From assembly GCF_013004105.1 (NCBI RefSeq), contig NZ_CP053085.1, positions 868,001 to 932,000 on the forward strand: 64,000 nucleotides of DNA, written 5' to 3'. Source of the DNA: Gemmatimonas groenlandica (GTDB lineage Bacteria > Gemmatimonadota > Gemmatimonadetes > Gemmatimonadales > Gemmatimonadaceae). The notes beneath the pieces are model-generated. The model was given only the letters and a program-made list of their open reading frames with translations, ran no database searches and had not been told where the DNA came from. Shown here in pieces: positions 1-64,000 of this stretch (positions within the stretch are counted from its first letter, which is position 1; every line of letters starts with the position of its first letter). Both the position numbers and the translations under genes were made by a program.

Positions 1-1058
1 GACGCGCCGAGTCCATGCTCGATCGTGAAGCCGAGTCCCATCGAAGGCGCACCGTTGTCCTCCGGCGGAAGTCCGAAGTCGTCGGCCAGGTCGAGCGCAA
101 TATCCACGGCCGCCGTCGGCAGATCGTCAACGAGATCGATCATCGGTTCCACCGGTGTATCCACCACGGTCTCGAAGGCGGCGAGAATCTCGGCGTCGTG
201 ATTCACCGGCTCCTGAATCGCGATGACCCCCGACGGCGTCGTGCGCAGCAGCACATCGGTGATCGCGACGGCGTCACGGAGCGGCTGATCATCCCACTCG
301 GCTTCGGAGGCCTGTTCGTCGATCGACGCGTGCGCGTAGACGGCGACCTCCTCCGTGCGAGCGACCTCCTCGCGAGCTGCCTCGGCCTGCATCGCCTCGG
401 CCTGCATCACCTCAGCGCGAACCGCCGCGATGCGGCTCGTCTCGGCGCGATTGGCATCGGCTCGTGAGCGGACGGCGGAGACCATCGCGAGCAGGCGATC
501 CGCCCGATCGGTGGACATGCCGTGCGCATCGAGCAGAGCGTGCAGGCGCAACAACAGCGGTTCGGCGTTGGCAGGAACACCGGCCGCCAGCGCCAGACGG
601 GCCGCGTTCTCCAACATCACGACGAGGCGCGCATCTTCATCGCCCACATGGCGTTCCACGGCTGATATCGCGCGCTGCATCAACGCCTGCGCTTCGTCGA
701 GCCGGCCGAGGGCACCAAGCATCACCGCGAGATCCATGCGTTCGCGGGCCACCGGCATCGCGTCCTCGCCGGCGAGGGCCACGCGGAGCGCGCAGGAGCG
801 CTGGGCGTGGAGCAGGGCGTCTTCCGTGCGTCCCGCCCGGAAGCAGGCCTGCGCCAGATTGCCGAGAATCAAGGCCAGCGCATCGTGAGAGCTCACATCG
901 GGCGCACGTCGTGCCAACACGTCGGCCGCGGCAGCAAATGCCTCAGCGGCCTCATCCCAGTCCGCCGCAGCGGCAAGGGACAGACCTCGCGTGTTGTCAT
1001 CCATCCAACCGTCGCGCTCGGAGCGCGCGGACCCGTGTGCCATCAATAGCTCTTGCAT
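1..1058 (-). CDS. TPR-type repeat protein, C-terminus cut by window edge
   Basis: An uninterrupted reading frame runs on the minus strand from an ATG at 1058 to the window edge without a stop (352 codons seen). The first ~200 residues are Ala/Leu-rich amphipathic helices of the kind seen in tetratricopeptide repeats, with phrases such as NLAQACFRAGRTEDAL and LGRLDEAQALMQRA about 40 residues apart. A short charged stretch follows with repeated (M)QAEA units, then an acidic Asp/Glu-rich tail. No signal peptide is visible, so it is probably a cytoplasmic scaffold. No Shine-Dalgarno site precedes the ATG; a weak -10-like CAAACT lies 6 nt upstream. Partner and function are unknown. The plus-strand frames over this stretch are shadows. 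Confidence 0.72.
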   Translation of the reverse strand, partial: MQELLMAHGSARSERDGWMDDNTRGLSLAAAADWDEAAEAFAAAADVLARRAPDVSSHDALALILGNLAQACFRAGRTEDALLHAQRSCALRVALAGEDAMPVARERMDLAVMLGALGRLDEAQALMQRAISAVERHVGDEDARLVVMLENAARLALAAGVPANAEPLLLRLHALLDAHGMSTDRADRLLAMVSAVRSRADANRAETSRIAAVRAEVMQAEAMQAEAAREEVARTEEVAVYAHASIDEQASEAEWDDQPLRDAVAITDVLLRTTPSGVIAIQEPVNHDAEILAAFETVVDTPVEPMIDLVDDLPTAAVDIALDLADDFGLPPEDNGAPSMGLGFTIEHGLGA

Positions 1059-1294
1059 CGCGAGAGTTTGACGCGCCGTCCTAACCCACGTCACCGTGGT
1101 TTGCGCGATTGTGCCAGCAGTGAAACGTTCATGCACGGAGTAGCACGGCCACCGGCGGCTTGCACTGAAATACCGTCAGCTGCCGCCAGGCGCACGATCG
1201 GGATCTCGGTGGCCAAAGTGCAATATGGCATGCTCCTGCCATCGGGCGGCAGGAGCGACGAGAACCTCGCGTGATCCACGTCCACGTCGTGGTG

Positions 1295-1333
1295 CCGCGT
1301 TGGCGCTCCGCGTTGGCGCTCCGCGTTGACGCC
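1295..1333. repeat. Three tandem 13-bp units in a promoter region
   Basis: The unit CCGCGTTGGCGCT occurs twice exactly at 1295-1307 and 1308-1320. A third copy with two changes occupies 1321-1333. The changes in the third copy create the TTGACG that serves as the predicted -35 box of the downstream lipoprotein gene. Confidence 0.85.
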
Positions 1334-1353
1334 GATCGTCCGGCGCGTAGCTT
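1326..1353 (+). promoter_or_regulatory. Predicted leaderless promoter of the lipoprotein gene
   Basis: TTGACG (1326-1331), a 16-nt spacer and TAGCTT (1348-1353), followed 7 nt later by the ATG at 1361. Transcription would begin at or next to the start codon, and no ribosome-binding site is present. Confidence 0.5.
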
Positions 1354-1360
1354 CCCGAGC

Positions 1361-2194
1361 ATGAACTCGTCGTCGAATCGATTTGCGCTCAATGACTTAC
1401 GGCTGCGTTCGCCGAAGTCGGTCGGTCGCACTGCGTGGCATCTGGCGATGCTCTGCGCACTCGCGGCGTGCAATCGTGAAAAGAGCGTCACGGTTTCGGG
1501 CGACATTCCGGGGCTCGATACACTCGGGTATCGGGGGGATTCGCTCTTGGCGCAGGCCGAGCGCGGTCCGGCCGACCTGCTCGATTCTCTTGCGGCCACG
1601 AAGAGCGCATCGCAGGTCGTCGCGAGCGGAACCAACGAAGGCACGATTGCCAACGTGAACAGCGCCGCGCGTGCGAGCGCTGGACTCGGTACCACGGCCG
1701 GTCAGGCGATGAGCCTTCGGGCGCAGGCGCGTGGTGATTCGATGGCCCGCGCGATCGCCCAAAGGCTGGCCGGCGGGAGTGATCTGGCTGGCCGTACGCG
1801 TGGGGACTCGGTGCGTGGCGTGGTCACGATCGTCGGTGCGGAGCCCGCGCGGCAGGTCGTCCTGCGAGTCGATGGCAACAACATTTCGCTGAGCGGGATG
1901 GCGACCACGGGGCTCGGTCGATTGGCCGGCACGGAGGTCGTGGTGCGCGGCGTCAAAATCACGCCGCGCGACATCGTCGTGTCTGATTATCTGGTGCGTT
2001 CGTCCGACGGCGTGCCCGCCTGGGATGGAACGCTCGACGAGAACGGCGGCCTGCGGCTCACCGACGGTAGCGGCCGTAAGCGACTGCCGTCGGTGCCGAG
2101 TGCGCTGCGCGGAATGGTCGGCGCGCGTGTGTGGGTGGCGTTCAAGCAAGGCAGCGCGACCGCCGACTCGTACGGCATCATCGGTCGGCGGTAG
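1361..2194 (+). CDS. Hypothetical lipoprotein
   Basis: This is a 277-residue predicted lipoprotein. The N-terminus has a basic region followed by a hydrophobic stretch ending in a lipobox-like LAAC, giving an acylated Cys near residue 37, so it should be anchored on the periplasmic side. The ATG at 1361 is preferred over a GTG at 1271 because it places the signal sequence at the N-terminus. The middle is Ala/Ser/Arg-rich. The C-terminal ~120 residues look like a compact beta-rich domain (VTIVGAEPARQVVLRVDG and onward). No family is recognised. It converges with the FtsX-type permease gene, leaving 16 bp between stop codons. Confidence 0.75.
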   Translation: MNSSSNRFALNDLRLRSPKSVGRTAWHLAMLCALAACNREKSVTVSGDIPGLDTLGYRGDSLLAQAERGPADLLDSLAATKSASQVVASGTNEGTIANVNSAARASAGLGTTAGQAMSLRAQARGDSMARAIAQRLAGGSDLAGRTRGDSVRGVVTIVGAEPARQVVLRVDGNNISLSGMATTGLGRLAGTEVVVRGVKITPRDIVVSDYLVRSSDGVPAWDGTLDENGGLRLTDGSGRKRLPSVPSALRGMVGARVWVAFKQGSATADSYGIIGRR

Positions 2195-2210
2195 GCGCGC
2201 CCTTCCTTCG

Positions 2211-4988
2211 TCAGGCTTCGCGGATCGCCGCCATCGGTGTTTCCTTGTAGACATCGCGACTGGTCAGCAATCCGATCGCCATGGTCAGCAGCAGCATGCC
2301 CGCGGCGATCACGAACGTCGGGCCGACGGCGGGATCGAACGGATCCTTGAACACGAATCGCGTGAGGCCCCACGCGCCGGCGAACGCCAGCAGCATGCCG
2401 GTGAGCGCCCCGAGCGCCCCGAGAGCGCCGTACTCCGCCAGCAGCACCCGCGCGACCTGCGCCCGTGACGCCCCCAGCGTGCGAAGCAGCACACCTTCGC
2501 GTAACCGGGCGCGCCGCGTGGCCGCCACGGCGCTGAAGAGCACCGGGATGCCCATGGCCAACGAGAACAAGCCGAGGAATCGGATCGCGAGCGTGACCTT
2601 GTCCACGATGGCCCCGATCGTCTGACGCACCAGCGTCAGATCGACGCTCGAAATGTTCGGGAAACGTCGCACGATATCGCGCTGCACGGCCGCGATCGCC
2701 GGTCCCGCCGGCACATTGGCGACCACGACGAACTGTTGTGGTGCGCGACGCAGCGCCTCGGGCGCGAACACGACGAAGAAGTTCGCCTCGAAGCGTGCCC
2801 AGTTCACCGTACGAAAGCTGGTCACGATCGTGGTGACCGGCACACCCTGCACATTCCAGGTGACGGTGTCCCCGAGCGCCACGCCAAGATCGGTGGCGAG
2901 GTCGCGCTCGAAGGAGACTTCGAACGGTGCCTCCGGATTCGCGGCGCGCGACTTCGCGCGCGCGGCCGAATCGGCAAACCACTTACCGGCCACCAGCGTT
3001 TCGGAGCCCACGATCGAATCGCGATACGTGCTACGATACTCGCGGCGCAGCGCCCACCCGGCGCGTCGCGCGCTCGTGTCGGCCATCAGCGACGACACGC
3101 TGCGTCCATTGAGCGCATCGATCCGCATGGTCACGATCGGCGTCTGTTGTACGACGGGATGCTGCCGCGCGCGCAGCAGTGAGTCGAGTGGTGCCGCCTG
3201 GTCATCCTGCACGTCGAAGAAGAGCAGGTTGCCGGCCGAGCCCGCCGACGTGGCTTGCACGCGACTGAGCAGATTCGCCTGTACGAGATACACGGTGCTG
3301 AGCAGAAACGCACCGAATCCCAGCGCGAGCGTAACCGCGCGCGTCTGATTGGCGGGGCGGTGCAGATTGGCGATGCCCTGCCGGAGCTCGAACGGCCACG
3401 ACGGGCGCGTGCTGCGACGTGCTGCGGCAATGAGCAGCGTCGCGGCGACCCAGAGTACCAGGACCGCCCCACCGATCGCCGCGCTGATGTACAGCCCCTG
3501 TCGCACACTGCCGATGCGCGACACCACGATGCCGATGATGCTGCCGACCAACAGTGCATCGACCGTCAGGCGCGCCGGATCGTTCCACTCGCGCGGCAAC
3601 GCCGTGTTGTCCATTTCGCGGCGAATCGCCTGCAACGGCGACACGCGTCGCAGGGCGAGCAGCGGCCGCATCGCGAACACGAGCGACACCCAGACGCCGG
3701 TGGCGAGGCCCAGGATCAGCGGCCGCGGTTCGAGCGCGAGTTCGACATCGATCGGCAGAAAATCCGACACGACACCCGGCAGCAAGAACTGCACAGCCAC
3801 GCCGAGCAGCGTACCGGCGATGGCGCCGACGAGGCCCATGGCGGCCGACTGCACGACGTACAACGCCAACACCTGACGACTGGTGGCGCCGAGGCATCGC
3901 AGTACGGCCACGGTATCGATCTTGGCCGACACAAAGGCGTTGACGCCACTCGCGACGCCAATGCCGCCGAGCAGAAGGGCAATGAGTCCGATGATGCTGA
4001 GAAAATCCGCCAGTCGGGCGACCGACTCGGTGAAATCGCGCTCGGTATCGGCTACGGTGCGTATGCGCACACGGGTGCGCACAGCGCCCGACACGAGTCC
4101 CGAGGCGGAATCCGATGCCGGCTCGGCTGCCTTCGTTAGGGAATCGGTAGTCGCCTTGGTCACTGCGGCCGCCGCCGTGGCGGCCGAGTCGGCCGCCGGA
4201 GGTTCGTCTTCGCCCCCCGGGCCGCGGCGTTCTTCTCCGCGAGCTTCCTGCGCTTCCTGCAGCGCAGCCGCTCTCGGGTCGATCCGGCGACGAAGATCAC
4301 GCGCCATCGTTTTCGCGGCGACTGGTGTCGCCAGCGACGCGGGCAGCTTGAGCACCACGTCGTACTCGGCGCGACTCCCGAACTTGAGCAACGCCGTCGC
4401 GTCGAGCCACTTGTCGGACAGGTACACCCGCGGGCCGATCACCGCCGTAATGCCGGCGTCGCCAGGCACGTTTCCGAGTGTACCGGCGATGGCGAACATC
4501 TTTTGGCCGAGTCGCAGCGAATCACCGACGCTGGCATCGAGCGCAACCAGCAGTGACGGATCGACGAACACGATCGACTCGTTGTGCACGCGTGACCACG
4601 CGTTGGCGGGAATCGTTTCGATTTCGCCGTAGAACGGATATCCGGCCGAGACGGCGCGCACCTGCACGAGTCGCGTGCCACCGGAAGGTTCGGCCAGTGC
4701 CATGCTCGCGAAGGTCGTGACGCGCGCCGTGGCGATCTTGTCGTTGCGCAGCGAATCGAGCAGCGTATCGACCACGGCGGGGAAGGCGGCGCGCGCTTGC
4801 AGCGCCATGTCACCGCCGAGCAGCGTGCGCGACTGTTCGCGAATGGAGCGCGTCACGTTGCCGGCGAACGAGTCGATCGCCACGAGCGCGGCGACACCGA
4901 ACGCGATGGACGACATGTAGAGCGCCAGCCGACGACGCGCCGTTCGACTCTCCCGCCAGGCCAGACGGAGTAGGGCCTGTGTCCTCAT
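2211..4988 (-). CDS. FtsX-like ABC transporter permease (YbbP family)
   Basis: This 925-residue inner-membrane permease has an N-terminal transmembrane helix, a large periplasmic MacB-like domain, two FtsX-type membrane blocks and a second periplasmic domain. This is the duplicated layout of E. coli YbbP. It ends with paired transmembrane helices and the phrase TSRDVYKETPM. Residues ~243-313 form an unusual Ala/Glu/Ser-rich low-complexity linker inside the first periplasmic domain. The ATG at 4988 overlaps the stop codon of the upstream ATPase (ATGA), so the two are translationally coupled. Together with the ATPase and the divergent TesA-like esterase it reproduces the known tesA/ybbA/ybbP neighbourhood. 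A role in extracting or exporting a lipidic substrate is an inference. Confidence 0.88.
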   Translation of the reverse strand: MRTQALLRLAWRESRTARRRLALYMSSIAFGVAALVAIDSFAGNVTRSIREQSRTLLGGDMALQARAAFPAVVDTLLDSLRNDKIATARVTTFASMALAEPSGGTRLVQVRAVSAGYPFYGEIETIPANAWSRVHNESIVFVDPSLLVALDASVGDSLRLGQKMFAIAGTLGNVPGDAGITAVIGPRVYLSDKWLDATALLKFGSRAEYDVVLKLPASLATPVAAKTMARDLRRRIDPRAAALQEAQEARGEERRGPGGEDEPPAADSAATAAAAVTKATTDSLTKAAEPASDSASGLVSGAVRTRVRIRTVADTERDFTESVARLADFLSIIGLIALLLGGIGVASGVNAFVSAKIDTVAVLRCLGATSRQVLALYVVQSAAMGLVGAIAGTLLGVAVQFLLPGVVSDFLPIDVELALEPRPLILGLATGVWVSLVFAMRPLLALRRVSPLQAIRREMDNTALPREWNDPARLTVDALLVGSIIGIVVSRIGSVRQGLYISAAIGGAVLVLWVAATLLIAAARRSTRPSWPFELRQGIANLHRPANQTRAVTLALGFGAFLLSTVYLVQANLLSRVQATSAGSAGNLLFFDVQDDQAAPLDSLLRARQHPVVQQTPIVTMRIDALNGRSVSSLMADTSARRAGWALRREYRSTYRDSIVGSETLVAGKWFADSAARAKSRAANPEAPFEVSFERDLATDLGVALGDTVTWNVQGVPVTTIVTSFRTVNWARFEANFFVVFAPEALRRAPQQFVVVANVPAGPAIAAVQRDIVRRFPNISSVDLTLVRQTIGAIVDKVTLAIRFLGLFSLAMGIPVLFSAVAATRRARLREGVLLRTLGASRAQVARVLLAEYGALGALGALTGMLLAFAGAWGLTRFVFKDPFDPAVGPTFVIAAGMLLLTMAIGLLTSRDVYKETPMAAIREA

Positions 4989-5680
4989 GAGGCGGACGGC
5001 TCGTGTCTGATGTCTTCCACGACGGCGCCGTCGCGCAACCGGATCGTGCGTTGGGTCCGGGCGGCCAGCGTGATGTCGTGCGTGACGAGCACGATGGTGC
5101 ATCCGCGCTCGCGATTCAGGGCCTGCAGCAACTCGACGATGCGCTCGCCGGTCGTGCCGTCGAGATTCCCGGTGGGTTCGTCGGCGAAGAGAATGCGTGG
5201 CTCGTTCACGAACGCGCGGGCGAGCGCTACGCGCTGCTGCTCGCCGCCCGACAGCTGCTGTGGAAAATGGTGCGTGCGATCGCCGAGGCCCACGCGCGCC
5301 AGCAGGTCACGGGCGCGGGTCGTGGCTTCCTTGGCGGAGACCGCTCCGGAGAGCTCGAGCGGCACCTGCACGTTCTCGAGCGCCGTGAGCGTGGGAATCA
5401 ACTGGAAGCTCTGGAAGACAAATCCGACCTTCTCACCACGCAGTTTGGCACGGCGATCTTCGTCAAGACTTCCGAATTCTTCGCCGTCGAGCGACACTGT
5501 GCCCTGTGACGGGGTATCAAGCCCGGCGAGCAGACCGAGCAGCGTGGTCTTGCCGCTGCCGGACGGCCCGACGATCGAGACGAACGCGCCCTGGGGCACG
5601 TCGAACGACACGTCGCGCAACACCGTGAGGCGCTGCGTGCCACTCTGGTATTCCTTGGTCAATCCACGGGCAACGAGCAT
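4985..5680 (-). CDS. ABC transporter ATPase (YbbA/LolD family)
   Basis: This 231-residue cytoplasmic ATPase energises the permease encoded next to it. It has the Walker A motif GPSGSGKTT, the signature LSGGEQQRVALARA and the Walker B region RILFADEPTGNLD, typical of the MacB/LolD/YbbA clade. The chosen start gives the usual MLVARGLTKEY beginning. In-frame start codons further upstream (to 5770) would invade the esterase gene. The chosen ATG (5678-5680 on the minus strand) shares bases with the ATG of the divergent esterase (5679-5681), so neither promoter can lie between the two genes. Confidence 0.9.
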   Translation of the reverse strand: MLVARGLTKEYQSGTQRLTVLRDVSFDVPQGAFVSIVGPSGSGKTTLLGLLAGLDTPSQGTVSLDGEEFGSLDEDRRAKLRGEKVGFVFQSFQLIPTLTALENVQVPLELSGAVSAKEATTRARDLLARVGLGDRTHHFPQQLSGGEQQRVALARAFVNEPRILFADEPTGNLDGTTGERIVELLQALNRERGCTIVLVTHDITLAARTQRTIRLRDGAVVEDIRHEPSAS

Positions 5681-6431
5681 GCGATTGGAACGGAAGAAGA
5701 AGATCGGGCGCTGGGCGGCGGGTGCGGTACTCGCGGCCCTCATGGCAATGGGAGCTGCCTGTGGCACCAACGGCGAATCGGGTCGTTCGGATTCAGCCGT
5801 CGGCGCATCGGCGTCGGCTGAAAGAACCGGGGGAAACGCCCCCGAAGCAACTGTGGCGACTCGATCCGCCCGCGTGGTGCTGCTCGGTACGAGTCTTACT
5901 GCCGGGCTGGGGCTCGATCCCGAGAAGGCCTACCCGGCGCTGCTTCAGCAAAAGGCCGATTCCGCCGGCTACGCGGTGCGGATCGTGAACGCTGGGCTGA
6001 GTGGCGAGACGTCGGCCGGCGCTTTGCGTAGAGCAGGGTGGGTGCTCGATCAGCCGGCGGCGTTGGTGGTGCTCGAGGTGGGGGCGAACGACGGATTGCG
6101 GGGCGTGGATCCCGACTCGACGTATGCCAACATCGTGGCGCTGGTGAAGGTGGTGCGCACCCAGCGGCCCGAGGCCGATGTGGCGCTCGTCCAGATGGAA
6201 GCGCCAACGAATCTGGGCGGGAGCTACACCACGCGCTTTCACGAGGCCTACCCGCGTGCCGCCAAGGTCACGGGGGTAACGCTGCTCCCGTTCTTGCTGG
6301 AAGGGGTGGCTGGCGATGCACGGCTCAACCAGGCGGACGGCATTCATCCGAATCCGGAAGGTTCGAAGCGAGTGGCCGAGACGGTATGGCGCGGCTTGTC
6401 ACCGCTGCTGGCGAAGGTGTCCCGCCGCTGA
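5679..6431 (+). CDS. tesA: GDSL/SGNH arylesterase-lysophospholipase (TesA-like), lipoprotein
   Basis: This 250-residue SGNH hydrolase hydrolyses acyl esters or thioesters in the periplasm. The nucleophile block is LLGTSLTAG (Ser72), the Asn block is GANDG and the C-terminal Asp-His block is DGIHPNPEG, all in the order of E. coli TesA. The N-terminus MRLERKKKIGRWAAG plus a hydrophobic stretch ending in MGAAC is a lipoprotein signal, so unlike soluble TesA it is probably membrane-anchored. A TTG at 5685 is an alternative start that would avoid the overlap with the ATPase start codon. It is divergent from the YbbA-YbbP type transporter, as in many proteobacteria. Confidence 0.85.
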   Translation: MRLERKKKIGRWAAGAVLAALMAMGAACGTNGESGRSDSAVGASASAERTGGNAPEATVATRSARVVLLGTSLTAGLGLDPEKAYPALLQQKADSAGYAVRIVNAGLSGETSAGALRRAGWVLDQPAALVVLEVGANDGLRGVDPDSTYANIVALVKVVRTQRPEADVALVQMEAPTNLGGSYTTRFHEAYPRAAKVTGVTLLPFLLEGVAGDARLNQADGIHPNPEGSKRVAETVWRGLSPLLAKVSRR

Positions 6432-6474
6432 CGGCTCTGCCGATCAGTGGTGATTTCTCGAGCTGATCAGGACC

Positions 6475-7074
6475 ATGCGTTCCATACTAGTTTTGCTGGA
6501 AGACATCGTGCGGTTGGAGTTCGGCCCCGGGGAGCTGGCGTCGGTGCGCGCCGAGGCCTCAACGCAGGTCGGTGACGCCGACTCCGGATCGGGTTCGTCC
6601 GCGCGCGTCTCGGCCTTCGTGCGCGCCCTCTGTCAGGTACGTCGTCGGCCCCTGCCCGAGGTGTACGCGTTTGTCGGTATGCAGCTCGCCCCGTCGGTCG
6701 TGAAAGATTTTCCGATGGTGACGCGCGACCGGCAGTCCACGCGACTGGTGCTGCTGCAGATCAACCAGTTGGCGCCGGCCGTGTTGGATGCATTGGTGCC
6801 TGGGGTGGAGGTGCCGGCGTTCGATGTGGAGTTGATCGATGCCGAGACGGTGCGGGTGAGTTTCACCGGTACGACGGAAATGGCGTCGCTGCTGGAGGGC
6901 GCCGTCCGCGGGTTGGGCCAGCATTTCGGTGAGCGGGTAGAGCCGACGCGCGCGAGTCCTCCGTCCTACGCGCCGAATCGGCGTTTGATCGACATCAAGA
7001 TCACGCCGGATCGCCGCACTGACGACGTCCCCTCACCGACCGGCGTTGATCGACGGAAGTTCTTCTCGTTCTAG
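6475..7074 (+). CDS. H-NOX-fold protein lacking haem-binding residues
   Basis: This is a 199-residue soluble protein. The N-terminal LLEDIVRLEFGPGEL resembles the opening of haem-NO/O2-binding (H-NOX/HNOB) domains, and GLGQHFGERVE (147-156) matches their C-terminal signature. Total length also fits a single H-NOX domain plus a ~40-residue basic tail. The residues that make H-NOX a gas sensor appear to be missing. The proximal-histidine helix (residues ~91-116) has Ala-Pro where the His should be, and the YxSxR haem-propionate motif reads FTGTT (130-134). It may be a haem-less derivative acting as a protein or ligand sensor. It lies between tesA and efp with its own spacing. The family call is by motif only. 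Confidence 0.58.
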   Translation: MRSILVLLEDIVRLEFGPGELASVRAEASTQVGDADSGSGSSARVSAFVRALCQVRRRPLPEVYAFVGMQLAPSVVKDFPMVTRDRQSTRLVLLQINQLAPAVLDALVPGVEVPAFDVELIDAETVRVSFTGTTEMASLLEGAVRGLGQHFGERVEPTRASPPSYAPNRRLIDIKITPDRRTDDVPSPTGVDRRKFFSF

Positions 7075-7254
7075 TCGGCCTCCGATCCGTCAGGGGTCCC
7101 TTCCGGTGATGAGACTGGCTGGTTATTTTTCGAGGCTGTGCAGTCTTGGCTCATCGGTGCGGTTCGGATCGGTGGGTGGGAACGGCGCAACATTCCAGCT
7201 GCTATCCTGCGGGGGGTCTCCCCCCGATGTCCCCTGTTCGAAGGTGTCGTTCGC

Positions 7255-7821
7255 ATGGCCTTTTCTGCGACCCAGATCCGACGTGGCATGGTCCTCGTGT
7301 TCGAGGGCGATCCGTGCCGAGTCGTCGAGTTCCGTCACCACACGCCGGGTAACCTGCGTGCCATGGTGCAGGCGAAGCTGAAGAACCTGCGGACGGGTTC
7401 GAACTTCGAGCATCGATTCCGCGCCGCGGACACGATCGTGAAGGCGGACATGGAAACGCAGGAACTGGAATTCATGTACCAGGGCGGCGACGTGTTTCAC
7501 TTCATGAACATCGCGAACTACGATCAGATCGAGATGGACGAAGAGGCGCTGGGAGATTCGGCTCCGTGGATGCAGCCGGGCATGAAGATTCTGGCCGAGT
7601 ACTACAACGGCCGTCCGATCGGCATCGAGCTGCCGAACTCGCTGATCTTCGAGATCGTCGAAACCGCGCCGGTCGTGCGTGGCGCCACCAAGACGGCCTC
7701 GTCCAAGCCGGCGAAGCTGTCGAACGGTGTGACGGTGAACGTGCCGGAGTTCGTCGAAGAGGGGACGCGCGTCCGTGTGAACCCGACGACGGGCGAGTAT
7801 CTGGAGCGCGCGAAGGACTGA
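7255..7821 (+). CDS. efp: Translation elongation factor P
   Basis: This 188-residue EF-P relieves ribosome stalling at polyproline. The three-domain layout is complete: KOW-like N-domain, middle domain with VFHFMNIANYDQIEM, and C-terminal domain ending RVRVNPTTGEYLERAKD. The ATG at 7255 gives the standard MAFSATQIRRG start. The tip of the domain I loop, which carries Lys34 in E. coli EF-P and Arg in Pseudomonas, reads HTPGNLR here. Asn33 therefore occupies the site that is normally lysylated or rhamnosylated, and modification of the usual kind is not expected. No modification genes (epmA/B, earP) are seen nearby. Confidence 0.95.
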   Translation: MAFSATQIRRGMVLVFEGDPCRVVEFRHHTPGNLRAMVQAKLKNLRTGSNFEHRFRAADTIVKADMETQELEFMYQGGDVFHFMNIANYDQIEMDEEALGDSAPWMQPGMKILAEYYNGRPIGIELPNSLIFEIVETAPVVRGATKTASSKPAKLSNGVTVNVPEFVEEGTRVRVNPTTGEYLERAKD

Positions 7822-7843
7822 GTCGTCGGCGGATTGAAAAAGT

Positions 7844-7866
7844 CGGGGCCAAGAATCGCTGCCCCG
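7844..7866 (+). terminator. Weak hairpin after efp
   Basis: CGGGGC (7844-7849) pairs with GCCCCG (7861-7866) around an 11-nt loop. No good T-tract follows, so termination is uncertain. Confidence 0.35.
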
Positions 7867-7867
7867 C

Positions 7868-7896
7868 TTGCAATCGGTCTTTCGTCTGGTTACAGT
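7868..7896 (+). promoter_or_regulatory. Predicted promoter of the tRNA cluster
   Basis: TTGCAA (7868-7873), a 17-nt spacer and TACAGT (7891-7896). It lies about 90 nt before tRNA-His and is the best sigma-70-like pair in this gap. Confidence 0.4.
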
Positions 7897-7985
7897 TTGC
7901 GTCTCCCGTCGGTTGTCATCCTTGGTGATGACCGAGCAGATGTCGGGGTTCGAGCGCGATGGGTGCAAGCACACGCGTTCGTCGA

Positions 7986-8061
<76 letters not shown>

Positions 8062-8102
8062 CTGGTCGCACTGTAAGCGCCGGTGAGCCACGGCGCTTCA
8101 GG

Positions 8103-8175
8103 AGGTCCGTAGCTCAATTGGTAGAGCACCGGTCTCCAAAACCGGCGGTTGGGGGTTCGATTCCCTCCGGGCCTG
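8103..8175 (+). tRNA. tRNA-Trp (CCA)
   Basis: The acceptor stem is AGGTCCG/CGGGCCT with one G-U pair. The anticodon stem CCGGT/ACCGG encloses loop CTCCAAA. The discriminator is G, as expected for tRNA-Trp. The 3' CCA is not encoded. Confidence 0.96.
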
Positions 8176-8287
8176 TTGCTGAGTATGGTGTATCAGCGTC
8201 GGGTGTAGGGCGGGCGCCGAAGGGCGTTCGGTAGCAAGGATAGTTCCGCCGTGGCCTCGCGCCTCGGTAGAGCGCTCGGAAACTGGA

Positions 8288-8308
8288 GTGATCGCGACCA
8301 GCGATCAC
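8288..8308. other. Perfect hairpin between tRNA-Trp and tRNA-Glu
   Basis: GTGATCGC and GCGATCAC form an 8-bp stem around a GACCA loop in the 184-nt spacer between two tRNAs. It has no T-tract. It may be a processing signal. Confidence 0.4.
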
Positions 8309-8325
8309 GACTGGAAATGAAAGAT

Positions 8326-8364
8326 CCGCCGTGGCTTCCCGCCGCAGGCGGAACGCCACGGCGG
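8326..8364. other. Hairpin that takes up the 5' end of tRNA-Glu
   Basis: CCGCCGTGGC (8326-8335) is exactly complementary to GCCACGGCGG (8355-8364), and the interior adds CCGCC/GGCGG around GCA. The right arm includes the first five bases of tRNA-Glu(CTC), so the precursor could fold either this way or as the tRNA acceptor stem. A second copy of CCGCCGTGGC lies near 8248. Confidence 0.5.
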
Positions 8365-8432
8365 TATCGTCTAGGGGACTAGGACACAGCCCTCTCAAGG
8401 CTGGAACACGGGTTCGAATCCCGTTACCGCTA
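8360..8432 (+). tRNA. tRNA-Glu (CTC)
   Basis: Acceptor GGCGGTA/TACCGCT closes with a G-U first pair. The D arm begins GTCTAGG as in other Glu tRNAs. Anticodon stem CAGCC/GGCTG encloses CTCTCAA, anticodon CTC. The 3' CCA is not encoded. Confidence 0.95.
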
Positions 8433-8462
8433 CTGAAGATGCTGTTGCAGGACGTAGACTCT

Positions 8463-8534
8463 GGCTCCATCGTCTATCGGTTAGGACACGACCCTTTCAA
8501 GGTTGAGAGACGGGTTCGATTCCCGTTGGAGCTA
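8463..8534 (+). tRNA. tRNA-Glu (TTC)
   Basis: Acceptor GGCTCCA/TGGAGCT also has a G-U first pair. The anticodon loop is CTTTCAA between CGACC and GGTTG. It is the second glutamate isoacceptor, 31 nt after the first. Confidence 0.95.
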
Positions 8535-8577
8535 TCAGCTCCCTCTGGAGCTGGCTGATGCAGGTGCAGGTGTTGTT

Positions 8578-8652
8578 GGGGGCGTAGCTCAGTTTGGTTA
8601 GAGCACTCGACTGTCACTCGAGAGGTCGCGGGTTCGAGCCCCGTCGCTCCCG
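8578..8652 (+). tRNA. tRNA-Asp (GTC)
   Basis: Acceptor GGGGGCG/CGCTCCC; anticodon stem CTCGA/TCGAG with loop CTGTCAC; discriminator G. The 3' CCA is not encoded. Confidence 0.96.
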
Positions 8653-8728
8653 TTGTTCCGCGGATGTTTGGGATGCAGGTGCTGGTGGAGTTTCCGCGAA
8701 CACAGATGCAGTGCTGCAGGTGTTGTAC

Positions 8729-8810
8729 GCCCTCGTGGTGGAATTGGTAGACACGCTACTTTGAGGTGGTAGTGCTTAACGGCGTCGCGGTTCGAGTCCG
8801 CGCGAGGGCA
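8729..8810 (+). tRNA. tRNA-Leu (GAG)
   Basis: This is a class II tRNA of 82 nt with a long variable arm. The acceptor GCCCTCG/CGAGGGC is perfect, and anticodon loop TTGAGGT lies between CTACT and GGTAG. The discriminator A is typical of leucine. Confidence 0.95.
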
Positions 8811-8859
8811 CTGTTTACCGCTGGATAGCACGACACGGCACCTCACCGTGAGATCGAAC

Positions 8860-8931
8860 GCCACAGTAGCTCAGTGGTAGAGCACCCGATTCGTAATCGG
8901 GCGGTCATCGGTTCAATCCCGATCTGTGGCT
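8860..8931 (+). tRNA. tRNA-Thr (CGT)
   Basis: Acceptor GCCACAG/CTGTGGC and anticodon stem CCCGA/TCGGG around TTCGTAA. Last member of the seven-tRNA cluster. The 3' CCA is not encoded. Confidence 0.96.
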
Positions 8932-8971
8932 CTGGTTGGTTCAGAGCAGATTCATAGCAGCAACATCGAAG

Positions 8972-8998
8972 CGGCCCCCGATCACTCGGGGGCCGTTT
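8972..8998 (+). terminator. Terminator of the tRNA cluster
   Basis: A perfect 10-bp stem CGGCCCCCGA/TCGGGGGCCG with loop TCAC is followed by TTT. It ends the tRNA transcript before the MFS gene. Confidence 0.7.
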
Positions 8999-9051
8999 CG
9001 CGTTTGCGGCGTATTGGCACCATTGGCACAGCTGTGCACACGCGCTCGACC

Positions 9052-10377
9052 ATGCACATTCCCGACATGGCCACTCCGTCGACGCAATCGCCCGCGAATG
9101 CCCCCGTCAATCCCGCGGAGCAAGGCTCGCGCTATCGCTACGTCGTGCTCGCGATGCTCGTACTTGCCTACACGTTCAACTTTCTTGATCGCCAGATCCT
9201 CGGCATTCTCAAGGAACCGATCAAGAAGGAGCTCGGGCTCACCGACACACAGCTCGGGCTGATGGGTGGGCTCGCCTTCGCGATGCTCTACTCCACGTTG
9301 GCGGTGCCGATTGCGTGGCTCGCCGATCGGGCCAGTCGCACTTGGATCATGACGGCGGCGCTGGGCCTCTGGAGCGCGTTCACGATGGCCTGTGGCTTCG
9401 CGACTGGCTTCTGGTCGTTGTTCCTGGCGCGCGTCGGCGTGGGCTTCGGTGAAGCCGGTGGGGTGGCACCGGCCTATTCGCTCGTCAGCGACTACTTCCC
9501 GAAGGAGCAGCGCGCCCGGGCGCTCGCTGCGTACTCGTTCGGGATTCCCGTGGGATCCGCGCTCGGCATTCTCTTCGGCGGCCTCATCGCTGCGTCGATC
9601 AGCTGGCGCGTGGCGTTCTTCATCGTCGGCGGCGCTGGCGTGCTGTTGGCGCCGATTTTCAAGCTCGTCGTGAAGGATCCGGTGCGCGGTGGGCTCGACG
9701 GCGCCACCGCCGCCGCGCCGTCGATCGCGCCACCGTTCTCGAACGTGGTGGCGACCGTGTTGCCGAAGCCGACCTTCTGGCTGCTCGCACTCGGGGCCGC
9801 CTGCTCGTCGGTGTGCGGATACGGCGTGGCCTTCTGGCTGCCAAGCTTCTTCATCCGCAGTCTCGGCCTCACCTTGGTGCAGACCTCGTGGTACTACGGC
9901 GGGATCAACCTGATCGGTGGCGTGGCCGGCATCTGGCTGGGCGGTGCGTTCGCCGACCGCTTCGCGAAGAAGAACCGCGCCGCGTACGCCCTCACGCCGG
10001 CCGTGTGCTTTCTGGTGGCGCTCCCATTTGCCTACGCCGCCATGAACACGACGTCGCTGGTGTGGGCCTTCGTGCTGTTCCTGGTGCCCACTGGTCTCAA
10101 TCTCGCGTGGCTCGGGCCGGTCATCGGCGCGGTGCAACACCTCGCGCCGGCGAACATGCGCACCACAACCAATTCGCTCTTTTTGTTGATCAACAATCTG
10201 CTGGGCATCGCGGTGGGCCTCTGGATCTTCGGCTACCTGTCAGACCTGCTCGCGCCGCGCTACGGCACCGAGTCGATGCGCTACGCGCTCTACTACGGCG
10301 CCGGCTTCTACGTGATGGCGTCGCTGCTGCTCTGGTTGGCGTCGCGGCGTCTGGCTGCCGACTGGGTCGAGGCGTAA
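9052..10377 (+). CDS. MFS transporter, spinster-like
   Basis: This 441-residue inner-membrane carrier has twelve predicted helices. The first helix reads VVLAMLVLAYTFNFLDRQIL, and the loop between helices 2 and 3 carries the MFS signature as AWLADRASR. The NFLDR motif and the GVGFGEAGGVAPAYSLVSDYFP segment are characteristic of the spinster-like subgroup, whose bacterial members are mostly uncharacterised; the eukaryotic members move lipids such as sphingosine-1-phosphate. The ATG at 9052 was chosen because it puts the first helix about 25 residues in; an ATG at 9067 is also possible. The substrate cannot be told. The gene stands alone after the tRNA cluster and converges with the M14 peptidase gene. 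Confidence 0.87.
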   Translation: MHIPDMATPSTQSPANAPVNPAEQGSRYRYVVLAMLVLAYTFNFLDRQILGILKEPIKKELGLTDTQLGLMGGLAFAMLYSTLAVPIAWLADRASRTWIMTAALGLWSAFTMACGFATGFWSLFLARVGVGFGEAGGVAPAYSLVSDYFPKEQRARALAAYSFGIPVGSALGILFGGLIAASISWRVAFFIVGGAGVLLAPIFKLVVKDPVRGGLDGATAAAPSIAPPFSNVVATVLPKPTFWLLALGAACSSVCGYGVAFWLPSFFIRSLGLTLVQTSWYYGGINLIGGVAGIWLGGAFADRFAKKNRAAYALTPAVCFLVALPFAYAAMNTTSLVWAFVLFLVPTGLNLAWLGPVIGAVQHLAPANMRTTTNSLFLLINNLLGIAVGLWIFGYLSDLLAPRYGTESMRYALYYGAGFYVMASLLLWLASRRLAADWVEA

Positions 10378-10407
10378 ACGGCGCGACGCCGAGGCCGTGA
10401 TCGGTCG

Positions 10408-12177
10408 TTACCTCACCGCGTTCATCGAGCGCAGCACGGGGAAGTACGCCGGTGCCGGCGACTGACCCAGTACGGCGTCGAGCAGGTTCCACCACATGAA
10501 GCCGTCGTCGGAGCGCGGGTCCATCAGGATGAACGTCAGGCGCGCCAACGGCTGATCCATCGGAATCACCAGAGAGCCGGCCGGCAACGTCTGCTCGGTC
10601 GCTTCCCACGCGCCGGTGAGCGTGCGCCCCTTGTGCGTGCCTTGGTACTCGCGTGTCTCCAGCGTATTGGTCGCGATCTTGAAGCGGTCACCGCTGAACG
10701 GCTGGTCAGCCGTCGTCACGCTGTAGCGAATGCCGTGGGCCTCGAGTCGATCGATCACCGTGGCCATCATGCGCTGCGTCGGTGTGCCGGCCGCTCCACC
10801 GCGTGTGCCGCCGACTCCACCAGGCGCGGGTGCCGGCGCTGCCGCTGCGGTGGGTGCCGCCGTCATGGGCACGACCCACGCTCGCGGTGCCAGAGTCGTC
10901 TCGGTGGGCTCGGCGGTGCCGTAGAACGGCAGCATTTCGCTCGTCACGTTGGCGTCGCCCAAGCCATCGGGACGCAAGCGATACGGACGGTCGGCGACAT
11001 ACGGATTGCGCACCGAGATGGTGGGCGCGAACACGATCTTCTGCAGTGCCGGTGCCTTCACCAACTGCTGACGCACGGCAAGCTGCTGGCCGATGATCGA
11101 CTCGGCGTTGGCCTTGGCGACCACGTCGCGCACCGTCTCGCCGTGCGATGCCACGTAGCCGAGCGACTCCTCGAGGAACCAGTACGTCTCGGTGATGCGC
11201 GTCTTGAACGACGCGTACGAGTAGGTCTCGGTGAGCAGACCGAGGATATTGCGCACACCGTAATACGTGGACGTGTAGCGCGGCTTCGCGAGCTCGGCGT
11301 CGGAACGCCAGGCGCGTTGATCGCCGGTGCCCGACACGCCGCCGTAGTAGAACCAGTCGGAGCCGTGTTTCGCCTTCACGTTCTTCGTGATCTCCGGCAG
11401 CAATACGTCGCGCAGCAGGCTCATTTGCGCCTTCGAGTTGTTCGGATTGAGCGAGGTCTCGTACGTCATGTTGAACCCGCTGGTGGAGCTCCCGTCAGTG
11501 GTGTGCAGATCCATCGCCACGTGCGGCTGATAGCGTGTGAGCAGCGACGCCATCGAACGCGCTTCGGCGGTTTCCATCTTGGTCCCGTCGCGATTGAGAT
11601 CGAGGCCCAACGCATTCTCACGCGTGCCCATGCCACCCACCGGGCCCGCCTGCGATCCGCGGTTGGTGACCGCCACGCGTTCATTGCCGTCGGCGTTGTA
11701 GATCGGGTTGATCAGCAGCACGGTGGTCTTGAGCCACGCATTGCGCTCGCCCTTCGCGATGGAGCGCAGCAACCAGAGCAGCGCTTCCTTTCCTTCCACT
11801 TCACCCGCGTGAATGTTGCCCTGGATGTACACACGGGTCTTGTTGGTCGCGAGCACCTGCGCCGCGGTGGCGCCGGGCGCGCCGATCACGGCGAGCGGCA
11901 GCGGCCGTCCTTCGGTGGTGTAGCCGTAGGTGGTGAGATGAATATTCGGATTCACCGCCGCCATCTGCTTCATGTACGCGATGACCTCGTCGTACCGGCT
12001 CGTCTCGGCGAAGTCGGTACGCTCAGGTCGCGTGAGCCACTGCGCACCGCCGGTCGCCTTGGTCGCGGTCGCCTTGGCAGGGCCTTGAGCGGCGAGGGCG
12101 CGCCCGTCGAGCAGCGCAACGGCAGAGGCGAGGGCGCACAGCGCGCGCGTGGCACGCGAAACGGACAACGGCTTCAT
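10408..12177 (-). CDS. Secreted M14-family zinc carboxypeptidase
   Basis: This 589-residue exported metallopeptidase has a signal peptide ending at ALAAQ. The zinc site is built from the M14 motif HAGEVEGKE (His and Glu near residue 125) and a later His in MDLHTTDG. The catalytic Glu is probably in LTETYSY. The C-terminal ~200 residues form a beta-rich domain with an Ala/Pro/Gly linker around AAPTAAAAPAPAPGG. It probably trims peptides in the periplasm or medium. Its ATG overlaps the stop codon of the upstream gene (ATGA), making it the third gene of an overlapping trio with a 5'-3' exonuclease and a secreted beta-sandwich protein. Confidence 0.88.
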   Translation of the reverse strand: MKPLSVSRATRALCALASAVALLDGRALAAQGPAKATATKATGGAQWLTRPERTDFAETSRYDEVIAYMKQMAAVNPNIHLTTYGYTTEGRPLPLAVIGAPGATAAQVLATNKTRVYIQGNIHAGEVEGKEALLWLLRSIAKGERNAWLKTTVLLINPIYNADGNERVAVTNRGSQAGPVGGMGTRENALGLDLNRDGTKMETAEARSMASLLTRYQPHVAMDLHTTDGSSTSGFNMTYETSLNPNNSKAQMSLLRDVLLPEITKNVKAKHGSDWFYYGGVSGTGDQRAWRSDAELAKPRYTSTYYGVRNILGLLTETYSYASFKTRITETYWFLEESLGYVASHGETVRDVVAKANAESIIGQQLAVRQQLVKAPALQKIVFAPTISVRNPYVADRPYRLRPDGLGDANVTSEMLPFYGTAEPTETTLAPRAWVVPMTAAPTAAAAPAPAPGGVGGTRGGAAGTPTQRMMATVIDRLEAHGIRYSVTTADQPFSGDRFKIATNTLETREYQGTHKGRTLTGAWEATEQTLPAGSLVIPMDQPLARLTFILMDPRSDDGFMWWNLLDAVLGQSPAPAYFPVLRSMNAVR

Positions 12178-12743
12178 CGGACGACTCCAGGGGGAGAGAA
12201 CATCGGGGTCTGGTGCTGTTGAACGACGGCGAAGGGGGCCACTTCGTTGTGGTCCTGAATCGTGCGGAGCTCGTGCAGCCGCGGTGTGGGGCCGCCGCGC
12301 GCGCGCAGCACCACGGCAATGCTGGTCTTGCCCTTCGTCACCGCGTACGGCACGAGGATTTCGACGACGGTGGGCGTAGCGCCTGCCGCCGCGTAGTGCC
12401 TGGAGGCGATGAGACTATCCTCCACGACTAGATCGTAGTCGCCCGAGGTGGTGCTCAGGAACGTGCAGGCGATCGTGACGTCCGTATCGTCGAAGGTCGT
12501 GAGGGCGTATCGGATCCAGTCGCGAGCCTGCCGGAAGGCGCGGCCGTCGGCCGTGCCGGTGGTGTCCTCATGCGCCGCGTATCCGTGCATCGCTTCACTG
12601 CTGGCGTTGCCGGCCTCTACGCGGTCCACCACGCGGCGATCGCGGGCCGAGAAGGGGTTGGCCGACGCGGCCGTCGCGCAGGCCCCCAGAAGGGCTGCCA
12701 GGGCCGCCGCGCGGCGGAGCCGGGTGGGTACGTGCGCCGTCAT
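12174..12743 (-). CDS. Secreted beta-sandwich protein, resembles DUF6805
   Basis: This 189-residue protein has an N-terminal export signal (hydrophobic stretch ending CATAASA). The mature part begins with ARDRRVVDRVEAGNASSEAMHGY and continues with alternating strands ending in TPRLHELRTIQ. That resembles the beta-sandwich appended to GH127-type glycosidases (DUF6805), here standing alone with no catalytic domain. It may be a carbohydrate-binding or protein-protein module. Both ends overlap the neighbouring genes by 4 nt, so translation is coupled to the exonuclease before it and the M14 peptidase after it. The family match is tentative. Confidence 0.7.
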   Translation of the reverse strand: MTAHVPTRLRRAAALAALLGACATAASANPFSARDRRVVDRVEAGNASSEAMHGYAAHEDTTGTADGRAFRQARDWIRYALTTFDDTDVTIACTFLSTTSGDYDLVVEDSLIASRHYAAAGATPTVVEILVPYAVTKGKTSIAVVLRARGGPTPRLHELRTIQDHNEVAPFAVVQQHQTPMFSPPGVVR

Positions 12744-13639
12744 TCTTCGGGAAATGGCACGACATCGAGCCCGGGGCCGGCCGCAGTACGCGACACCGGA
12801 CCGTCGGTGCTGCCGGCCGCCACGCCGGCACGCGCCTGTGAACCACCGGGCCAGGCGATGGCACTCAAGGCGCATCGCGCGAGATCTATCTCGGGCAGCG
12901 GCACATCCTGACGGATTGTGGTGAGCTGCAGCATCAGTCGTAGGTGCTCGTGCTGCCCGGCCAGCTTCGCGGTGTCGTCACGATGACTCACGAACTCGCT
13001 GGCCTCGAGGGCCTTCTCGATGGACTGCCAGCGTCGCAGCAGCTTCACCGCGGTGCCTTTCCCCACGCTCTTCACGCCGGGAATGTCGTCGCCCTCTTCG
13101 CCGCACAGCGCCTTGAAGGCCGGCAGGTTGGGGGGAAGCACTCCGAACTTGGCCAACACTTCGGCGGCACTCCACGGCTTGATCCGCATGCCGTTCGGTC
13201 CTTTTCCGGCACCCACATACGTCGCCACATCGACGCCTTCCGACACGAACTGGAGCAGGTCGGAGTCGTTCGACAGCACGGTTACCCGTGCCTCATCGCG
13301 GAAGCGCGCCATGAGCGAGGCCACGCTGTCATCGCCTTCGAACGACGCGACACTCACACTGGCGATGCCGGTCGCTTCCACGCCTTCGCGGATGGGGGTG
13401 ATGCGGGTGCGCATCGAGCCGGTGCGCCGGTGCTTGTACGTGGGGAACAGGGCATGCCGAAAGGTCGGCCCTTCGTGGTCCCAGGCGGCCACCAGGTGCG
13501 TGGCGGCGATATCCATCGCCGCGCCCCGCGCCATCTGGCACCAGAGACGCACGCCGTTCGTGACATCGCCGGCTGCCACGTGAGCAGCGCGGCCGGCCAA
13601 TGATTGGGCGTCGACGATGAGAAGGTGCGGCAAAGTCAT
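12740..13639 (-). CDS. 5'-3' exonuclease / flap endonuclease (PolA N-domain type)
   Basis: This 299-residue FEN-family nuclease resembles the free-standing homologues of the DNA polymerase I 5'-nuclease domain (ExoIX). Metal-binding acidic residues are visible at LLIVDAQ, FEGDDSVASL and LSNDSDLLQ. The helix-three-turn-helix DNA-binding motif is EEGDDIPGVKSVGKGTAV. It cuts 5' flaps or duplex 5' ends in repair or Okazaki processing. The last ~35 residues are a poorly conserved Gly/Ala-rich tail. No ribosome-binding site is present; TAAATT lies 6 nt before the ATG, suggesting a leaderless transcript. It is the first gene of an overlapping trio with two secreted proteins. Confidence 0.88.
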   Translation of the reverse strand: MTLPHLLIVDAQSLAGRAAHVAAGDVTNGVRLWCQMARGAAMDIAATHLVAAWDHEGPTFRHALFPTYKHRRTGSMRTRITPIREGVEATGIASVSVASFEGDDSVASLMARFRDEARVTVLSNDSDLLQFVSEGVDVATYVGAGKGPNGMRIKPWSAAEVLAKFGVLPPNLPAFKALCGEEGDDIPGVKSVGKGTAVKLLRRWQSIEKALEASEFVSHRDDTAKLAGQHEHLRLMLQLTTIRQDVPLPEIDLARCALSAIAWPGGSQARAGVAAGSTDGPVSRTAAGPGLDVVPFPEE

Positions 13640-13724
13640 CGGGACAATTTAGCCACGGGCCGGCTCGACGAACGGCGCTTGGAGATACGTCACGCGTCAG
13701 AGGTCGCATGACGACGGCCAGCTC

Positions 13725-13757
13725 CGAGGGCGGGGAGTTTCTCTCTCCCCGCCCTCG
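13725..13757. terminator. Strong hairpin between hydrolase and exonuclease genes
   Basis: A perfect 13-bp GC-rich stem (13725-13737 with 13745-13757) has loop TTTCTCT. A TTT follows only on the plus side, but the gene it would terminate (the hydrolase) reads on the minus strand. Confidence 0.6.
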
Positions 13758-13787
13758 TTTCGCACGCCCAGGCGCCTGCGCCGTGGA

Positions 13788-15044
13788 CTACGGGGCCGGT
13801 TTCACACCGCTGGTGACCCACGCGGTGAGATCGCCGAAGGCATCGGAGATTTCCGCCGCGTTGACCTTGCAGTGGCCATAGCGATTGATCAAGCGCTGCG
13901 ACAGAAAATCGGTGGCGCCGGCGGCCGTGACGGCATTTAGCAGTTCGGACTCATGCTGCACCGGCACGGCCGGATCGTACGCGTTGTGCACCGTGAGCAC
14001 CGGAATGCGTAGGTCTCCCGATGGTGTGAAATTGTGCGACAGATACTGCTCGGCCGCCGGATCGATGGTATAGCGCGTGACGGTCGCGTTGGCCAGCTGC
14101 AGCAAGGGCGTGAGCGCGGCCGCCGGAAGCAGCGGCGTGCCGACGCTATACACGGTCGTCGCATTGTCGAAGGGGGAGAAGCCGTGCGTCAGCTCCACGA
14201 TGTTGTTGATGCCGCGCGCGTGAAAGGATACGCCGGTGATCAGCGACTCGAGGAGGCTCGGGAAGAAATTCGCGGGATCGACGGGCAGCGGCGTTTGCGC
14301 CGTGCTGGCCATCGCCAGCAGTTTGGCCTGGTTGGCCGGACTCGGCGCGATGGTGCCGATGATCGTCATCGGATTGATGACGGTGTTGGCCGGCACGCCG
14401 AGCACGTTGCCGGGCAGCATGCCGGGGAAGTACGCATCAGCCAGGGCACGTACGTGCCCGAGATACTGCGTCTGGACACGCGACCCGCCGACCATTCCGC
14501 ACACGAGCAGCGCGCCGTCATACTGCGACGCGTACTGCTCGGCGAGCGTGAGCGCGACGCCGCCGCCCAGTGAATATCCGATCAGATAGTTTTTCGTCGG
14601 TGTGGCCGGGAGGTTCGACGCGAGCAGGCCCCGCAATTGGTGCGTGCGCTGCGCGCCGTCCTTCACGACGAAGCCATTCTCGGAATAACTCGAGTAGGCA
14701 ACGGCGTATCCGAGTGCGCCCAGCGCTTCCCGCGTCGCGTAGAGTCCGTCCTGATCACGGAGATCGACGGGCGTGGAGACATCGCGGAAGCCGTGCGCGA
14801 CCGTGACGGTCTGACCATTCCAGGCGGTGGGCACGTACATGGCGTACAGGGCGCCAGGGCCGGTGCTGCCCTCGACGATGCGCGCCCATGGGCCGTACGC
14901 CGGCGGTCCGGCGGTCTTCTCGAGGGCGGGTGAGGCGGTGACGGCCGTTGATGGCGCGACGATCCCGTCGCTGCACGCGGCAAGCATGACAACTGCGGCG
15001 CTCGCGACGACGGCGAGCACGGAACGCTGGAAGTGGAGCAACAT
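13788..15044 (-). CDS. Alpha/beta-hydrolase lipoprotein (lipase/esterase-like)
   Basis: This is a 418-residue surface or periplasmic hydrolase. The signal sequence ends in the lipobox LAAC. The nucleophile elbow is GYSLGGG, followed by HNAYDPAVPV (acid) and YGHCK (His) in the right order for an alpha/beta-hydrolase triad. Oxyanion-region segments VAHGFRD and VAYSSYSENG precede it, resembling secreted tannase/feruloyl-esterase or prolyl-oligopeptidase-like enzymes. The ATG at 15044 is preceded by GGGAGA at suitable spacing, which decides it over a start at 15071. It is a single gene. The substrate is unknown. Confidence 0.82.
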   Translation of the reverse strand: MLLHFQRSVLAVVASAAVVMLAACSDGIVAPSTAVTASPALEKTAGPPAYGPWARIVEGSTGPGALYAMYVPTAWNGQTVTVAHGFRDVSTPVDLRDQDGLYATREALGALGYAVAYSSYSENGFVVKDGAQRTHQLRGLLASNLPATPTKNYLIGYSLGGGVALTLAEQYASQYDGALLVCGMVGGSRVQTQYLGHVRALADAYFPGMLPGNVLGVPANTVINPMTIIGTIAPSPANQAKLLAMASTAQTPLPVDPANFFPSLLESLITGVSFHARGINNIVELTHGFSPFDNATTVYSVGTPLLPAAALTPLLQLANATVTRYTIDPAAEQYLSHNFTPSGDLRIPVLTVHNAYDPAVPVQHESELLNAVTAAGATDFLSQRLINRYGHCKVNAAEISDAFGDLTAWVTSGVKPAP

Positions 15045-15201
15045 GGAGACATCTCCCGGGCACACGCCCAATTAGGTAGTGCTGCATCGCACACTGTGCG
15101 TGCCTCTACCTTCTGGCGTGCGGGAGGGCCACGGTATCCGTCAGATGACGTACACGCGGTCGCCGAATCCTCGATACGCGTTTCGCTACACGCTCGATGT
15201 C

Positions 15202-16347
15202 TCAGCGCGGCAGCGTTACGCGGAAGGTCGTACCAGCTTCAATCGACGAGGTGACGTCGATGCGCCCGTTGTGCGCGGACACGATGCGATCGGTGATGTA
15301 TAGGCCAAGGCCGAGGTGGTGGTCGGCGGAATCCGAGGGCGCGTCGGCGAGCACGCGCTTGAACGGACTGAACAATCCAGCGATGTCGGCGGCGGGAATC
15401 ACACGACCGAAGTTGCCGACGTCGATGACTACCTGGCGATCGGTCCCATGCGCGCGGATCGACACGGGCAGTGACGAATCCCCGTGATGCACCGCATTGC
15501 TGAGCAGATTGGCAAGCACCTGTCGGATTCGCGCGGCGTCCACCGGCGCCCACAGTCCCGCTTCGATCTGCGGCTCGAAGGCCCACTGCGGGTGGGCGGC
15601 TTCGATCTCCTCCACGGCGTGCTGGACGAGCGTGCTCAGGTCGGTGGCTTCGGAGGCAATGCCCAGTCCCGCCCCCATACGCGTGCGCGTGAAGTCGAGC
15701 AGGTCATCGACCAGTTCGATCATGCGGGTCACACTGCGCGAGGCGCGCGAGACAAGCACGGACTGCGTCGTGTCGCGTGACGGACTGGTGGCCAGGTGAT
15801 CCGTGACCATGAGCACCGTCTGCAGCGGCGCGCGAAGATCGTGGCTGAGGATCGCGAGAAACAGATCCTTGGACTCGTCGATGCTGCTGGTAAAACGCGT
15901 GACCGATTCACCTATGGATTGGTCGACGGACGCGTTGAAGCGCAGGAGATCGTTGATGTCATCGGTGTCGAGCGTCGCGCGGGATGCGGTCCAGAGCCGG
16001 AGCACGCTCGCCCGCAGCGCACGGAACTCCGAGACCATCTCTCCGACGCTGAATCCATGGTGTGCGCGCTCGGCTCCGTGCGCCTGGGCCGCCGAGTCGT
16101 AGCCCCCCACCGATTCGTCGTGCTCGGCGCGCGCCTTGTGGGCCCCGGTGTCATGCGACTGCGTCCGGTGCAGGTCGGCGACGATGTCGCGGAGCATGCT
16201 GGCGGAGTGGTCGCGCAGTGCCGCGCGGTCGAGGTGCTCGGCGCCTTCTCGGGTGCTGGCAAACTCCTCCCAAGCAGCGAGAATGGCGTCGCGGTTGGCT
16301 TCGATGAACTCAGGCAGGCGCACGGCGGGACGGGGCAGAGGTGTCAC
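15202..16347 (-). CDS. Sensor histidine kinase with RsbRD-like N-domain
   Basis: This 381-residue soluble kinase starts with GTG. The N-terminal ~150 residues (IEANRDAILAAWEEFAS, then GFSVGEMVSEFRALR) resemble the globin-like RsbRD_N sensor domain. A HisKA domain follows with phospho-acceptor motif LSHDLRAPLQ, then a HATPase domain with N-box NLLSNAVHHG and G-box GLGLYITDRIV. There is no transmembrane segment, so it senses something inside the cell. No response regulator lies next to it, so it is an orphan kinase. Confidence 0.87.
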   Translation of the reverse strand: MTPLPRPAVRLPEFIEANRDAILAAWEEFASTREGAEHLDRAALRDHSASMLRDIVADLHRTQSHDTGAHKARAEHDESVGGYDSAAQAHGAERAHHGFSVGEMVSEFRALRASVLRLWTASRATLDTDDINDLLRFNASVDQSIGESVTRFTSSIDESKDLFLAILSHDLRAPLQTVLMVTDHLATSPSRDTTQSVLVSRASRSVTRMIELVDDLLDFTRTRMGAGLGIASEATDLSTLVQHAVEEIEAAHPQWAFEPQIEAGLWAPVDAARIRQVLANLLSNAVHHGDSSLPVSIRAHGTDRQVVIDVGNFGRVIPAADIAGLFSPFKRVLADAPSDSADHHLGLGLYITDRIVSAHNGRIDVTSSIEAGTTFRVTLPR

Positions 16348-16426
16348 CGGAAGGTAGTACGCTCCAGCTAGACGTCGTATGGATGGGACGAGATCGTGCA
16401 GGTGGCGCGGATTGGGGGGCGAGGGC

Positions 16427-16456
16427 TTTACCCGAGCGGGCCGCGCGGAGTAGCTT
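16427..16456 (+). promoter_or_regulatory. Predicted promoter of tRNA-Gly
   Basis: TTTACC (16427-16432), an 18-nt spacer and TAGCTT (16451-16456) lie 33 nt before the tRNA. The -10 hexamer is identical to the one before the lipoprotein gene at 1361. Confidence 0.4.
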
Positions 16457-16489
16457 CTGGGGTGGGGTGGTCGGAGGCTCGGCCGCGCT

Positions 16490-16562
<73 letters not shown>

Positions 16563-16577
16563 CTGAGATAAGGCAGA

Positions 16578-16614
16578 GCCCCGCAACGGTTTCCGTTGCG
16601 GGGCGTTGCTTTTT
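16578..16614 (+). terminator. Rho-independent terminator after tRNA-Gly
   Basis: A perfect 12-bp stem GCCCCGCAACGG/CCGTTGCGGGGC with a TTT loop is followed by GTTGCTTTTT. It ends the tRNA transcript 30 nt before the stop codon of the convergent GH26 gene. Confidence 0.88.
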
Positions 16615-16644
16615 CTCCACGTGCTTCGATGGTGCTTTCGTGTC

Positions 16645-17646
16645 TCACTTCCACGCGAACACTGGATCGCCCACAAACGCCGACCTGAAGGCGGCGAGCG
16701 ACGACGCACTCGACTCCACGCGCCAGTCTGTTTCTTTGTTCATGTTGAACCACATGAACGCGCGCAGTTGCGGATACGACGTCGCCATGCTCGAGGCGGC
16801 AGCCGTGATCCAGGTGGCCTTTGATCCACCGAGCTCCGATGAGGCGAACTCGCCGATCATGAATGGCTTGGTCGGCGCGAGTGTCGTGAGTCGGCCGTAA
16901 ATTGGCGCGAAGACTTCATCGAACGTCTTCCAACTGCTCCACGTTTGACTCGTGCCCCAGTTGTAGCCGTCGGCGCAGATCCAGTCCACATACGCATCGC
17001 CGGGATAGTAGTTCTCGGGTTGATTCCAACTCGCGTTGGGCACCGACTCGTGGTTCACGCACCACGCCCAACTCACGTTTGTCACGTTCTTCGTTTGGAA
17101 CCGGCCGCGCACATAGCGCCACATGGCAATGAACTGCGCCGGTGACTGTTCGCTGCCGCCGTTTTGCGCACCGCCCCAACCATACCAGTCGCCGTTCATC
17201 TCATGACCGAGTCGTACCACGATCGGTCGGCCGTCTGCCTTCGCGTCGGTAGCCCAGCTGTCGATGTACGTGTTGTGCTTGCCGGCTAGGACGTCGGCAT
17301 AGGTGATCTTTCCGCGGCGATTCTTCATCTCCCACGTGATCACCGGTGTCGAGGCACGGTCGTACGCGCTGGTCACCGCGAAGCCCTGAAAGTTGCTCGA
17401 CCAATCGGTATACCACATCACGTACGCCGAACGACCACCCACCTTGGTGGTCCACGTGTCCCACGCCTTGAGGCCGAGCTTACCGAGTGGAGAGCTCTCG
17501 AGGAACACGCCACTGCCGACACTCCCCGTCGCGGTGCTGCTCGTGATCGCCGATCGCTGAAGGACATCAGGCGCGGCGATGCGCGCCGGGGACTCGCAGG
17601 CGGACAGACACACGGTGGCAGCAAAGGCGAGCAACGCAGGACGCAT
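16645..17646 (-). CDS. GH26-like glycoside hydrolase lipoprotein (mannanase type)
   Basis: This 333-residue secreted glycosidase is anchored by a lipobox (CLSAC). The acid/base Glu is in RLGHEMNGDWYGWG and the nucleophile Glu in MIGEFASSE, the arrangement seen in GH26 beta-mannanases and related endo-glycanases. The ATG at 17646 has GAGGAA 5-10 nt upstream. It probably cuts a beta-mannan or mixed-linkage polysaccharide outside the cell. No sugar transporter or regulator is adjacent, so the exact substrate is open. Confidence 0.85.
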   Translation of the reverse strand: MRPALLAFAATVCLSACESPARIAAPDVLQRSAITSSTATGSVGSGVFLESSPLGKLGLKAWDTWTTKVGGRSAYVMWYTDWSSNFQGFAVTSAYDRASTPVITWEMKNRRGKITYADVLAGKHNTYIDSWATDAKADGRPIVVRLGHEMNGDWYGWGGAQNGGSEQSPAQFIAMWRYVRGRFQTKNVTNVSWAWCVNHESVPNASWNQPENYYPGDAYVDWICADGYNWGTSQTWSSWKTFDEVFAPIYGRLTTLAPTKPFMIGEFASSELGGSKATWITAAASSMATSYPQLRAFMWFNMNKETDWRVESSASSLAAFRSAFVGDPVFAWK

Positions 17647-17866
17647 GAGTTCCTCGAGGAGCCGTGGGGGAATCGAAGCGCGAGCGCGAACACTGCCCGG
17701 GATCCGCCGGGAAACTATCGCACTCCCTGCGCTGGAACTCCAGCGCCACGCAACCGGCAACGAGTTCGCATCGACGCCAAGCGGGGGCAAATGCCCACGT
17801 GCGTTGGCAGTTCGCATGACGAGAGAGGCCACCCGTGTGACGCTCGGTCGACACCGTCGTCGCTCG

Positions 17867-17902
17867 TGGAGGTCCGCCTTCGTCTGGAGGTCCGCCTCCG
17901 TC
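17867..17902. repeat. Tandem duplication of 18 bp before ftsH-like gene
   Basis: The 18-bp unit beginning TGGAGGTCCGCC occurs at 17867-17884 and 17885-17902 with 17 of 18 bases identical. It ends 3 nt before the -10-like TACTCC (17906-17911), which is 7 nt from the ATG. Confidence 0.85.
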
Positions 17903-17918
17903 GCCTACTCCCGAGTTC

Positions 17919-19829
17919 ATGTCGTCATCCGATCTTCGTCGCACCGTCCGTCGTGCCAGCGCGACCGATGCCCGCGCCCGCCGTTCGTCTTGGCGTGAGC
18001 TGCTGAGGCCGCAGGGAACGGGACCGACGCGCTACTGGCGTGTGGGGGCGGTCATCACACTTCTGATGGTCGCAAGCACGCTCGGCTGGTATCTCACCGC
18101 CCGCGACACGGCGCTTCCACCGACCGTAAGGTACTCCGATGTCGCCGGTGCGATCGCTACCGGCAGCGTGACATCGCTCGAGGTGGGTGAGAGTGGACGC
18201 CGCCTTACGGTGACGCTGTCCCCGGGGGCCGTGCTCGCGAATGCACGCGGTGCGACGCGGGTCATCACGCTGGTACCGACGTCGGTCGCACTCGCGGACT
18301 TCGAGCGGTGGAGCAGCGCGGGCATCGCGGTATCGGTCCGCCCGGCCGACACGATGTCATCCCCGCAAACGTGGAACGTGCTCGTACCGATCCTCATTGT
18401 CCTCGTCGCGGCAGGCACCCTGGTCGGGTGGCAGCGCCGGATGCGCGGCGGCACGTTCGTGGTCGCACCACCAGCCCGACACCTGACGATGTCGGATGTG
18501 GGAGGCGCGCGCGAAGCCCGAGCCGACTTGGCAGACGTGGTCGCATTTCTCCGGTCTCCGGAAAAGTTCGAGGCGATGGGTGCGCGATGCCCGAAGGGGG
18601 TCCTGCTTGTCGGCCCGCCGGGAACCGGCAAGACGCTGCTCGCACGCGCGGTTGCCGGTGAGGCCGGTGTTCCGGTGATCATCGCGGGCGGATCCGACTT
18701 CACGGAGATGTACGTGGGCGTGGGCGCCAGTCGGGTGCGAGCACTCGCCCGTCGTGCCCGCGAGTCCGCGCCGTGCATCATCTTCATCGATGAGTTCGAA
18801 GCGCTCGGCGGACGACGCGGCCGACCGAATCGCAGCGGCGAGGAAGAGAACACGTTGAACGCGCTTCTCGTCGAAATGGATGGCATGGCGGGCAACGAAG
18901 GCGTGGTGTGGATGGCCGCCACCAACCGCGATGACATGCTCGATCCGGCGGTGCGCCGTCCGGGACGCTTCGATCGGGTGGTCGAGGTTCCACTCCCGAC
19001 GCTGGCCGATCGGCTTGAGATTCTGCGCATCCATGCCGCGCGCGCGCCACTCAGCCCCAACGTCGACCTGGACGTGATCGCCCGCCTCACGCCCGGCTAT
19101 TCGGGCGCGGAGTTGGCCAACCTGTTGAACGAGGCGGCATTGGTGGCCGTCCACGCGGGAGCGTCGATGATCACCGGTGCCGACATCGAGCAGGCTCGCG
19201 ACAAGATCCTGCTGGGTCGCATTCGCGCCGGGGTGGTGATCACGCCGAGTGAGCGGCACGTGATCGCCCTGCACGAAGCGGGTCATGCGGTCGTTGGCAT
19301 GATCGCCTGTCCGGAAGACCGGCTCCACAAGGTGACCATTCAGGCACGTGGACGCTCACTCGGTGCGGCGCACTTCTCACCGGAAGCGGACAAGCATCTC
19401 TACTCGCGTCGCTACCTCGAAGGGGTCATTGCCAAGGCGCTGGGCGGTCGGGCCGCCGAGTTGATCTTCCTCGGTGTGAACGGCGTCACGTCAGGAGCCG
19501 CGAGCGACCTGATCCAAGCGACCAGCGTCGCTCGACGCATGGTGGGTGAGATGGGTATGAGCGACCGTGTCGGACTCGTGAGCGCGGATCCGGCGGCGCA
19601 TGGCGGCGGCGCACCGAGCGCACAGTTGCAGTCGCGAATCGATGACGCAGTGGCCGATCTCGTGAAAGCGCAGGCCGATCGTGCGGAGGCGCTCGTCGGC
19701 GCGCATCGGGGTGCTGTGGAAGCGATTGCCGCCGCGTTGCTGGAGCACGAAGTGCTCGACGCCGAAGATGTGATCGCGATTGCGCGTCGGCATGGCGCGC
19801 TCGGCGCACGGGAGCTGGTCGCCGCCTGA
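17919..19829 (+). CDS. FtsH-family ATP-dependent membrane metalloprotease
   Basis: This 636-residue AAA+ protease degrades membrane and cytosolic proteins. Two transmembrane helices (about residues 42-60 and 150-165) flank a small periplasmic domain. The Walker A motif is GPPGTGKT (~231), Walker B CIIFIDEFEALGG and the arginine finger RPGRFDR. The protease site is HEAGH (~453) with the third zinc ligand Asp in SGAASDLIQAT. Compared with typical FtsH, the pore loop reads MYVGVG instead of MFVGVG and Walker B has IDEFEA instead of IDEIDA. This suggests a divergent paralogue and not necessarily the housekeeping copy. It is a single gene, apparently leaderless. Confidence 0.9.
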   Translation: MSSSDLRRTVRRASATDARARRSSWRELLRPQGTGPTRYWRVGAVITLLMVASTLGWYLTARDTALPPTVRYSDVAGAIATGSVTSLEVGESGRRLTVTLSPGAVLANARGATRVITLVPTSVALADFERWSSAGIAVSVRPADTMSSPQTWNVLVPILIVLVAAGTLVGWQRRMRGGTFVVAPPARHLTMSDVGGAREARADLADVVAFLRSPEKFEAMGARCPKGVLLVGPPGTGKTLLARAVAGEAGVPVIIAGGSDFTEMYVGVGASRVRALARRARESAPCIIFIDEFEALGGRRGRPNRSGEEENTLNALLVEMDGMAGNEGVVWMAATNRDDMLDPAVRRPGRFDRVVEVPLPTLADRLEILRIHAARAPLSPNVDLDVIARLTPGYSGAELANLLNEAALVAVHAGASMITGADIEQARDKILLGRIRAGVVITPSERHVIALHEAGHAVVGMIACPEDRLHKVTIQARGRSLGAAHFSPEADKHLYSRRYLEGVIAKALGGRAAELIFLGVNGVTSGAASDLIQATSVARRMVGEMGMSDRVGLVSADPAAHGGGAPSAQLQSRIDDAVADLVKAQADRAEALVGAHRGAVEAIAAALLEHEVLDAEDVIAIARRHGALGARELVAA

Positions 19830-19858
19830 GCTCTCGGGCTCGAGGAGCTGAGCGCAAA

Positions 19859-19888
19859 ACGGCCCCGAATCACAGGATTCGGGACCGT
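19859..19888. terminator. Bidirectional hairpin between ftsH-like and cytochrome b562-like genes
   Basis: CCCGAATC/GATTCGGG pair around ACAG, extended by ACGG/CCGT across one mismatch. It sits between convergent genes. Confidence 0.65.
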
Positions 19889-19919
19889 TAGTGCGTCACA
19901 TGACCGGCGGGTTAGCCGG

Positions 19920-20381
19920 TCAGTTCCCGCCCGGGGGCGCGCCGGCCTTCTTGATACGGTACTCCTTGTGGCCTTCGCGCTGCATGCCCTTCATCTCATC
20001 GTACGTGGCGACTGCTTCCGCGTTCTTGCCCGCCTTGATGGACACCTGGAGCTTCTGCACGGTCGCAATGAATTCCTTCATGCCGGCCTGATATCCCGCC
20101 TTGAACTTGGCCTGCTCGGCCGCCGGGATCTTGGACTGCTTCTCCGGCTCGAGCGTCAGCGCCGCCTTGGCGTTCGTCTCGATGATGGCCAGCTGCTCGA
20201 GGGTGTTCGCATTCTTCGAGGGGTCGTCGATCTGACGGCCAACCGCTTTGAACGCGGTGTTCATCGCGCTCATCTTCTTGCCGAGCGGCGTCTTTTCTTC
20301 GTCCTGCTGGGCGTGGGCCACGCTGGAAATGGCGAAGGCCAGAACGCAGGCGGCACCAAACTGCCGGAGTCGCAGATGCAT
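19920..20381 (-). CDS. Cytochrome b562-like periplasmic protein
   Basis: This 153-residue protein has a cleavable signal peptide (SSVAHAQQ). The mature four-helix bundle aligns well with E. coli cytochrome b562. The axial Met is probably Met37 (GKKMSAMN, matching Met7 of b562) and the axial His is His138 in GHKEYR (matching NAYHQKYR). It is likely a small soluble electron carrier or haem-binding stress protein. It is divergent from the Rieske/cytochrome b genes, which suits a respiratory role. No ribosome-binding site; a TTGCGC-17-TAATCC promoter ends 7 nt before the ATG. Confidence 0.8.
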   Translation of the reverse strand: MHLRLRQFGAACVLAFAISSVAHAQQDEEKTPLGKKMSAMNTAFKAVGRQIDDPSKNANTLEQLAIIETNAKAALTLEPEKQSKIPAAEQAKFKAGYQAGMKEFIATVQKLQVSIKAGKNAEAVATYDEMKGMQREGHKEYRIKKAGAPPGGN

Positions 20382-20388
20382 GTGAGAT

Positions 20389-20417
20389 GGATTACGAAGA
20401 GGAGTGAAAGTGCGCAA
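20389..20417 (-). promoter_or_regulatory. Predicted leaderless promoter of cytochrome b562-like gene
   Basis: On the minus strand: TTGCGC (20412-20417), 17-nt spacer, TAATCC (20389-20394), then 7 nt to the ATG at 20381. Confidence 0.5.
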
Positions 20418-20627
20418 CCGGGGACGCGCGGAGGCGCTTCGTTGGAAAGATTACGCGGAAGCGCGGCCCTTCGCTGACGTACCGTTCACGGCTCATGATG
20501 TTCCCGACTTGGGCCCTACGGCTGTCAGCGAAGGTCCGGTCCCGTGCGTACACTTAGCACATGGAGTCGGCTGTGCGGGGCGGCATGCGCGCCCCCGGCT
20601 GCTTCCACCCGCCTTTTAATCGCCGAC

Positions 20628-21164
20628 ATGTCCGAGTCTACGCCCGCGCCCGACCGGCGCAACTTCTTAGCCAAGGCCGCCGCGGTTGTCGTGGGCGGCC
20701 TCATTTCCGTCGTAGCGCCTGTCGCCGGGCTGTTCACCCTGCTCGATCCGCTCCGGCGAAAGACAGACACCCGTGGTCTCGTTCGCGTTGCGTCGCTCGC
20801 GTCGCTGGCGACTGACGGCCAGCCACGCAAATTCCCGGTGCTGGACACGCTGGTCGATGCGTGGAACAAGACCGAGAACGTGCCGGTGGGGTCGGTCTAC
20901 CTGCAGCGCACCGGAGATGCCACGGTGCGCGTGCTCAACTCGGTGTGTCCGCATCTCGGATGCTCGGTGGGCTACAACGCCAGCACGCACGGCTACTTCT
21001 GCCCGTGCCACCGCAGCAGCTTCACGCTGGATGGAGCGATCGCCGATCCAAAGAGCCCAAGTCCACGCGGCATGGATGAACTGGAAGCGGTGGTTCGCGA
21101 CGGAGAGGTCTGGGTGCGCTTTCAGAACTTCCGCAAAGGCTCCCCCGACAAGATCGCCGTCTGA
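20628..21164 (+). CDS. Rieske iron-sulfur subunit of a cytochrome bc complex
   Basis: This 178-residue protein takes electrons from quinol in the bc complex. A twin-arginine type N-terminus (DRRNFLAKAAA) with one hydrophobic anchor indicates folded export. The [2Fe-2S] ligands are Cys107/His109 in CPHLGC and Cys125/His128 in CPCH, with Cys112 and Cys127 as the expected disulfide. The ATG at 20628 gives the proper signal; start codons upstream do not. It overlaps the start of the cytochrome b/c gene by one base (TGATG), so both subunits are made together. Confidence 0.93.
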   Translation: MSESTPAPDRRNFLAKAAAVVVGGLISVVAPVAGLFTLLDPLRRKTDTRGLVRVASLASLATDGQPRKFPVLDTLVDAWNKTENVPVGSVYLQRTGDATVRVLNSVCPHLGCSVGYNASTHGYFCPCHRSSFTLDGAIADPKSPSPRGMDELEAVVRDGEVWVRFQNFRKGSPDKIAV

Positions 21165-22972
21165 TGGCCGAGCAGCCGCGTAACGAACGTCCGTCCCTCG
21201 GTTCCTGGCTCGATTCGCGCACCGGATACAAAGGGCTGCTTCACGAAGCCCTGTTCGAGAACGTCCCCGGTGGTGCCCGTTGGCGCTATGTGTGGGGCAG
21301 CACGCTGTCGTTCTTCTTCGTGGTGCAGGTCATCACGGGCGTGTTCTTGTGGATGTCCTACAGCCCGAGCTCGCAGACGGCGTGGGAGAGTGTCTACTAC
21401 ATCCAGCATCAAATGCTGGGCGGCTGGTTCCTGCGGGGCTTGCATCACTTCGTCGCCCAGGCGATGACGGTATTGCTGGTGCTGCACCTCATGCAGGTCA
21501 TCATCGACGGCGCGTACAAGGCGCCACGCGAGATGAACTACTGGTTCGGGGTGGTGCTGCTGATTCTGGTGCTGGCGCTGTCGCTCACGGGCTATCTGTT
21601 GCCGTGGGATCAGAACGGCTACTGGTCGACGGCCGTATCCACCAACATCGTGGGTATGAGTCCGGGCATCGGACAGTCGCTGCAAACGGTGGTGGTGGGC
21701 GGCGTGACTTACGGGCATCTCACGCTCACGCGCTTCTTCGCGCTGCACGCCGGGGTGATTCCGGGGCTCATCATCGTGCTGATCGTGGGACACGTGTACT
21801 TGTTCCGGAAGCACGGCCTCACCCCCAAGCAGCCGCTGAAGGGCCCCGATCAGGGCTTCTGGCCGGAGCAGGTGCTGCGCGACGCAGTGGCCTGTCTGGC
21901 CGTGCTCGCTGTCGTGCTCTTCTTCGTCGTGCGAGAGCAGGGCGCTCCGCTCGGCGCGCCAGCGGATCCCGCCGAACAGTTCTCGGCCGCGCGTCCCGAG
22001 TGGTACTTCCTGTTCCTGTACCAGTTCCTCAAGTACTTCCCGGGCAGCACGGAAATCATCGGCGCCATCGTACTCCCCACGCTTGGTCTCGTGGTGCTGA
22101 TGGCGATGCCGTTTCTCGGACGCTGGAAGCTGGGACATCGCTTCAATGTCGGGTTCATGTTCGCGATGCTGGCCGGTGCAGCGCTGCTCTCGTGGCAGTC
22201 GATCAGCGCCGACCGCAACGATCCCGAGTACCAGGTGGCCAAGGCCGTATCCCAGCGCGACGCGGCGCGCGCAGTGGAAATGGCGAACGCCGGCGTACCG
22301 ATCACCGGCGCGCTCACGCTGATGCGCAACGACCCCTACACGCAGGGCCCGCGCATCTTCTCACGCAACTGCGCATCGTGCCATCGCTACGACGGGCACG
22401 ATGGTATGGGCAACGCGCTGCCGAAGGATTCGATCTCGGCGTCCGATTTAAAGGGCTATGGCTCCCGCGAGTGGCTGCAGGGCTTCCTCAACGCCGACAC
22501 CATTCTCACGACGCGGTACTGGGGCGGCACTGCGCACACCGAAGGCGACATGGTCGGCTGGCTGGGCGATCACATCCCGGAGACGGACGAGCAGATCGCG
22601 ACGCGCCGCAACGTGGTGCTGGCGCTGTCCGCGCAGGCGGCGCTGCCGTCGCAGGCGGCGATGGACCGGAAGGACAGCGCGCAGATCGCGATGGGCATCG
22701 CGTTCATGCGGAACACCAAGAACGGCTGCGCCGAGTGCCACAAGTTCCAGGATGTCGGCACAGATAGCCCGGAGCTCGATGGGTGGGGTTCGCGCGAGTG
22801 GATGGTGGCATTCGTGAACGACCCGTCGCACCCGCGCTTCTTCGGCCGTGACAACGATCGCATGCCTTCGTACGGCACCGAGAAGAGCCTCAGTCAGCGT
22901 GAGATCGAGATGGTGGTGGATTGGATCCGTCAGGAGTGGTACACGCCGAAAACGGCGGCCACGCGGAAGTGA
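21164..22972 (+). CDS. Cytochrome b fused to diheme cytochrome c (bc complex)
   Basis: This 602-residue protein combines the membrane and electron-exit parts of the bc complex. Residues ~1-370 are cytochrome b with haem ligands His94/His108 and His195/His210 and the quinol-site motif PEWYF (~276). The 15-residue step between the second pair is the cytochrome b6-type spacing. Residues ~380-602 are periplasmic with two haem-c sites, CASCH (~403) and CAECH (~522). The fusion replaces a separate cytochrome c1 or f. Start overlaps the Rieske stop. No further subunit follows, so the complex may consist of two polypeptides. Confidence 0.92.
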   Translation: MAEQPRNERPSLGSWLDSRTGYKGLLHEALFENVPGGARWRYVWGSTLSFFFVVQVITGVFLWMSYSPSSQTAWESVYYIQHQMLGGWFLRGLHHFVAQAMTVLLVLHLMQVIIDGAYKAPREMNYWFGVVLLILVLALSLTGYLLPWDQNGYWSTAVSTNIVGMSPGIGQSLQTVVVGGVTYGHLTLTRFFALHAGVIPGLIIVLIVGHVYLFRKHGLTPKQPLKGPDQGFWPEQVLRDAVACLAVLAVVLFFVVREQGAPLGAPADPAEQFSAARPEWYFLFLYQFLKYFPGSTEIIGAIVLPTLGLVVLMAMPFLGRWKLGHRFNVGFMFAMLAGAALLSWQSISADRNDPEYQVAKAVSQRDAARAVEMANAGVPITGALTLMRNDPYTQGPRIFSRNCASCHRYDGHDGMGNALPKDSISASDLKGYGSREWLQGFLNADTILTTRYWGGTAHTEGDMVGWLGDHIPETDEQIATRRNVVLALSAQAALPSQAAMDRKDSAQIAMGIAFMRNTKNGCAECHKFQDVGTDSPELDGWGSREWMVAFVNDPSHPRFFGRDNDRMPSYGTEKSLSQREIEMVVDWIRQEWYTPKTAATRK

Positions 22973-23093
22973 TCGGAGGATGCGGCGGGTCAGACTGAGG
23001 CTGGGAACGGTTTCAGGTAGCTAATGGGCTGGGCTTTTCCCGTCGCACGCGTAGTTTGGCGAGAGGGCTTTTCTTCTCCTCTAGCCGACCTTC

Positions 23094-23987
23094 ATGGCCA
23101 GCTACATCTACCTTCCGGTTCCCACTCCCGGCTTGCAGGCTATCGCGAGTAAGCTGCAAGTGCGGATCAATGCACTGGCCCCAGGCACGTGCGCGGCCCC
23201 TCGACGGAACATCGTCAGCCGTGGCCGTTGGAAGGGAATTTTTCGCAGCTTGGGGTGTTCCGGGTGCCTCACGGGGATCGGGTCCACGGACGTGCTGTAT
23301 ATCTGCATCCACGGGACCGGCAATCTTGCGATGGAAGCGGTGAGCGGCGAACGCAATCGGGAGCGCGAGCTGTACGATGATCCGCCGGCGGATCAGCAAC
23401 AGCTCGTGAAGCGTGTGCCGAACCACTTGCGCCCGCTCGGCGCCGATCCGCTCGCCAACATGGCGCCGGCGTCGGACAGCAAGGACTACACCGCCGCGCA
23501 GCTCGCCGCCGTGATCGAGAAGGAAGGACTGTCCAAGGCACATCAGCAGATCGAGCTTTTCGCCTGTGGCGCAGGGATGAATGACAACGCGGAGCAGCGC
23601 GCGTTCGAGCAGCAACGGGTGGCGGACCAGGTTCGGGAGAAGTTTCGCCATGACGTCGCCGCCGCCGCCGGTTTGAGGCAGGACGCAATGCTACGGCTTG
23701 TCGGTGAGCGGCTCGACGAGGTCGCCGCGATCGTTCGCGCGCGTCATGATCGCATGGATGAAGCGGCGGCGTTGAAGCGCTCGTTTGGCGAACGATTCTT
23801 CGATGCGCTTCGCGGCCGGGGCTACGTCGGCGTGACCGTGAACGCGTACCGCGGAGACGTGAAAGCGGGGCTCGTGGCGGACGTGCCCGGCCTCGCGGCT
23901 GCCCCGTTCGCCGTGGTGAGCCGCGACACGACCAACAATCCGAACGCGCCGGGGATGCGCGTCACGTATCCGCTCCCGCTAGTCTAG
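23094..23987 (+). CDS. Possible clan-CD (C80/caspase-like) cysteine peptidase
   Basis: This is a 297-residue protein without signal peptide or membrane helix. DVLYICIHGTGN places a His-Gly (His73) after a hydrophobic strand. Then YTAAQLAAVIEKEGLS is followed by IELFACGAG with Cys158. This His-Gly, ELAxxLxxxGL, strand-xxCxxG order is the pattern of clan CD peptidases (C80, caspase/gingipain fold). The C-terminal half is helical and charged (~180-240). It could be an effector, a processing enzyme or a signalling peptidase. The pattern is short, so an inactive or unrelated fold remains possible. Neighbours are unrelated. Confidence 0.68.
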   Translation: MASYIYLPVPTPGLQAIASKLQVRINALAPGTCAAPRRNIVSRGRWKGIFRSLGCSGCLTGIGSTDVLYICIHGTGNLAMEAVSGERNRERELYDDPPADQQQLVKRVPNHLRPLGADPLANMAPASDSKDYTAAQLAAVIEKEGLSKAHQQIELFACGAGMNDNAEQRAFEQQRVADQVREKFRHDVAAAAGLRQDAMLRLVGERLDEVAAIVRARHDRMDEAAALKRSFGERFFDALRGRGYVGVTVNAYRGDVKAGLVADVPGLAAAPFAVVSRDTTNNPNAPGMRVTYPLPLV

Positions 23988-24058
23988 GCGTCGGCGGCGT
24001 TCTTTCGACTCCTCCGACGATCCACCTCTCTCTCGCTCTCTCAGGTTCCCACGTGCCA

Positions 24059-25231
24059 ATGCTACGCGGACTTCTCTACCGGGGTGCGGCGGCCGGCGCC
24101 ATATCCCTATCCATGGCGGCGTCAGCTTTGTCGGCGCAGGTCACGCAAGCGGCGGGTGCCGCGGACACGGTGATGGCTATCCAGAAGCCGAGAAGTCCGC
24201 TTCCGGCCGAGGCGGCGAGTGCAAACGTGACCCGATTCTCGTTCATCGCGTACGGCGATACGCGAGGGCGGCGCGACGGCGTGAATGAGCAGTACGAACA
24301 CGGGCTGGTGGTCGAGTCGATGCTGCGAACCATCAAGAGCATGGAGTCCGGTCCCGAGCCCGTTCGCTTCGTGCTGCAGAGCGGTGACGCGGTCGTGAAC
24401 GGCCGCGATCCGAAGCAATGGAACGTCAGCTTCATCGGTCTGATCAATCGACTCACCACGGCCGGTGGCGTGCCCTACTACCTGGCGCCCGGCAATCACG
24501 ACGTGACATCGGCGGCCGAGCTGAGCGCGCCGGGCCGGCTGGTTGGGCTGCAGAACTATCTGCGGGCCATGGGTCAGCTCATTCCACCCGACGGCGCGAC
24601 ACGACGCCTCACCGGGTATCCGACCTACGCCTTCGGCTACGGCAATACGTTCGTGATCGCCTTCGACTCCAACATTGCCGAGGATTCGACACAGCTGGCG
24701 TGGGTGCGCGCTCAGCTCGAAGGACTGAATCGCAAGCGCTATACGCACGTGGTCGCATTCTTTCACCACCCGGCCTACTCATCCGGACCGCATGGTGGGT
24801 CGACGATCGAGCGTCCGACGATGGCGGTGCGCGCGAACTACATGCCGCTGTTTCGCAAGCACAATGTGCAATTGCTGTTCACCGGACACGAGCACTTTTT
24901 CGAGCACTTCGTCGAGCGGTATCGTGACGTCGCCGGAGTGCCGCGTCGCATCGATCAAATCGTGAGCGGCGGTGGTGGCGCCCCGCTATACACGTATCAG
25001 GGTGAACCAGACCTCAACGCGTATATGCGATCCTCCGGTGTGGATTCCGCGCGCGTGACGCACCTGGTGCGGCCGGGTAGCAAGGCGGGGGACAATCCCT
25101 ATCACTTCACCGTCGTGCACGTGGACGGTGAGCGCATGTGGTTGGAGGTTGTCGGCGTGGACTGGGGCGCCGGGTACGCGCCGTATCAAGGCAACCGGAG
25201 CGTGCTGGGAGACACGCTGGGGCGGCGGTGA
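24059..25231 (+). CDS. Secreted calcineurin-like metallophosphoesterase
   Basis: This ~390-residue exported enzyme has a signal peptide ending ALSAQ. Metal-binding blocks follow the calcineurin order: YGDTRG, QSGDAV, GNHDVTS, FFHHPAYS and GHEHFFEHF. The shape is close to the purple-acid-phosphatase-like extracellular phosphoesterases. A GTG at 24053 is an in-frame alternative start. It probably releases phosphate from organic esters in the periplasm. It converges with the TVP38-DUF547 gene with only 4 bp between stop codons. Confidence 0.85.
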   Translation: MLRGLLYRGAAAGAISLSMAASALSAQVTQAAGAADTVMAIQKPRSPLPAEAASANVTRFSFIAYGDTRGRRDGVNEQYEHGLVVESMLRTIKSMESGPEPVRFVLQSGDAVVNGRDPKQWNVSFIGLINRLTTAGGVPYYLAPGNHDVTSAAELSAPGRLVGLQNYLRAMGQLIPPDGATRRLTGYPTYAFGYGNTFVIAFDSNIAEDSTQLAWVRAQLEGLNRKRYTHVVAFFHHPAYSSGPHGGSTIERPTMAVRANYMPLFRKHNVQLLFTGHEHFFEHFVERYRDVAGVPRRIDQIVSGGGGAPLYTYQGEPDLNAYMRSSGVDSARVTHLVRPGSKAGDNPYHFTVVHVDGERMWLEVVGVDWGAGYAPYQGNRSVLGDTLGRR

Positions 25232-25235
25232 ACGC

Positions 25236-26693
25236 TCAACGCCGCAGATTGATGCGCCAATCGTAGTCCGTATCCACCCACGTGAACTTTCCGCCGCGCA
25301 CCAGATCCTGTTCCGGACCCGCGGGGAGATACTTCGCCCAGAAGGCGCCGACCCCCTGCAGCGTTCCGCCAAAATCCTCGCGGTACCACGTGAAGATCGG
25401 CGACCCGTAAACGGTGCTGCTCTTCAGGTCCACGTGGTTCTTGGCGGTCTGCGCGAGAAACCGGCGCGCTTGATCGTCGAGCTGCGCGTCGAGACGCGCC
25501 GCGTCGTACGCTTCGCTGCGCAGTGGCGGACAGCCCATGGCCGCGCACACCAGCGCCACGTGAATGCGCGGATCCTTGAACTGCTTGCGGATGATCTCGT
25601 GCTCCACGTCGTCGAGTGTGAGCGTGCGTCGGTCGGCCTTCACGATCGGCTCGGCCCACGGGCTCTTGAGCGTGACGCCCAATACCTTGTTGATGTCGCG
25701 GATCGAGGTGCGCTCCTTCCGGCTGTTTAGCAACTGAATCGTGTACGCGTTGTAGACGTTGATCCAGTACGCGAGTTGTTCGTCTCGCGGGAGACTTGCC
25801 ACCGGTACCCGACTAAGCTGCGCGAGGTAGGCCGTGAACCGCGCGTCGCGTTGAAAGGCGTTGTAGTCCACCAGGCCATTCGTGACGTAATCGGCAAGCA
25901 TGGCGTTCCACGCGCGATGATCGACGACGGATGCCGGCGCGCTGACTGGCTGCGCCGATAGCACGCGCGGCACGGTGGCGGCGGCGAGTGACAGCAACAA
26001 CACGCTGATCCAACCGGCGCGCTTCGCCAGCGCCGGCGCATACGACAACGCGAGCAGCAACACGCCGGCGATGGCGACGCGAATGAAGGCCGTCTGACGC
26101 GCGCCGTCGGTGCCGGCGAGGAGTGAATCGGCGAAATAGGTATACACGCTCGTTCCGGGAAGAATGCCGATGGCCGTCGCGGCGACGTAGTGCGTGAGGC
26201 GCACGCCGGCGAGGCCAGCGCCGAAGTTGAGGGCGTTGAACGGGACGACGGGAATCAGTCGCAAGCGCAGCATCGTCAGAAACGCCCCGTCGCCGAGAAT
26301 GCGATCGAGCGTACCGGCGCGAGCGCCAAGAAGTCGCCGCAGCGCATCGCCGCCCAAAGCGCGGGCCAGCAGGAAGGCGCCGGTGGCACCGAGCGTCGCT
26401 CCAAGCCAGGTGAGTGCGATTCCAGCCGCCACGCCGAAGATGGCGCCGCCGGCGAGGGTGAGCGGTAAGGCGGGAAGTCCGATGGTGGTGACCACGACGT
26501 AGGCCGCGACGAAGATCGCGGCAGCGAAGGGCACAGCACGGGCATCGCGAATCGTCGTGCCGATCCGCTCCGGACTGATGTAGGAATCGAAGCCAAGCAC
26601 GCGCGCCAGAGACCACAACGCAACGAGGATGACACCGAAGATCGCCAGCCGAATCCATGCCCCGGCTCGCGGGGCGGCTCGCACATCACTCAT
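25236..26693 (-). CDS. TVP38/VTT membrane domain fused to DUF547
   Basis: This is a 485-residue two-domain protein. Residues ~1-245 hold six or so transmembrane helices with the VTT-family region GAIFGVAAGIALTWLGATLG and RLIPVVPFNALNFGAG. A ~30-residue linker with a further hydrophobic segment ending VLSAQ leads to a periplasmic DUF547 domain (~275-485; AYWINVYNAYTI, CAAMGCPPLRSEAY). The two families are usually separate proteins. The start overlaps the stop of the upstream symporter (ATGA). VTT proteins are linked to lipid scrambling and DUF547 has no assigned reaction; the fusion suggests they act on the same membrane-associated substrate. Confidence 0.87.
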   Translation of the reverse strand: MSDVRAAPRAGAWIRLAIFGVILVALWSLARVLGFDSYISPERIGTTIRDARAVPFAAAIFVAAYVVVTTIGLPALPLTLAGGAIFGVAAGIALTWLGATLGATGAFLLARALGGDALRRLLGARAGTLDRILGDGAFLTMLRLRLIPVVPFNALNFGAGLAGVRLTHYVAATAIGILPGTSVYTYFADSLLAGTDGARQTAFIRVAIAGVLLLALSYAPALAKRAGWISVLLLSLAAATVPRVLSAQPVSAPASVVDHRAWNAMLADYVTNGLVDYNAFQRDARFTAYLAQLSRVPVASLPRDEQLAYWINVYNAYTIQLLNSRKERTSIRDINKVLGVTLKSPWAEPIVKADRRTLTLDDVEHEIIRKQFKDPRIHVALVCAAMGCPPLRSEAYDAARLDAQLDDQARRFLAQTAKNHVDLKSSTVYGSPIFTWYREDFGGTLQGVGAFWAKYLPAGPEQDLVRGGKFTWVDTDYDWRINLRR

Positions 26694-28081
26694 GGCTCTG
26701 CACCGGTGGACGTCAACAGCGACGTAATGATACCCGTCGCAAAAATCAGGGGGATGCCGTACATGGCCCACGGCCAGGTGTAGCCGCCCGCTTCACCGAC
26801 CACGAGATAACAGCCCACGCCCCACACGACGCCGACGATCATGCTGGCCCACGCGCCAGCGGTCGTGGCCCGCTTCCAATGAAAGCCAGCGAGGAGCGCA
26901 AACGACAGCGCGGCCACCGGAATGTTGGCCAGGATGAGTCGATCGAGAATCTGGTCGACGAGAAAGGTCGCGCCGAGCCAGCTGCTGATGGCGAAGCCAA
27001 TCAGCAGTACCCGCTGCGACGACACCGTGGCGAGCTGTGGGCCGCCGAAGTCGGCGGCGATCATGGTAGCCATGGCACTCCATACACCGGCCAGCGTGGT
27101 GAGCGCCGCGCCAAACAGCACCGCGTACGCGAAGCCGCGCAGCCCCGCCGGCAACCACACGAGCACCATCGTCGGCACGGCGAGTTGGGCGTCGGCCAGT
27201 AGCGGTTGCGAGGCGCGCAGATGCGCCGCCGCCAGTACCACGGCCCCGTACAGCAGGAACACCAGGACGGCGCTAATGCCGACCGCGCGAAATGCCACCG
27301 ACGTACTGCGTGCCGCGAAGATTTTCTGCCCGTACCACGGCGCCGCGATGTAGGTGAAGCAGGTGATGACCGTCAGCGTGGAGACGAACCGCATCGGTAG
27401 CGCTTCACTGTTCCATTGCGCGCCTGGGTTCAGTGACAATTGGCTCGCGGGAAACACGGACGCGAGGCCGCCCGTGAGGGCGCTCTGCTTCATACCCAGC
27501 ACCAGCAACAAGGGCAGCAGGACGATCGTGGCCACGAACGCCACGACATCCGCCCGGACAATCGAAACGAGTCCGCCCGGGAGCACCGCCAGCAATACGA
27601 CCAAAGAAAGCAACGCCGACAACGCCGGAATGGGCAACCACGTTGGAGCGAGTGGCGTAAAAAGCAGTGTGAGCGACTTGACGTAGGTGGCGGTGAAACC
27701 AGTCATCGCAAGCAACAGCAGCAGCGACGCGGTGCGTCCGACGCCCTTCGAGTAGCGCACGGAGAACAGCTCGGCGACCGAAAGGCGGTCGAACCGCTTC
27801 CACGCTCGCGCCACCGTGACGGTATAGAACAGCAGTCCGACGAGAAACACCGCGGGCAGGGCCAGCGCCATCGGGCCGGCCCCGTAGCCAGCCGCTGCGA
27901 AGGCGAGCAGGGTACTGGTGTTGAACTCGGTCATCACCAGGGTGGCGACCAGCGGAAAAAGTGCCAGATCCCGGGAGGCCACGGTGAAGGACGCAGCCGA
28001 CGCGGACCGGCGCCATCCGGCGCCGGCCAGCAGGAGGAGCAAGGCCACAAACGTGGCGATATCGATCGGACTGACGGCCAT
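26690..28081 (-). CDS. Sodium/solute symporter (SSS family)
   Basis: This 463-residue carrier has about 13 transmembrane segments. The SSS-type region NTSTLLAFAAAGYGAGP in helix 2-3 and SVAELFSVRYSKGVGR in the next loop are recognisable. Substrate specificity cannot be inferred. It is transcribed with the TVP38-DUF547 gene (4-nt overlap) and divergently from the TonB receptor, with a 103-bp shared upstream region. No ribosome-binding site is obvious. Confidence 0.85.
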   Translation of the reverse strand: MAVSPIDIATFVALLLLLAGAGWRRSASAASFTVASRDLALFPLVATLVMTEFNTSTLLAFAAAGYGAGPMALALPAVFLVGLLFYTVTVARAWKRFDRLSVAELFSVRYSKGVGRTASLLLLLAMTGFTATYVKSLTLLFTPLAPTWLPIPALSALLSLVVLLAVLPGGLVSIVRADVVAFVATIVLLPLLLVLGMKQSALTGGLASVFPASQLSLNPGAQWNSEALPMRFVSTLTVITCFTYIAAPWYGQKIFAARSTSVAFRAVGISAVLVFLLYGAVVLAAAHLRASQPLLADAQLAVPTMVLVWLPAGLRGFAYAVLFGAALTTLAGVWSAMATMIAADFGGPQLATVSSQRVLLIGFAISSWLGATFLVDQILDRLILANIPVAALSFALLAGFHWKRATTAGAWASMIVGVVWGVGCYLVVGEAGGYTWPWAMYGIPLIFATGIITSLLTSTGAEP

Positions 28082-28148
28082 TCGCGTTGGTCGGAGAGCA
28101 GGAAACAGGAACGCAGGAGGAGGAATCTGACTTAGTACGCCAGTCGTA

Positions 28149-28163
28149 TCAGGTCAGACCTGA
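28149..28163. promoter_or_regulatory. 15-bp palindrome upstream of TonB receptor gene
   Basis: TCAGGTC-A-GACCTGA is a perfect dyad in the intergenic region between the symporter and receptor genes, 21 nt before the receptor ATG. It is the size and shape of an operator. The cognate regulator is not in the window. Confidence 0.45.
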
Positions 28164-28184
28164 ACGCCACCTAAGGGAGTTGTG

Positions 28185-31142
28185 ATGAACGGATTGTCAG
28201 TGGTCGCCCGGATGCGACCGTGGTTGGTGCCCGTGCTGTACTTCGCCGCAGTCATGATCGCCCCCCGCACGGCGTGGGGACAGGCGTCCACCGCGACGAT
28301 TGAGGGGACGGTGCGCAGCCAGCCGGGTGCGCCGGTCGCCGGTGCGGAGGCGACAGGGCAGGGCGTACGCGCCGTCACCGACGCCGAGGGCCGGTTCCGC
28401 CTCGTGGTGGTCGGTGGATCACCGGTTGAACTGACGGTGATCGCCCGCGGCTACTCGCCGACGCGCGTCTCGGTAGGACCACTTGTCGCCGGCAGCGTGA
28501 AGTCGGTATCGGTGGTGCTCTCGTCGCTCGCGACACTGGATGCCGTGTCGGTGGTGGCTCCGCGGGTGCGGCCCCTCTTGAATACGGCCAATGCCGTCAC
28601 TGGGGGGTCGATTGAGGCGCGCGAACTGACGTCACTGCCCACCGACGCGCGCGACCCCATCGCGCTGCTCTACAACATTCCCGGCATCACGCAGGCGACG
28701 GGTTTCTTCGGCGATGCGCCGCGCCTGTCCTTCAACGGCGGCAACTCGCTCTACTCGCAGAACCTGCTCGATGGCCTCGACAACAACGAAGGCTTCCTCG
28801 GCGGTCCGCGGGTGGAGGTGCCACTCGGCGCCATCGCGCGCATCGACGCGCTGGTCAACACGTACTCGACGCAGATCGGACGCAGCCCCGACGGCATCGT
28901 GGACATCGCATCGGCAGCCGGTCGTGCGACGCTGGCCGGTGATCTGTTCCTGTATCAGCGGCCGGGCCGTCCGCTCGATGCTCGCGTACCGGTCACGTTC
29001 GGTGCCGAGCCGAACGCGCTGGCCCGCAAGCAGGAGGGCTTTCAGCGCGTCCAGGCTGGCGGATCGTTGCGCGGTGCGATCAACCCGACGAGAACGTTCT
29101 TCGCCACCGCCGCCGAGTATACGCGCGAGCAGGAAGATCGCATCGGGTCTACCGCGCAGGCCCAATTCCTCGGTACGGAAACACGGCAGACGTGGAAGGG
29201 ATACGGCCGGCTCGATCACGGCTGGTCGCCGACACAAACGACCACCCTGCGTCTCGCGGCGAGCGCGGTTGATCGTGCTGGTGACGGTAGCGGCGTACTC
29301 ACGCCGGAAGCGGATATCACCACGCGACGCATCGGCTCGTTGTCGGCGCTCATTCACCGCAGCGCGCTGCGCGACGGCCGTGCGTCGAACACCGCGAGCG
29401 TGCAATTCGGCACCTTTCGGTGGTATTTCCCGCCGGCACGCAGCGACTTCTCGCGACCGCAGGTCACCGTGCTCGCGCCCGATCTCTCGACGCAGGCGAT
29501 TGTCGGATCCAGCAACTTTGTATTCGACGAAACGGAGCGGCAGTGGCAGCTACGCGACGTTTTTGAAACGGAGCTCGGCGAACGTCACACGCTGCGCCTT
29601 GGTGGCGATGTCATAGCGGGGGCGTTTCGCCTCGCCGCCGCCAGCACAAATCCCAACGGTTCGTACGTAGTGTTCAATGACGGCAACATTTCGCCGAAGG
29701 CGGGGCGTCCGCTCTCGATCTCCGATATTCCGGCCAATGCGCGCGTGCAGTCGTACACGATCGACGCGCGCCCACAGCAGGTGAATCTGTCGCAGGCGCT
29801 CTACAGTGCATTCGTGGAAGACACGTGGCGCCCCACGCCTTCACTCACGGTGGTTGGCGGCCTTCGCTGGGACTACGACGACCTCACGTCGCGCGGCGAG
29901 AGTGATCCGGATCTCGACAACGTGCAGCCGCGTGTGTCGTTCAACTGGTCGCGGACTGGGTCCGATGTCATTCGCGGCGGCGTCGGCCGCTACGCCGGGA
30001 AGCTGCCGTACGCGATCTATTCCGATGCGATACAGCTCGGTGAGACCGGCAACGCCGTGCTGACGTTCAGTGGCGCGAGTGCGCCTGCGTTCGGCGCCGG
30101 CCCTCTGCCCGCGAATATTCCCAACGCGAACGTGCAGTCGGTGCCGCGCGAAATCTTCCGCACCTTCGCCCTCGGTCTCGAACAGCCGATGAGCTGGCAG
30201 ACTACGTTGGGCTACCAGCGTCAGTTCGGCCGCGCGTGGGCCGTGAGTGCGGATTTGGTGTGGAGCGAGACGCAGAACCTGCCGTGGACGGCTGATCTTA
30301 ATCCGTTGGCGCGTCGACTCACCGCTGCCGATTCCGTACCGCGCACCTGCGCGAGTGCGTTCTCGTGCCCCGGTGATGCGTCGCGGCCGGACAACCCGGC
30401 GACGTCGGGCTATCGCCGCGTGTCCACTGCGCAAAGTGGTGGATCGGCACGCTACGTAGCCGTGTACGTCGCCGCACGTCGCGCCCTCACCGAGCACTGG
30501 CAACTCGACGCCAACTGGGTCTGGTCACGCGCGCAGAACAGCACCGAGGACATCAACTTCTCCGCCACGCAGGGCAACTGTTTCGACACGGATCGCGTCG
30601 ATGCCGTCACTGGCGCCGCGTGCACCAGTGATGAGTGGGCTGATGCCAACAACGACCGCCGTCATCGTGTGACCGTGCGAACAGTGTACGAGTCGCCGCG
30701 TGGCTTCACGCTGAGCATGATCGGCGACGCGCAAACGGGAGTGCCGCTGAACCGCCTGGCTGGCGCGGTGAGTGGCAACGGCGTCGCGCGCTACGACCTC
30801 TTGGGCTCGGGGCCGATTCGCGGAAACGGCTTCATCGGCAACGCCGATCGCTTCTTCGGCGTGGCGCGCAACGCCGAACGGTTGCCGGGCTTTGTGACGA
30901 TCGGCGCCAGCGCCGCATATCGTCCGCGCCTCAAGGCCATTCGCGGCGTCGAGCTCCGAGCCGACGTGTTCAATCTGCTCAACACGCTCGCCTGGGGCGG
31001 GTATGCGAACGGCATCGGCGGCGGTGGGAGCCGCACCCAGTTCGGACGGCCGGGCGATCCGGTGTACCTGTTCTCCGCCGCGCCGCCGCGTCAGTTCCAG
31101 TTCTCGGCACGCTACCTCTTTGGCGAACGAGGCGCGCTCTGA
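28185..31142 (+). CDS. TonB-dependent outer-membrane receptor with carboxypeptidase-regulatory-like N-domain
   Basis: This is a 985-residue outer-membrane protein. A signal peptide (ends TAWGQ) is followed by a ~85-residue CarboxypepD_reg-like beta domain (STATIEGTVRSQPGAPVAGA). Next comes a plug domain with the typical LSFNGGNSLYSQNLLDGLDN, then a long beta-barrel ending in ...RYLFGERGAL. This is the OAR/Cna-B-plus-barrel type common in polysaccharide or peptide uptake. The ATG at 28185 has AAGGGAG five nt upstream; the GTG at 28182 would be too close. It probably imports a large ligand with TonB energy. It is divergent from the SSS carrier, a possible functional partner. Confidence 0.9.
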   Translation: MNGLSVVARMRPWLVPVLYFAAVMIAPRTAWGQASTATIEGTVRSQPGAPVAGAEATGQGVRAVTDAEGRFRLVVVGGSPVELTVIARGYSPTRVSVGPLVAGSVKSVSVVLSSLATLDAVSVVAPRVRPLLNTANAVTGGSIEARELTSLPTDARDPIALLYNIPGITQATGFFGDAPRLSFNGGNSLYSQNLLDGLDNNEGFLGGPRVEVPLGAIARIDALVNTYSTQIGRSPDGIVDIASAAGRATLAGDLFLYQRPGRPLDARVPVTFGAEPNALARKQEGFQRVQAGGSLRGAINPTRTFFATAAEYTREQEDRIGSTAQAQFLGTETRQTWKGYGRLDHGWSPTQTTTLRLAASAVDRAGDGSGVLTPEADITTRRIGSLSALIHRSALRDGRASNTASVQFGTFRWYFPPARSDFSRPQVTVLAPDLSTQAIVGSSNFVFDETERQWQLRDVFETELGERHTLRLGGDVIAGAFRLAAASTNPNGSYVVFNDGNISPKAGRPLSISDIPANARVQSYTIDARPQQVNLSQALYSAFVEDTWRPTPSLTVVGGLRWDYDDLTSRGESDPDLDNVQPRVSFNWSRTGSDVIRGGVGRYAGKLPYAIYSDAIQLGETGNAVLTFSGASAPAFGAGPLPANIPNANVQSVPREIFRTFALGLEQPMSWQTTLGYQRQFGRAWAVSADLVWSETQNLPWTADLNPLARRLTAADSVPRTCASAFSCPGDASRPDNPATSGYRRVSTAQSGGSARYVAVYVAARRALTEHWQLDANWVWSRAQNSTEDINFSATQGNCFDTDRVDAVTGAACTSDEWADANNDRRHRVTVRTVYESPRGFTLSMIGDAQTGVPLNRLAGAVSGNGVARYDLLGSGPIRGNGFIGNADRFFGVARNAERLPGFVTIGASAAYRPRLKAIRGVELRADVFNLLNTLAWGGYANGIGGGGSRTQFGRPGDPVYLFSAAPPRQFQFSARYLFGERGAL

Positions 31143-31168
31143 CCTACGCGCCTCGTAGCGGGTAAGCT
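31139..31168 (+). promoter_or_regulatory. Predicted leaderless promoter of CDP-alcohol transferase gene
   Basis: CTGACC (31139-31144), 18-nt spacer, TAAGCT (31163-31168), then 7 nt to the ATG at 31176. The -35 box overlaps the stop codon of the receptor gene. Confidence 0.42.
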
Positions 31169-31175
31169 TCATCGC

Positions 31176-31775
31176 ATGATCGACGAACCGTTTCGGCAAT
31201 GGCTGGCGCGTCGCTGGAGTGCGCCGGCGGTCGCCCTGCATCGGGCGGGCATCTCGGCCAATCAGGTCACCATTGTCGCGGCGGTGCTTGGTCTCACAGC
31301 GGCGGCGCTGGTCGCGGTGCAGTTGCCGCTGATCGGCATCGCGCTCTGGCTCGTGAGCCGACTACTGGACGGCTTCGACGGTATGCTCGCGCGGCTTGCG
31401 GCCAGCACCTCGCTGTATGGGGGCTATCTCGACATTACACTCGACATGCTCGCGTATTCCGCGATGGCCACGGCCTTCGCCATCGCCATGCCGGCCGATG
31501 TCGTACTGTGGATGGTGGTGCTCGTTGGATACGTACTGGCCATTACCAGCACGCTGGCGCTTTCATCGCTCGCCGAACGCGCAGACCGGACGCTCGGTGG
31601 AAATCGATCGATTCAGTTCACGCGCGCACTGGCCGAGGGCGGCGAGACCACCGCGGTGTACGTGGTGATCGCGCTCGCCCCATCGGTCAGTCGATACGTC
31701 CTGGTGGTCTGGATTGTCCTGCTCACCATCACTGTCATTCAGCGGACGGCGCTTGCCCGCCGGTTGCTGTCCTAG
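31176..31775 (+). CDS. CDP-alcohol phosphatidyltransferase family protein
   Basis: This 199-residue integral membrane enzyme transfers a phosphatidyl-type group from a CDP-alcohol. The catalytic motif D-G-x2-A-R-x8-G-x3-D-x3-D is intact, from DGMLAR to the Asp of ITLD (about residues 67-90). Five or six transmembrane helices surround it. The second substrate (glycerol phosphate, inositol, serine or other) cannot be told. It follows the receptor gene but with its own predicted promoter. Confidence 0.9.
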   Translation: MIDEPFRQWLARRWSAPAVALHRAGISANQVTIVAAVLGLTAAALVAVQLPLIGIALWLVSRLLDGFDGMLARLAASTSLYGGYLDITLDMLAYSAMATAFAIAMPADVVLWMVVLVGYVLAITSTLALSSLAERADRTLGGNRSIQFTRALAEGGETTAVYVVIALAPSVSRYVLVVWIVLLTITVIQRTALARRLLS

Positions 31776-31791
31776 CCCGCCGAATGCAAAC

Positions 31792-31810
31792 GGTGCCGGC
31801 TGGCGGCACC
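31792..31810. terminator. Hairpin between convergent genes
   Basis: GGTGCCG/CGGCACC stem with GCTGG loop, immediately after the stop of the small minus-strand ORF and 16 bp after the phosphatidyltransferase stop. It could serve both directions. Confidence 0.5.
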
Positions 31811-31811
31811 C

Positions 31812-31979
31812 TTACGGCGCACCGTCGGCCTGCTCGCGGAAATCGTTGGCTTCATGGCCGACCGTACGGCCGGTGTTCGACGAGCCGGGGCGCGTGAACG
31901 GCGTGCCGGTTGCATCCTGTGAGGGCTGATGCGGGGCGTTTGAGCGGGACTGCGGCTGACGATCGAATCGCATGAACAT
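31812..31979 (-). CDS. Small hydrophilic protein of 55 residues
   Basis: A minus-strand frame from ATG 31979 to TAA encodes 55 residues rich in Ser, Pro, Arg and Gln, beginning MFMRFDRQPQSRSN and ending EANDFREQADGAP. An AGGAG lies 7 nt before the ATG and hairpins flank both ends, which argues for a real transcription unit. An internal ATG at 31973 is an alternative start. Composition suggests an intrinsically disordered cytoplasmic peptide. No family is recognised. Confidence 0.45.
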   Translation of the reverse strand: MFMRFDRQPQSRSNAPHQPSQDATGTPFTRPGSSNTGRTVGHEANDFREQADGAP

Positions 31980-31999
31980 CGGGTGCTCCTGATACGACG

Positions 32000-32024
32000 A
32001 AGGCCCCTCCGTGGGAGGGGCCTT
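32000..32024. terminator. Perfect hairpin upstream of small ORF
   Basis: An 11-bp stem AAGGCCCCTCC/GGAGGGGCCTT with a GTG loop. On the minus strand it lies downstream of the M56 gene and 20 nt before the small ORF, so it may separate the two transcripts. Confidence 0.5.
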
Positions 32025-32129
32025 GGCAGTGTGACCAGGTCGCCCATCCCGTGAGAACTCGGGAGGGGCGGCGGTTGCGTCACATGGCGGCGACGACGAG
32101 GCCTTTCTCCCGCGTGCGTACGACTAGTA

Positions 32130-32156
32130 CCGACGTAACGAGAATCGTTACGTCGG
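32130..32156. other. 12-bp perfect inverted repeat after M56 gene
   Basis: CCGACGTAACGA and TCGTTACGTCGG around GAA. No T-tract follows on either strand, so it may be a terminator-like hairpin, an mRNA-stabilising stem or an operator. Confidence 0.5.
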
Positions 32157-32242
32157 CGGGAATAAGGCAAATAAGTCGCGAAACTGCCGTGCGGGACGCG
32201 GTCATGTTTTTCAGTATCGGCTCGTCGTGCGAAAACCGCAAG

Positions 32243-33766
32243 CTATTTCTTCTTGGTCGTCACCTTGATGACACCATTGACCCCGGCGTCGCCATAGATC
32301 GCCTTTGCGGCATCTCCCTTCATCACCTCGATCGACTCGATGGCGTCGGGGTTGAGCGTGCTCAGTATCGACGACTCGACCCGCTGTCCGTCGAGCACGA
32401 GGATCCCGGTGAATTGACGTCGCGGCGACCCGGCGAGGTTGATCACGGCCGGCGCCGCGCCTTTGGTCTTGAACCCGGTAACACGCACCGTGCTGTCCGA
32501 AGCATCGGCGGCACTCACGCGCATGCCCTGCAATCCCTCCGTTGTGGTGATGGCAATCTTTTGCTGCTGTCCGCCCTGCACGTTTACGGTGGCGATGCTG
32601 TCGGCCGACAGCGCATTCGCTTCGGCTCGACTGACAGTCCGCCCGTTGACGGTGTACACGGCGGTCGCCGTATTGATCTTCGTCACTTGGGCGACTCGCG
32701 ACTCGACGCCCTTCACGTCCATCGCCTGCATTTCGGCCGCCGTAGGCAGCTGTGATTCACACGCGGCCAGCAGTGCGACGGTGGCCAACAAACCGCTGCC
32801 GAGTCGACGGGAGCGAATGAACTGCGACGGTCGTGAGGTCATGGTGATCAGTCTCCGTTCGAGGTGTGATGCGTGGTAGGAAAAGGCGGGGCTGGTGAGC
32901 GCCAGCGGGGTGCGGGCGATGCTGCCGTGCATGAACTGCGGGACGTGCGAAGAGAGTTCGATCAGCAGTTGGCCGTACTGTCGCGGTGAGGCGCCGGTGC
33001 CGATCACGCGGCGATCGCAATCGAGCTCGATGGCGAGCCGAAGGCGCGCAAGGACGAACCAGGCGATGGGATTCCACGGCATCAGGGCAATGGCACCACA
33101 GGAGGCCAGCAGGAGCAGTGGATCACCGGCGGCGATGTGAGACTGTTCGTGCGCGATCACCAGCCGTTGCTCGAGGTCGGACCGATCGAGCAGCCAAACG
33201 GGGACCGCGATACGCGGGGAGCGCACACCGATCACGGCGGGCCCGAGCGCCTCGGTCACGCTCACGATCACGCCGTCGATCTCATGACGTGCGGCGCGCT
33301 GGAGTTCGTCGCGATGACGACGATAGCTCACGCCGAACGCGCAGAGCACGAGCGCGGAGGAGAGCGGCCAGGCAAGCGTGATGGCCTGCTGTGCGGCGAC
33401 CGGTGCGCGATCGATGGCGCCGCCGACGGCGGTCGTGGTCCAGGACACCGGTGCTGAGAGCGCGCGACTCACGCGACCAGTCACTGCGGCGACGGCGGCG
33501 CGCACGTCCATAGGTCGCGAGGCCCTCGCGCCGGTGGTCGCCGTACCGGCGACGTCGAGCGTGATGGTGGCGAGCGTCGACTGCGGCGCGGGCCGGAGTG
33601 GCGCGACGAGCACCAGCACCAGCGACGAGAACAGCGCGCCTGCCCAGATCACGCGCGCCGGCAACGCGCGACCGGCCAGCCGCTGCAACACCAGCGCGGC
33701 GGCGGCGAGGAGGGCACTGACCACGATCGCCTGTGTCATCCAGCCGATGATCAGCGAGGGCGTCAT
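32243..33766 (-). CDS. M56 (BlaR1-type) metallopeptidase with TonB-plug-like C-terminus
   Basis: This is a 507-residue membrane protein. The N-terminal part has BlaR1-like transmembrane helices and a cytoplasmic-loop peptidase with HEQSH (206-210) and the downstream Glu in AIELDCD. After the last helix (LLATVALLAAC) comes a periplasmic region. It ends in ILVLDGQRV followed by DAIESIEVMKGDAAKAIYGDAG and GVIKVTTKKK, the signature of a SusC/TonB-receptor plug. BlaR1 proper has a penicillin-binding sensor at this position, so here the sensor has been replaced. The start overlaps the stop of the BlaI-type repressor gene (4 nt). Likely role: sense a periplasmic ligand and cleave the repressor. Confidence 0.87.
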   Translation of the reverse strand: MTPSLIIGWMTQAIVVSALLAAAALVLQRLAGRALPARVIWAGALFSSLVLVLVAPLRPAPQSTLATITLDVAGTATTGARASRPMDVRAAVAAVTGRVSRALSAPVSWTTTAVGGAIDRAPVAAQQAITLAWPLSSALVLCAFGVSYRRHRDELQRAARHEIDGVIVSVTEALGPAVIGVRSPRIAVPVWLLDRSDLEQRLVIAHEQSHIAAGDPLLLLASCGAIALMPWNPIAWFVLARLRLAIELDCDRRVIGTGASPRQYGQLLIELSSHVPQFMHGSIARTPLALTSPAFSYHASHLERRLITMTSRPSQFIRSRRLGSGLLATVALLAACESQLPTAAEMQAMDVKGVESRVAQVTKINTATAVYTVNGRTVSRAEANALSADSIATVNVQGGQQQKIAITTTEGLQGMRVSAADASDSTVRVTGFKTKGAAPAVINLAGSPRRQFTGILVLDGQRVESSILSTLNPDAIESIEVMKGDAAKAIYGDAGVNGVIKVTTKKK

Positions 33767-34137
33767 GCGTCGTCCCCGAGTCGCTCATCAAGCAGGGCCC
33801 GCATGCGCTCGAGCTCTTCGCGGCCAAGCTGCTTATCCGACACGAGCTGGGTGAACATGCGCTCGGCCGACCCTTGAAAGATCGCGTCCTTGATGCGGGT
33901 CAGTGCACTGCGCCCGGCCCGTTCGGCGGCGACCGCCGGGAAGTAGCGGTAGGCCCGACCCTCGGGCTCGTGACGCACGTAGCCCTTATCCTCGAGGGTC
34001 TGGAGGGCCGAGAGGACGGAGGTATAGGCGAGGTCCTCCTCCATGGCGTCGCGGACATCAGCCACGGTCGCGGAGCCGAGTCGCCAGAGGACACTCATGA
34101 CGGCGAGCTCGCGCGGTGGGAAATGGACGTCGGTCAT
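33763..34137 (-). CDS. BlaI/MecI/CopY-family transcriptional repressor
   Basis: This 124-residue winged-helix repressor has the family opening FPPRELAVMSVLW, recognition region YTSVLSALQTLEDKGYVRHE and a C-terminal dimerisation helix (DKQLGREELERMRALLDE). It is the first gene of a two-gene operon with the M56 protein, the classical BlaI/BlaR1 arrangement. A 16-bp dyad (34164-34179) about 27 bp upstream of the start is a plausible autoregulatory operator. Confidence 0.93.
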   Translation of the reverse strand: MTDVHFPPRELAVMSVLWRLGSATVADVRDAMEEDLAYTSVLSALQTLEDKGYVRHEPEGRAYRYFPAVAAERAGRSALTRIKDAIFQGSAERMFTQLVSDKQLGREELERMRALLDERLGDDA

Positions 34138-34163
34138 GTCGATGGCGGCTGCGGGGAAGTCAG

Positions 34164-34179
34164 TACTGGTTGTGCAGTA
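34164..34179. promoter_or_regulatory. Candidate BlaI-type operator
   Basis: TACTG-GTTGTG-CAGTA is a perfect dyad with 6-nt spacing upstream of the repressor gene, and CAGTACTG (34161-34168) is itself palindromic. BlaI/MecI operators are TACA/TGTA-type dyads of similar size. Assignment rests on position and symmetry. Confidence 0.45.
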
Positions 34180-34244
34180 GTATGGGGAGAGGGTGGGAAA
34201 TTGTCAACTGGTTTATCCGTAGGTGGAGGCGGGCTCGGTGCGTA

Positions 34245-34307
34245 ACGGGCTGTGGGCTGTTGGCTTGGGGTGGTGGGTAATGCGTTTTGGGTAGTGGGTG
34301 CCAGCGG
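34245..34307 (+). repeat. Left inverted-repeat arm of IVS-like element
   Basis: G/T-rich arm. It contains an uninterrupted 26-nt block (34253-34278) and a 13-nt block (34288-34300) that are exactly complementary to the right arm, separated by a variable 9-nt patch. Confidence 0.85.
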
Positions 34308-34379
34308 GTGGCGCCGCCAAGACCACGCGTGCGTCGCTTGGATGACGCGGGTTCTGAAATCGCGCCTACACTCGACCGC

Positions 34380-34733
34380 ATGCAAGACTTTCAGAATCTG
34401 CGCGTGTGGCACGAGGCGCACGCCTTTGCCGTCGCGGTCGATCTCGCGGCGAAACAGTCTGCACGAGGGCGTGCGGAGCTGATCAACCAGCTTCGTCGTG
34501 CCGCCGACTCCATCCCCGCGAATATCGCGGAAGGGTCGGGGCAACTCACCGACCCGCAGTTCGTCCGCTTCCTCGCGATTGCGCTTGGCTCGGCGACCGA
34601 GTCCGCGAATCACCTCATGCTCGCGCGTGATACCCACGCGCTCCCGATTCCCGTCGCCGAAGAACTCCTCTCTCGAATCGGACGAGTGAGGCGCATGCTC
34701 ATCAACCTGCTGAAGCGCCTCAATGCGGTGTAA
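34380..34733 (+). CDS. Four helix bundle protein (23S rRNA-IVP / Avd-like)
   Basis: This 117-residue all-helical protein has the family hallmarks: the start MQDFQNLRVWHEAHAFAVAV, the core RRAADSIPANIAEGSGQ and the ending SRIGRVRRMLINLLKRL. The family (IVP/S23) is encoded in intervening sequences of 23S rRNA genes in Leptospira and Coxiella and shares its fold with Avd of diversity-generating retroelements, a pentameric basic barrel that binds nucleic acid. The ATG at 34380 matches the usual start. The gene is the only one inside the 63-bp inverted repeats and probably binds the element's own folded RNA or DNA (inference). Confidence 0.88.
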   Translation: MQDFQNLRVWHEAHAFAVAVDLAAKQSARGRAELINQLRRAADSIPANIAEGSGQLTDPQFVRFLAIALGSATESANHLMLARDTHALPIPVAEELLSRIGRVRRMLINLLKRLNAV

Positions 34734-34751
34734 TCGTCTCCCGGTGTCACG

Positions 34752-34814
34752 CCGCTGTCACCCACTACCCACCACACACCACCCACCACCCCAAGCCAAC
34801 AGCCCAAAGCCCGT
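34752..34814 (-). repeat. Right inverted-repeat arm of IVS-like element
   Basis: C/A-rich arm, the reverse complement of the left arm with seven mismatches, five of them in one 9-nt patch. Its outer end lies 16 bp from the stop codon of the isomerase-like gene. Confidence 0.85.
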
Positions 34815-34829
34815 AAAGCCGACAGCCCC

Positions 34830-35744
34830 CTAAACCGTGCACACCTCCACTGCCTCCCTCAACGACTTCATCCCCTCCCTCTTCGGCAAAAACTCATGCG
34901 CGAATACCCCGCGGTATCCCGATCCCGCAATGAACTCCGCGATGCCGCGATAGTTGAGTTCCTGCCCTCCATCGATCTCGTTTCGACCCGGCACCCCTGC
35001 CGTGTGGAAATGTCCGATCCACGGGAGGTTCGCCTTGATCGTGGCGATCACGTCTCCTTCCATCACCTGCATGTGGTAGATGTCGTAGAGCAGGCGAAAG
35101 CTCGGTGAGTTCACGCCCTTCGCCACTTCGACGGCCCACGCCGTGTGATCGGCGTGATAGTCCCTGTGATCGACCTTGCTGTTCAACATCTCCATACACA
35201 GCACGACGCCGTGCCGCTCAGCGACGGGCATCAACCGCTTGAGACCGGTGATGCAGTTCGCGATGCCTTCGCCGTCCGACATTCCGCCGCGGTTGCCGCT
35301 GAACACCACGATCTTCTGAACGCCTGCCGCGGCGGCTTTCGGGATCATGGCCTCACCGTCGGCCAGCAGCTTGTCGTGCTGATTCAGCCGGTTGAAGCCC
35401 ACCGGAATCGCGCCAAAGCTGTTGCCCATCGTGCACTGCAAGCCGTACTGCTTCGGCACTTCCCACTCGGTATCGCCGAGGAGATCGACACCCATCAGCC
35501 CCATGCCTTTTGCCGAGGCGCACAGATCGTTGATGGGTGTTCGTGCGAAGCACCAGCGCGCCACGGACTGATTGAGGCGTCCGGCCCGAACGCTATCGGC
35601 GTCGATGCGCCCCGCGGCGATGTCGGTCGTTGCGGCGCCGAGCGGCGATGCGGAGACGGAGACGGCCGCGGCGCCAAGGGCGAGGAGCGCCCCACGGCGG
35701 GACACGCTGAGCGAGTCGCTGGCCGGTTCGGAAGGCTTCGACAT
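34830..35744 (-). CDS. Tat-exported sugar isomerase-like TIM-barrel protein (Hyi family)
   Basis: This 304-residue protein has a twin-arginine signal (SRRGALLALGAAA). The TIM barrel resembles hydroxypyruvate isomerase and xylose-isomerase-like proteins. Metal-ligand candidates lie in VLCMEMLNSK (Glu), LLYDIYHMQ (Asp/His), WIGHFHTAG (His) and VFAHEFLPK (Glu). Its start overlaps the stop of the GMC oxidoreductase gene (TGATG); a GTG at 35747 is the alternative. In such operons these proteins probably act on 3-keto sugars made by the dehydrogenase, as epimerase, isomerase or deglycosidase (inference). Confidence 0.85.
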   Translation of the reverse strand: MSKPSEPASDSLSVSRRGALLALGAAAVSVSASPLGAATTDIAAGRIDADSVRAGRLNQSVARWCFARTPINDLCASAKGMGLMGVDLLGDTEWEVPKQYGLQCTMGNSFGAIPVGFNRLNQHDKLLADGEAMIPKAAAAGVQKIVVFSGNRGGMSDGEGIANCITGLKRLMPVAERHGVVLCMEMLNSKVDHRDYHADHTAWAVEVAKGVNSPSFRLLYDIYHMQVMEGDVIATIKANLPWIGHFHTAGVPGRNEIDGGQELNYRGIAEFIAGSGYRGVFAHEFLPKREGMKSLREAVEVCTV

Positions 35745-37465
35745 CACAGGTTTCTCCGCTTCAGTTCACCGACGGCGTGCGCCACGGCACGCGCGGTCAG
35801 CGCCATGTACGTGATCGATGGATTTTGACACGCGCTGCTCGACATCGCGGCGCCATCGGTGATGAACAAGTTGGGCACATCCCACGCCTGATTCCAGCCA
35901 TTCAGCACGCCGTCCTTCGCCGTCGTCGACATGCGTGCGCCGCCCATCTCGTGAATGCAGTGGCCGGGTGGATGCATCGTGCGATTGGGACGCACGTTGA
36001 TCGCGCCCGCCGCTTCGAGAATCTCGACCGCGCTGGCCGACACGTCCTTGTTCATGGCGATTTCGTTGTCACGCCAGCGCACGTCAATGCGGGCGGCGGG
36101 AATGCCCCACTTGTCCTTCGTAGTCCCATCGAGCGTGATGCGGTTGTCGGCGTGCGGCAGCGTTTCGCCCCAACCGCCGATGTTGATGCCCCATGGTCCG
36201 AGATCATCGATCAGCGACTGCTTGAATGCCGCGCCGTAGCCGGCCATGCCGCTGCCGCGTCCCCAACCGGAGCGACTCGATCCGCCCTGCATGCCATAGC
36301 CGCGCAGGAAATCCGGGCTCTTCGTGCTCACGTTGCGGAAGCGCGCCACGTATATGCCGTTCGGTCGACGGCCGATGGTGCGCTTGTCGAGAAAGCCGGG
36401 CATCGTGCCGCCGGCACCGGAGCCGTAGTGATGATCCATCACGTAACGTCCGAGCGTGCCGCTGGAGTTGGCCAGACCGTCGGGCCAGCGCGTGCTGGTG
36501 GAGTTCAGCAACAGTCGCACCGATTCGATGGTCGAGGCACAGAGGAACACCACCTTTGCCTCGTACACGGTCTCCTGCTTCGTGGCGGCATTAATGACGC
36601 GTACGCCACGTGCGCGGCCGCGCTTGGCGTCGTACAGCACTTCGGCCACGACGCTGTGCGGGCGCAGCGTGAGACGCCCCGTCTTCTGGGCGGCGGGCAG
36701 CGTGCTGCCGATGCTGTTGAAATACGAGTGCGTCACGCAGCCGCGCTCGCACGGTCCACAGTAGTGACACGCAGCGCGTCCGTTGTGATTCTGCGTAAGA
36801 ATCGCCGCGCGACCGATGGTCATGACGCGCTCGCCGTTGAACGCCTTCATGATGCGTTCGCGCGCGACCTGTTCCACCACCGTCATCTGCATCGGCGGCA
36901 GGAACTCGCCATCAGGCAGATGGGCCAATCCTTCCTTCGCGCCCGTCACGCCAATGAAGCGCTCTACGTGAGAATACCAGGGCGCGATGTCCTTGTAGCG
37001 AATCGGCCAGTCGGTGCCGTGACCGTCCTTCGCATTCGCCTCGAAGTCGAGATCGCTCCAGCGATAGACCTGACGGCCCCACATGATCGAGCGTCCGCCA
37101 ACCTGACGTCCACGGAACCACTTGAACGGCGCGTCGTCGGGCGAGACATACGGATTGTCGTGGTCGTTCACGAAGAACTTGCGTCCGGTTTCGTCGCACG
37201 CGTAGCACTGCCGTTGCACCGGCTGCTCCTTCTCCAGGGCGTTGCGATCGCCCCAGCCGCGGTACTTCATCTCGTATGGCTGAATGTGCTCCACGAAGTC
37301 CTTGCCGCCGAAATCCACCGGGCCCCCGGCTTCCAGCACGAGGGTGGCCAAGCCGCGCTCCGTGAGTTCCTTGGCCGCCCATCCGCCGCTGATGCCGGAG
37401 CCGACGACGATGGCGTCAAACACGCGACGCTGTGGTTGCGCGTCGATCAAGAGCTCCTCACTCAT
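35744..37465 (-). CDS. GMC-family FAD sugar dehydrogenase, large subunit
   Basis: This 573-residue flavoprotein oxidises a sugar or sugar alcohol. The FAD-binding dinucleotide motif VVGSGISGGWAAKEL is near the N-terminus; the C-terminal GMC signature includes HPPGHCIHEMGGARMS and the active-site His region. A cysteine cluster CHYCGPCERGC (CxxCxxCxxxC) in the middle suggests an Fe-S cluster, as in FAD glucose dehydrogenases. GGAGG five nt before the ATG at 37465 decides the start. It is made after the small Tat subunit (8-nt overlap), which should carry it across the membrane, and before the isomerase-like protein. The set resembles glucoside 3-dehydrogenase systems. Confidence 0.9.
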   Translation of the reverse strand: MSEELLIDAQPQRRVFDAIVVGSGISGGWAAKELTERGLATLVLEAGGPVDFGGKDFVEHIQPYEMKYRGWGDRNALEKEQPVQRQCYACDETGRKFFVNDHDNPYVSPDDAPFKWFRGRQVGGRSIMWGRQVYRWSDLDFEANAKDGHGTDWPIRYKDIAPWYSHVERFIGVTGAKEGLAHLPDGEFLPPMQMTVVEQVARERIMKAFNGERVMTIGRAAILTQNHNGRAACHYCGPCERGCVTHSYFNSIGSTLPAAQKTGRLTLRPHSVVAEVLYDAKRGRARGVRVINAATKQETVYEAKVVFLCASTIESVRLLLNSTSTRWPDGLANSSGTLGRYVMDHHYGSGAGGTMPGFLDKRTIGRRPNGIYVARFRNVSTKSPDFLRGYGMQGGSSRSGWGRGSGMAGYGAAFKQSLIDDLGPWGINIGGWGETLPHADNRITLDGTTKDKWGIPAARIDVRWRDNEIAMNKDVSASAVEILEAAGAINVRPNRTMHPPGHCIHEMGGARMSTTAKDGVLNGWNQAWDVPNLFITDGAAMSSSACQNPSITYMALTARAVAHAVGELKRRNL

Positions 37466-38033
37466 CGCGTCCTCCATTGCGGGCGGGCATGTCCGCGGCA
37501 CCGTCGAAGCGACCCGGCATGATTTCGGTCTTCAGCACATCACGCTGCACACGCTCGCTCGTGAAGTAGCCGTGAATCACCAGCCCCTTCACGCGCGAAT
37601 AGCCGCGTGCGGCGGGCGCGTTGCGATCGTACGGCGTGTCGAGCGCGTTCATCACGAGGGTGAGCGTGTCGCCGGAGATCGCGGCGAATGGCTGACCAGC
37701 AATCGCGCGGGCCTGCGCATCGATGGCATCGAGCCCCGTCGTCAAGGCGCGACGGTCGGTGTCGGTGTAGTAGTCCATCGCAATGACGTCGATCCACGCC
37801 AATACGCCCACATCGGTCGCACTTGGCGTATCGGTGCGGGGAATGATCGCGTCGGCGAGGGCGGCGAGCGTGGTACGCTGCGAGGCGGTGAGCAGCGCTG
37901 GCTGAGCGGCAGAGGGCAAGGCCGTTGGTGCAGCATCGGCGAGCGCCTTCGTCCAGGCGGCGCGGGCCTCGCGGGGCATCAGCGTGAGGGCGGCCGCTGC
38001 GGCGGCGGCCTTCAGGAGTTCGCGACGTTGCAT
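37458..38033 (-). CDS. Gluconate 2-dehydrogenase subunit 3 family protein
   Basis: This 191-residue small subunit has a Tat signal (MQRRELLKAAAAAAAL). The family core ALADAIIPRTDTPSATDVGV and GYSRVKGLVIHGYFTS is clear. It serves as chaperone, export escort and structural subunit of the GMC dehydrogenase, whose gene overlaps its 3' end by 8 nt. No cytochrome c subunit follows, so the electron acceptor is unknown. Confidence 0.9.
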   Translation of the reverse strand: MQRRELLKAAAAAAALTLMPREARAAWTKALADAAPTALPSAAQPALLTASQRTTLAALADAIIPRTDTPSATDVGVLAWIDVIAMDYYTDTDRRALTTGLDAIDAQARAIAGQPFAAISGDTLTLVMNALDTPYDRNAPAARGYSRVKGLVIHGYFTSERVQRDVLKTEIMPGRFDGAADMPARNGGRDE

Positions 38034-38102
38034 GCGGAGTGACGAGGACAGTCGGGGAGGCGATCGACCTCCCCGACTGCGATGCGGCGGCCGCGGGAGG
38101 TG

Positions 38103-39137
38103 CTACTGCACTTGGATGTACAGCGGCACAGGCCACAGGCGCAAGATCGCTTCGCGCGTCGTGGGCGGTTTGTCGTTCTTCGCCTTCGTAAACTGTTTCC
38201 AGCCGGTGAACTGAACCGGCTCGCGCTTGATGTCGCGATAATAGGTGTCGCGCTTCAGCCACGGCGCACCGAATCCGTCCATGTGCATCACGACCTGCAC
38301 CTTGGGGTCGAGCTTGATATTCCGCGCGTTGGTCACGCCCTTCGGTGTGAAGCGATGCACCACGAGGATCTTGGGCGGCAACTTGTACTTGTCCACGAGG
38401 TTCGCGAGAAAGCGAATGGCGTAGTTCACGTCTGCGGCGTCGTAGGTGCCGATGCGACGACCCGGCACCGCGCCACTCGCCTTCATCGAGAACTCAGGAT
38501 CGATGCCAAGGTGCACGTCGGGGCGCATCAGGAACTTCTCGATCCACGGCAGTTCCTGCTGCAGCGTGCTCTGACCGACCTGCAGGTCGACAAAGAGCAG
38601 CGCGTTTTTCGACTTCGCCCAGCCATAGACCTTCTCGATCAGCGCGCTGTCCATGCGCGTGCGATACTTGCCGCTGGGGCCCGGGTCGGGATTGGCCACC
38701 ATGGCAATGAGGTGCAACGCGGGCTGCACCGGATGCGCCGGATCGAGGCGCGTCCATTCGGCCGCATCCGCCTCGAGCTTGGCGAGCATCTCGTTGGTTT
38801 CGAACTCGCCGAGAATGCCCATGCGCTTGGACAGCGGGTTGCCGTAGTACGCGAGCACGCGCTTGGCGGGAAGGATGGATCCCGGAAGCGGGGCAGGCGT
38901 CTTCACGGGCCATAGGGAGTCGGCGTCACTGCCGTTGCCCTTGAAGGCGAGGTGACGATCGCCGGACTGCGGACCGAGCGCGCCCTGTGCTTTGGGTTTC
39001 GGCTTGGTCGACGACGTTGCGGAAGGCTTTGCGGCGGGCTTTGCCGTCGTTTGCGCCGTCGCTGCGACCGGCGCGAGCGAAGTGCCAACGGCGACGACTG
39101 CGCTCAGAACGAGCGAGAACGATTGACGGGAGAACAT
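38103..39137 (-). CDS. Secreted protein of unknown function, probable TIM-barrel-like
   Basis: This is a 344-residue exported protein: signal peptide ending ATAQT, a Lys/Pro/Ala-rich linker (TTAKPAAKPSATSS), then a globular domain from ~85. Alternating strand-helix phrases (VLAYYGNPLSKRMGIL, LHLIAMVANPD, ALLFVDLQVG, VHLGIDPEFSM, ILVVHRFTPKGV, VQVVMHMDGFG) suggest a beta/alpha barrel like that of glycoside hydrolases. Similar surface lipoproteins occur in actinobacteria, also without known function. It lies 69 bp upstream of the dehydrogenase operon on the same strand and may belong to it. No enzymatic residues can be assigned. Confidence 0.68.
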   Translation of the reverse strand: MFSRQSFSLVLSAVVAVGTSLAPVAATAQTTAKPAAKPSATSSTKPKPKAQGALGPQSGDRHLAFKGNGSDADSLWPVKTPAPLPGSILPAKRVLAYYGNPLSKRMGILGEFETNEMLAKLEADAAEWTRLDPAHPVQPALHLIAMVANPDPGPSGKYRTRMDSALIEKVYGWAKSKNALLFVDLQVGQSTLQQELPWIEKFLMRPDVHLGIDPEFSMKASGAVPGRRIGTYDAADVNYAIRFLANLVDKYKLPPKILVVHRFTPKGVTNARNIKLDPKVQVVMHMDGFGAPWLKRDTYYRDIKREPVQFTGWKQFTKAKNDKPPTTREAILRLWPVPLYIQVQ

Positions 39138-39260
39138 GAATATGGCGCGAGTCGGCACGGAGGCGTGATGATTGGGCACAGGCGGCGCCATGACGGGCCG
39201 CGAGCGCAGTGTAACGGCGATTTCGCAACGAACCAAGGGTGCAGTCGTGGCGTGCGACAC

Positions 39261-40721
39261 TCAGCGCGCCGCGCCGATCTTCTTCTTGACCTTGATGGGA
39301 CGGTCGACTGCGAGCGCCAGTGTACCGGCGGCTTCTGCCCGCACGACGAGCCAGCGGGGATGAACCAGGACGTCCAGCAGTTTGCCAGTTCGCACCGTTC
39401 CCGACAGCTCGACTCCGCTGGTGAGATCCCGGTTCAACGCGCCTTCCACCTTGGTCCGCGTTTCCTCGAGAATGGTGTCGAGGGGGAAGCGGGCCTGCTT
39501 GCGCAACTGAGCGACCATGTCGCCCTTGCGGAGCCACGCGAGGCCCTGCACGAGCGCATTGCTGGTGGAGACGTCGAAATCCAGATCGGGAACGATCAGG
39601 GCACGTGTGGCCTGATCGAGTTGCGGGGTGCCGACCAGATACGCCGTGCCGTCGATGTCACCGCTCACGCGCACCGCGAGCACGACCCGGCCGTCGTCGA
39701 GCGGGGAGACGGCGATCGAGTCGAGGCGGACCGAGCGGCCGAACCGTCGAAACTTCCGGCCGATCAACTCACGCGACAGCGTCGACGACGCCACGTCGTA
39801 GGGGAGCAAGCCCTCGATGCGAATGCGGGCGCTGTCGCCGACCTCTTTGAGTGCAGGCGAGAGCGGCGGCAACGGCGACTTGGGGTCGATCGGCTGCGGG
39901 CCGGCCACCAGGCGCGGATGGGCGTAGAGGCGAATCGTCGCCACCAGCGCGCTGTCCTGCAGCGAGAACTCGCCCAGTCGGAGCTGCTCCGGCGACAGTT
40001 CGAGCCAGAGGCTGTCGCGCACACGAATGGGACGTTGCAGCATGCCGTACCACTTCTCGACGCGCTTACGCACGTCGAATGCAGCGATCTTGCGGTCGAG
40101 GGCAGGCAGCTTCGACGCCAGCAGCGGTCGGACGGCGCGAATCACTTGATCGGTGACATCGATCTTGAGGAACGTGACCAAGCAGGCGTCACGCACATCG
40201 CTCGACGCCGCACGTAGCGATGCCACGCGCGAATGCGACTCCAACACCCACGCCGGATTGAGCCCGATGTCGGTGGACAGCACGACATTGAGCCGCGGTG
40301 GCGCGTCATCCGTTCCACACGACGCGCTGAGCGTCGGACCGATCACCGGCTTGTACCATCCGCGGCCAGTGTAGGAGACGGTGGTCGTCAACGTGAGCTT
40401 CTGGCCGTCGAACTTGACCGCGAATGGCGTGCGCTTGGCGGCGAAGGCTACCGCCTGCCGCTTGTTGCTCGGAATCTGCACGCGCTTCTCGAGATCGCCG
40501 AAGCGTGTCGGCACCGCTTGCTCGAGTGCCACGAGTGCGGGCTCGAGTGCGTAGCTGATCGGCGCATCGACAATCGACACCGGCATCGACGGCAATTCAG
40601 GAATGTTGCGCATCCCCGGTCGAGAGGTCGGGGCCGAGGGCGTCAGTGATTCGCTGCGGCACGCGCTGAGAAAGCCGGTCGCGAGCAGAGCCACCTTCCA
40701 CAGGAGATCAGTTTGCTTCAT
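39261..40721 (-). CDS. DUF4403 lipoprotein
   Basis: This 486-residue predicted lipoprotein (lipobox LSAC) has the DUF4403 layout: two long beta-rich segments, with SIVDAPISYALEPALVALEQAVP near the start and a C-terminal part ending LAVDRPIKVKKK. Proteins of this type are thought to form elongated lipid- or envelope-associated domains; function is unknown. The ATG at 40721 has no ribosome-binding site; TATCTT lies 6 nt upstream. It is divergent from the FabG-like gene with 62 bp between start codons. Confidence 0.8.
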   Translation of the reverse strand: MKQTDLLWKVALLATGFLSACRSESLTPSAPTSRPGMRNIPELPSMPVSIVDAPISYALEPALVALEQAVPTRFGDLEKRVQIPSNKRQAVAFAAKRTPFAVKFDGQKLTLTTTVSYTGRGWYKPVIGPTLSASCGTDDAPPRLNVVLSTDIGLNPAWVLESHSRVASLRAASSDVRDACLVTFLKIDVTDQVIRAVRPLLASKLPALDRKIAAFDVRKRVEKWYGMLQRPIRVRDSLWLELSPEQLRLGEFSLQDSALVATIRLYAHPRLVAGPQPIDPKSPLPPLSPALKEVGDSARIRIEGLLPYDVASSTLSRELIGRKFRRFGRSVRLDSIAVSPLDDGRVVLAVRVSGDIDGTAYLVGTPQLDQATRALIVPDLDFDVSTSNALVQGLAWLRKGDMVAQLRKQARFPLDTILEETRTKVEGALNRDLTSGVELSGTVRTGKLLDVLVHPRWLVVRAEAAGTLALAVDRPIKVKKKIGAAR

Positions 40722-40727
40722 GTACGA

Positions 40728-40733
40728 AAGATA
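40728..40733 (-). promoter_or_regulatory. -10-like element of DUF4403 gene
   Basis: TATCTT on the minus strand, 6 nt before the ATG at 40721. No convincing -35 box is seen. Confidence 0.35.
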
Positions 40734-40748
40734 CAGACATATTTCCCC

Positions 40749-40776
40749 TTGCACGGCTGAGGCCGCACGATAGTTT
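40749..40776 (+). promoter_or_regulatory. Predicted leaderless promoter of FabG-like gene
   Basis: TTGCAC (40749-40754), 16-nt spacer, TAGTTT (40771-40776), then 7 nt to the ATG at 40784. The geometry matches that before the gene at 1361. Confidence 0.52.
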
Positions 40777-40783
40777 GGCGCGC

Positions 40784-41563
40784 ATGCATATCGATCTGAC
40801 ACAGCGCGTCGCGGTAGTGACCGGCGGCGCAAACGGCATTGGACGCGCCACGGCGCGTCGTCTCGCGCAAAGTGGCGCCCGCGTCGCGATTTGGGATCGC
40901 GTTGCCGCGCTCGGTAACTCCGTTGCAGCCGAGCTTGCCAGTGAAGGATTGGAGGTCGTGTTCGTCGAGGCCGACGTGACACAGCGCGACAGCGTCGAGG
41001 CAGCAGTAACCGCAACCGTGGCACGCTTCGGCGGCATCGACATTCTCATCAACAACGCCGGCGTCACGCGAGACGCGCAGTTGGTGAAGATCAAGGACGG
41101 TGCCGTGACGGGAGGCATGACGGACGACGAGTTCGATACCGTCATCGCCGTGAATCTCAAAGGGGTATACACGTGCACGCAGGCCGTGGTCCCCGAGCTG
41201 CTGAAACGCGGCGGCGGACGTATCGTGAACGCATCGTCGGTGGTGGCGCTCAATGGCAACTTCGGTCAGACCAACTACGTGGCCACGAAGGCCGGCGTCA
41301 TCGGCATGACGCAGGTGTGGGCGCGGGAACTCGGTAAGCGAAACATCACCGTGAACGCGATCGCGCCGGGGTTCATTGCCACTGAGATGACCGCCCGAAT
41401 GCCGGCGTCGGCGCTCGAGGCCATGCAGGCGCACACACCAGCCGGTCGCCTCGGCTCACCCGAGGACGTGGCGAACGCCTACTGTTTTCTCGCGTCCGAG
41501 TTCGCCGCGTACATCAATGGCGCCGTGCTCACCGTGGACGGCGGTCTGGTGATCGGCACCTAA
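40784..41563 (+). CDS. SDR-family 3-oxoacyl-ACP reductase-like enzyme
   Basis: This 259-residue NAD(P)H oxidoreductase is close to FabG. Cofactor motif TGGANGIG, structural NNAG, catalytic Ser in NASSVV, and YVATK supplying Tyr and Lys are all present. The C-terminus with YINGAVLTVDGG is FabG-like. A segment near residue 105-120 (KIKDGAVTGGMTDDEF) is a few residues longer than in FabG of E. coli, so substrate may differ. It reduces a 3-oxoacyl-ACP/CoA or related ketone. No other fatty-acid genes flank it. Confidence 0.88.
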   Translation: MHIDLTQRVAVVTGGANGIGRATARRLAQSGARVAIWDRVAALGNSVAAELASEGLEVVFVEADVTQRDSVEAAVTATVARFGGIDILINNAGVTRDAQLVKIKDGAVTGGMTDDEFDTVIAVNLKGVYTCTQAVVPELLKRGGGRIVNASSVVALNGNFGQTNYVATKAGVIGMTQVWARELGKRNITVNAIAPGFIATEMTARMPASALEAMQAHTPAGRLGSPEDVANAYCFLASEFAAYINGAVLTVDGGLVIGT

Positions 41564-41596
41564 CGCCGGGGAACGGCTGGCGACTACGCCTTGCGG

Positions 41597-42358
41597 CTAA
41601 GCCTTGCGTGCTTTTCTCGACGGTGCGGGCGGTTCGGTCTTCGGCGCGGCGTACTGCATCCGCATCAGAATCGTCGCCGCGCGTCGGGTCGCGATCGAGC
41701 CCTTCGGCGACCACCGCCGCGGGGCCGGGAGAATGGCTGCCAGCCGTGCAGCCTCCTCCCGCGTCAGATCGGCTGCACTTTTGCGAAAGTGCAGCTGAGC
41801 GGCTGCCTCGGCGCCGAATGCGTTTGGCCCCCATTCGGCCAAATTGAGATACAGATCGAGAATCCGCTCCTTCGACAGGATCAGTTCGAGGAGTAACGCG
41901 ATGTACGCTTCGATGCCCTTCCGCACGAAGGAACGTCCGTTCCAGAGGAACAGATTCTTGGCCACCTGCTGCGTGAGCGTGGATGCCCCACGCAGCTTCC
42001 CGCCGCGGCGCCGGCGTTCGAGCGCGTTGTTGATCTCCACCGTGTCGATGCCGAAGTGGAGATAGAAACGATCGTCTTCGGATGCCAGCACCGCGCGGCG
42101 GAGATACGGCGACAACTCGCGGCGCGACACCGTGGTATGCGCCGGCCAGATCGGCCGCTCGCCGTTGGCGGTCCGCGCGACCACGCGCTGCAGCATTACC
42201 GATGTGATGGGGGGCTGTACCATCGCGAACAGCAGAATGAACGGGATCGGCAACACCATGAGAATGAGCGCGATCATCGCCAGCCGCTTCACGATGGCAC
42301 GCCAGCCGGTGACGCGCTTCGCGGTCTTGGGGCGTTTCGACTTCTTGAAAGGGCTCAC
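41597..42358 (-). CDS. mtgA: Monofunctional biosynthetic peptidoglycan transglycosylase
   Basis: This 253-residue GT51 enzyme polymerises lipid II into glycan strands. One N-terminal membrane anchor (IALILMVLPIPFILLF) is followed by the GT51 motifs SEDDRFYLHFGID (catalytic Glu), RGASTLTQQVAKNLFL and LELILSKERILDLYLN. There is no transpeptidase domain, hence MtgA. Translation starts at a GTG 3 nt after the stop of the acyltransferase gene, so the two are coupled. Confidence 0.92.
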   Translation of the reverse strand: MSPFKKSKRPKTAKRVTGWRAIVKRLAMIALILMVLPIPFILLFAMVQPPITSVMLQRVVARTANGERPIWPAHTTVSRRELSPYLRRAVLASEDDRFYLHFGIDTVEINNALERRRRGGKLRGASTLTQQVAKNLFLWNGRSFVRKGIEAYIALLLELILSKERILDLYLNLAEWGPNAFGAEAAAQLHFRKSAADLTREEAARLAAILPAPRRWSPKGSIATRRAATILMRMQYAAPKTEPPAPSRKARKA

Positions 42359-42361
42359 GGA

Positions 42362-43348
42362 TTACGGCTCGCCCAGATGCGGCGGCGTATCGGGCGGCTG
42401 GCGACGCCAACGCCGATGCTGCCAGAAGTATTGCTCAGGGTACTCGCGGACGAGGCGCTCGAGGATCTGCGTGTAGCGCAGCACGATCGCGTCGATATCA
42501 ACCTCGCGATCCCCAGTGCGTTCGACCTCCACCGGCTCGATGAGGATCGCATAGCGCCCGCTGGGCTGACGAACGACACCCACGAACACCGTGGGGACAT
42601 CGAAGCGCAATGAGAACACGGCGGGGCCGCGCGGCGTCTTGGCCGGGCGGCCGAAGAAGGGCACGAAGGTGCTGGCGAGCCCCAGGGCGTCGTGGTCGCT
42701 CACAAAAGCGATGGCGCGGTTCTCCCGCAGCGATCGCGGCGTACGCCGCACGGCATCCTTGTCGTGAATCACTTCCATGCCGATCTCTCGCCGCGTGCGT
42801 GTGAGATAGGCATCGAAGATCGGGTTGGCCATGCCACGGGCCACGACATCGATGGGAATACCGCGCGCCGCGAAGTACGCGCCGCCGAACTCCCAGTTCC
42901 CCAAATGGCCGGTCACGATGAGCAGACCCTTGCCTTTGGCCATCGCCGCCTCGACCAGCTCCCAGCCTTTGACGCGTTCCACCCGGTCGAGCACGTGCTG
43001 CGACGAGGTCCCCGGGAGCACCGCCGTTTCGATGGACGTTCGGCCGAGGCTATCGTACGATCGGCGCGACACCTCGAGCACGCGCTCACGGGAAAAGTCG
43101 GGAAAGGCGGCAGCAATCTGCCGCTCCACGACGCCGGCCCGGATGCCCACGGGGCTATACACAAAGCGTCCGATCAGGCCCCCCACCCAACTCGCACCGC
43201 GCCAGCCGAGAAGCCGGAGCCCGAACACCGCGATGCGCGTCCCGATGTACTCCAGCCGGTGCGAGAGCGTCGCAGGCTTCGCCTCCGGCTTCGCCGTGGG
43301 CTTGCTCGACGGCGCGGGCACTGGGGCAGGGGTGTCTGAAGTGTTCAT
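42362..43348 (-). CDS. LpxL/HtrB-family acyltransferase
   Basis: This 328-residue membrane-associated acyltransferase probably adds a secondary acyl chain to lipid A or a similar glycolipid. The HxxxxE/D motif is TGHLGNWEFGG, and VSDHDAL and PRGPAVFSLR match LpxL regions. A Pro/Ala/Lys-rich N-terminal 30 residues precede the domain. An in-frame GTG at 43357 is less likely than the ATG at 43348. TAGATT lies 9 nt before the ATG. It forms a two-gene operon with mtgA, linking outer-membrane lipid and wall synthesis. Confidence 0.88.
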   Translation of the reverse strand: MNTSDTPAPVPAPSSKPTAKPEAKPATLSHRLEYIGTRIAVFGLRLLGWRGASWVGGLIGRFVYSPVGIRAGVVERQIAAAFPDFSRERVLEVSRRSYDSLGRTSIETAVLPGTSSQHVLDRVERVKGWELVEAAMAKGKGLLIVTGHLGNWEFGGAYFAARGIPIDVVARGMANPIFDAYLTRTRREIGMEVIHDKDAVRRTPRSLRENRAIAFVSDHDALGLASTFVPFFGRPAKTPRGPAVFSLRFDVPTVFVGVVRQPSGRYAILIEPVEVERTGDREVDIDAIVLRYTQILERLVREYPEQYFWQHRRWRRQPPDTPPHLGEP

Positions 43349-43376
43349 GCGTCGCACAATCTAACTGGATCACAGT

Positions 43377-43414
43377 CGAACGCCGCGTCGATCCGAAGAT
43401 CGACGCGGCGTTCG
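43377..43414 (-). terminator. Terminator-like hairpin after ompA-like gene
   Basis: A perfect 17-bp stem; in the minus-strand transcript the loop is UUCG closed by C-G, an exceptionally stable tetraloop. No T-tract follows. It separates the OmpA gene from the acyltransferase promoter. Confidence 0.65.
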
Positions 43415-43440
43415 CAGTACTGCAGAACCAAGGACGAGCC

Positions 43441-44469
43441 TTAGTTGGTCAGCATCACCAAGACGCGGCGGTTCGTCGCACGGCCGTTGTCGGTCGTGTT
43501 CGGAGCAACCGGGTCCTTCTCACCCTGCGTACGCGCCACGACACGCGATTCCGCCACGCCCTTCGACACGAGGTAGGCCTTCGCCTGATCGGCGCGGGCC
43601 TGACCCAGCGTTTCATTGTAGCGCTCCGAGCCGATCGCGTCGGTGTTACCCGTGACGGTGATCGTGCGCGAAGAGTTGGTCGGCTCGACCAGCGACGCCG
43701 CAATGACGTCGAGGATCGTCTTCGCTTCGTTCGAGATATCGCTCTTGTTGAACGCGAAGTTGATCGCGCCGATCACGATCGGACGGGCCGCCGGCCCGGC
43801 GATGCGAACGGTGTCGATGCGATTCACGTAGACCGTGTCGCGCTGTGATACGCGCACGGTGTCATACTGCATGCGCGGCTTGGGGTCGCGAGTGAAGAAT
43901 GACAGGCTCAGGCCAGCCTGAGCGCCGAGGTTGAACGCGGCGGCACGAGCCACCGGCTTGGCGTCGTCGTCGGCCGGCAGCACGTACGTGCCGGTGCCTT
44001 CAAAGCGCGCCGAGAGGCGATCATTGATGACGTAGCGCAAGCCGAGCAGGCCCTGCGGGCCACCACCACGCGGTGCCACGATGCGCACGCGGCCATACGA
44101 GTCATACGCATAGCCCGCTCCGGCCAGCAGCTTGAGGCGATCGGAGAGCGGATGGTTGTACGTCAGACGGTAGGCCCACAACGCGTGGGACACCTTGTTG
44201 AGGGTGTCGCGCGACGTGTCGCCGGTGCGCGGCAGGTTGACGTCGACATCGGCGTAGCTGAGCTCCATTTCAAGGAGCCAGTTCTTGAACGCGTAGATAC
44301 CGGCGCGGCCACCGAGGCCGAGACCGGTGTCAAGCTTCAGCGTGTCGGCAAACTTGGTGACACGGCCGAAGGCGCCGAGTTCGATGGCACCTTGACGCTG
44401 CGCGAACGCGGACGCCGGAAGTGCAACGCTGAGCGTGGCACCGATGATGAACTTGTGCAGGGTACGCAT
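43441..44469 (-). CDS. OmpA-family outer-membrane protein
   Basis: This is a 342-residue protein with a signal peptide (ASAFAQ). An N-terminal beta-barrel of ~200 residues is followed by a linker with repeated DTV(Y/R) segments. The C-terminal OmpA domain is peptidoglycan-binding, with NFAFNKSDISNEAK, VTGNTDAIGSERYNETLGQARAD and TNRRV. It ties the outer membrane to the wall. The ATG at 44469 has GGGAGGG directly upstream, a strong ribosome site as expected for an abundant protein. Confidence 0.92.
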   Translation of the reverse strand: MRTLHKFIIGATLSVALPASAFAQRQGAIELGAFGRVTKFADTLKLDTGLGLGGRAGIYAFKNWLLEMELSYADVDVNLPRTGDTSRDTLNKVSHALWAYRLTYNHPLSDRLKLLAGAGYAYDSYGRVRIVAPRGGGPQGLLGLRYVINDRLSARFEGTGTYVLPADDDAKPVARAAAFNLGAQAGLSLSFFTRDPKPRMQYDTVRVSQRDTVYVNRIDTVRIAGPAARPIVIGAINFAFNKSDISNEAKTILDVIAASLVEPTNSSRTITVTGNTDAIGSERYNETLGQARADQAKAYLVSKGVAESRVVARTQGEKDPVAPNTTDNGRATNRRVLVMLTN

Positions 44470-44708
44470 ATCCCTCCCGAATAGGTTTGCTTTGATGAGC
44501 GCGGTCACCAACGTCCGTCAACGAATTGGGACGAAAGGAGTTAGAACCGTTGTCGCACTCACCGTCTAGTAACTTACGTCGCCAGAGTCTCCCGGCAACA
44601 GTAGCTACATCACACAAATGATGCCACGAGCGTCACAGGGACGACTTCAAAGGGAGGGACGATCGAGAATGGTCATCCATCACACTTTCCCACTACCTTT
44701 CGCCACAG

Positions 44709-45614
44709 ATGAGCTCGGACCCTTCTTCCCGTCCCCCCGTTCCCCAGTCCCAGCGGCTCGCGCAACTCGGATTGGTGATCAATGCGGGGTTGGCGGTGAT
44801 CAAGCTGGTGGCCGGGCTGCTCGGGAATTCCTACGCATTGGTCGCCGACGCCGTCGAGAGTTCGACTGACATGATCGGTTCGCTGGTAGTCTGGAGTGGT
44901 CTCCGGATCGCCAGCCGGGATCCCGACGAGCTCTATCCGTTCGGCTACGGACGCGCCGAGGCGCTCGCAGCGGCCACCGTGTCCGCTCTTATGCTCGGCG
45001 CCGCGACGGGCATCGCCATCGAAGCCATCGCGGAGATTCGCACGCCGCACCATGCGCCCGCCTGGTGGACACTGCTCGTGTTGGCGATGGTCATCGTGGT
45101 CAAGGAACTGCTCGCCAAGCGGGTGATGGCCGTCAGCGAGGTGTCAGGTAGCGTCGTCGTCGCGGCCGACGCGTGGCATCATCGCGCCGACGCGATCACC
45201 TCCGGTGCGGCCTTCATCGGCATCGCCCTCGCACTGGTCGGCGGTCCCGGGTGGGAGCCGGCGGATGATTGGGCGGCGCTGGTGGCGGCCGGCGTCATCG
45301 TGATCAACGGCAGCCTGTTGCTGCGCACCGCGCTGCGTGATTTGATGGATCGTGCGCCTGAACCGTCCGTGCTGGCGACGGTGTCGGACGCCGCGCGTGG
45401 CACGCCCGGTGTGCTCGCCATCGAGAAGCTCAAAATCCGCAAATCCGGTACTGCATTCTACGTCGACATTCACGTGCAGGCCGATCCTGCGCTTTCGCTC
45501 CATGACGCGCACATTCTGTCCGGTATGGTGAAAACCGCGATTCGGCAGCGGGTGCCGGCGGCCATGGGAGTGCTGATTCACATGGAGCCGTTCGAGCCGA
45601 CGGAGGAAGCATGA
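44709..45614 (+). CDS. Cation diffusion facilitator (CDF) metal efflux protein
   Basis: This 301-residue inner-membrane transporter has six helices and a C-terminal cytoplasmic domain. The metal site combines D-x3-D in ALVADAVESSTD (helix 2) with HHRAD (helix 5), as in FieF/YiiP-like zinc or iron exporters. It is the first of four genes joined by overlapping stop and start codons, with a flavin split-barrel protein, PPK2 and a hybrid kinase downstream. Metal efflux with polyphosphate metabolism suggests a stress-response operon (inference). Confidence 0.9.
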   Translation: MSSDPSSRPPVPQSQRLAQLGLVINAGLAVIKLVAGLLGNSYALVADAVESSTDMIGSLVVWSGLRIASRDPDELYPFGYGRAEALAAATVSALMLGAATGIAIEAIAEIRTPHHAPAWWTLLVLAMVIVVKELLAKRVMAVSEVSGSVVVAADAWHHRADAITSGAAFIGIALALVGGPGWEPADDWAALVAAGVIVINGSLLLRTALRDLMDRAPEPSVLATVSDAARGTPGVLAIEKLKIRKSGTAFYVDIHVQADPALSLHDAHILSGMVKTAIRQRVPAAMGVLIHMEPFEPTEEA

Positions 45615-46066
45615 CCAAGCCGCCTGATTTTCACGTAATCGATCGATCGGAATGCGAGGCGCTGCTCACGGCGCAGCACGTCGGTCGTCTCGCCTTCACT
45701 TTTCGCGATCGCGTCGACATCGAGCCGATCCACTACGTGTACGCGAATGGACACATCTACGGTCGCACGCAGTACGGCACCAAGGTGAACGTGCTCGCGC
45801 ATCATCCGTGGATTGCGTTTGAGGTCGATGAGATCACGGCGCTGTTCGAGTGGCGCAGTGTGGTCGTGCACGGGCGCATCGAGTTTCCCGATCCTGACGG
45901 GCCACCGGAGGATGTCGAACGGTTCGGCCAGGCAGTAGAGATGTTTCGCACACTGGTGCCCACGGCCTTCGACGCGAACGACCCCACGCCAGCGCGCGAA
46001 CTGGCGTTTGTGATCGCGGTGCAGGAGATGACGGGTCGCGCGGCCACGATCGGCGGGACCGACTGA
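45611..46066 (+). CDS. Pyridoxamine-phosphate-oxidase-like flavin split-barrel protein
   Basis: This 151-residue small protein of the Pyridox_oxidase_2 group begins with a short helix (ECEALLTAQHVGRLAF). The six-stranded barrel continues with PIHYVYANGHIYGRT and EWRSVVVHGRIE. Family members bind FMN, F420 or haem and act as reductases or resistance proteins. ATG overlaps the CDF stop codon (ATGA), and GAGGAAG lies just upstream inside the CDF gene. Substrate unknown. Confidence 0.85.
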   Translation: MTKPPDFHVIDRSECEALLTAQHVGRLAFTFRDRVDIEPIHYVYANGHIYGRTQYGTKVNVLAHHPWIAFEVDEITALFEWRSVVVHGRIEFPDPDGPPEDVERFGQAVEMFRTLVPTAFDANDPTPARELAFVIAVQEMTGRAATIGGTD

Positions 46067-46890
46067 TGGCGAATCCTACGTCGTCGCTGCGGCTGTCGCC
46101 GGTCGACCTGGACGAGAAGATCAAACTCGGGAGTAAGGCGGCGCGGATCGAGAGCTCGCTCGACAAGACCGAACTGGAGGCGGCCACCGCCACGCTCCTC
46201 GCACGGCTATCAGAACTGCAGGACGCCTTTCACGCCGACGGACGCCACGCGTTGCTGTTGGTCCTGCAGGGCCGAGATGCCTCGGGAAAGGACGGGGTCA
46301 TCAAGACGGTGTACGGCGCGTTCAATCCCACCGGCGTACACGTGGCGGCCTTCGGCCCGCCTACGCCGCTCGAACTGCGTCATGACTTCCTCTGGCGCGC
46401 GCATCAGGTAGTGCCGCCGCGTGGCATGATTGGCGTCTTCAACCGGTCGCATTACGAAGACGTCCTTGCGGTGCGTGTACGCGAGCTGGTACCCGAGCCG
46501 GTGTGGCGCGCCCGGTACGATCACATCAACACGTTCGAGCGCATGCTCACCGACAGCGGTGTCATCATTCGCAAGTGTATGCTCCACGTGTCCCGTGAAG
46601 AACAACATGATCGCTTGAAGGCACGACTCGACGATCCGACGAAGAACTGGAAGTTCCGGCTGGAAGATCTGAAAGATCGCGATCGATGGGATGCGTATAC
46701 CGACGCGTATCGAGAGATGCTCGAACGCTGCAGTACGCCCTGGGCACCGTGGTACGTGGTTCCATCCGACGACAAGGCGGTGCGCAATCATCTCATCGCC
46801 CGGATGCTGGTGGAGACGCTCGAGTCTACCAAGTCGGCGTATCCGCCGATGGACGAGGCCGTGCGGGCCGCTGCCAAGGGTTTCGCGTGA
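46066..46890 (+). CDS. ppk2: Polyphosphate kinase 2
   Basis: This 274-residue soluble kinase uses polyphosphate to phosphorylate nucleotides (or the reverse). The P-loop region reads LVLQGRDASGKDGVIK, the lid PPRGMIGVFNRSHYEDVL, and the C-terminal PTKNWKFRLEDLKDRDRWD is typical of single-domain PPK2. Start overlaps the previous stop (TGATG) and its own stop overlaps the GTG start of the hybrid kinase. Class (NMP or NDP preference) cannot be fixed by eye. Confidence 0.93.
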   Translation: MANPTSSLRLSPVDLDEKIKLGSKAARIESSLDKTELEAATATLLARLSELQDAFHADGRHALLLVLQGRDASGKDGVIKTVYGAFNPTGVHVAAFGPPTPLELRHDFLWRAHQVVPPRGMIGVFNRSHYEDVLAVRVRELVPEPVWRARYDHINTFERMLTDSGVIIRKCMLHVSREEQHDRLKARLDDPTKNWKFRLEDLKDRDRWDAYTDAYREMLERCSTPWAPWYVVPSDDKAVRNHLIARMLVETLESTKSAYPPMDEAVRAAAKGFA

Positions 46891-49800
46891 GTCGTGGCAC
46901 CAATGGCGTGGCGGGGGCGCTGTTTTCCGCGCTTCTGTGTTTGGGAACGGCACCGCAGTCCGAGGCACAACCATCGCCATCGTTCGCGGCGGTGATTCCG
47001 GCGGCGGCTGAGCTGCGCATGTTGGCCGAGCGGCGGTTCGATGGAAGCTCCGGTCTGCGTAGCTCCACCGTGTACGCCCTGGACGTCGACGCACGTGGCC
47101 AGCCGTGGCTTGGCACAGAGGACGGCCTGTACTCGTATGCTGGCGGCACGTGGCGACGCGAACCCCTGCCAGCGGAGTTCGCCGACCAGCAAGTGCGGTC
47201 ATTGCTCTTCAGCACTGATCATTCCCGATGGATGGGCACGCGCCGCGGCGTCCTCCGATCGCGGAGCGGATTGCCGCTCCAGCGGTTCTCGGAGGCGGAC
47301 GGGCTTCCCGGACCAGTGATCTACAGCCTGGCGGAAACGCGTGCGATCGACGGAACGTCCCGCGTTGTCGTGGGCGCGTCGAACGGCGTCGCGTTCTTCG
47401 ACGGCGCGAAGTTCGTGCGCATGACGCTTCCTGCGGGGATTTCACCGCTCGGGATGATGGTGACGGCGACGAGCGGTGCAGATAGCGTACCCGAACTCTG
47501 GGTCGCCTCGTCGCTCGGCGGCGTGGCGCGATATCGAGAAGGCGCATGGACCGCCTTTACGGCGCGCGAGGGCCTCGATACCCCAGACGCACAGTACCTC
47601 GCCGCGGCTCCCGGCGCGCGCGGCGCGCGAGTGTTCGTGGCGGGCATCGGCGGTGTGTACGCACTCGATGCAACCGAACGTCGTTTTGTACGACTCGCCG
47701 GCTCGCCGGCTCGCGCCAATCGCGTGGCAGCCGTGCCCGCGCTGTCCGGTGGGTTCACGCTTTGGGTGGGTACCACCGACGGACAGTTGTATGAGTCGCA
47801 GGGGAACGGCATGTGGCGCGCGATCCCGTCGAATATCTCCGAACGCCGAGGGACGGTCACACTGCTGCGTGCAGTCCCGCGCCACGCTGGCGGCGCTGCC
47901 GTGTACATCTCGGCGCGTGGCGGTCACCTCTCACGGCTGTCCGTCGGTGTCGCGGGCACTGTCGATTTGCGCAGTGGAGGCTACGAAGAGCCTTTGACCG
48001 CGGTACTTGCGGTGTCAGCCGCTGGTGGCCGAGACGAAGTGTGGATGGGATCTACGCGCTCCGGTTTGATTCACCTGGCATCGGATGGTCGCGTCGAGCG
48101 GCTGGTGCGCCCGAACGGCACGTCGTACGGCACGGTGCGTCAGATCGCCTTCGTGCGTCTCGATCCGTCGTTGCCGGTCGGGCAGAAGGTATCGTCGGCC
48201 GCGGCGCGCATGATCTTCGTGGCCGATGGGCGTCTCTTCGTCCGGCGTGACGGTTTGATCGAGTCGTTCGGAGCCGGGCTGGATGATCGCCGCGTACATC
48301 GCGTGCAACGTCTCACGCTTCCTGACGGTCGCGATGCGCTCGTGGCCGCAACAGACCGCGGCGTCGTCGAGTGGACCGGGACGCGCTGGATGCCCTCATC
48401 GCTTCCGGTGAGTGGCTCGGTGACCGCTCTTGCGTCGGGAGATGTAAACGGGGCGCCGGTGATCTACGCAGGCGGTGCGCACGTCGTGCACCGCCTCATG
48501 GCGTCGGGCAGCGCGCTCGAGAGAATTCCCGACGTCGGAGCACGAGCGCTCGGCACCGGCGTCGTCAGCGAGATCTGTCGGATGCCGGTTGGCGGATCTC
48601 CGCATCTGTTCGCACTCGATAGCGAGCGCGGCGTCTTCTGGCGCAAGGAGGACGGAGGGACGGCGTGGACACTCTTGCCGCCGCGGCTTCTCTCGCTGAG
48701 CAGTTCGCTGGGCCCGACCTCGATTCATTGCGGCCGTAACGGTCTGCTACTGGTCTCGACGCTGACCGGTCTGGCCGCGGTCGATGTGACGAAGTCGGAT
48801 ACGGCGCAGTGGCGGGTCGCCACGCAGGTGTCCGAATCGGATGGACTTCCCTCGAGCGAAGTGTCGTCCGTTTCGATCGGCGGGTCGACGGATGTCGTAT
48901 GGGTCGGCACCTCAGCCGGACTTGGCGTCGTGGATTTGACGGCAGCGCGCCGGCAGCTTCCTGCCCGACTCGAACTGCGCGCAACGGCCGAAGCAACCGC
49001 ACGTGAGCTCGCGGACGACCTCGTGCTCGATCCTGACGAGAACGACCTGCACGTCGAACCGATGCTCTTCACGTACCATCGTGAGGAGGAGACGCGATAT
49101 CGCGTGCGCCTGCACCGCCGCAACGCCATCTTCGGTGGTGGTGATGAGGTCGACGGCGGTAGTGCTTCGGTGGGCATCGTCGATAGTGTCCCCGAGGCGA
49201 GGCGCTCGGAGTGGCTCGATGCACCGAACCGGTACTATCTCGATCTCGAGTCCGGTGACTACGACCTCGAGGCGTGGGCGTACGACTGGGCAGGCCGCGA
49301 GTATGGACCCGTGCGGCGGACCTTCTCCGTGCGTGCATCGATTTGGCGGACCTGGTATGCACTTGGCCTGTACGCCGCGTTGGCGGTACTGCTGGTGATC
49401 GCCGCATTCCGCTGGCGGGTGAATGTCATCCGCAGCAACGGATTGCGGTTACTGGAGAGCGAACGTCGGTTGCGCGACAGCGAGCGCAAGTTCCGCACGA
49501 TCTTCGATCGCGCCATGGATGCGCAGTTGCTGGTGGATGACGGTCGCGTCGTCACGGGGAATGCGATGGCGGCGACCTTGTTCGGCGTCTCGATGCCGGA
49601 GCAGCTGCAGCACCGTCCACTCGACGAGCTCGTGTCGTTGCCGCCAGGCACGGGCGCGACAACGCCGCCGCCGCAGGAGTTCACGGTGCGGCGCGGTGAC
49701 ACGGAAGTTCCGGTGCAATGCACGGTGACCGCGGTACCGAACGAGGGAAGCCTGCTGCGCCATCTCGTGATCCGCGATCTGAGTACGGTCCGTCAGGCGG

Positions 49801-51053
49801 AAGCGGAAAAGGCGTGGTTCGAGGCGCAGATCCGGGAGGCGCAGAAGCTCGAATCCCTCGGCACACTCGCCGGCGGCGTTGCCCACGACTTCAACAACCT
49901 GCTCGGCGTCATTCGCGGTAACGCCGAGCTCGCAAAGAGCGCATTGCGAAAGGGGCGCAGCAACGAGGAGAATCTCGGTGCGATTCTCGATGCCAGCGAC
50001 CGTGCGCGCGATGTTGTGCGGCAGATTCTCACCTTTAGCCGACGGTCCACCCCGACGCGCGAGTACGTGAATCTGTCGCGGCTGGTCCTCGACCTCCAAC
50101 CGCTGTTGCGCCGCATGATTCCGCGCACGGTCACGCTCGTGATCGAGGGCGCGGAACACTCGCAGTTGATGATGGGTGATCCCACCCAACTGCAGCAGCT
50201 GATGCTCAATCTCGTGTCGAACGCCGAGTACGCGATGCGCGACAAGACCGATGGCGTGCTCACCATCGCGCTGTCGTCGCGTACGGTGCCGGATTTCGCG
50301 CCCGAGCCGCACGGGTCGGTCGTGGTTCTTCAGGTCCGCGACACGGGCGATGGTATGTCGGCCGATGTGCGAAACCGGATCTTCGAGCCCTTCTTCACCA
50401 CGAAGCCGACCGGCGAAGGCACCGGACTGGGCATGGCGGTGCTGCATGGTATCGTGGTGTCACATCTTGGTCGTGCCGATGTGATGAGCGAGATCGGCCA
50501 TGGCACCACGTTCGAAATCGTCTTTCCGCGCGCGATCATCGAGGGGCTGTGGGACGAAGAACTCGACGAAACCGAGATGATCACGGAGTTCGAAGCCGAG
50601 GACGAGATGTCAACGGAGGCGTACGGGAGCGCGATGGACGCGGACGAGAACGATGTGCTCGAGCAGAGTCCGTACGCCGGTGCCTGTCTGGTCGTCGTGG
50701 ATGACGAACCGGGCGTATCACGCGTGGTCGAGCGCGCGCTGCAGCATTATGGACATGTCGTGCACGTGTTCTCGCAGCCCGAGGCGGCGCTCACGTTCAT
50801 TCAAGGGCAGCCGTCGGCGGTAGACCTGCTGATTACCGACCAGACGATGCCGGTCATGACGGGTGATATGCTGGCGGAGGCGGTCCATATGCTGCGGCCG
50901 GACATGCCGGTGTTGATTCTCACGGGCTTCAGCCATCGCCTTACGCCGGAGCGGATTGCGGCCGCTCGCGCGCATGCGGTATTACTCAAGCCGGTGGCAC
51001 TCGATGATCTGCGGAAGTCGGTCGACGAGGCACTGGCGAGTGCGCGCGGCTAG
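46887..51053 (+). CDS. Hybrid sensor kinase: beta-propeller, PAS, HisKA, HATPase, receiver
   Basis: This is a 1388-residue membrane sensor starting at a GTG that overlaps the PPK2 stop. After a signal peptide, ~700 periplasmic residues form Reg_prop-type propeller repeats (e.g. QPWLGTEDGLYSY, DHSRWMGTRRGVL) and a Y_Y_Y-like domain. One transmembrane helix lies near 826-848. Inside follow a PAS domain, HisKA with AGGVAHDFNNLLG (His ~999), an ATPase (GEGTGLGMAVLHGIV) and a C-terminal receiver with Asp ~1318 in LLITDQTMP. The architecture resembles the hybrid two-component systems of Bacteroidota that sense glycans, but it lacks their DNA-binding domain, so it must signal to another regulator. 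Confidence 0.9.
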   Translation: MSRGTNGVAGALFSALLCLGTAPQSEAQPSPSFAAVIPAAAELRMLAERRFDGSSGLRSSTVYALDVDARGQPWLGTEDGLYSYAGGTWRREPLPAEFADQQVRSLLFSTDHSRWMGTRRGVLRSRSGLPLQRFSEADGLPGPVIYSLAETRAIDGTSRVVVGASNGVAFFDGAKFVRMTLPAGISPLGMMVTATSGADSVPELWVASSLGGVARYREGAWTAFTAREGLDTPDAQYLAAAPGARGARVFVAGIGGVYALDATERRFVRLAGSPARANRVAAVPALSGGFTLWVGTTDGQLYESQGNGMWRAIPSNISERRGTVTLLRAVPRHAGGAAVYISARGGHLSRLSVGVAGTVDLRSGGYEEPLTAVLAVSAAGGRDEVWMGSTRSGLIHLASDGRVERLVRPNGTSYGTVRQIAFVRLDPSLPVGQKVSSAAARMIFVADGRLFVRRDGLIESFGAGLDDRRVHRVQRLTLPDGRDALVAATDRGVVEWTGTRWMPSSLPVSGSVTALASGDVNGAPVIYAGGAHVVHRLMASGSALERIPDVGARALGTGVVSEICRMPVGGSPHLFALDSERGVFWRKEDGGTAWTLLPPRLLSLSSSLGPTSIHCGRNGLLLVSTLTGLAAVDVTKSDTAQWRVATQVSESDGLPSSEVSSVSIGGSTDVVWVGTSAGLGVVDLTAARRQLPARLELRATAEATARELADDLVLDPDENDLHVEPMLFTYHREEETRYRVRLHRRNAIFGGGDEVDGGSASVGIVDSVPEARRSEWLDAPNRYYLDLESGDYDLEAWAYDWAGREYGPVRRTFSVRASIWRTWYALGLYAALAVLLVIAAFRWRVNVIRSNGLRLLESERRLRDSERKFRTIFDRAMDAQLLVDDGRVVTGNAMAATLFGVSMPEQLQHRPLDELVSLPPGTGATTPPPQEFTVRRGDTEVPVQCTVTAVPNEGSLLRHLVIRDLSTVRQAEAEKAWFEAQIREAQKLESLGTLAGGVAHDFNNLLGVIRGNAELAKSALRKGRSNEENLGAILDASDRARDVVRQILTFSRRSTPTREYVNLSRLVLDLQPLLRRMIPRTVTLVIEGAEHSQLMMGDPTQLQQLMLNLVSNAEYAMRDKTDGVLTIALSSRTVPDFAPEPHGSVVVLQVRDTGDGMSADVRNRIFEPFFTTKPTGEGTGLGMAVLHGIVVSHLGRADVMSEIGHGTTFEIVFPRAIIEGLWDEELDETEMITEFEAEDEMSTEAYGSAMDADENDVLEQSPYAGACLVVVDDEPGVSRVVERALQHYGHVVHVFSQPEAALTFIQGQPSAVDLLITDQTMPVMTGDMLAEAVHMLRPDMPVLILTGFSHRLTPERIAAARAHAVLLKPVALDDLRKSVDEALASARG

Positions 51054-51073
51054 GTCGACTGTGCAGTGCCCGC

Positions 51074-51892
51074 TTAGTTCGCGGGCGGCCACTTCCGCTT
51101 GATCAGCTTGTTGATGCCGGTGTTGATACCGTTCTTGGCCTTTTCCTTCGAGCTCTGTGCCGCCCGCTTCTTGATTTCGTCGGCGGTGATTTTCACGAAG
51201 GTGCTGTTGGGATACTTCGCGACCACCGGCGCGATCTTGAGTGTGGCGCCACCGTAGTCACCGGCATCGGCCATGCTCATCGCGTTGGAGAGTTTCACCA
51301 CCGCGTCGAGATCGTCCACGCGATTGGCTTCCTGTCGCGCATCGAGCCGCGCCTCGTCTTCCGGCGTGAGCGCAATGTCGAGATCCTTCACCAACTGCCG
51401 CGCCAGTTTCTTCTGCAGGTCGAAGAACTTCTCTTCCTTGCCGGTCACGTTGGCGGTCTTCACGATGGCGCCGGTTTCGACGCGGATGATGCGCGTGTCG
51501 ATGCGCATTTGCGGATCCACCGCGGCGATCGAGCCGATCACGATGTACTGCGCCCCTGAGAGACGTCCCACCTTGACGGCGGTCGTCGAGTCGAAATAGC
51601 GCGAACGCTGCTGATCGATCTCCTTCGTGACATCGGCCAGCCGCTCACGCTCCAACAGCTGAATGTCGTTCACCGCGGCGAGGTCGGTTGTCATCATGGC
51701 CGCCATGCCTTTACCGAGGTGATCGTAGTCCGACTTGCCGGTGTTGTTGTCGAACGTGAGCACGGCGACGGTCTTTCGGGCTGCTACCGCCGCTGGCGTG
51801 ATCGATGACGGTATCGATGACGTCGTGCCGGGAGCGAGAGACACAGGTGCCAGGCCGAAGGCCAATAGCAGGACGCGCAGGGCAGTAGGCAT
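51074..51892 (-). CDS. CsgG/FlgO-like secreted protein
   Basis: This 272-residue exported protein has a domain from ~40 that reads TVAVLTFDNNTGKSDYDHLG, then DIQLLERERLADVTKEIDQQ and GAQYIVIGSI. These are the hallmarks of CsgG/FlgO/LpoB-type domains. Such proteins form secretion pores or regulate envelope machines. The C-terminal ~80 residues are helical and Lys-rich. No curli genes are nearby. It converges with the hybrid kinase gene with a 20-bp gap. Confidence 0.82.
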   Translation of the reverse strand: MPTALRVLLLAFGLAPVSLAPGTTSSIPSSITPAAVAARKTVAVLTFDNNTGKSDYDHLGKGMAAMMTTDLAAVNDIQLLERERLADVTKEIDQQRSRYFDSTTAVKVGRLSGAQYIVIGSIAAVDPQMRIDTRIIRVETGAIVKTANVTGKEEKFFDLQKKLARQLVKDLDIALTPEDEARLDARQEANRVDDLDAVVKLSNAMSMADAGDYGGATLKIAPVVAKYPNSTFVKITADEIKKRAAQSSKEKAKNGINTGINKLIKRKWPPAN

Positions 51893-51984
51893 ATGAGAAA
51901 GGTGCGGTCGGCGGTCTGGATGTCAATTCGCCGGCGGCCGCTTTGACGGTGATCCGGTGTGACATTTGCACGTCGGGAGCAGCC

Positions 51985-54642
51985 TCAGCGGCGTCCCCCG
52001 AGCCGCACGGGCAACCAGTAACTGACTTTGACGGCCAGGAAGTTGTCACCGCTGGCGCGGGTGGTACGGAACAGATCACTTGCGCGGGCGGGGTCGCCGA
52101 ACGCCTCGGCGGTCCGTCGGTTCTGCTGCCAGACCAGGAAGAAGGTGCTGCCCGGCGTCCATTCCCATCGCATCACCATGTTGGAACGGAATGACAGAAT
52201 GTTGAAGTCGCGATTACCGATCGTGAACGACTGCGTGCCGTCGGTGATCGTGCGTGTGCCGACGGAGTCCGTGGTCATCGTCGTGCCATCGGTGCCGTAT
52301 TCCCGTAGTACACGACTGCGCGGCGCGGAGAGTTCGCCCACGCGCGAGAAATGTCCGCTGGCCACGAACGGCTCGGCGTACGCCTCGAGCGACAGGTTCG
52401 GCGAGAACGCGTAATTGGCGCGGAGCTTCGTGGAAATCGTGGTGCGGTCGATGAACGCGAATATGTAGCGCGTTGCGTACGTGCGGGTGCCGCCCGCGAT
52501 ACTCGTGACGTACTGGCGTGGGTCGACCCCCGACTGGAACGTGGGTTCGGCCGATACCGACACGCGCGGCGACGGCCGTAGCGTGAGTTGGGCGGCCGCG
52601 TCACGACGCCATGCGCCGAATTCGTCGGTGCCCCACGCGCCGTTCACGCGCCAGCCGGTGCGCGCGCCGGACTGATTGCTGAGACGGAGTTCCTGACGGA
52701 AACGCTTGGGGGTGCCCATGTACGGACCGCCGCGGGTGAGCGCGTCGTCGATGGTGGGCAGTTCGATCTGGTTGCGTACGTTGGCGCTCCAGAAATTCTT
52801 GAATGTGAGGTTGGTCGTCTGCGCCCACGTATTCAGCTGATGCGCGCCTTCGAAATTCCACGCGCCGCGGGTGTCGAAGCCCAATCGCCAGTTCTGCAGG
52901 ATGCGACCCGGTACGGTTTCGCGAATCTGAATGTCCGCGTTGTACTCGACGTCATCGGTGGACTGCAGGCGCCCGAGATCGTTGACCTCGTAGCCGGGCG
53001 ACTCGACTTTCACTTCGGCGCCCCACAGGATGTGCCGGCCGGCGTCTTTGTCGGCGCGGAGCTGCGCGGAGTATCCCGAGAGCGAGGTCTTGAGCGGATC
53101 ATACATCGCGTTGCGCCGATCGGGCCGTTGATAGAGGCGCGTGTTGGCGAGTTGCAGGCGGCGTATCGACGCTGTGTCGCCGGCGACGTGCGTGGCGGCC
53201 ACGAATCCGGTGATGGCGTACTTGCCTTGCTGAAAGCGGAGACGCCAATCGGCCCCCGCATAGTAGCTCTCCCGGGCCAGCAGCGACGCGAGCGACGGGG
53301 CATTGCTGAACTGCCGCTGCACTGTGGTGAAGGCAACACCAACGGTAGACGCCTGCTTGCCGATTTCCTGCTGGAGCCGCAGCACCCCGTAGGCGGCGCG
53401 CGGTTCGACCGCGACGGACCGGGTGAGACTCGAGTCGCTGATGTGCACGCGCGCCTGCTCGTCGCTGGTCACGGCGGCGACGGCGCCGATGGAGAGGCGA
53501 CTCGGCAGGCGGCCGGTAAGCTTGGCGGCACCGAGAATCGTGCTGGCGCGCGGGATATCTACGAAATCGCCGGACGCCGTGCCGCGCGGCGGTGCGCCGA
53601 TACGACGGGGATAGAAGTATCCCGACACGGGACCACGCACCATTTCACTGCCTTCGGTAAAGAAGGGGCGGCGTTCGTCGAAGAACGTTTCGAAGGCGGA
53701 GAGATTCACTTCAGCCGGATCGGCTTCGACTTGACCGAAGTCGGGATTCACCGTGGCATCGAGGGTGAGACTGGAGCCGACGGCCATCTTAGCGTCGAGT
53801 CCCATGCGACCGGCGAAGGGGCGGTCGAGCGGATTGTTCGCCACCGAGGTCGCGCGTCGGGTCGCGTCACCAGCCACGTACGGTACCAGCTCCACGGGGC
53901 GCGTGGTGGTAAGATCGTCGAGCCCCTCGAGGGTGCCGAAACGGGAAATGAACCCCGTTTCGCGCGGCGAGATCATGGCCCACTGAACGACTTCATTCTT
54001 GTCGGGCATCCACCGTTCGAGCTGCAGGCCCCAGCGCTGTTTCGCGACTTTCGGAAAGCGTAGCTGCGAGAGCGGAATACGCATCTCGGCCGTCCATCCG
54101 GTCGCGTCCTCGTGTGCGGCGGCGCTCCAGACGGGATCGAACTGACTCTCGCGTCCGTCGCCGTCCGCGTCGCGGGTATGGCGATAGTCGGAGCGCACGC
54201 CAGCCACCGACACACTGAAGCCCACGCCGGTGCGTCGGTCCATCTGCGGATCGAAGGTGATCGTGAAGCGTTCGGCGGTGCCCGCTCCGTCGCGGCGTGT
54301 CACGGCGCGTTCGATGTCGCGCGGATTCACCCGTCGCATACGGGCGCCCACGTAGATGGCGTCGTCGTCGTAGGCGAGATACACCTGCGTGCCTTCGGTG
54401 GCGGGCTGTCCCTCGAGCGGCTGGCGCTGCACGAAGTCTTCGACGGCGGGGATGGGGGTCCACGCGGCATCGTCGAGCCGGCCGTCGATCTTGGGCGCGC
54501 GTGATACGCGGACGGCGCGGGCGACCTTGGGCGACGGCTGGGCCGCGAGCCGACGAGGGCTGGTGGCGCTCACGCCGATGATGACAGCGACGAGCGCGAA
54601 GCGACGGGGCAGGGACAGCAGACGTGGAGCGAAACGGGGCAC
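51985..54642 (-). CDS. DUF5916 protein: CBM9-like domain plus outer-membrane beta-barrel
   Basis: This ~885-residue outer-membrane protein has a signal segment ending RRLAAQPS. A CBM9-like domain follows (PKIDGRLDDAAWTPIP, YLAYDDDAIYVGARM, GVGFSVSVAGVRSDY), then the DUF5916 barrel with TLDATVNPDFGQVEADPAEVNL and FFTEGSEM. Only a GTG at 54642 gives a sensible signal peptide; an ATG at 54735 would add ~30 unlikely residues. The family is common in Bacteroidota and Gemmatimonadota and has no known substrate; binding of a glycan or glycolipid is plausible. Confidence 0.85.
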   Translation of the reverse strand: MPRFAPRLLSLPRRFALVAVIIGVSATSPRRLAAQPSPKVARAVRVSRAPKIDGRLDDAAWTPIPAVEDFVQRQPLEGQPATEGTQVYLAYDDDAIYVGARMRRVNPRDIERAVTRRDGAGTAERFTITFDPQMDRRTGVGFSVSVAGVRSDYRHTRDADGDGRESQFDPVWSAAAHEDATGWTAEMRIPLSQLRFPKVAKQRWGLQLERWMPDKNEVVQWAMISPRETGFISRFGTLEGLDDLTTTRPVELVPYVAGDATRRATSVANNPLDRPFAGRMGLDAKMAVGSSLTLDATVNPDFGQVEADPAEVNLSAFETFFDERRPFFTEGSEMVRGPVSGYFYPRRIGAPPRGTASGDFVDIPRASTILGAAKLTGRLPSRLSIGAVAAVTSDEQARVHISDSSLTRSVAVEPRAAYGVLRLQQEIGKQASTVGVAFTTVQRQFSNAPSLASLLARESYYAGADWRLRFQQGKYAITGFVAATHVAGDTASIRRLQLANTRLYQRPDRRNAMYDPLKTSLSGYSAQLRADKDAGRHILWGAEVKVESPGYEVNDLGRLQSTDDVEYNADIQIRETVPGRILQNWRLGFDTRGAWNFEGAHQLNTWAQTTNLTFKNFWSANVRNQIELPTIDDALTRGGPYMGTPKRFRQELRLSNQSGARTGWRVNGAWGTDEFGAWRRDAAAQLTLRPSPRVSVSAEPTFQSGVDPRQYVTSIAGGTRTYATRYIFAFIDRTTISTKLRANYAFSPNLSLEAYAEPFVASGHFSRVGELSAPRSRVLREYGTDGTTMTTDSVGTRTITDGTQSFTIGNRDFNILSFRSNMVMRWEWTPGSTFFLVWQQNRRTAEAFGDPARASDLFRTTRASGDNFLAVKVSYWLPVRLGGRR

Positions 54643-54796
54643 ACGGTACTCAGCAAAGGCGGGCGGAGGCGGTCGAGAAGGGTACGCAGCCGGGGGGCGC
54701 CTCGTTCGACACCGTGGAATCTGGCGGGGAACCACTGGTATGGAACGGCCGAGGGGATTACGTTCTTCAGTCTGTCCGCGGGATGGTTGACCGCGA

Positions 54797-54870
54797 CGGG
54801 ATGTGGCGCAGCCCGGTAGCGCACCTGAATGGGGTTCAGGGGGTCGCAGGTTCGAATCCTGTCATCCCGA
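54797..54870 (+). tRNA. tRNA-Pro (GGG)
   Basis: Acceptor CGGGATG/CATCCCG; anticodon stem CCTGA/TCAGG with loop ATGGGGT; discriminator A; first base C as usual for proline. The 3' CCA is not encoded. Confidence 0.96.
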
Positions 54871-54899
54871 CTGCATAACAGTCGATTTTACAAGCACTT

Positions 54900-54926
54900 A
54901 GCCTCGGCCTCGCGCCGGGGCTTTTT
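54900..54926 (+). terminator. Rho-independent terminator after tRNA-Pro
   Basis: AGCCTCGGC pairs with GCCGGGGCT (one T-G pair) around CTCGC and is followed by TTTT. It sits between tRNA-Pro and the convergent gene ending at 54935. Confidence 0.85.
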
Positions 54927-54934
54927 GCGTTCGA

Positions 54935-55528
54935 TCAAAGATAGGAATCGGCGAGACCAAGCCAGCCACTCGATGCGTCGAGGGCCCAGTCACCGGTGTT
55001 GTCACCCAGAACGGCAATCATTGACAGCGCGGCAAGTGTGGTCAACGGGTGCGTCTCGGCCGCGCGCACGACTACGGCGACGGTGTCGGGCAACAAGGCC
55101 ACGCTCCCTACCACCGAGCGACGCTCGACGTGGTCTCGGGGATGCCACGGCGACACCCCGTCGACCAAATACTGAGGATGCCGCGCCTGTGCCCATCGCA
55201 GAAGGAATTCGGTGTCGTCCAGCGCTTCGGCATGCTCGATCTCGGTGATACCGGCGAGCTCGCCGAATTGACGCCGGTTTCGCCACCACTCCTCGAGTTC
55301 CGAGGGGACCTCGCCCAATTCCATTTCCGTCGCGCCAAACGGAGGTTCTCGGCCGAGCTCGATACGCTTCATCGCGAGGTATCGCGACTTGAGCGTCACG
55401 AGCGAGCCCGCGTCGGTCAGTGCGATCAATCGGGGCCAGTCTTGCTTCTCAAATGCGTCCAGGGCAGCCGCCACCACCGCCTCGGCCCGTGGAACACGAT
55501 CTCCGATATCTGGTCTTGATTCAGACAT
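54935..55528 (-). CDS. Hypothetical cytoplasmic protein
   Basis: This 197-residue protein has no signal or membrane helix. It begins with a helix (AVVAAALDAFEKQDWPRLIALT) like that of NTF2-like folds, has a Trp/Arg-rich middle (EEWWRNRRQFGELAG) and ends with strands (DTVAVVVRAAETHP). Start at 55528 is fixed by GGGAGGG five nt upstream. No family is recognised. It could be an NTF2-like small-molecule or immunity-type protein, but nothing in the context supports a role. Confidence 0.65.
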   Translation of the reverse strand: MSESRPDIGDRVPRAEAVVAAALDAFEKQDWPRLIALTDAGSLVTLKSRYLAMKRIELGREPPFGATEMELGEVPSELEEWWRNRRQFGELAGITEIEHAEALDDTEFLLRWAQARHPQYLVDGVSPWHPRDHVERRSVVGSVALLPDTVAVVVRAAETHPLTTLAALSMIAVLGDNTGDWALDASSGWLGLADSYL

Positions 55529-55931
55529 GCATTCCCTCCCAGAGGTGGCACACCAAGCGGCATACGAGTCGCTTCCAACGGAGAAAGTGCATCGTCCGCG
55601 CCGACGCGGCCATCGTCCGGCTTCCGCACCGCTTCGCATGACCGGCGCATGACCACCTCAACGTGAGTCCCACGCATCGGCCGCAGGTCGTCGAGCGTCC
55701 CCACGCCTTGCGGAACTTCGGCACCAACACCGAGTCTCCAGCGCGGCGCAAGTGGCAACAATTGCGATACCCAAGGCTGTGTTTCTTCCACTGCAACCAC
55801 TGGATTTCACGGAGTCCACAACGCCATTGTTCGGCTGTTATTCGTGGAGCCGCTCTACGTTCCGCGGCACTTCGAGTTGAATTCCAATGCACTGCCGACG
55901 ACGTGAAGCGTCCACCCAACCGGAGGGGAAT
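55529..55931. other. 403-bp stretch without supportable gene
   Basis: Open frames exist on both strands but have no ribosome sites, no recognisable motifs and composition rich in Arg/Cys/Trp, typical of out-of-frame translation. Base composition is lower in GC than the neighbouring genes. A GTTGAAT...ACCCAAC pair near 55876-55920 is in the wrong order for an integron attC site. Confidence 0.5.
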
Positions 55932-56417
55932 GTGAAAGCGCGAAACTGGCACGATTGTTCTCAACACGAGCTCGCGCCAATCGGTGCCGCTGGCGATCGG
56001 CCTCCGGCAATCGTGCGCAGTCTGCGTGCGCTCGCCCCAATTGCGCTCGCGCTAAGCCTGCTGGCCTGTGACGACGATGCCGGCGGCTGCGGTGGTGGAA
56101 CCTGTCCCTTCAGCTCCGTCGCGTTCGCGACCATCGAAGGAACAGTGTTGCGCGCGAATGGTCAGCCGTATGTCGTCGCGCCATCGGCGGGTCTGACCGT
56201 GAGCTGTGCTGGATTTTCGACGACCGGCGTGGGCACGAATGCGCAGGGCCGCTTCACCGTGAAGATTGATTTGCCATTTCCGCCGCCGGGCGCGCAGGTG
56301 CAGTGCGCGTTCGGCGCGGCGGGCCAGACGTTTGGTGGCGCGCGAGCGTCGGTGGCATTTGGCACGCAGGCTGCGGATCGACCGGTGACGGCGGTGTTGT
56401 TGCAGGAGGGCGCGTGA
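55932..56417 (+). CDS. Small lipoprotein with beta-sandwich-like domain (1 of 3)
   Basis: This 161-residue predicted lipoprotein starts at GTG 55932, five nt after GGAGG. Hydrophobic LAPIALALSLLAC gives the lipidated Cys; an Asp/Gly/Cys-rich patch (DDDAGGCGGGTC) follows. The mature domain resembles an Ig/CarboxypepD_reg fold (ATIEGTVLRANGQPYVV, GVGTNAQGRFTVKIDLPF). Its stop overlaps the GTG of the next lipoprotein gene. Function unknown; probably a surface-exposed module. Confidence 0.7.
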   Translation: MKARNWHDCSQHELAPIGAAGDRPPAIVRSLRALAPIALALSLLACDDDAGGCGGGTCPFSSVAFATIEGTVLRANGQPYVVAPSAGLTVSCAGFSTTGVGTNAQGRFTVKIDLPFPPPGAQVQCAFGAAGQTFGGARASVAFGTQAADRPVTAVLLQEGA

Positions 56418-56773
56418 AGGCCGCGGCCGGCCTCGCGCTGCTGATGGGCGGCTGTGATATGGCGAACTGTGTGGCCATGCCGTGTCCGTTGCCGATCGCG
56501 GTAGAAGGCGTGGTCACGAATGCCGCCGGCGGCCCGCTTCCGGGACTCTTCGTCGACGTGGTCGCGCCGTTTACGACGCGCGTGTCGTGCGATGCCACGA
56601 CCGGGCGCTGCGTCGTGCCTGGCAATGCGGGCAACTACACGCTGCGATTTGGTGCCACGGGCTATCAGACTGTTGAGCGTAGCGTGAGTGTCGCGCGCGT
56701 TCGAGCCACGACGGATTGCGGCTGTGACGCCGCGACGACGCAGCAGGTTTCACTGACACTGGTTCCACTCTAA
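56414..56773 (+). CDS. Small Cys-rich lipoprotein (2 of 3)
   Basis: This 119-residue protein is translated from a GTG that overlaps the previous stop (GTGA). Lipobox-like LMGGC is followed by a domain like its neighbour (IAVEGVVTNAAGGPLPGLFVD, NYTLRFGATGYQTVERS). Several Cys (CVAMPC, CDATTGRC, CGCD) could form disulfides. The two proteins look like diverged duplicates of one carboxypeptidase-regulatory-like domain. Confidence 0.68.
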   Translation: MKAAAGLALLMGGCDMANCVAMPCPLPIAVEGVVTNAAGGPLPGLFVDVVAPFTTRVSCDATTGRCVVPGNAGNYTLRFGATGYQTVERSVSVARVRATTDCGCDAATTQQVSLTLVPL

Positions 56774-56801
56774 CGCCGCCGTCTTCCAACCGGAGCGTCT
56801 T

Positions 56802-57230
56802 GTGAACATTCGTGTATTTCTTCGCGCACTCGCGATCGCTGCGGTCTGCGCCGGTTGTCGTGCACACGGTGCGACGGCGCCGAATGCCGGAGAGGTCAGT
56901 CTAGTGGTGCGATCGGTCAGCGGTCCGACCTCCGCGACCAGTCTCCAACTCGAGATCATCAATGCGAGTGAGGCCAGCCTCGGGTACAATCTCTGTGCCA
57001 ATGGCCGCCTCGATCGACTCCGCGCCGGACAATGGGACGTGGTCGATATGAGTGGGAGGGCGTGCACGCTTGAGCTCAGGGTGCTTGCCGGCAATGCAAA
57101 AACGGAAGAGGGATACCGTTTGCCGTCAACGACTGAAGCCGGGACGTATCGCCTCGTGGTCGGGTTTTCGGTTGAGAGCGCTGGCGGCGGCCGCGTCACC
57201 GCGTCGACGGATCCGTTTGTCGTGCCGTAG
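56802..57230 (+). CDS. Small lipoprotein (3 of 3)
   Basis: This 142-residue protein starts at GTG 56802 with GGAG six nt upstream. Signal ends in VCAGC. The mature part is a single Ig-like beta-sandwich (SLQLEIINASEASLGYNLC, GQWDVVDMSG, GTYRLVVGFSVES), reminiscent of extracellular inhibitor-like domains. It follows two other lipoprotein genes on the same strand, 28 bp after the second. Confidence 0.68.
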   Translation: MNIRVFLRALAIAAVCAGCRAHGATAPNAGEVSLVVRSVSGPTSATSLQLEIINASEASLGYNLCANGRLDRLRAGQWDVVDMSGRACTLELRVLAGNAKTEEGYRLPSTTEAGTYRLVVGFSVESAGGGRVTASTDPFVVP

Positions 57231-57247
57231 CGGCTGACCGGATTCTA

Positions 57248-58540
57248 CTATCGCTGCACAACGCGCCGCTGCCGCTCGTCGACGCCCACGACCACGCCAA
57301 GCTGCTTCCCCTCGATCCAACACCACGGCGCCGTTTCGTATCCGACGTGTTCGTCGGGATCGCACGTCTCCGTCGAGCGCAGCCAGCGATAGAGCTTGCT
57401 CACGGCGTCCGACGCGGCACGGTTGCCGTTGACCGCGACCGCCGACGTCGCGGGACCGGTGATGGTCTCGAGGTTTGACGACCCGCGCTCCGCCACACGC
57501 GTGCGGGACAGGTCTCGATAGAACACAAATGAGACGCGCAGGGAGTCGCCTTTGGCCCGCGACAGCAGGGGTTGAATAGCCAGAGCTGCCTGCGTGGTAC
57601 GTAGGAGCTCGGCGATCTGCATAGTCGTAGTGGTCGGCATGTTCGTAGCGCGCAGCTCCCGGTCGAGGCGCACGGTGATCGACTCCGGTACGGTCTGGAA
57701 GAGCGTCTGCCGCTCCACGGTGTAGATCCACCACGACATGTGCCGTAATACCGAGTCGTACGCCGGCTGTCCGGTCACGTTGCGCGGTGGAAGCACGACC
57801 ACGCGCCCGAGGTGTGCGGTGTCGATCGACGCGATGCGAGCCTCAAGTCGCGCGCGGCGGCTCTGCTCGGCGAGTTCGTGAAGAGTTTCCGGTCGTGGCC
57901 GTGCCGGCGAGCGCGCCAGCAGCGCTGCGGCCAGCGCCAGGATGGCCATTCCGATCACCCCGCCGACCACCGCGCGCGGCGCGTCGAGCATGCCGCGCGC
58001 ACGTCGCCGCGGCGTAACCGTCGCTGGGAAGTCGAGCGGCTCGGCCGGCGAGGAGGCCGGCATCGAGGCCGGCGACGAGCGAGGTCGCGCATTGGCGCGC
58101 GCCCGGATCATGTCGCCGTGCATTGCCGCGATCCGTTCGCGCACGCGCTCCGCCCAGTGCTCGAACTCGACGGCTCCAGCGAATGCGACGCCATCGAGAA
58201 ACGGGCCTCGGTAGCAAGCGAGCGCCGCAGCGTGATCGCCGGCCTCGCCCGCGCGGAGAAAATCGCGCACGTCCGAGGCGATCACATCGGCATTGATCGT
58301 CAGTTGGCTGGTACCGAGTACCACATCGGCGCCACACTCCCGTCGTAGCGCGTACAGCGTCTGGGCCAGCGTGCGACGCGCGCGTTCAGGCGACACGTCC
58401 GGCCAGAGCAGGGCGGCGAGCGCTTCGCGATTGACCGCGCGCTCGGTCTCCGGGTCGGCCTCTACGGCCAGATAGGCGAGCACCGCGAGTGGCTTGCGAC
58501 GGGCCTCGCCAAGTCGGTGGTCGTCCGCGTGCAGCGCCAA
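57248..58540 (-). CDS. SARP/BTAD-like transcriptional regulator with membrane anchor
   Basis: This is a ~430-residue protein. The N-terminal part has a winged-helix DNA-binding region (RKPLAVLAYLAVEAD, REALAALLWPDVSPERARRTLAQTLYALR) and the start of a BTAD-like domain. One transmembrane helix (~190-210) follows, then a periplasmic TolB-N/FlgO-like domain (RVVVLPPRNVTGQPAYDSV). A membrane-bound one-component regulator is implied. The listed TTG start is uncertain: the DNA-binding domain continues ~10 codons upstream (FTLQALGDL) without any ATG or GTG before an in-frame stop at about 58596-58598. Confidence 0.72.
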   Translation of the reverse strand: MALHADDHRLGEARRKPLAVLAYLAVEADPETERAVNREALAALLWPDVSPERARRTLAQTLYALRRECGADVVLGTSQLTINADVIASDVRDFLRAGEAGDHAAALACYRGPFLDGVAFAGAVEFEHWAERVRERIAAMHGDMIRARANARPRSSPASMPASSPAEPLDFPATVTPRRRARGMLDAPRAVVGGVIGMAILALAAALLARSPARPRPETLHELAEQSRRARLEARIASIDTAHLGRVVVLPPRNVTGQPAYDSVLRHMSWWIYTVERQTLFQTVPESITVRLDRELRATNMPTTTTMQIAELLRTTQAALAIQPLLSRAKGDSLRVSFVFYRDLSRTRVAERGSSNLETITGPATSAVAVNGNRAASDAVSKLYRWLRSTETCDPDEHVGYETAPWCWIEGKQLGVVVGVDERQRRVVQR

Positions 58541-58733
58541 ATCGCCGAGCGCCTGCAGCGTAAAGCGAGGGAGCGGGTGCGGTGCGTTCCTTGTTCGCTA
58601 AAAGCTGGAACGGGGTGGTTCGCGTAGGCCTTGCCGACAGCGTTCACGATGCCGCTTCGCGGTCAAATGCCACTCACGACCGCGTCAAATCCGCATTCCC
58701 GACGATCAAACCATGTAACAATACGCGCCGATC

Positions 58734-59030
58734 TTACCGCCGGCTGATCGCTCCGATCCACCGGCTCGCATTCCCGCGCCCGTCCACCCACGACACAATC
58801 AGCCGGCACTCGGTCGGTCCCGGTGACTGCGCGATGTCGAGGCACACTTCCTTGCCCGGTCCCAGCACGCGCGGGCGCGTGCCCTCCAGCCAATCGGTCC
58901 GGTCTTCCTTCTCGGCCATTAACTGAATGCCGAGCTCCAGCGCGACCTCGTCGCCGACGTTGCGGATCGTGACCTGGCGAGTACGGCCACGTCCGTGGGG
59001 CACTGCGGTAAGAATGGCCGAACGCTGCAT
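58734..59030 (-). CDS. Hypothetical 98-residue protein
   Basis: A 98-residue frame from ATG 59030 with GGAGC just upstream. It is beta-rich (RQVTIRNVGDEVALELGIQ, VCLDIAQSPGPTECRLIVSW), resembling a small Ig-like fold, and has no signal peptide. It stands alone between the SARP-like and DUF1269 genes. Function unknown. Confidence 0.55.
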   Translation of the reverse strand: MQRSAILTAVPHGRGRTRQVTIRNVGDEVALELGIQLMAEKEDRTDWLEGTRPRVLGPGKEVCLDIAQSPGPTECRLIVSWVDGRGNASRWIGAISRR

Positions 59031-59109
59031 GCTGCTCCGAAAACTGGGTGAATCGAAGCCTACTCGGCGGCCGCCGTTGCGGACAAGACCGCCGAGTGGG
59101 CTAAGCGAT

Positions 59110-59577
59110 TCAGGACGAGAGCCCGGCGATGGCCGCCGTCAGATCGCTTTCCGTGCTGGTGCCAATCACGGTCCCGCCGCCCTGCGTGAGCACGTCGGTG
59201 GCCCGCGCGATGTCCGTGTCCGCGACCAACAGCACGAGCATCGAGCTGTCGGGCGCGAGTCCCTCGCCCATCTGCTTGAGCAGGGCGTCCGGGAACCCGC
59301 GGTCAATGAAGTACGCCGCCAGCGCGCCACCGGCGGCCAGCGTGATCGTACCGACGCCGGGTAACAAGAGACCCGCGATCGCGCCCACGAGCGCGCTCTT
59401 TCCCATTCCCCAATCCTGCGACTCCGTAAACTCGACCTCGCCGCTCTCGTTACGGGTGACGACGGCGGTATTGCCGAGTCCGACGGCGGCGCCCTTCAAC
59501 CGATCGAGGGTGCTCTCAGCGCCCTTGGGAGTGGCAAAGCTGGCAATGACAATACGACGGGCGACTGCTTCGGCCAT
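59110..59577 (-). CDS. DUF1269-family protein
   Basis: This 155-residue protein has the DUF1269 features: N-terminal strand-helix (RRIVIASFATPKGAESTLDRL), a central hydrophobic Gly/Ala hairpin (SALVGAIAGLLLPGVGTITLAAGGALAAY) and a C-terminal ferredoxin-like part (SSMLVLLVADTDIARATDVL). ATG 59577 has AGGAG six nt upstream. These proteins are often stress-induced and membrane-associated, without a defined reaction. Confidence 0.82.
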   Translation of the reverse strand: MAEAVARRIVIASFATPKGAESTLDRLKGAAVGLGNTAVVTRNESGEVEFTESQDWGMGKSALVGAIAGLLLPGVGTITLAAGGALAAYFIDRGFPDALLKQMGEGLAPDSSMLVLLVADTDIARATDVLTQGGGTVIGTSTESDLTAAIAGLSS

Positions 59578-59698
59578 ACGGAACTCCTGCGCGCGAGTGA
59601 AAGGGGGCGTCGTCTGATGCGACGACGCTTGAGGCGTCGTACCCCGCAAATGCCCTGCCGACTCGCCATCACGCGCCTTCCGGCCGATACTCGCCATA

Positions 59699-61273
59699 AT
59701 GCGTACCCAATTCCTGATTGTGTCGACCGGCCTCCTGCTGCTGGTCGCGGCGGCCTCCGCCATCTGGCCCCCGGCCTGGCTGTCGCTGTTCATCATTCTG
59801 CCACTGATCGGTCGCGGCGTGGCCGACATGCAGCAAACCAAGCAGGCCATCAAGCGGAACTTCCCGCTCATTGGGCACGCGCGTTATCTGCTGGAGATGA
59901 TCCGGCCCGAGATCAATCAGTATTTCATCGAGTCGAACAGCGACGGCAAGCCATACAGCCGCAACGATCGCTCGCTCATCTATCAGCGTGCGAAGGGTGA
60001 GCTGGATACCCTGCCATTCGGTACGCAGAAGGATGTGTACGCTACCGGCTACGAATGGATCAACCATTCGCTCGCGCCCGCGCACCCGGATGCGGCGTTT
60101 GCGCGTGTGACGGTGGGTGGGCCCGATTGCACGCAGCCCTACTCGGCGTCGGTGTTCAACGTGTCGGGGATGAGCTACGGCTCACTGAGCAAAAATGCGG
60201 TGCTCGCACTCAACACCGGTGCGAAGATGGGCAACTTTGCGCACAACACCGGTGAGGGCGGACTCAGTCCGTATCACCTCGAGCCGGGCGGCGACATCAT
60301 CTGGCAGATCGGCACGGGCTACTTCAGCGCGCGCGACCGGCAGGGGCGATTCAGCGAGTCGGAGTTCGCCAAACGCGCCGCGTTGCCGAACGTGAAGATG
60401 ATCGAGATCAAGCTGTCGCAGGGCGCCAAGCCGGGGCACGGCGGCATCCTGCCGGCGTCAAAGCTCACCCAGGAAATCGTGGAGATTCGCGGGGTGGAGC
60501 CCGGTCACGACGTGATCTCGCCACCGGCCCACACGGCGTTCTCCACCCCCACGGAACTGCTCCAGTTCGTGAAGCGCTTGCGTGACGCCTCTGGCGGAAA
60601 GCCCGTTGGGTTCAAGCTGTGCGTTGGCAAGCGACACGAGTTCCTCGGCATCATCAAGGCCATGATGAGCACGGGCATCACGCCGGACTTTATCACGGTC
60701 GATGGCGGCGAGGGCGGGACGGGCGCGGCACCGCTGGAATTCTCGGATTCCGTGGGCACGCCGCTCAACGAAGGGCTGTCGTTCGTGCACAATGCGCTCG
60801 TCGCCAGCGAACTGCGAGACCGCATTCGCGTGATCGCGTCGGGCAAGGTGAACACCGGCTTCTCGATGGCCACCAAGATCGCCCTCGGCGCCGACATGTG
60901 TAACGCCGCCCGCGCCATGATGTTCGCCATCGGCTGCATTCAGGCACTGCGGTGTAACAGCAACCAGTGCCCGACCGGTGTGGCTACGCAGGATCCCGCG
61001 TTGGTGGGCGGGCTGCATGTGGGAGACAAGTCGCACCGCGTGGCCCGGTATCATCGCGAAACGGTGAAGAGCTTCTTCGAGGTGCTGGGCGCCGCGGGAC
61101 TGCAACGGCCGCAGGATCTCAAACCGTGGTTCATCATGAAGCGCGTCAGCGCCATGGAGATCCGCAGCTACGCCGACATCTACCCGCAGCTTATGCACGG
61201 GCAGCTGCTCATCGACCCGTCGACCACGGGCATGTCTCGTGCGTGGGAGAATGCGAGCGCTGCGCACTTCTAG
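59699..61273 (+). CDS. FMN-binding glutamate-synthase-like protein, membrane-anchored
   Basis: This 524-residue protein corresponds to the FMN/Fe-S synthase domain of glutamate synthase with no amidotransferase domain. Two N-terminal transmembrane helices (LIVSTGLLLLVAAAS, WLSLFIILPLIG) anchor it. The barrel holds VSGMSYGSLSKNAVLALNTGA, KPGHGGILPASKLTQ and ITVDGGEGGTGAAP, and the Fe-S cysteines lie in GCIQALRCNSNQCPTGVAT. Such stand-alone proteins may use free ammonia or another donor; the true reaction is unknown. Start lacks a ribosome site; GATACT is 7 nt upstream. Confidence 0.88.
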   Translation: MRTQFLIVSTGLLLLVAAASAIWPPAWLSLFIILPLIGRGVADMQQTKQAIKRNFPLIGHARYLLEMIRPEINQYFIESNSDGKPYSRNDRSLIYQRAKGELDTLPFGTQKDVYATGYEWINHSLAPAHPDAAFARVTVGGPDCTQPYSASVFNVSGMSYGSLSKNAVLALNTGAKMGNFAHNTGEGGLSPYHLEPGGDIIWQIGTGYFSARDRQGRFSESEFAKRAALPNVKMIEIKLSQGAKPGHGGILPASKLTQEIVEIRGVEPGHDVISPPAHTAFSTPTELLQFVKRLRDASGGKPVGFKLCVGKRHEFLGIIKAMMSTGITPDFITVDGGEGGTGAAPLEFSDSVGTPLNEGLSFVHNALVASELRDRIRVIASGKVNTGFSMATKIALGADMCNAARAMMFAIGCIQALRCNSNQCPTGVATQDPALVGGLHVGDKSHRVARYHRETVKSFFEVLGAAGLQRPQDLKPWFIMKRVSAMEIRSYADIYPQLMHGQLLIDPSTTGMSRAWENASAAHF

Positions 61274-61302
61274 GACGCTGCCAGAACACTTTATCGGGTG
61301 AC

Positions 61303-62499
61303 ATGTCTCACGCTTCAATGGGCGCGCGTCGTGGGCGGTTGTGGACGATCCTCGCCGTCGTGCTGCTCGGCGGCGCCGGGTGTGCACCGCAGCGGCCGGT
61401 AACCACGCCAGCGCCCCAGTCGTCACCGGCGGCGTCGGTACGACTGGCCGACACGGTGTGGTACATCTCCGCGCGGGCCCGTGAGGCTGGGCGGGACACG
61501 CGACGGTTCGCCGATTCGCTCGCGTACGGGCTCGCCATTCACACGTATCGTCGCGCCGCCGACGTGCTCGAAGACGGTCTGGACATCGCGGTTGCAGACT
61601 CCGTGATGCTGACGCGCAGCGAGTTTGTGCGCGGTATCCGGGACGCGACGGGCCGCGATGCGACCGACGACTTCGCCGTGTTGTTCGTGCACGGCTATGG
61701 CACGTCGCAGCGCGAGTGCTGGCGATACGCGGCGGAAGCGCGGATTCGCTCCCGCTCGCCGGTGCCCTGGGTGGCCTTCTGTTGGCCGTCGAACGGCGCC
61801 GGTTTCGAGCGGCCAACGCGAAATGCAATTCTCGATCGCGCCTACCGCAGCGACTCGGCGGTGGCCGTGGAAAGTCAGCCGGCCTTGGTACGCGCCACGG
61901 AGGTCATGCTCGACGCGCTCCCCGCGTCCCGACTCATGCTGGTCTCGCACTCGCTTGGCGCGCAGCTGCTGGTCGGTGCGCTCAGTGATTCCACGGCGCT
62001 GCGTGCGCGGCTCGCGCGTGAGGCCACGCGGGCGATCGTGTTCGCGGCGCCCGATCTTGATCGCGACCGCTTCGCAGATTCGGTGGTCGCGAACCTCCAG
62101 CCGCTCACCGAACGCCTGGTGCTGTACGTCTCGGGGCACGATCGCATGCTCGCGCTCTCGAGGGTTCGCAGCGGCACACCCCGCGCAGGAGAGCGCCGCG
62201 ACGGACCGTTGCGGCGTGGCGCTCTCGAGACGGTCGATGCCACCGAGGGCCTCTCGGCCGAGAATCGTTTTGCTGAGCTCTTCGGCACCCACCACGCGCT
62301 GCGCCGCGCGTCGGGCATTCTCTTTGACATGATCTACGTGGTCGGTGCGCGCCGTCCGCCCGAATGCCGCGAGGCGTTCGGAACGGGCACGTGGAGTGCC
62401 GAGGCCGGATGGGTGCTCACTCCGATCCGGCCAGACCGCGTGACGGTCGGCACGACCTGTGCTGCTGCGACGAGCATCGACCGCCGGGTCCCTCGATAA
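61303..62499 (+). CDS. DUF900-type alpha/beta hydrolase lipoprotein
   Basis: This 398-residue predicted lipoprotein (LLGGAGC) has the DUF900 hydrolase core: DDFAVLFVHGYGTSQRECWR (oxyanion strand), WVAFCWPSNG, and nucleophile LMLVSHSLGAQLL. The acid is probably Asp in LYVSGHDRML. It likely hydrolyses an ester or peptide bond in the envelope. An ATG at 61318 is an alternative start. It stands alone and converges with the GH94 gene. Confidence 0.83.
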   Translation: MSHASMGARRGRLWTILAVVLLGGAGCAPQRPVTTPAPQSSPAASVRLADTVWYISARAREAGRDTRRFADSLAYGLAIHTYRRAADVLEDGLDIAVADSVMLTRSEFVRGIRDATGRDATDDFAVLFVHGYGTSQRECWRYAAEARIRSRSPVPWVAFCWPSNGAGFERPTRNAILDRAYRSDSAVAVESQPALVRATEVMLDALPASRLMLVSHSLGAQLLVGALSDSTALRARLAREATRAIVFAAPDLDRDRFADSVVANLQPLTERLVLYVSGHDRMLALSRVRSGTPRAGERRDGPLRRGALETVDATEGLSAENRFAELFGTHHALRRASGILFDMIYVVGARRPPECREAFGTGTWSAEAGWVLTPIRPDRVTVGTTCAAATSIDRRVPR

Positions 62500-62529
62500 G
62501 TCGCTCCCCGGATGGTTCGCGGTCCGATG

Positions 62530-64000
62530 TCACCGTCGTGTCGCGACGTCGATGACTACGTGATGAACGGCGCCGTCATCGACCAACGGAATGGTATTGG
62601 TTCTGAATACGGTTCCATCGAGAGTGACGCGTGAACCACGCTGGCGCAGCAGCGCCGGGTTCCGCACGGTGATGTCATACGTCGTGCGACCGAAGCGGTA
62701 CTGGATCTGAAACTCCGGCCAGTCGTGCGGCACGCACGGCTCGATGCGCAGGGTATCACCGATCTTGGTGAATCCGAGAATATTCTCGATGCCGACGCGA
62801 TAGAGCCAGCTGGCCGATCCGGTGTACCACGTCCATCCTCCGCGGCCAAGTAGCATCGGCGCCGTATATACGTCGGCCGCCACCACGTACGGTTCCACCT
62901 TGTACTTCTCGACGCCTTCGGCCGTCGCGCCATGCGTGAGCGGATTGATCATCTGGAACAGTTCGTACGCGCGCTCACCGTCCCCATGCATGGCCGTGGC
63001 CAGTACGGCCCAGAGCGCGGCGTGCGTGTATTGCGCCCCGTTCTCGCGGACTCCCGGGACGTATCCGGCAATGTAGCCCGGATCGTGCGTTCCCTCGGTG
63101 AACGGCGGGGTGAGCAGCATGATCAACCGCGCATCGTCGAGTACGAGCTGCTCGTTGAGCGCTTCCATCGCCATGCGCTGGCGTGCCGTATTGCCCGCAC
63201 CGGAGATCACGCTCCAACTTTGTGCGATCGAGTCGATTCGGCACTCTGAGTTCGCCGACGAGCCCATCGGCGTACCGTCGTCATAGTACGCACGCCGATA
63301 CCAGCCGCCATCCCAGCCGTTCGCTTCGACGGCGAGCACGTAGGCATCTGCCTTCCGCCGCATGTCCTGCGCTTCGCCATGATCGCCGCGCGCTTCGCAG
63401 TGCGTCGCGAACGTGCGCAGTGTCGATACCAGAAACCACGCCAGCCACACACTCTCGCCCTTGCCGTCGGAACCCACGCGGCTCATGCCGTCGTTCCAGT
63501 CGCCGGTGCCGATCAACGGGAGCCCGTGCACGCCGATGGTGCAGGCCCGGCGAAGCGCCCGACGACAATGTTCGTACACGCTCCCGAAGTCTTCGGTTAC
63601 GGTGGGCAAATCATAGATCTCGTGCTCGTGCGGCAGCAATTCACGCATCGACAGGAACGGTACGTATTCATCGAACACGGTCGCGTCGCCGGTAACACGG
63701 ACATACTGATCGACCACGTACGGCAGCCAGACCAGGTCGTCGGAGAATCGTGTGCGCACCCCGCGCCCGCTGTGGGGATGCCACCAGTGTTGCACATCGC
63801 CTTCAAGGAATTGCCGCGACGCCGCACGCAGAATGTGCTCGCGCGCGACACCTGGCTCGGCGTACAGGAACGCCATCACGTCCTGCAGCTGGTCGCGGAA
63901 GCCGTACGCGCCGCTGCTCTGGTACAGCCCCATCCGCGCCCACATACGACACGACAGCGCTTGATAGAGCGACCACTTGTTGATCAGGATATCGAACGAC
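62530..64000 (-). CDS. GH94 domain of a cyclic beta-glucan synthase-like protein, N-terminus cut by window edge
   Basis: The frame enters from the right edge and stops at 62530 (490 codons seen). The visible part is the C-terminal (alpha/alpha)6 barrel of GH94: [48 protein letters not shown], catalytic Asp in GTGDWNDGM, then [19 protein letters not shown] and [17 protein letters not shown]. This matches the phosphorylase domain of NdvB/ChvB-type cyclic beta-1,2-glucan synthases, which are ~2800 residues long, or cellobiose-type phosphorylases of ~800; which one cannot be decided from this end. Confidence 0.88.

Follow-up and report, generated by a model that had tools for sequence, protein, structure and literature searches.

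The IVP gene and inverted heptad arms at 34231-34828 of the window (the whole 64-kb stretch of DNA that was analysed) are interpreted as a miniature foldback mobile element; its IVP would recognise the heptad arms and drive the movement of ORF-less copies. The probability of this reading is put at roughly two in three. Its recurrence in many phyla, and the gain or loss of gene-less arms at gene ends, make the unit look like a widespread type of miniature mobile element with neither transposase nor reverse transcriptase.

The element between blaI and a TIM-barrel gene

The gene (34380-34733, plus strand) encodes a four-helix-bundle protein of 117 aa with a pI of ~10.6. The protein is a member of the 23S_rRNA_IVP family: it matched Pfam PF05635 with an E value of 2e-26 and 92.4 bits (cut-off 33.8) and TIGR02436 with 89.7 bits (cut-off 24). 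This gene family has so far been familiar mainly from interruptions of rRNA genes. The gene is enclosed by a left arm (34231-34307, strong core 34245-34307, plus strand) and a right arm (34752-34828, strong core 34752-34814), which carries the left-arm heptads on the minus strand; the arms have relatives elsewhere in the genome. The initial annotation had described a 117-codon IVP/S23 gene between 63-nt ends, of which 56 positions are complementary, 26 of them in one uninterrupted block; three of the seven mismatches were given as A/C or C/A on the plus strand. These details were reproduced by the profile matches and by alignment of the two cores, and a repeat search lengthened the arms to 77 nt at 83% complementarity. 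The heptad structure of the arms is a feature that had been overlooked. From 34247, the left arm reads in register GGGCTGT, GGGCTGT, TGGCTTG, GGGTGGT, GGGTAAT, GCGTTTT, GGGTAGT and GGGTGCC. Relative to dinucleotide shuffles, the element folded with z-scores of -10 (minus strand) and -14 (plus strand), so that pairing of the arms is far above chance on either strand.

On the left, the element adjoins an insertion context (34138-34230) upstream of the blaI-like gene (33763-34137, minus strand), in which TTGTCAACTGGTTTATCCGTAGG is conserved whether or not a relative carries the element. On the right, a TIM-barrel/sugar-isomerase-like gene (34830-35747, minus strand) lies outside the element and served as a marker for orthologous sites. 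The site between two protein genes, and the absence of rRNA from the Rfam matches of the 64-kb window, place the compact element outside rRNA, as had been proposed. No Rfam match was obtained in the window element or in nine element loci. Beside blaI, the minus-strand stretch 32243-33766 resembles, by eye, an M56/BlaR-type membrane peptidase fused to a TonB-plug-like C-terminus. Elsewhere in the window, seven tRNA genes are clustered in ~950 bp (7988-8931).

The AlphaFold model of the IVP (pLDDT 93.6) has four helices and matched 2gsc (XCC0516 of Xanthomonas) with a TM score of 0.91. It also matched BT_0352 (2rld) and Avd of diversity-generating retroelements (DGRs), with TM scores of 0.79 for 4dwl and 0.76 for the DGR ribonucleoprotein 8ub7; the fold shared with Avd, mentioned in the initial annotation, was thus recovered by structure comparison. 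The solved structures 2gsc and 2rld contain five chains each, and the title of the XCC0516 structure paper speaks of five four-helix bundles. The window protein, modelled as a monomer, is predicted to have this pentamer-forming S23/Avd fold. In all pairs with unsaturated dS, dN/dS of the IVP was 0.03-0.20 (0.07 between the window IVP and its orthologue in G028). The IVP is therefore a protein in use, and it is under strong purifying selection; where this acts at vertically inherited sites, it suggests that the protein also has a function for the cell.

Further copies and their turnover at orthologous sites

The host genome, a complete chromosome of 5.18 Mb, contains five IVP genes, four of which lie between long inverted arms with a different arm sequence each time. 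In the window element these are GGGTNNT heptads, in L003 degenerate AGGGAGG heptads (55 nt, 91%), in L004 ACTCNNG heptads (145 nt, 82%) and in L005 the 16-mer CGCTAAGAGTCAACTG (82 nt, 83%). The fifth gene, L001, has heptads on one side only and no clear partner arm.

The search of the host genome for arm sequences, as suggested initially, revealed ORF-less relatives scattered through the genome. Sequences similar to the window arms recur at ~10 other loci, in most cases as inverted pairs that enclose no gene. In these, GGGTNNT heptads are usually outside and GGGCTGT inside, the reverse of the order in the IVP element. Arms of the L004 type occur without an ORF at ~12 loci, most of them inverted pairs 50-180 bp apart, and here the arm order is the same as around the L004 gene. 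Arms of the L005 type likewise occur in a copy that lacks the gene (L271). The L004 IVP, whose arms have the most gene-less relatives, is interrupted by an in-frame TAG at L004 1746-1748; its orthologue in G021 is intact. Altogether 30 lag-7 arrays were counted in 1.66 Mb of sampled host sequence, many of them tight inverted pairs. At L035 840-1225, a window-type heptad hairpin is repeated three times in tandem, separated by a short common spacer. At L037 ~975-2475 (host C1 ~2954970-2956480), a window-type heptad hairpin encloses a frameshifted mutator/IS256-like transposase that has inverted ends of its own, and such hairpins may therefore be insertion targets.

The window element occupies the same site in the sister species G028, G022 and G021 and is missing from most others of the genus; in G012 the site carries a different IVP. 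Heptads of the GGGTNNT type are found in both arms of the host and G028, and GGCC-type heptads in both arms of G022 and G021. The claim that the gene and its arms form a unit is thus upheld in the relatives. The initial annotation had named the lack of a second copy, and arms that are not conserved with the gene, as findings that would speak against it; neither applies, because other copies exist and the arms accompany the gene in relatives. Heptad arrays change quickly in length and sequence. At the L003 site, the flanking genes of G022 and G021 are 99% identical (dS 0.08), whereas the IVPs share 76% identity (dS 1.01) and both arms have changed along with them, so the gene and its arms were exchanged in one block in G021.

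Empty sites, which the initial annotation had suggested looking for in sister strains, were found in sister species for two ORF-less hairpins with arms of the L004 type. Copy a, which sits immediately behind a stop codon and ahead of a terminator, is lacking in G021, G022 and G028. Copy c occurs in G021 but not in its sister G022, where just a few nt separate two convergent stop codons. Target-site duplications are not legible at these sites because the compared species are only 80-90% identical. In having ORF-less inverted-arm copies that are present or absent at orthologous sites, the element behaves like MITEs and foldback elements.

Such copies could also be MITE-like elements moved in trans by a conventional host transposase, with the IVP as mere cargo or accessory. 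The resemblance of the ORF-less paired-arm copies to MITEs agrees with this, and transposases are present in the host genome, for example the mutator-type one inside the hairpin. Yet the arm sequence differs with each IVP copy of a genome and tracks the IVP rather than one transposase, profile search of the complete host genome gave no Y1_Tnp match, and no common terminal sequence was seen, nor a duplication at empty sites from species at 80-90% identity. Movement by a conventional transposase is accordingly considered improbable. As no RVT_1 match was obtained in the same search either, both a reverse transcriptase and a RAYT were rejected as the mover. Neither a nuclease nor a polymerase was found within the gene-plus-arms unit.

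Gene-plus-arms units across phyla

Generality was assessed with 120 non-redundant IVP loci, comprising 80 loci of many phyla and family members, and arms were scored at SW≥30. Inverted arms were found at 73% of these loci and at 0.9% of 575 neighbouring ORFs; when arms of different loci were cross-paired, 5% reached SW≥30. Chance or base composition as the source of the arms is ruled out by the shuffles, the control ORFs and the cross-pairing. The best period was 7 or 14 nt in 80 of 88 strong arms, the lag-7 match in arms was 0.65 versus 0.27, and the median aligned arm was 35 nt, i.e. five heptads. About one quarter of IVP genes are without clear arms. The 80 loci had been picked by a conserved peptide, and this selection was addressed by a census that took in every IVP of five genomes from other phyla, in which 20 of 27 had arms. 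Each census element has its own repeat unit, a few of them apparently of 6 or 8 nt. Arm units seemingly other than 7 nt were noted in L280 (~8), L284, L291 (6) and L298.

Heptad arms were present in all seven distinct IVP elements examined on cyanobacterial plasmids; those of Nostoc plasmids consist of GGGANNN heptads. One plasmid element lies between ribonucleotide reductase genes and one in a type I-D cas operon, where it is located between cas6 and cas4 (L216 2501-2860) and has AAAGCTA heptad arms. IVP genes in cas loci were earlier reported as possible cas partners (PMC3936711). For the copy seen here, insertion is the simpler reading, which suggests that IVP genes can reach cas loci by insertion. 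In a genome-level comparison of array density with IVP number, heptad arrays reached 52.5 per Mb in IVP-rich and 2.7 per Mb in IVP-free genomes, but 20 of the 21 arrays came from one genome, so that the difference largely reflects this genome. In G035, a 2.9-Mb genome with 10 IVP genes, 20 heptad arrays were counted in 100 kb (L379-L383), mostly GGCTATT/GGCTGTT hairpins; this genome is well suited to the study of hairpin dispersal.

Among 92 elements with a heptad profile, pairs with higher IVP identity tended to have more similar heptads when located at non-orthologous sites (Spearman 0.42). Across phyla the coefficient was 0.47, or 0.40 after removal of GC difference, and none of 500 within-phylum permutations reached the cross-phylum correlation. 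Heptad motifs fit better on the same strand than as reverse complements. A large clade with RGYNNTY heptads comprises IVPs from Chloroflexota, Acidobacteriota, Cyanobacteriota, Proteobacteria, Planctomycetota, Verrucomicrobiota and Nitrospirota. At unrelated sites, a cyanobacterium (L112) and a dehalococcoid (L106) have IVPs that share 78% identity, which is suggestive of transfer from one phylum to another. Since related IVPs have related heptads even across phyla, gene and arms form a cognate unit. The initial proposal that the element may carry its own binding protein in the loop gains support from the covariation; co-inheritance of gene and arms without recognition could, however, produce the same pattern.

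The arms could instead be passive: slippage would create heptad arrays, template switching at the quasi-palindrome would keep the arms alike, and the IVP would be a cellular gene in hairpin-prone spots. Consistent with this are the quick variation of heptad arrays in length and sequence, the existence of gene-less heptad hairpins and a balance of mismatch types (see below) that fits a DNA-level process. Against it, only 0.9% of neighbouring ORFs have such arms, heptad type tracks IVP relatedness across phyla, and at the L003 site a gene and both its arms were replaced together; we regard passive arms as very improbable. Strict base-by-base copying between arms was likewise rejected, as the in-register match of 0.845 was only modestly above the 0.773 obtained when units were permuted (44 of 60 elements above).

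Three mismatches of the window arms had been noted to become G-U pairs in a minus-strand RNA. Over 88 elements, however, arm mismatches yielded potential G-U pairs 101 times on one RNA strand and 119 times on the other, and 312 of 532 mismatches were transversions. Wobble pairs as a mark of RNA selection were therefore dismissed for lack of strand bias. These counts bear on an RNA-level element, in which the arms pair in the transcript, RNase III cuts the stem as in rRNA intervening sequences (IVS), the IVP binds RNA and selection keeps the RNA hairpin; insertion into transcripts would be tolerated because the RNA is trimmed. In its favour, IVS of 23S rRNA have complementary ends, carry an IVP gene and are excised by RNase III, and the Coxiella IVS has tandem heptads directly upstream of its S23p gene (PMC4990558). 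The folds are very stable, some copies lie inside operons, and Avd, with the same fold, belongs to a reverse-transcriptase ribonucleoprotein (8ub7). Besides the missing strand preference, it is opposed by the about equal stability of both folded strands and by the IVP loci, which had no 23S context apart from one chance motif match. Processing alone also leaves the presence/absence of ORF-less copies and the genome-wide heptad families unexplained. An element acting only at the RNA level is thus thought unlikely.

Proposed mode of action and relation to known systems

For the mobile element, the following course is proposed. A heptad-array arm, the IVP gene and an inverted heptad-array arm make up a unit of ~530-600 bp. 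The IVP, pentameric in solved relatives, would recognise the heptads of its own arms, in the simplest case such that each subunit binds one heptad of a single-stranded or hairpin arm (cf. the median arm of five heptads), and would promote moving or copying of any DNA with a pair of such arms. ORF-less hairpins would be internally deleted copies, on which the IVP acts in trans, and which disperse and settle at gene ends between stop codon and terminator. DNA cutting and joining may be performed by borrowed host replication or recombination enzymes. The arms change rapidly, selection maintains the gene, and both can be swapped together as a cassette. RNase III may additionally trim the RNA, as it does in rRNA IVS.

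The 23S rRNA IVS of Leptospira and Coxiella share with the window element the protein family, the gene between complementary ends (56 of 63 positions here) and a similar size. The window element differs by its location between protein genes instead of inside a 23S rRNA gene and by its long heptad-array arms, and the host elements differ by dispersed ORF-less copies and by occurring several per genome with their own arms each. The Coxiella IVS, of 428 nt, has tandem heptads in strain-variable number just before the S23p gene (PMC4990558), which supports a view of 23S rRNA IVS as a special case, namely members that would have landed in rRNA.

REP/REPIN systems with a RAYT likewise have dispersed intergenic pairs of inverted short repeats and a cognate gene flanked by repeats, but the window element has an IVP four-helix bundle instead of a Y1 transposase, which the complete host genome lacks by profile match, and a 7-nt tandem unit. 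MITEs are alike in their ORF-less inverted-arm copies that are present or absent at orthologous sites; here, the parent encodes an IVP and no transposase, and the arms are heptads. Avd of DGRs has the IVP fold; unlike the IVP, it has no described heptad arms, and the reverse transcriptase of a DGR had no counterpart in the complete host genome (0 RVT_1 matches).

The heptameric G-quadruplex repeats of Xanthomonas (GGGAATC) and Nostoc (GGGGAYT) and the cyanobacterial STRRs are also G-rich intergenic heptads, whereas many IVP arms are A+T-rich and incapable of forming G-quadruplexes. The Xanthomonas and Nostoc heptads are often inverted pairs, and their function was given as unexplained, with mobile elements not implicated (PMC4692102). 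In Xanthomonas, GGGAATC heptads co-occur with the solved IVP XCC0516. No report joining the Xanthomonas or Nostoc heptads to an IVP was found in the literature searched, from which subscription journals were largely absent.

A more general view is offered tentatively, at somewhat less than even odds. IVP/S23 genes would form a separate, phylum-spanning class of mobile elements without known nuclease, transposase or polymerase. In these elements, a ring-forming four-helix-bundle protein would recognise the 7-nt units of its own inverted arms, each subunit taking one unit, and would mobilise both the complete element and derivatives that have lost the gene. Both rRNA IVS and orphan heptad arrays (Xanthomonas, Nostoc, STRRs) would be products of this class.

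The reading assigns a proposed role to the 'four helix bundle / S23' genes, which are among the commonest small gene families, and joins three unexplained things: rRNA intervening sequences, bacterial heptad repeats and IVP genes inside cas and other operons. It also calls for caution with IVP genes in cas loci, which may be insertions and not immune genes. If the IVP binds its own heptads and moves hairpins, it would represent a mobile element without any known transposase.
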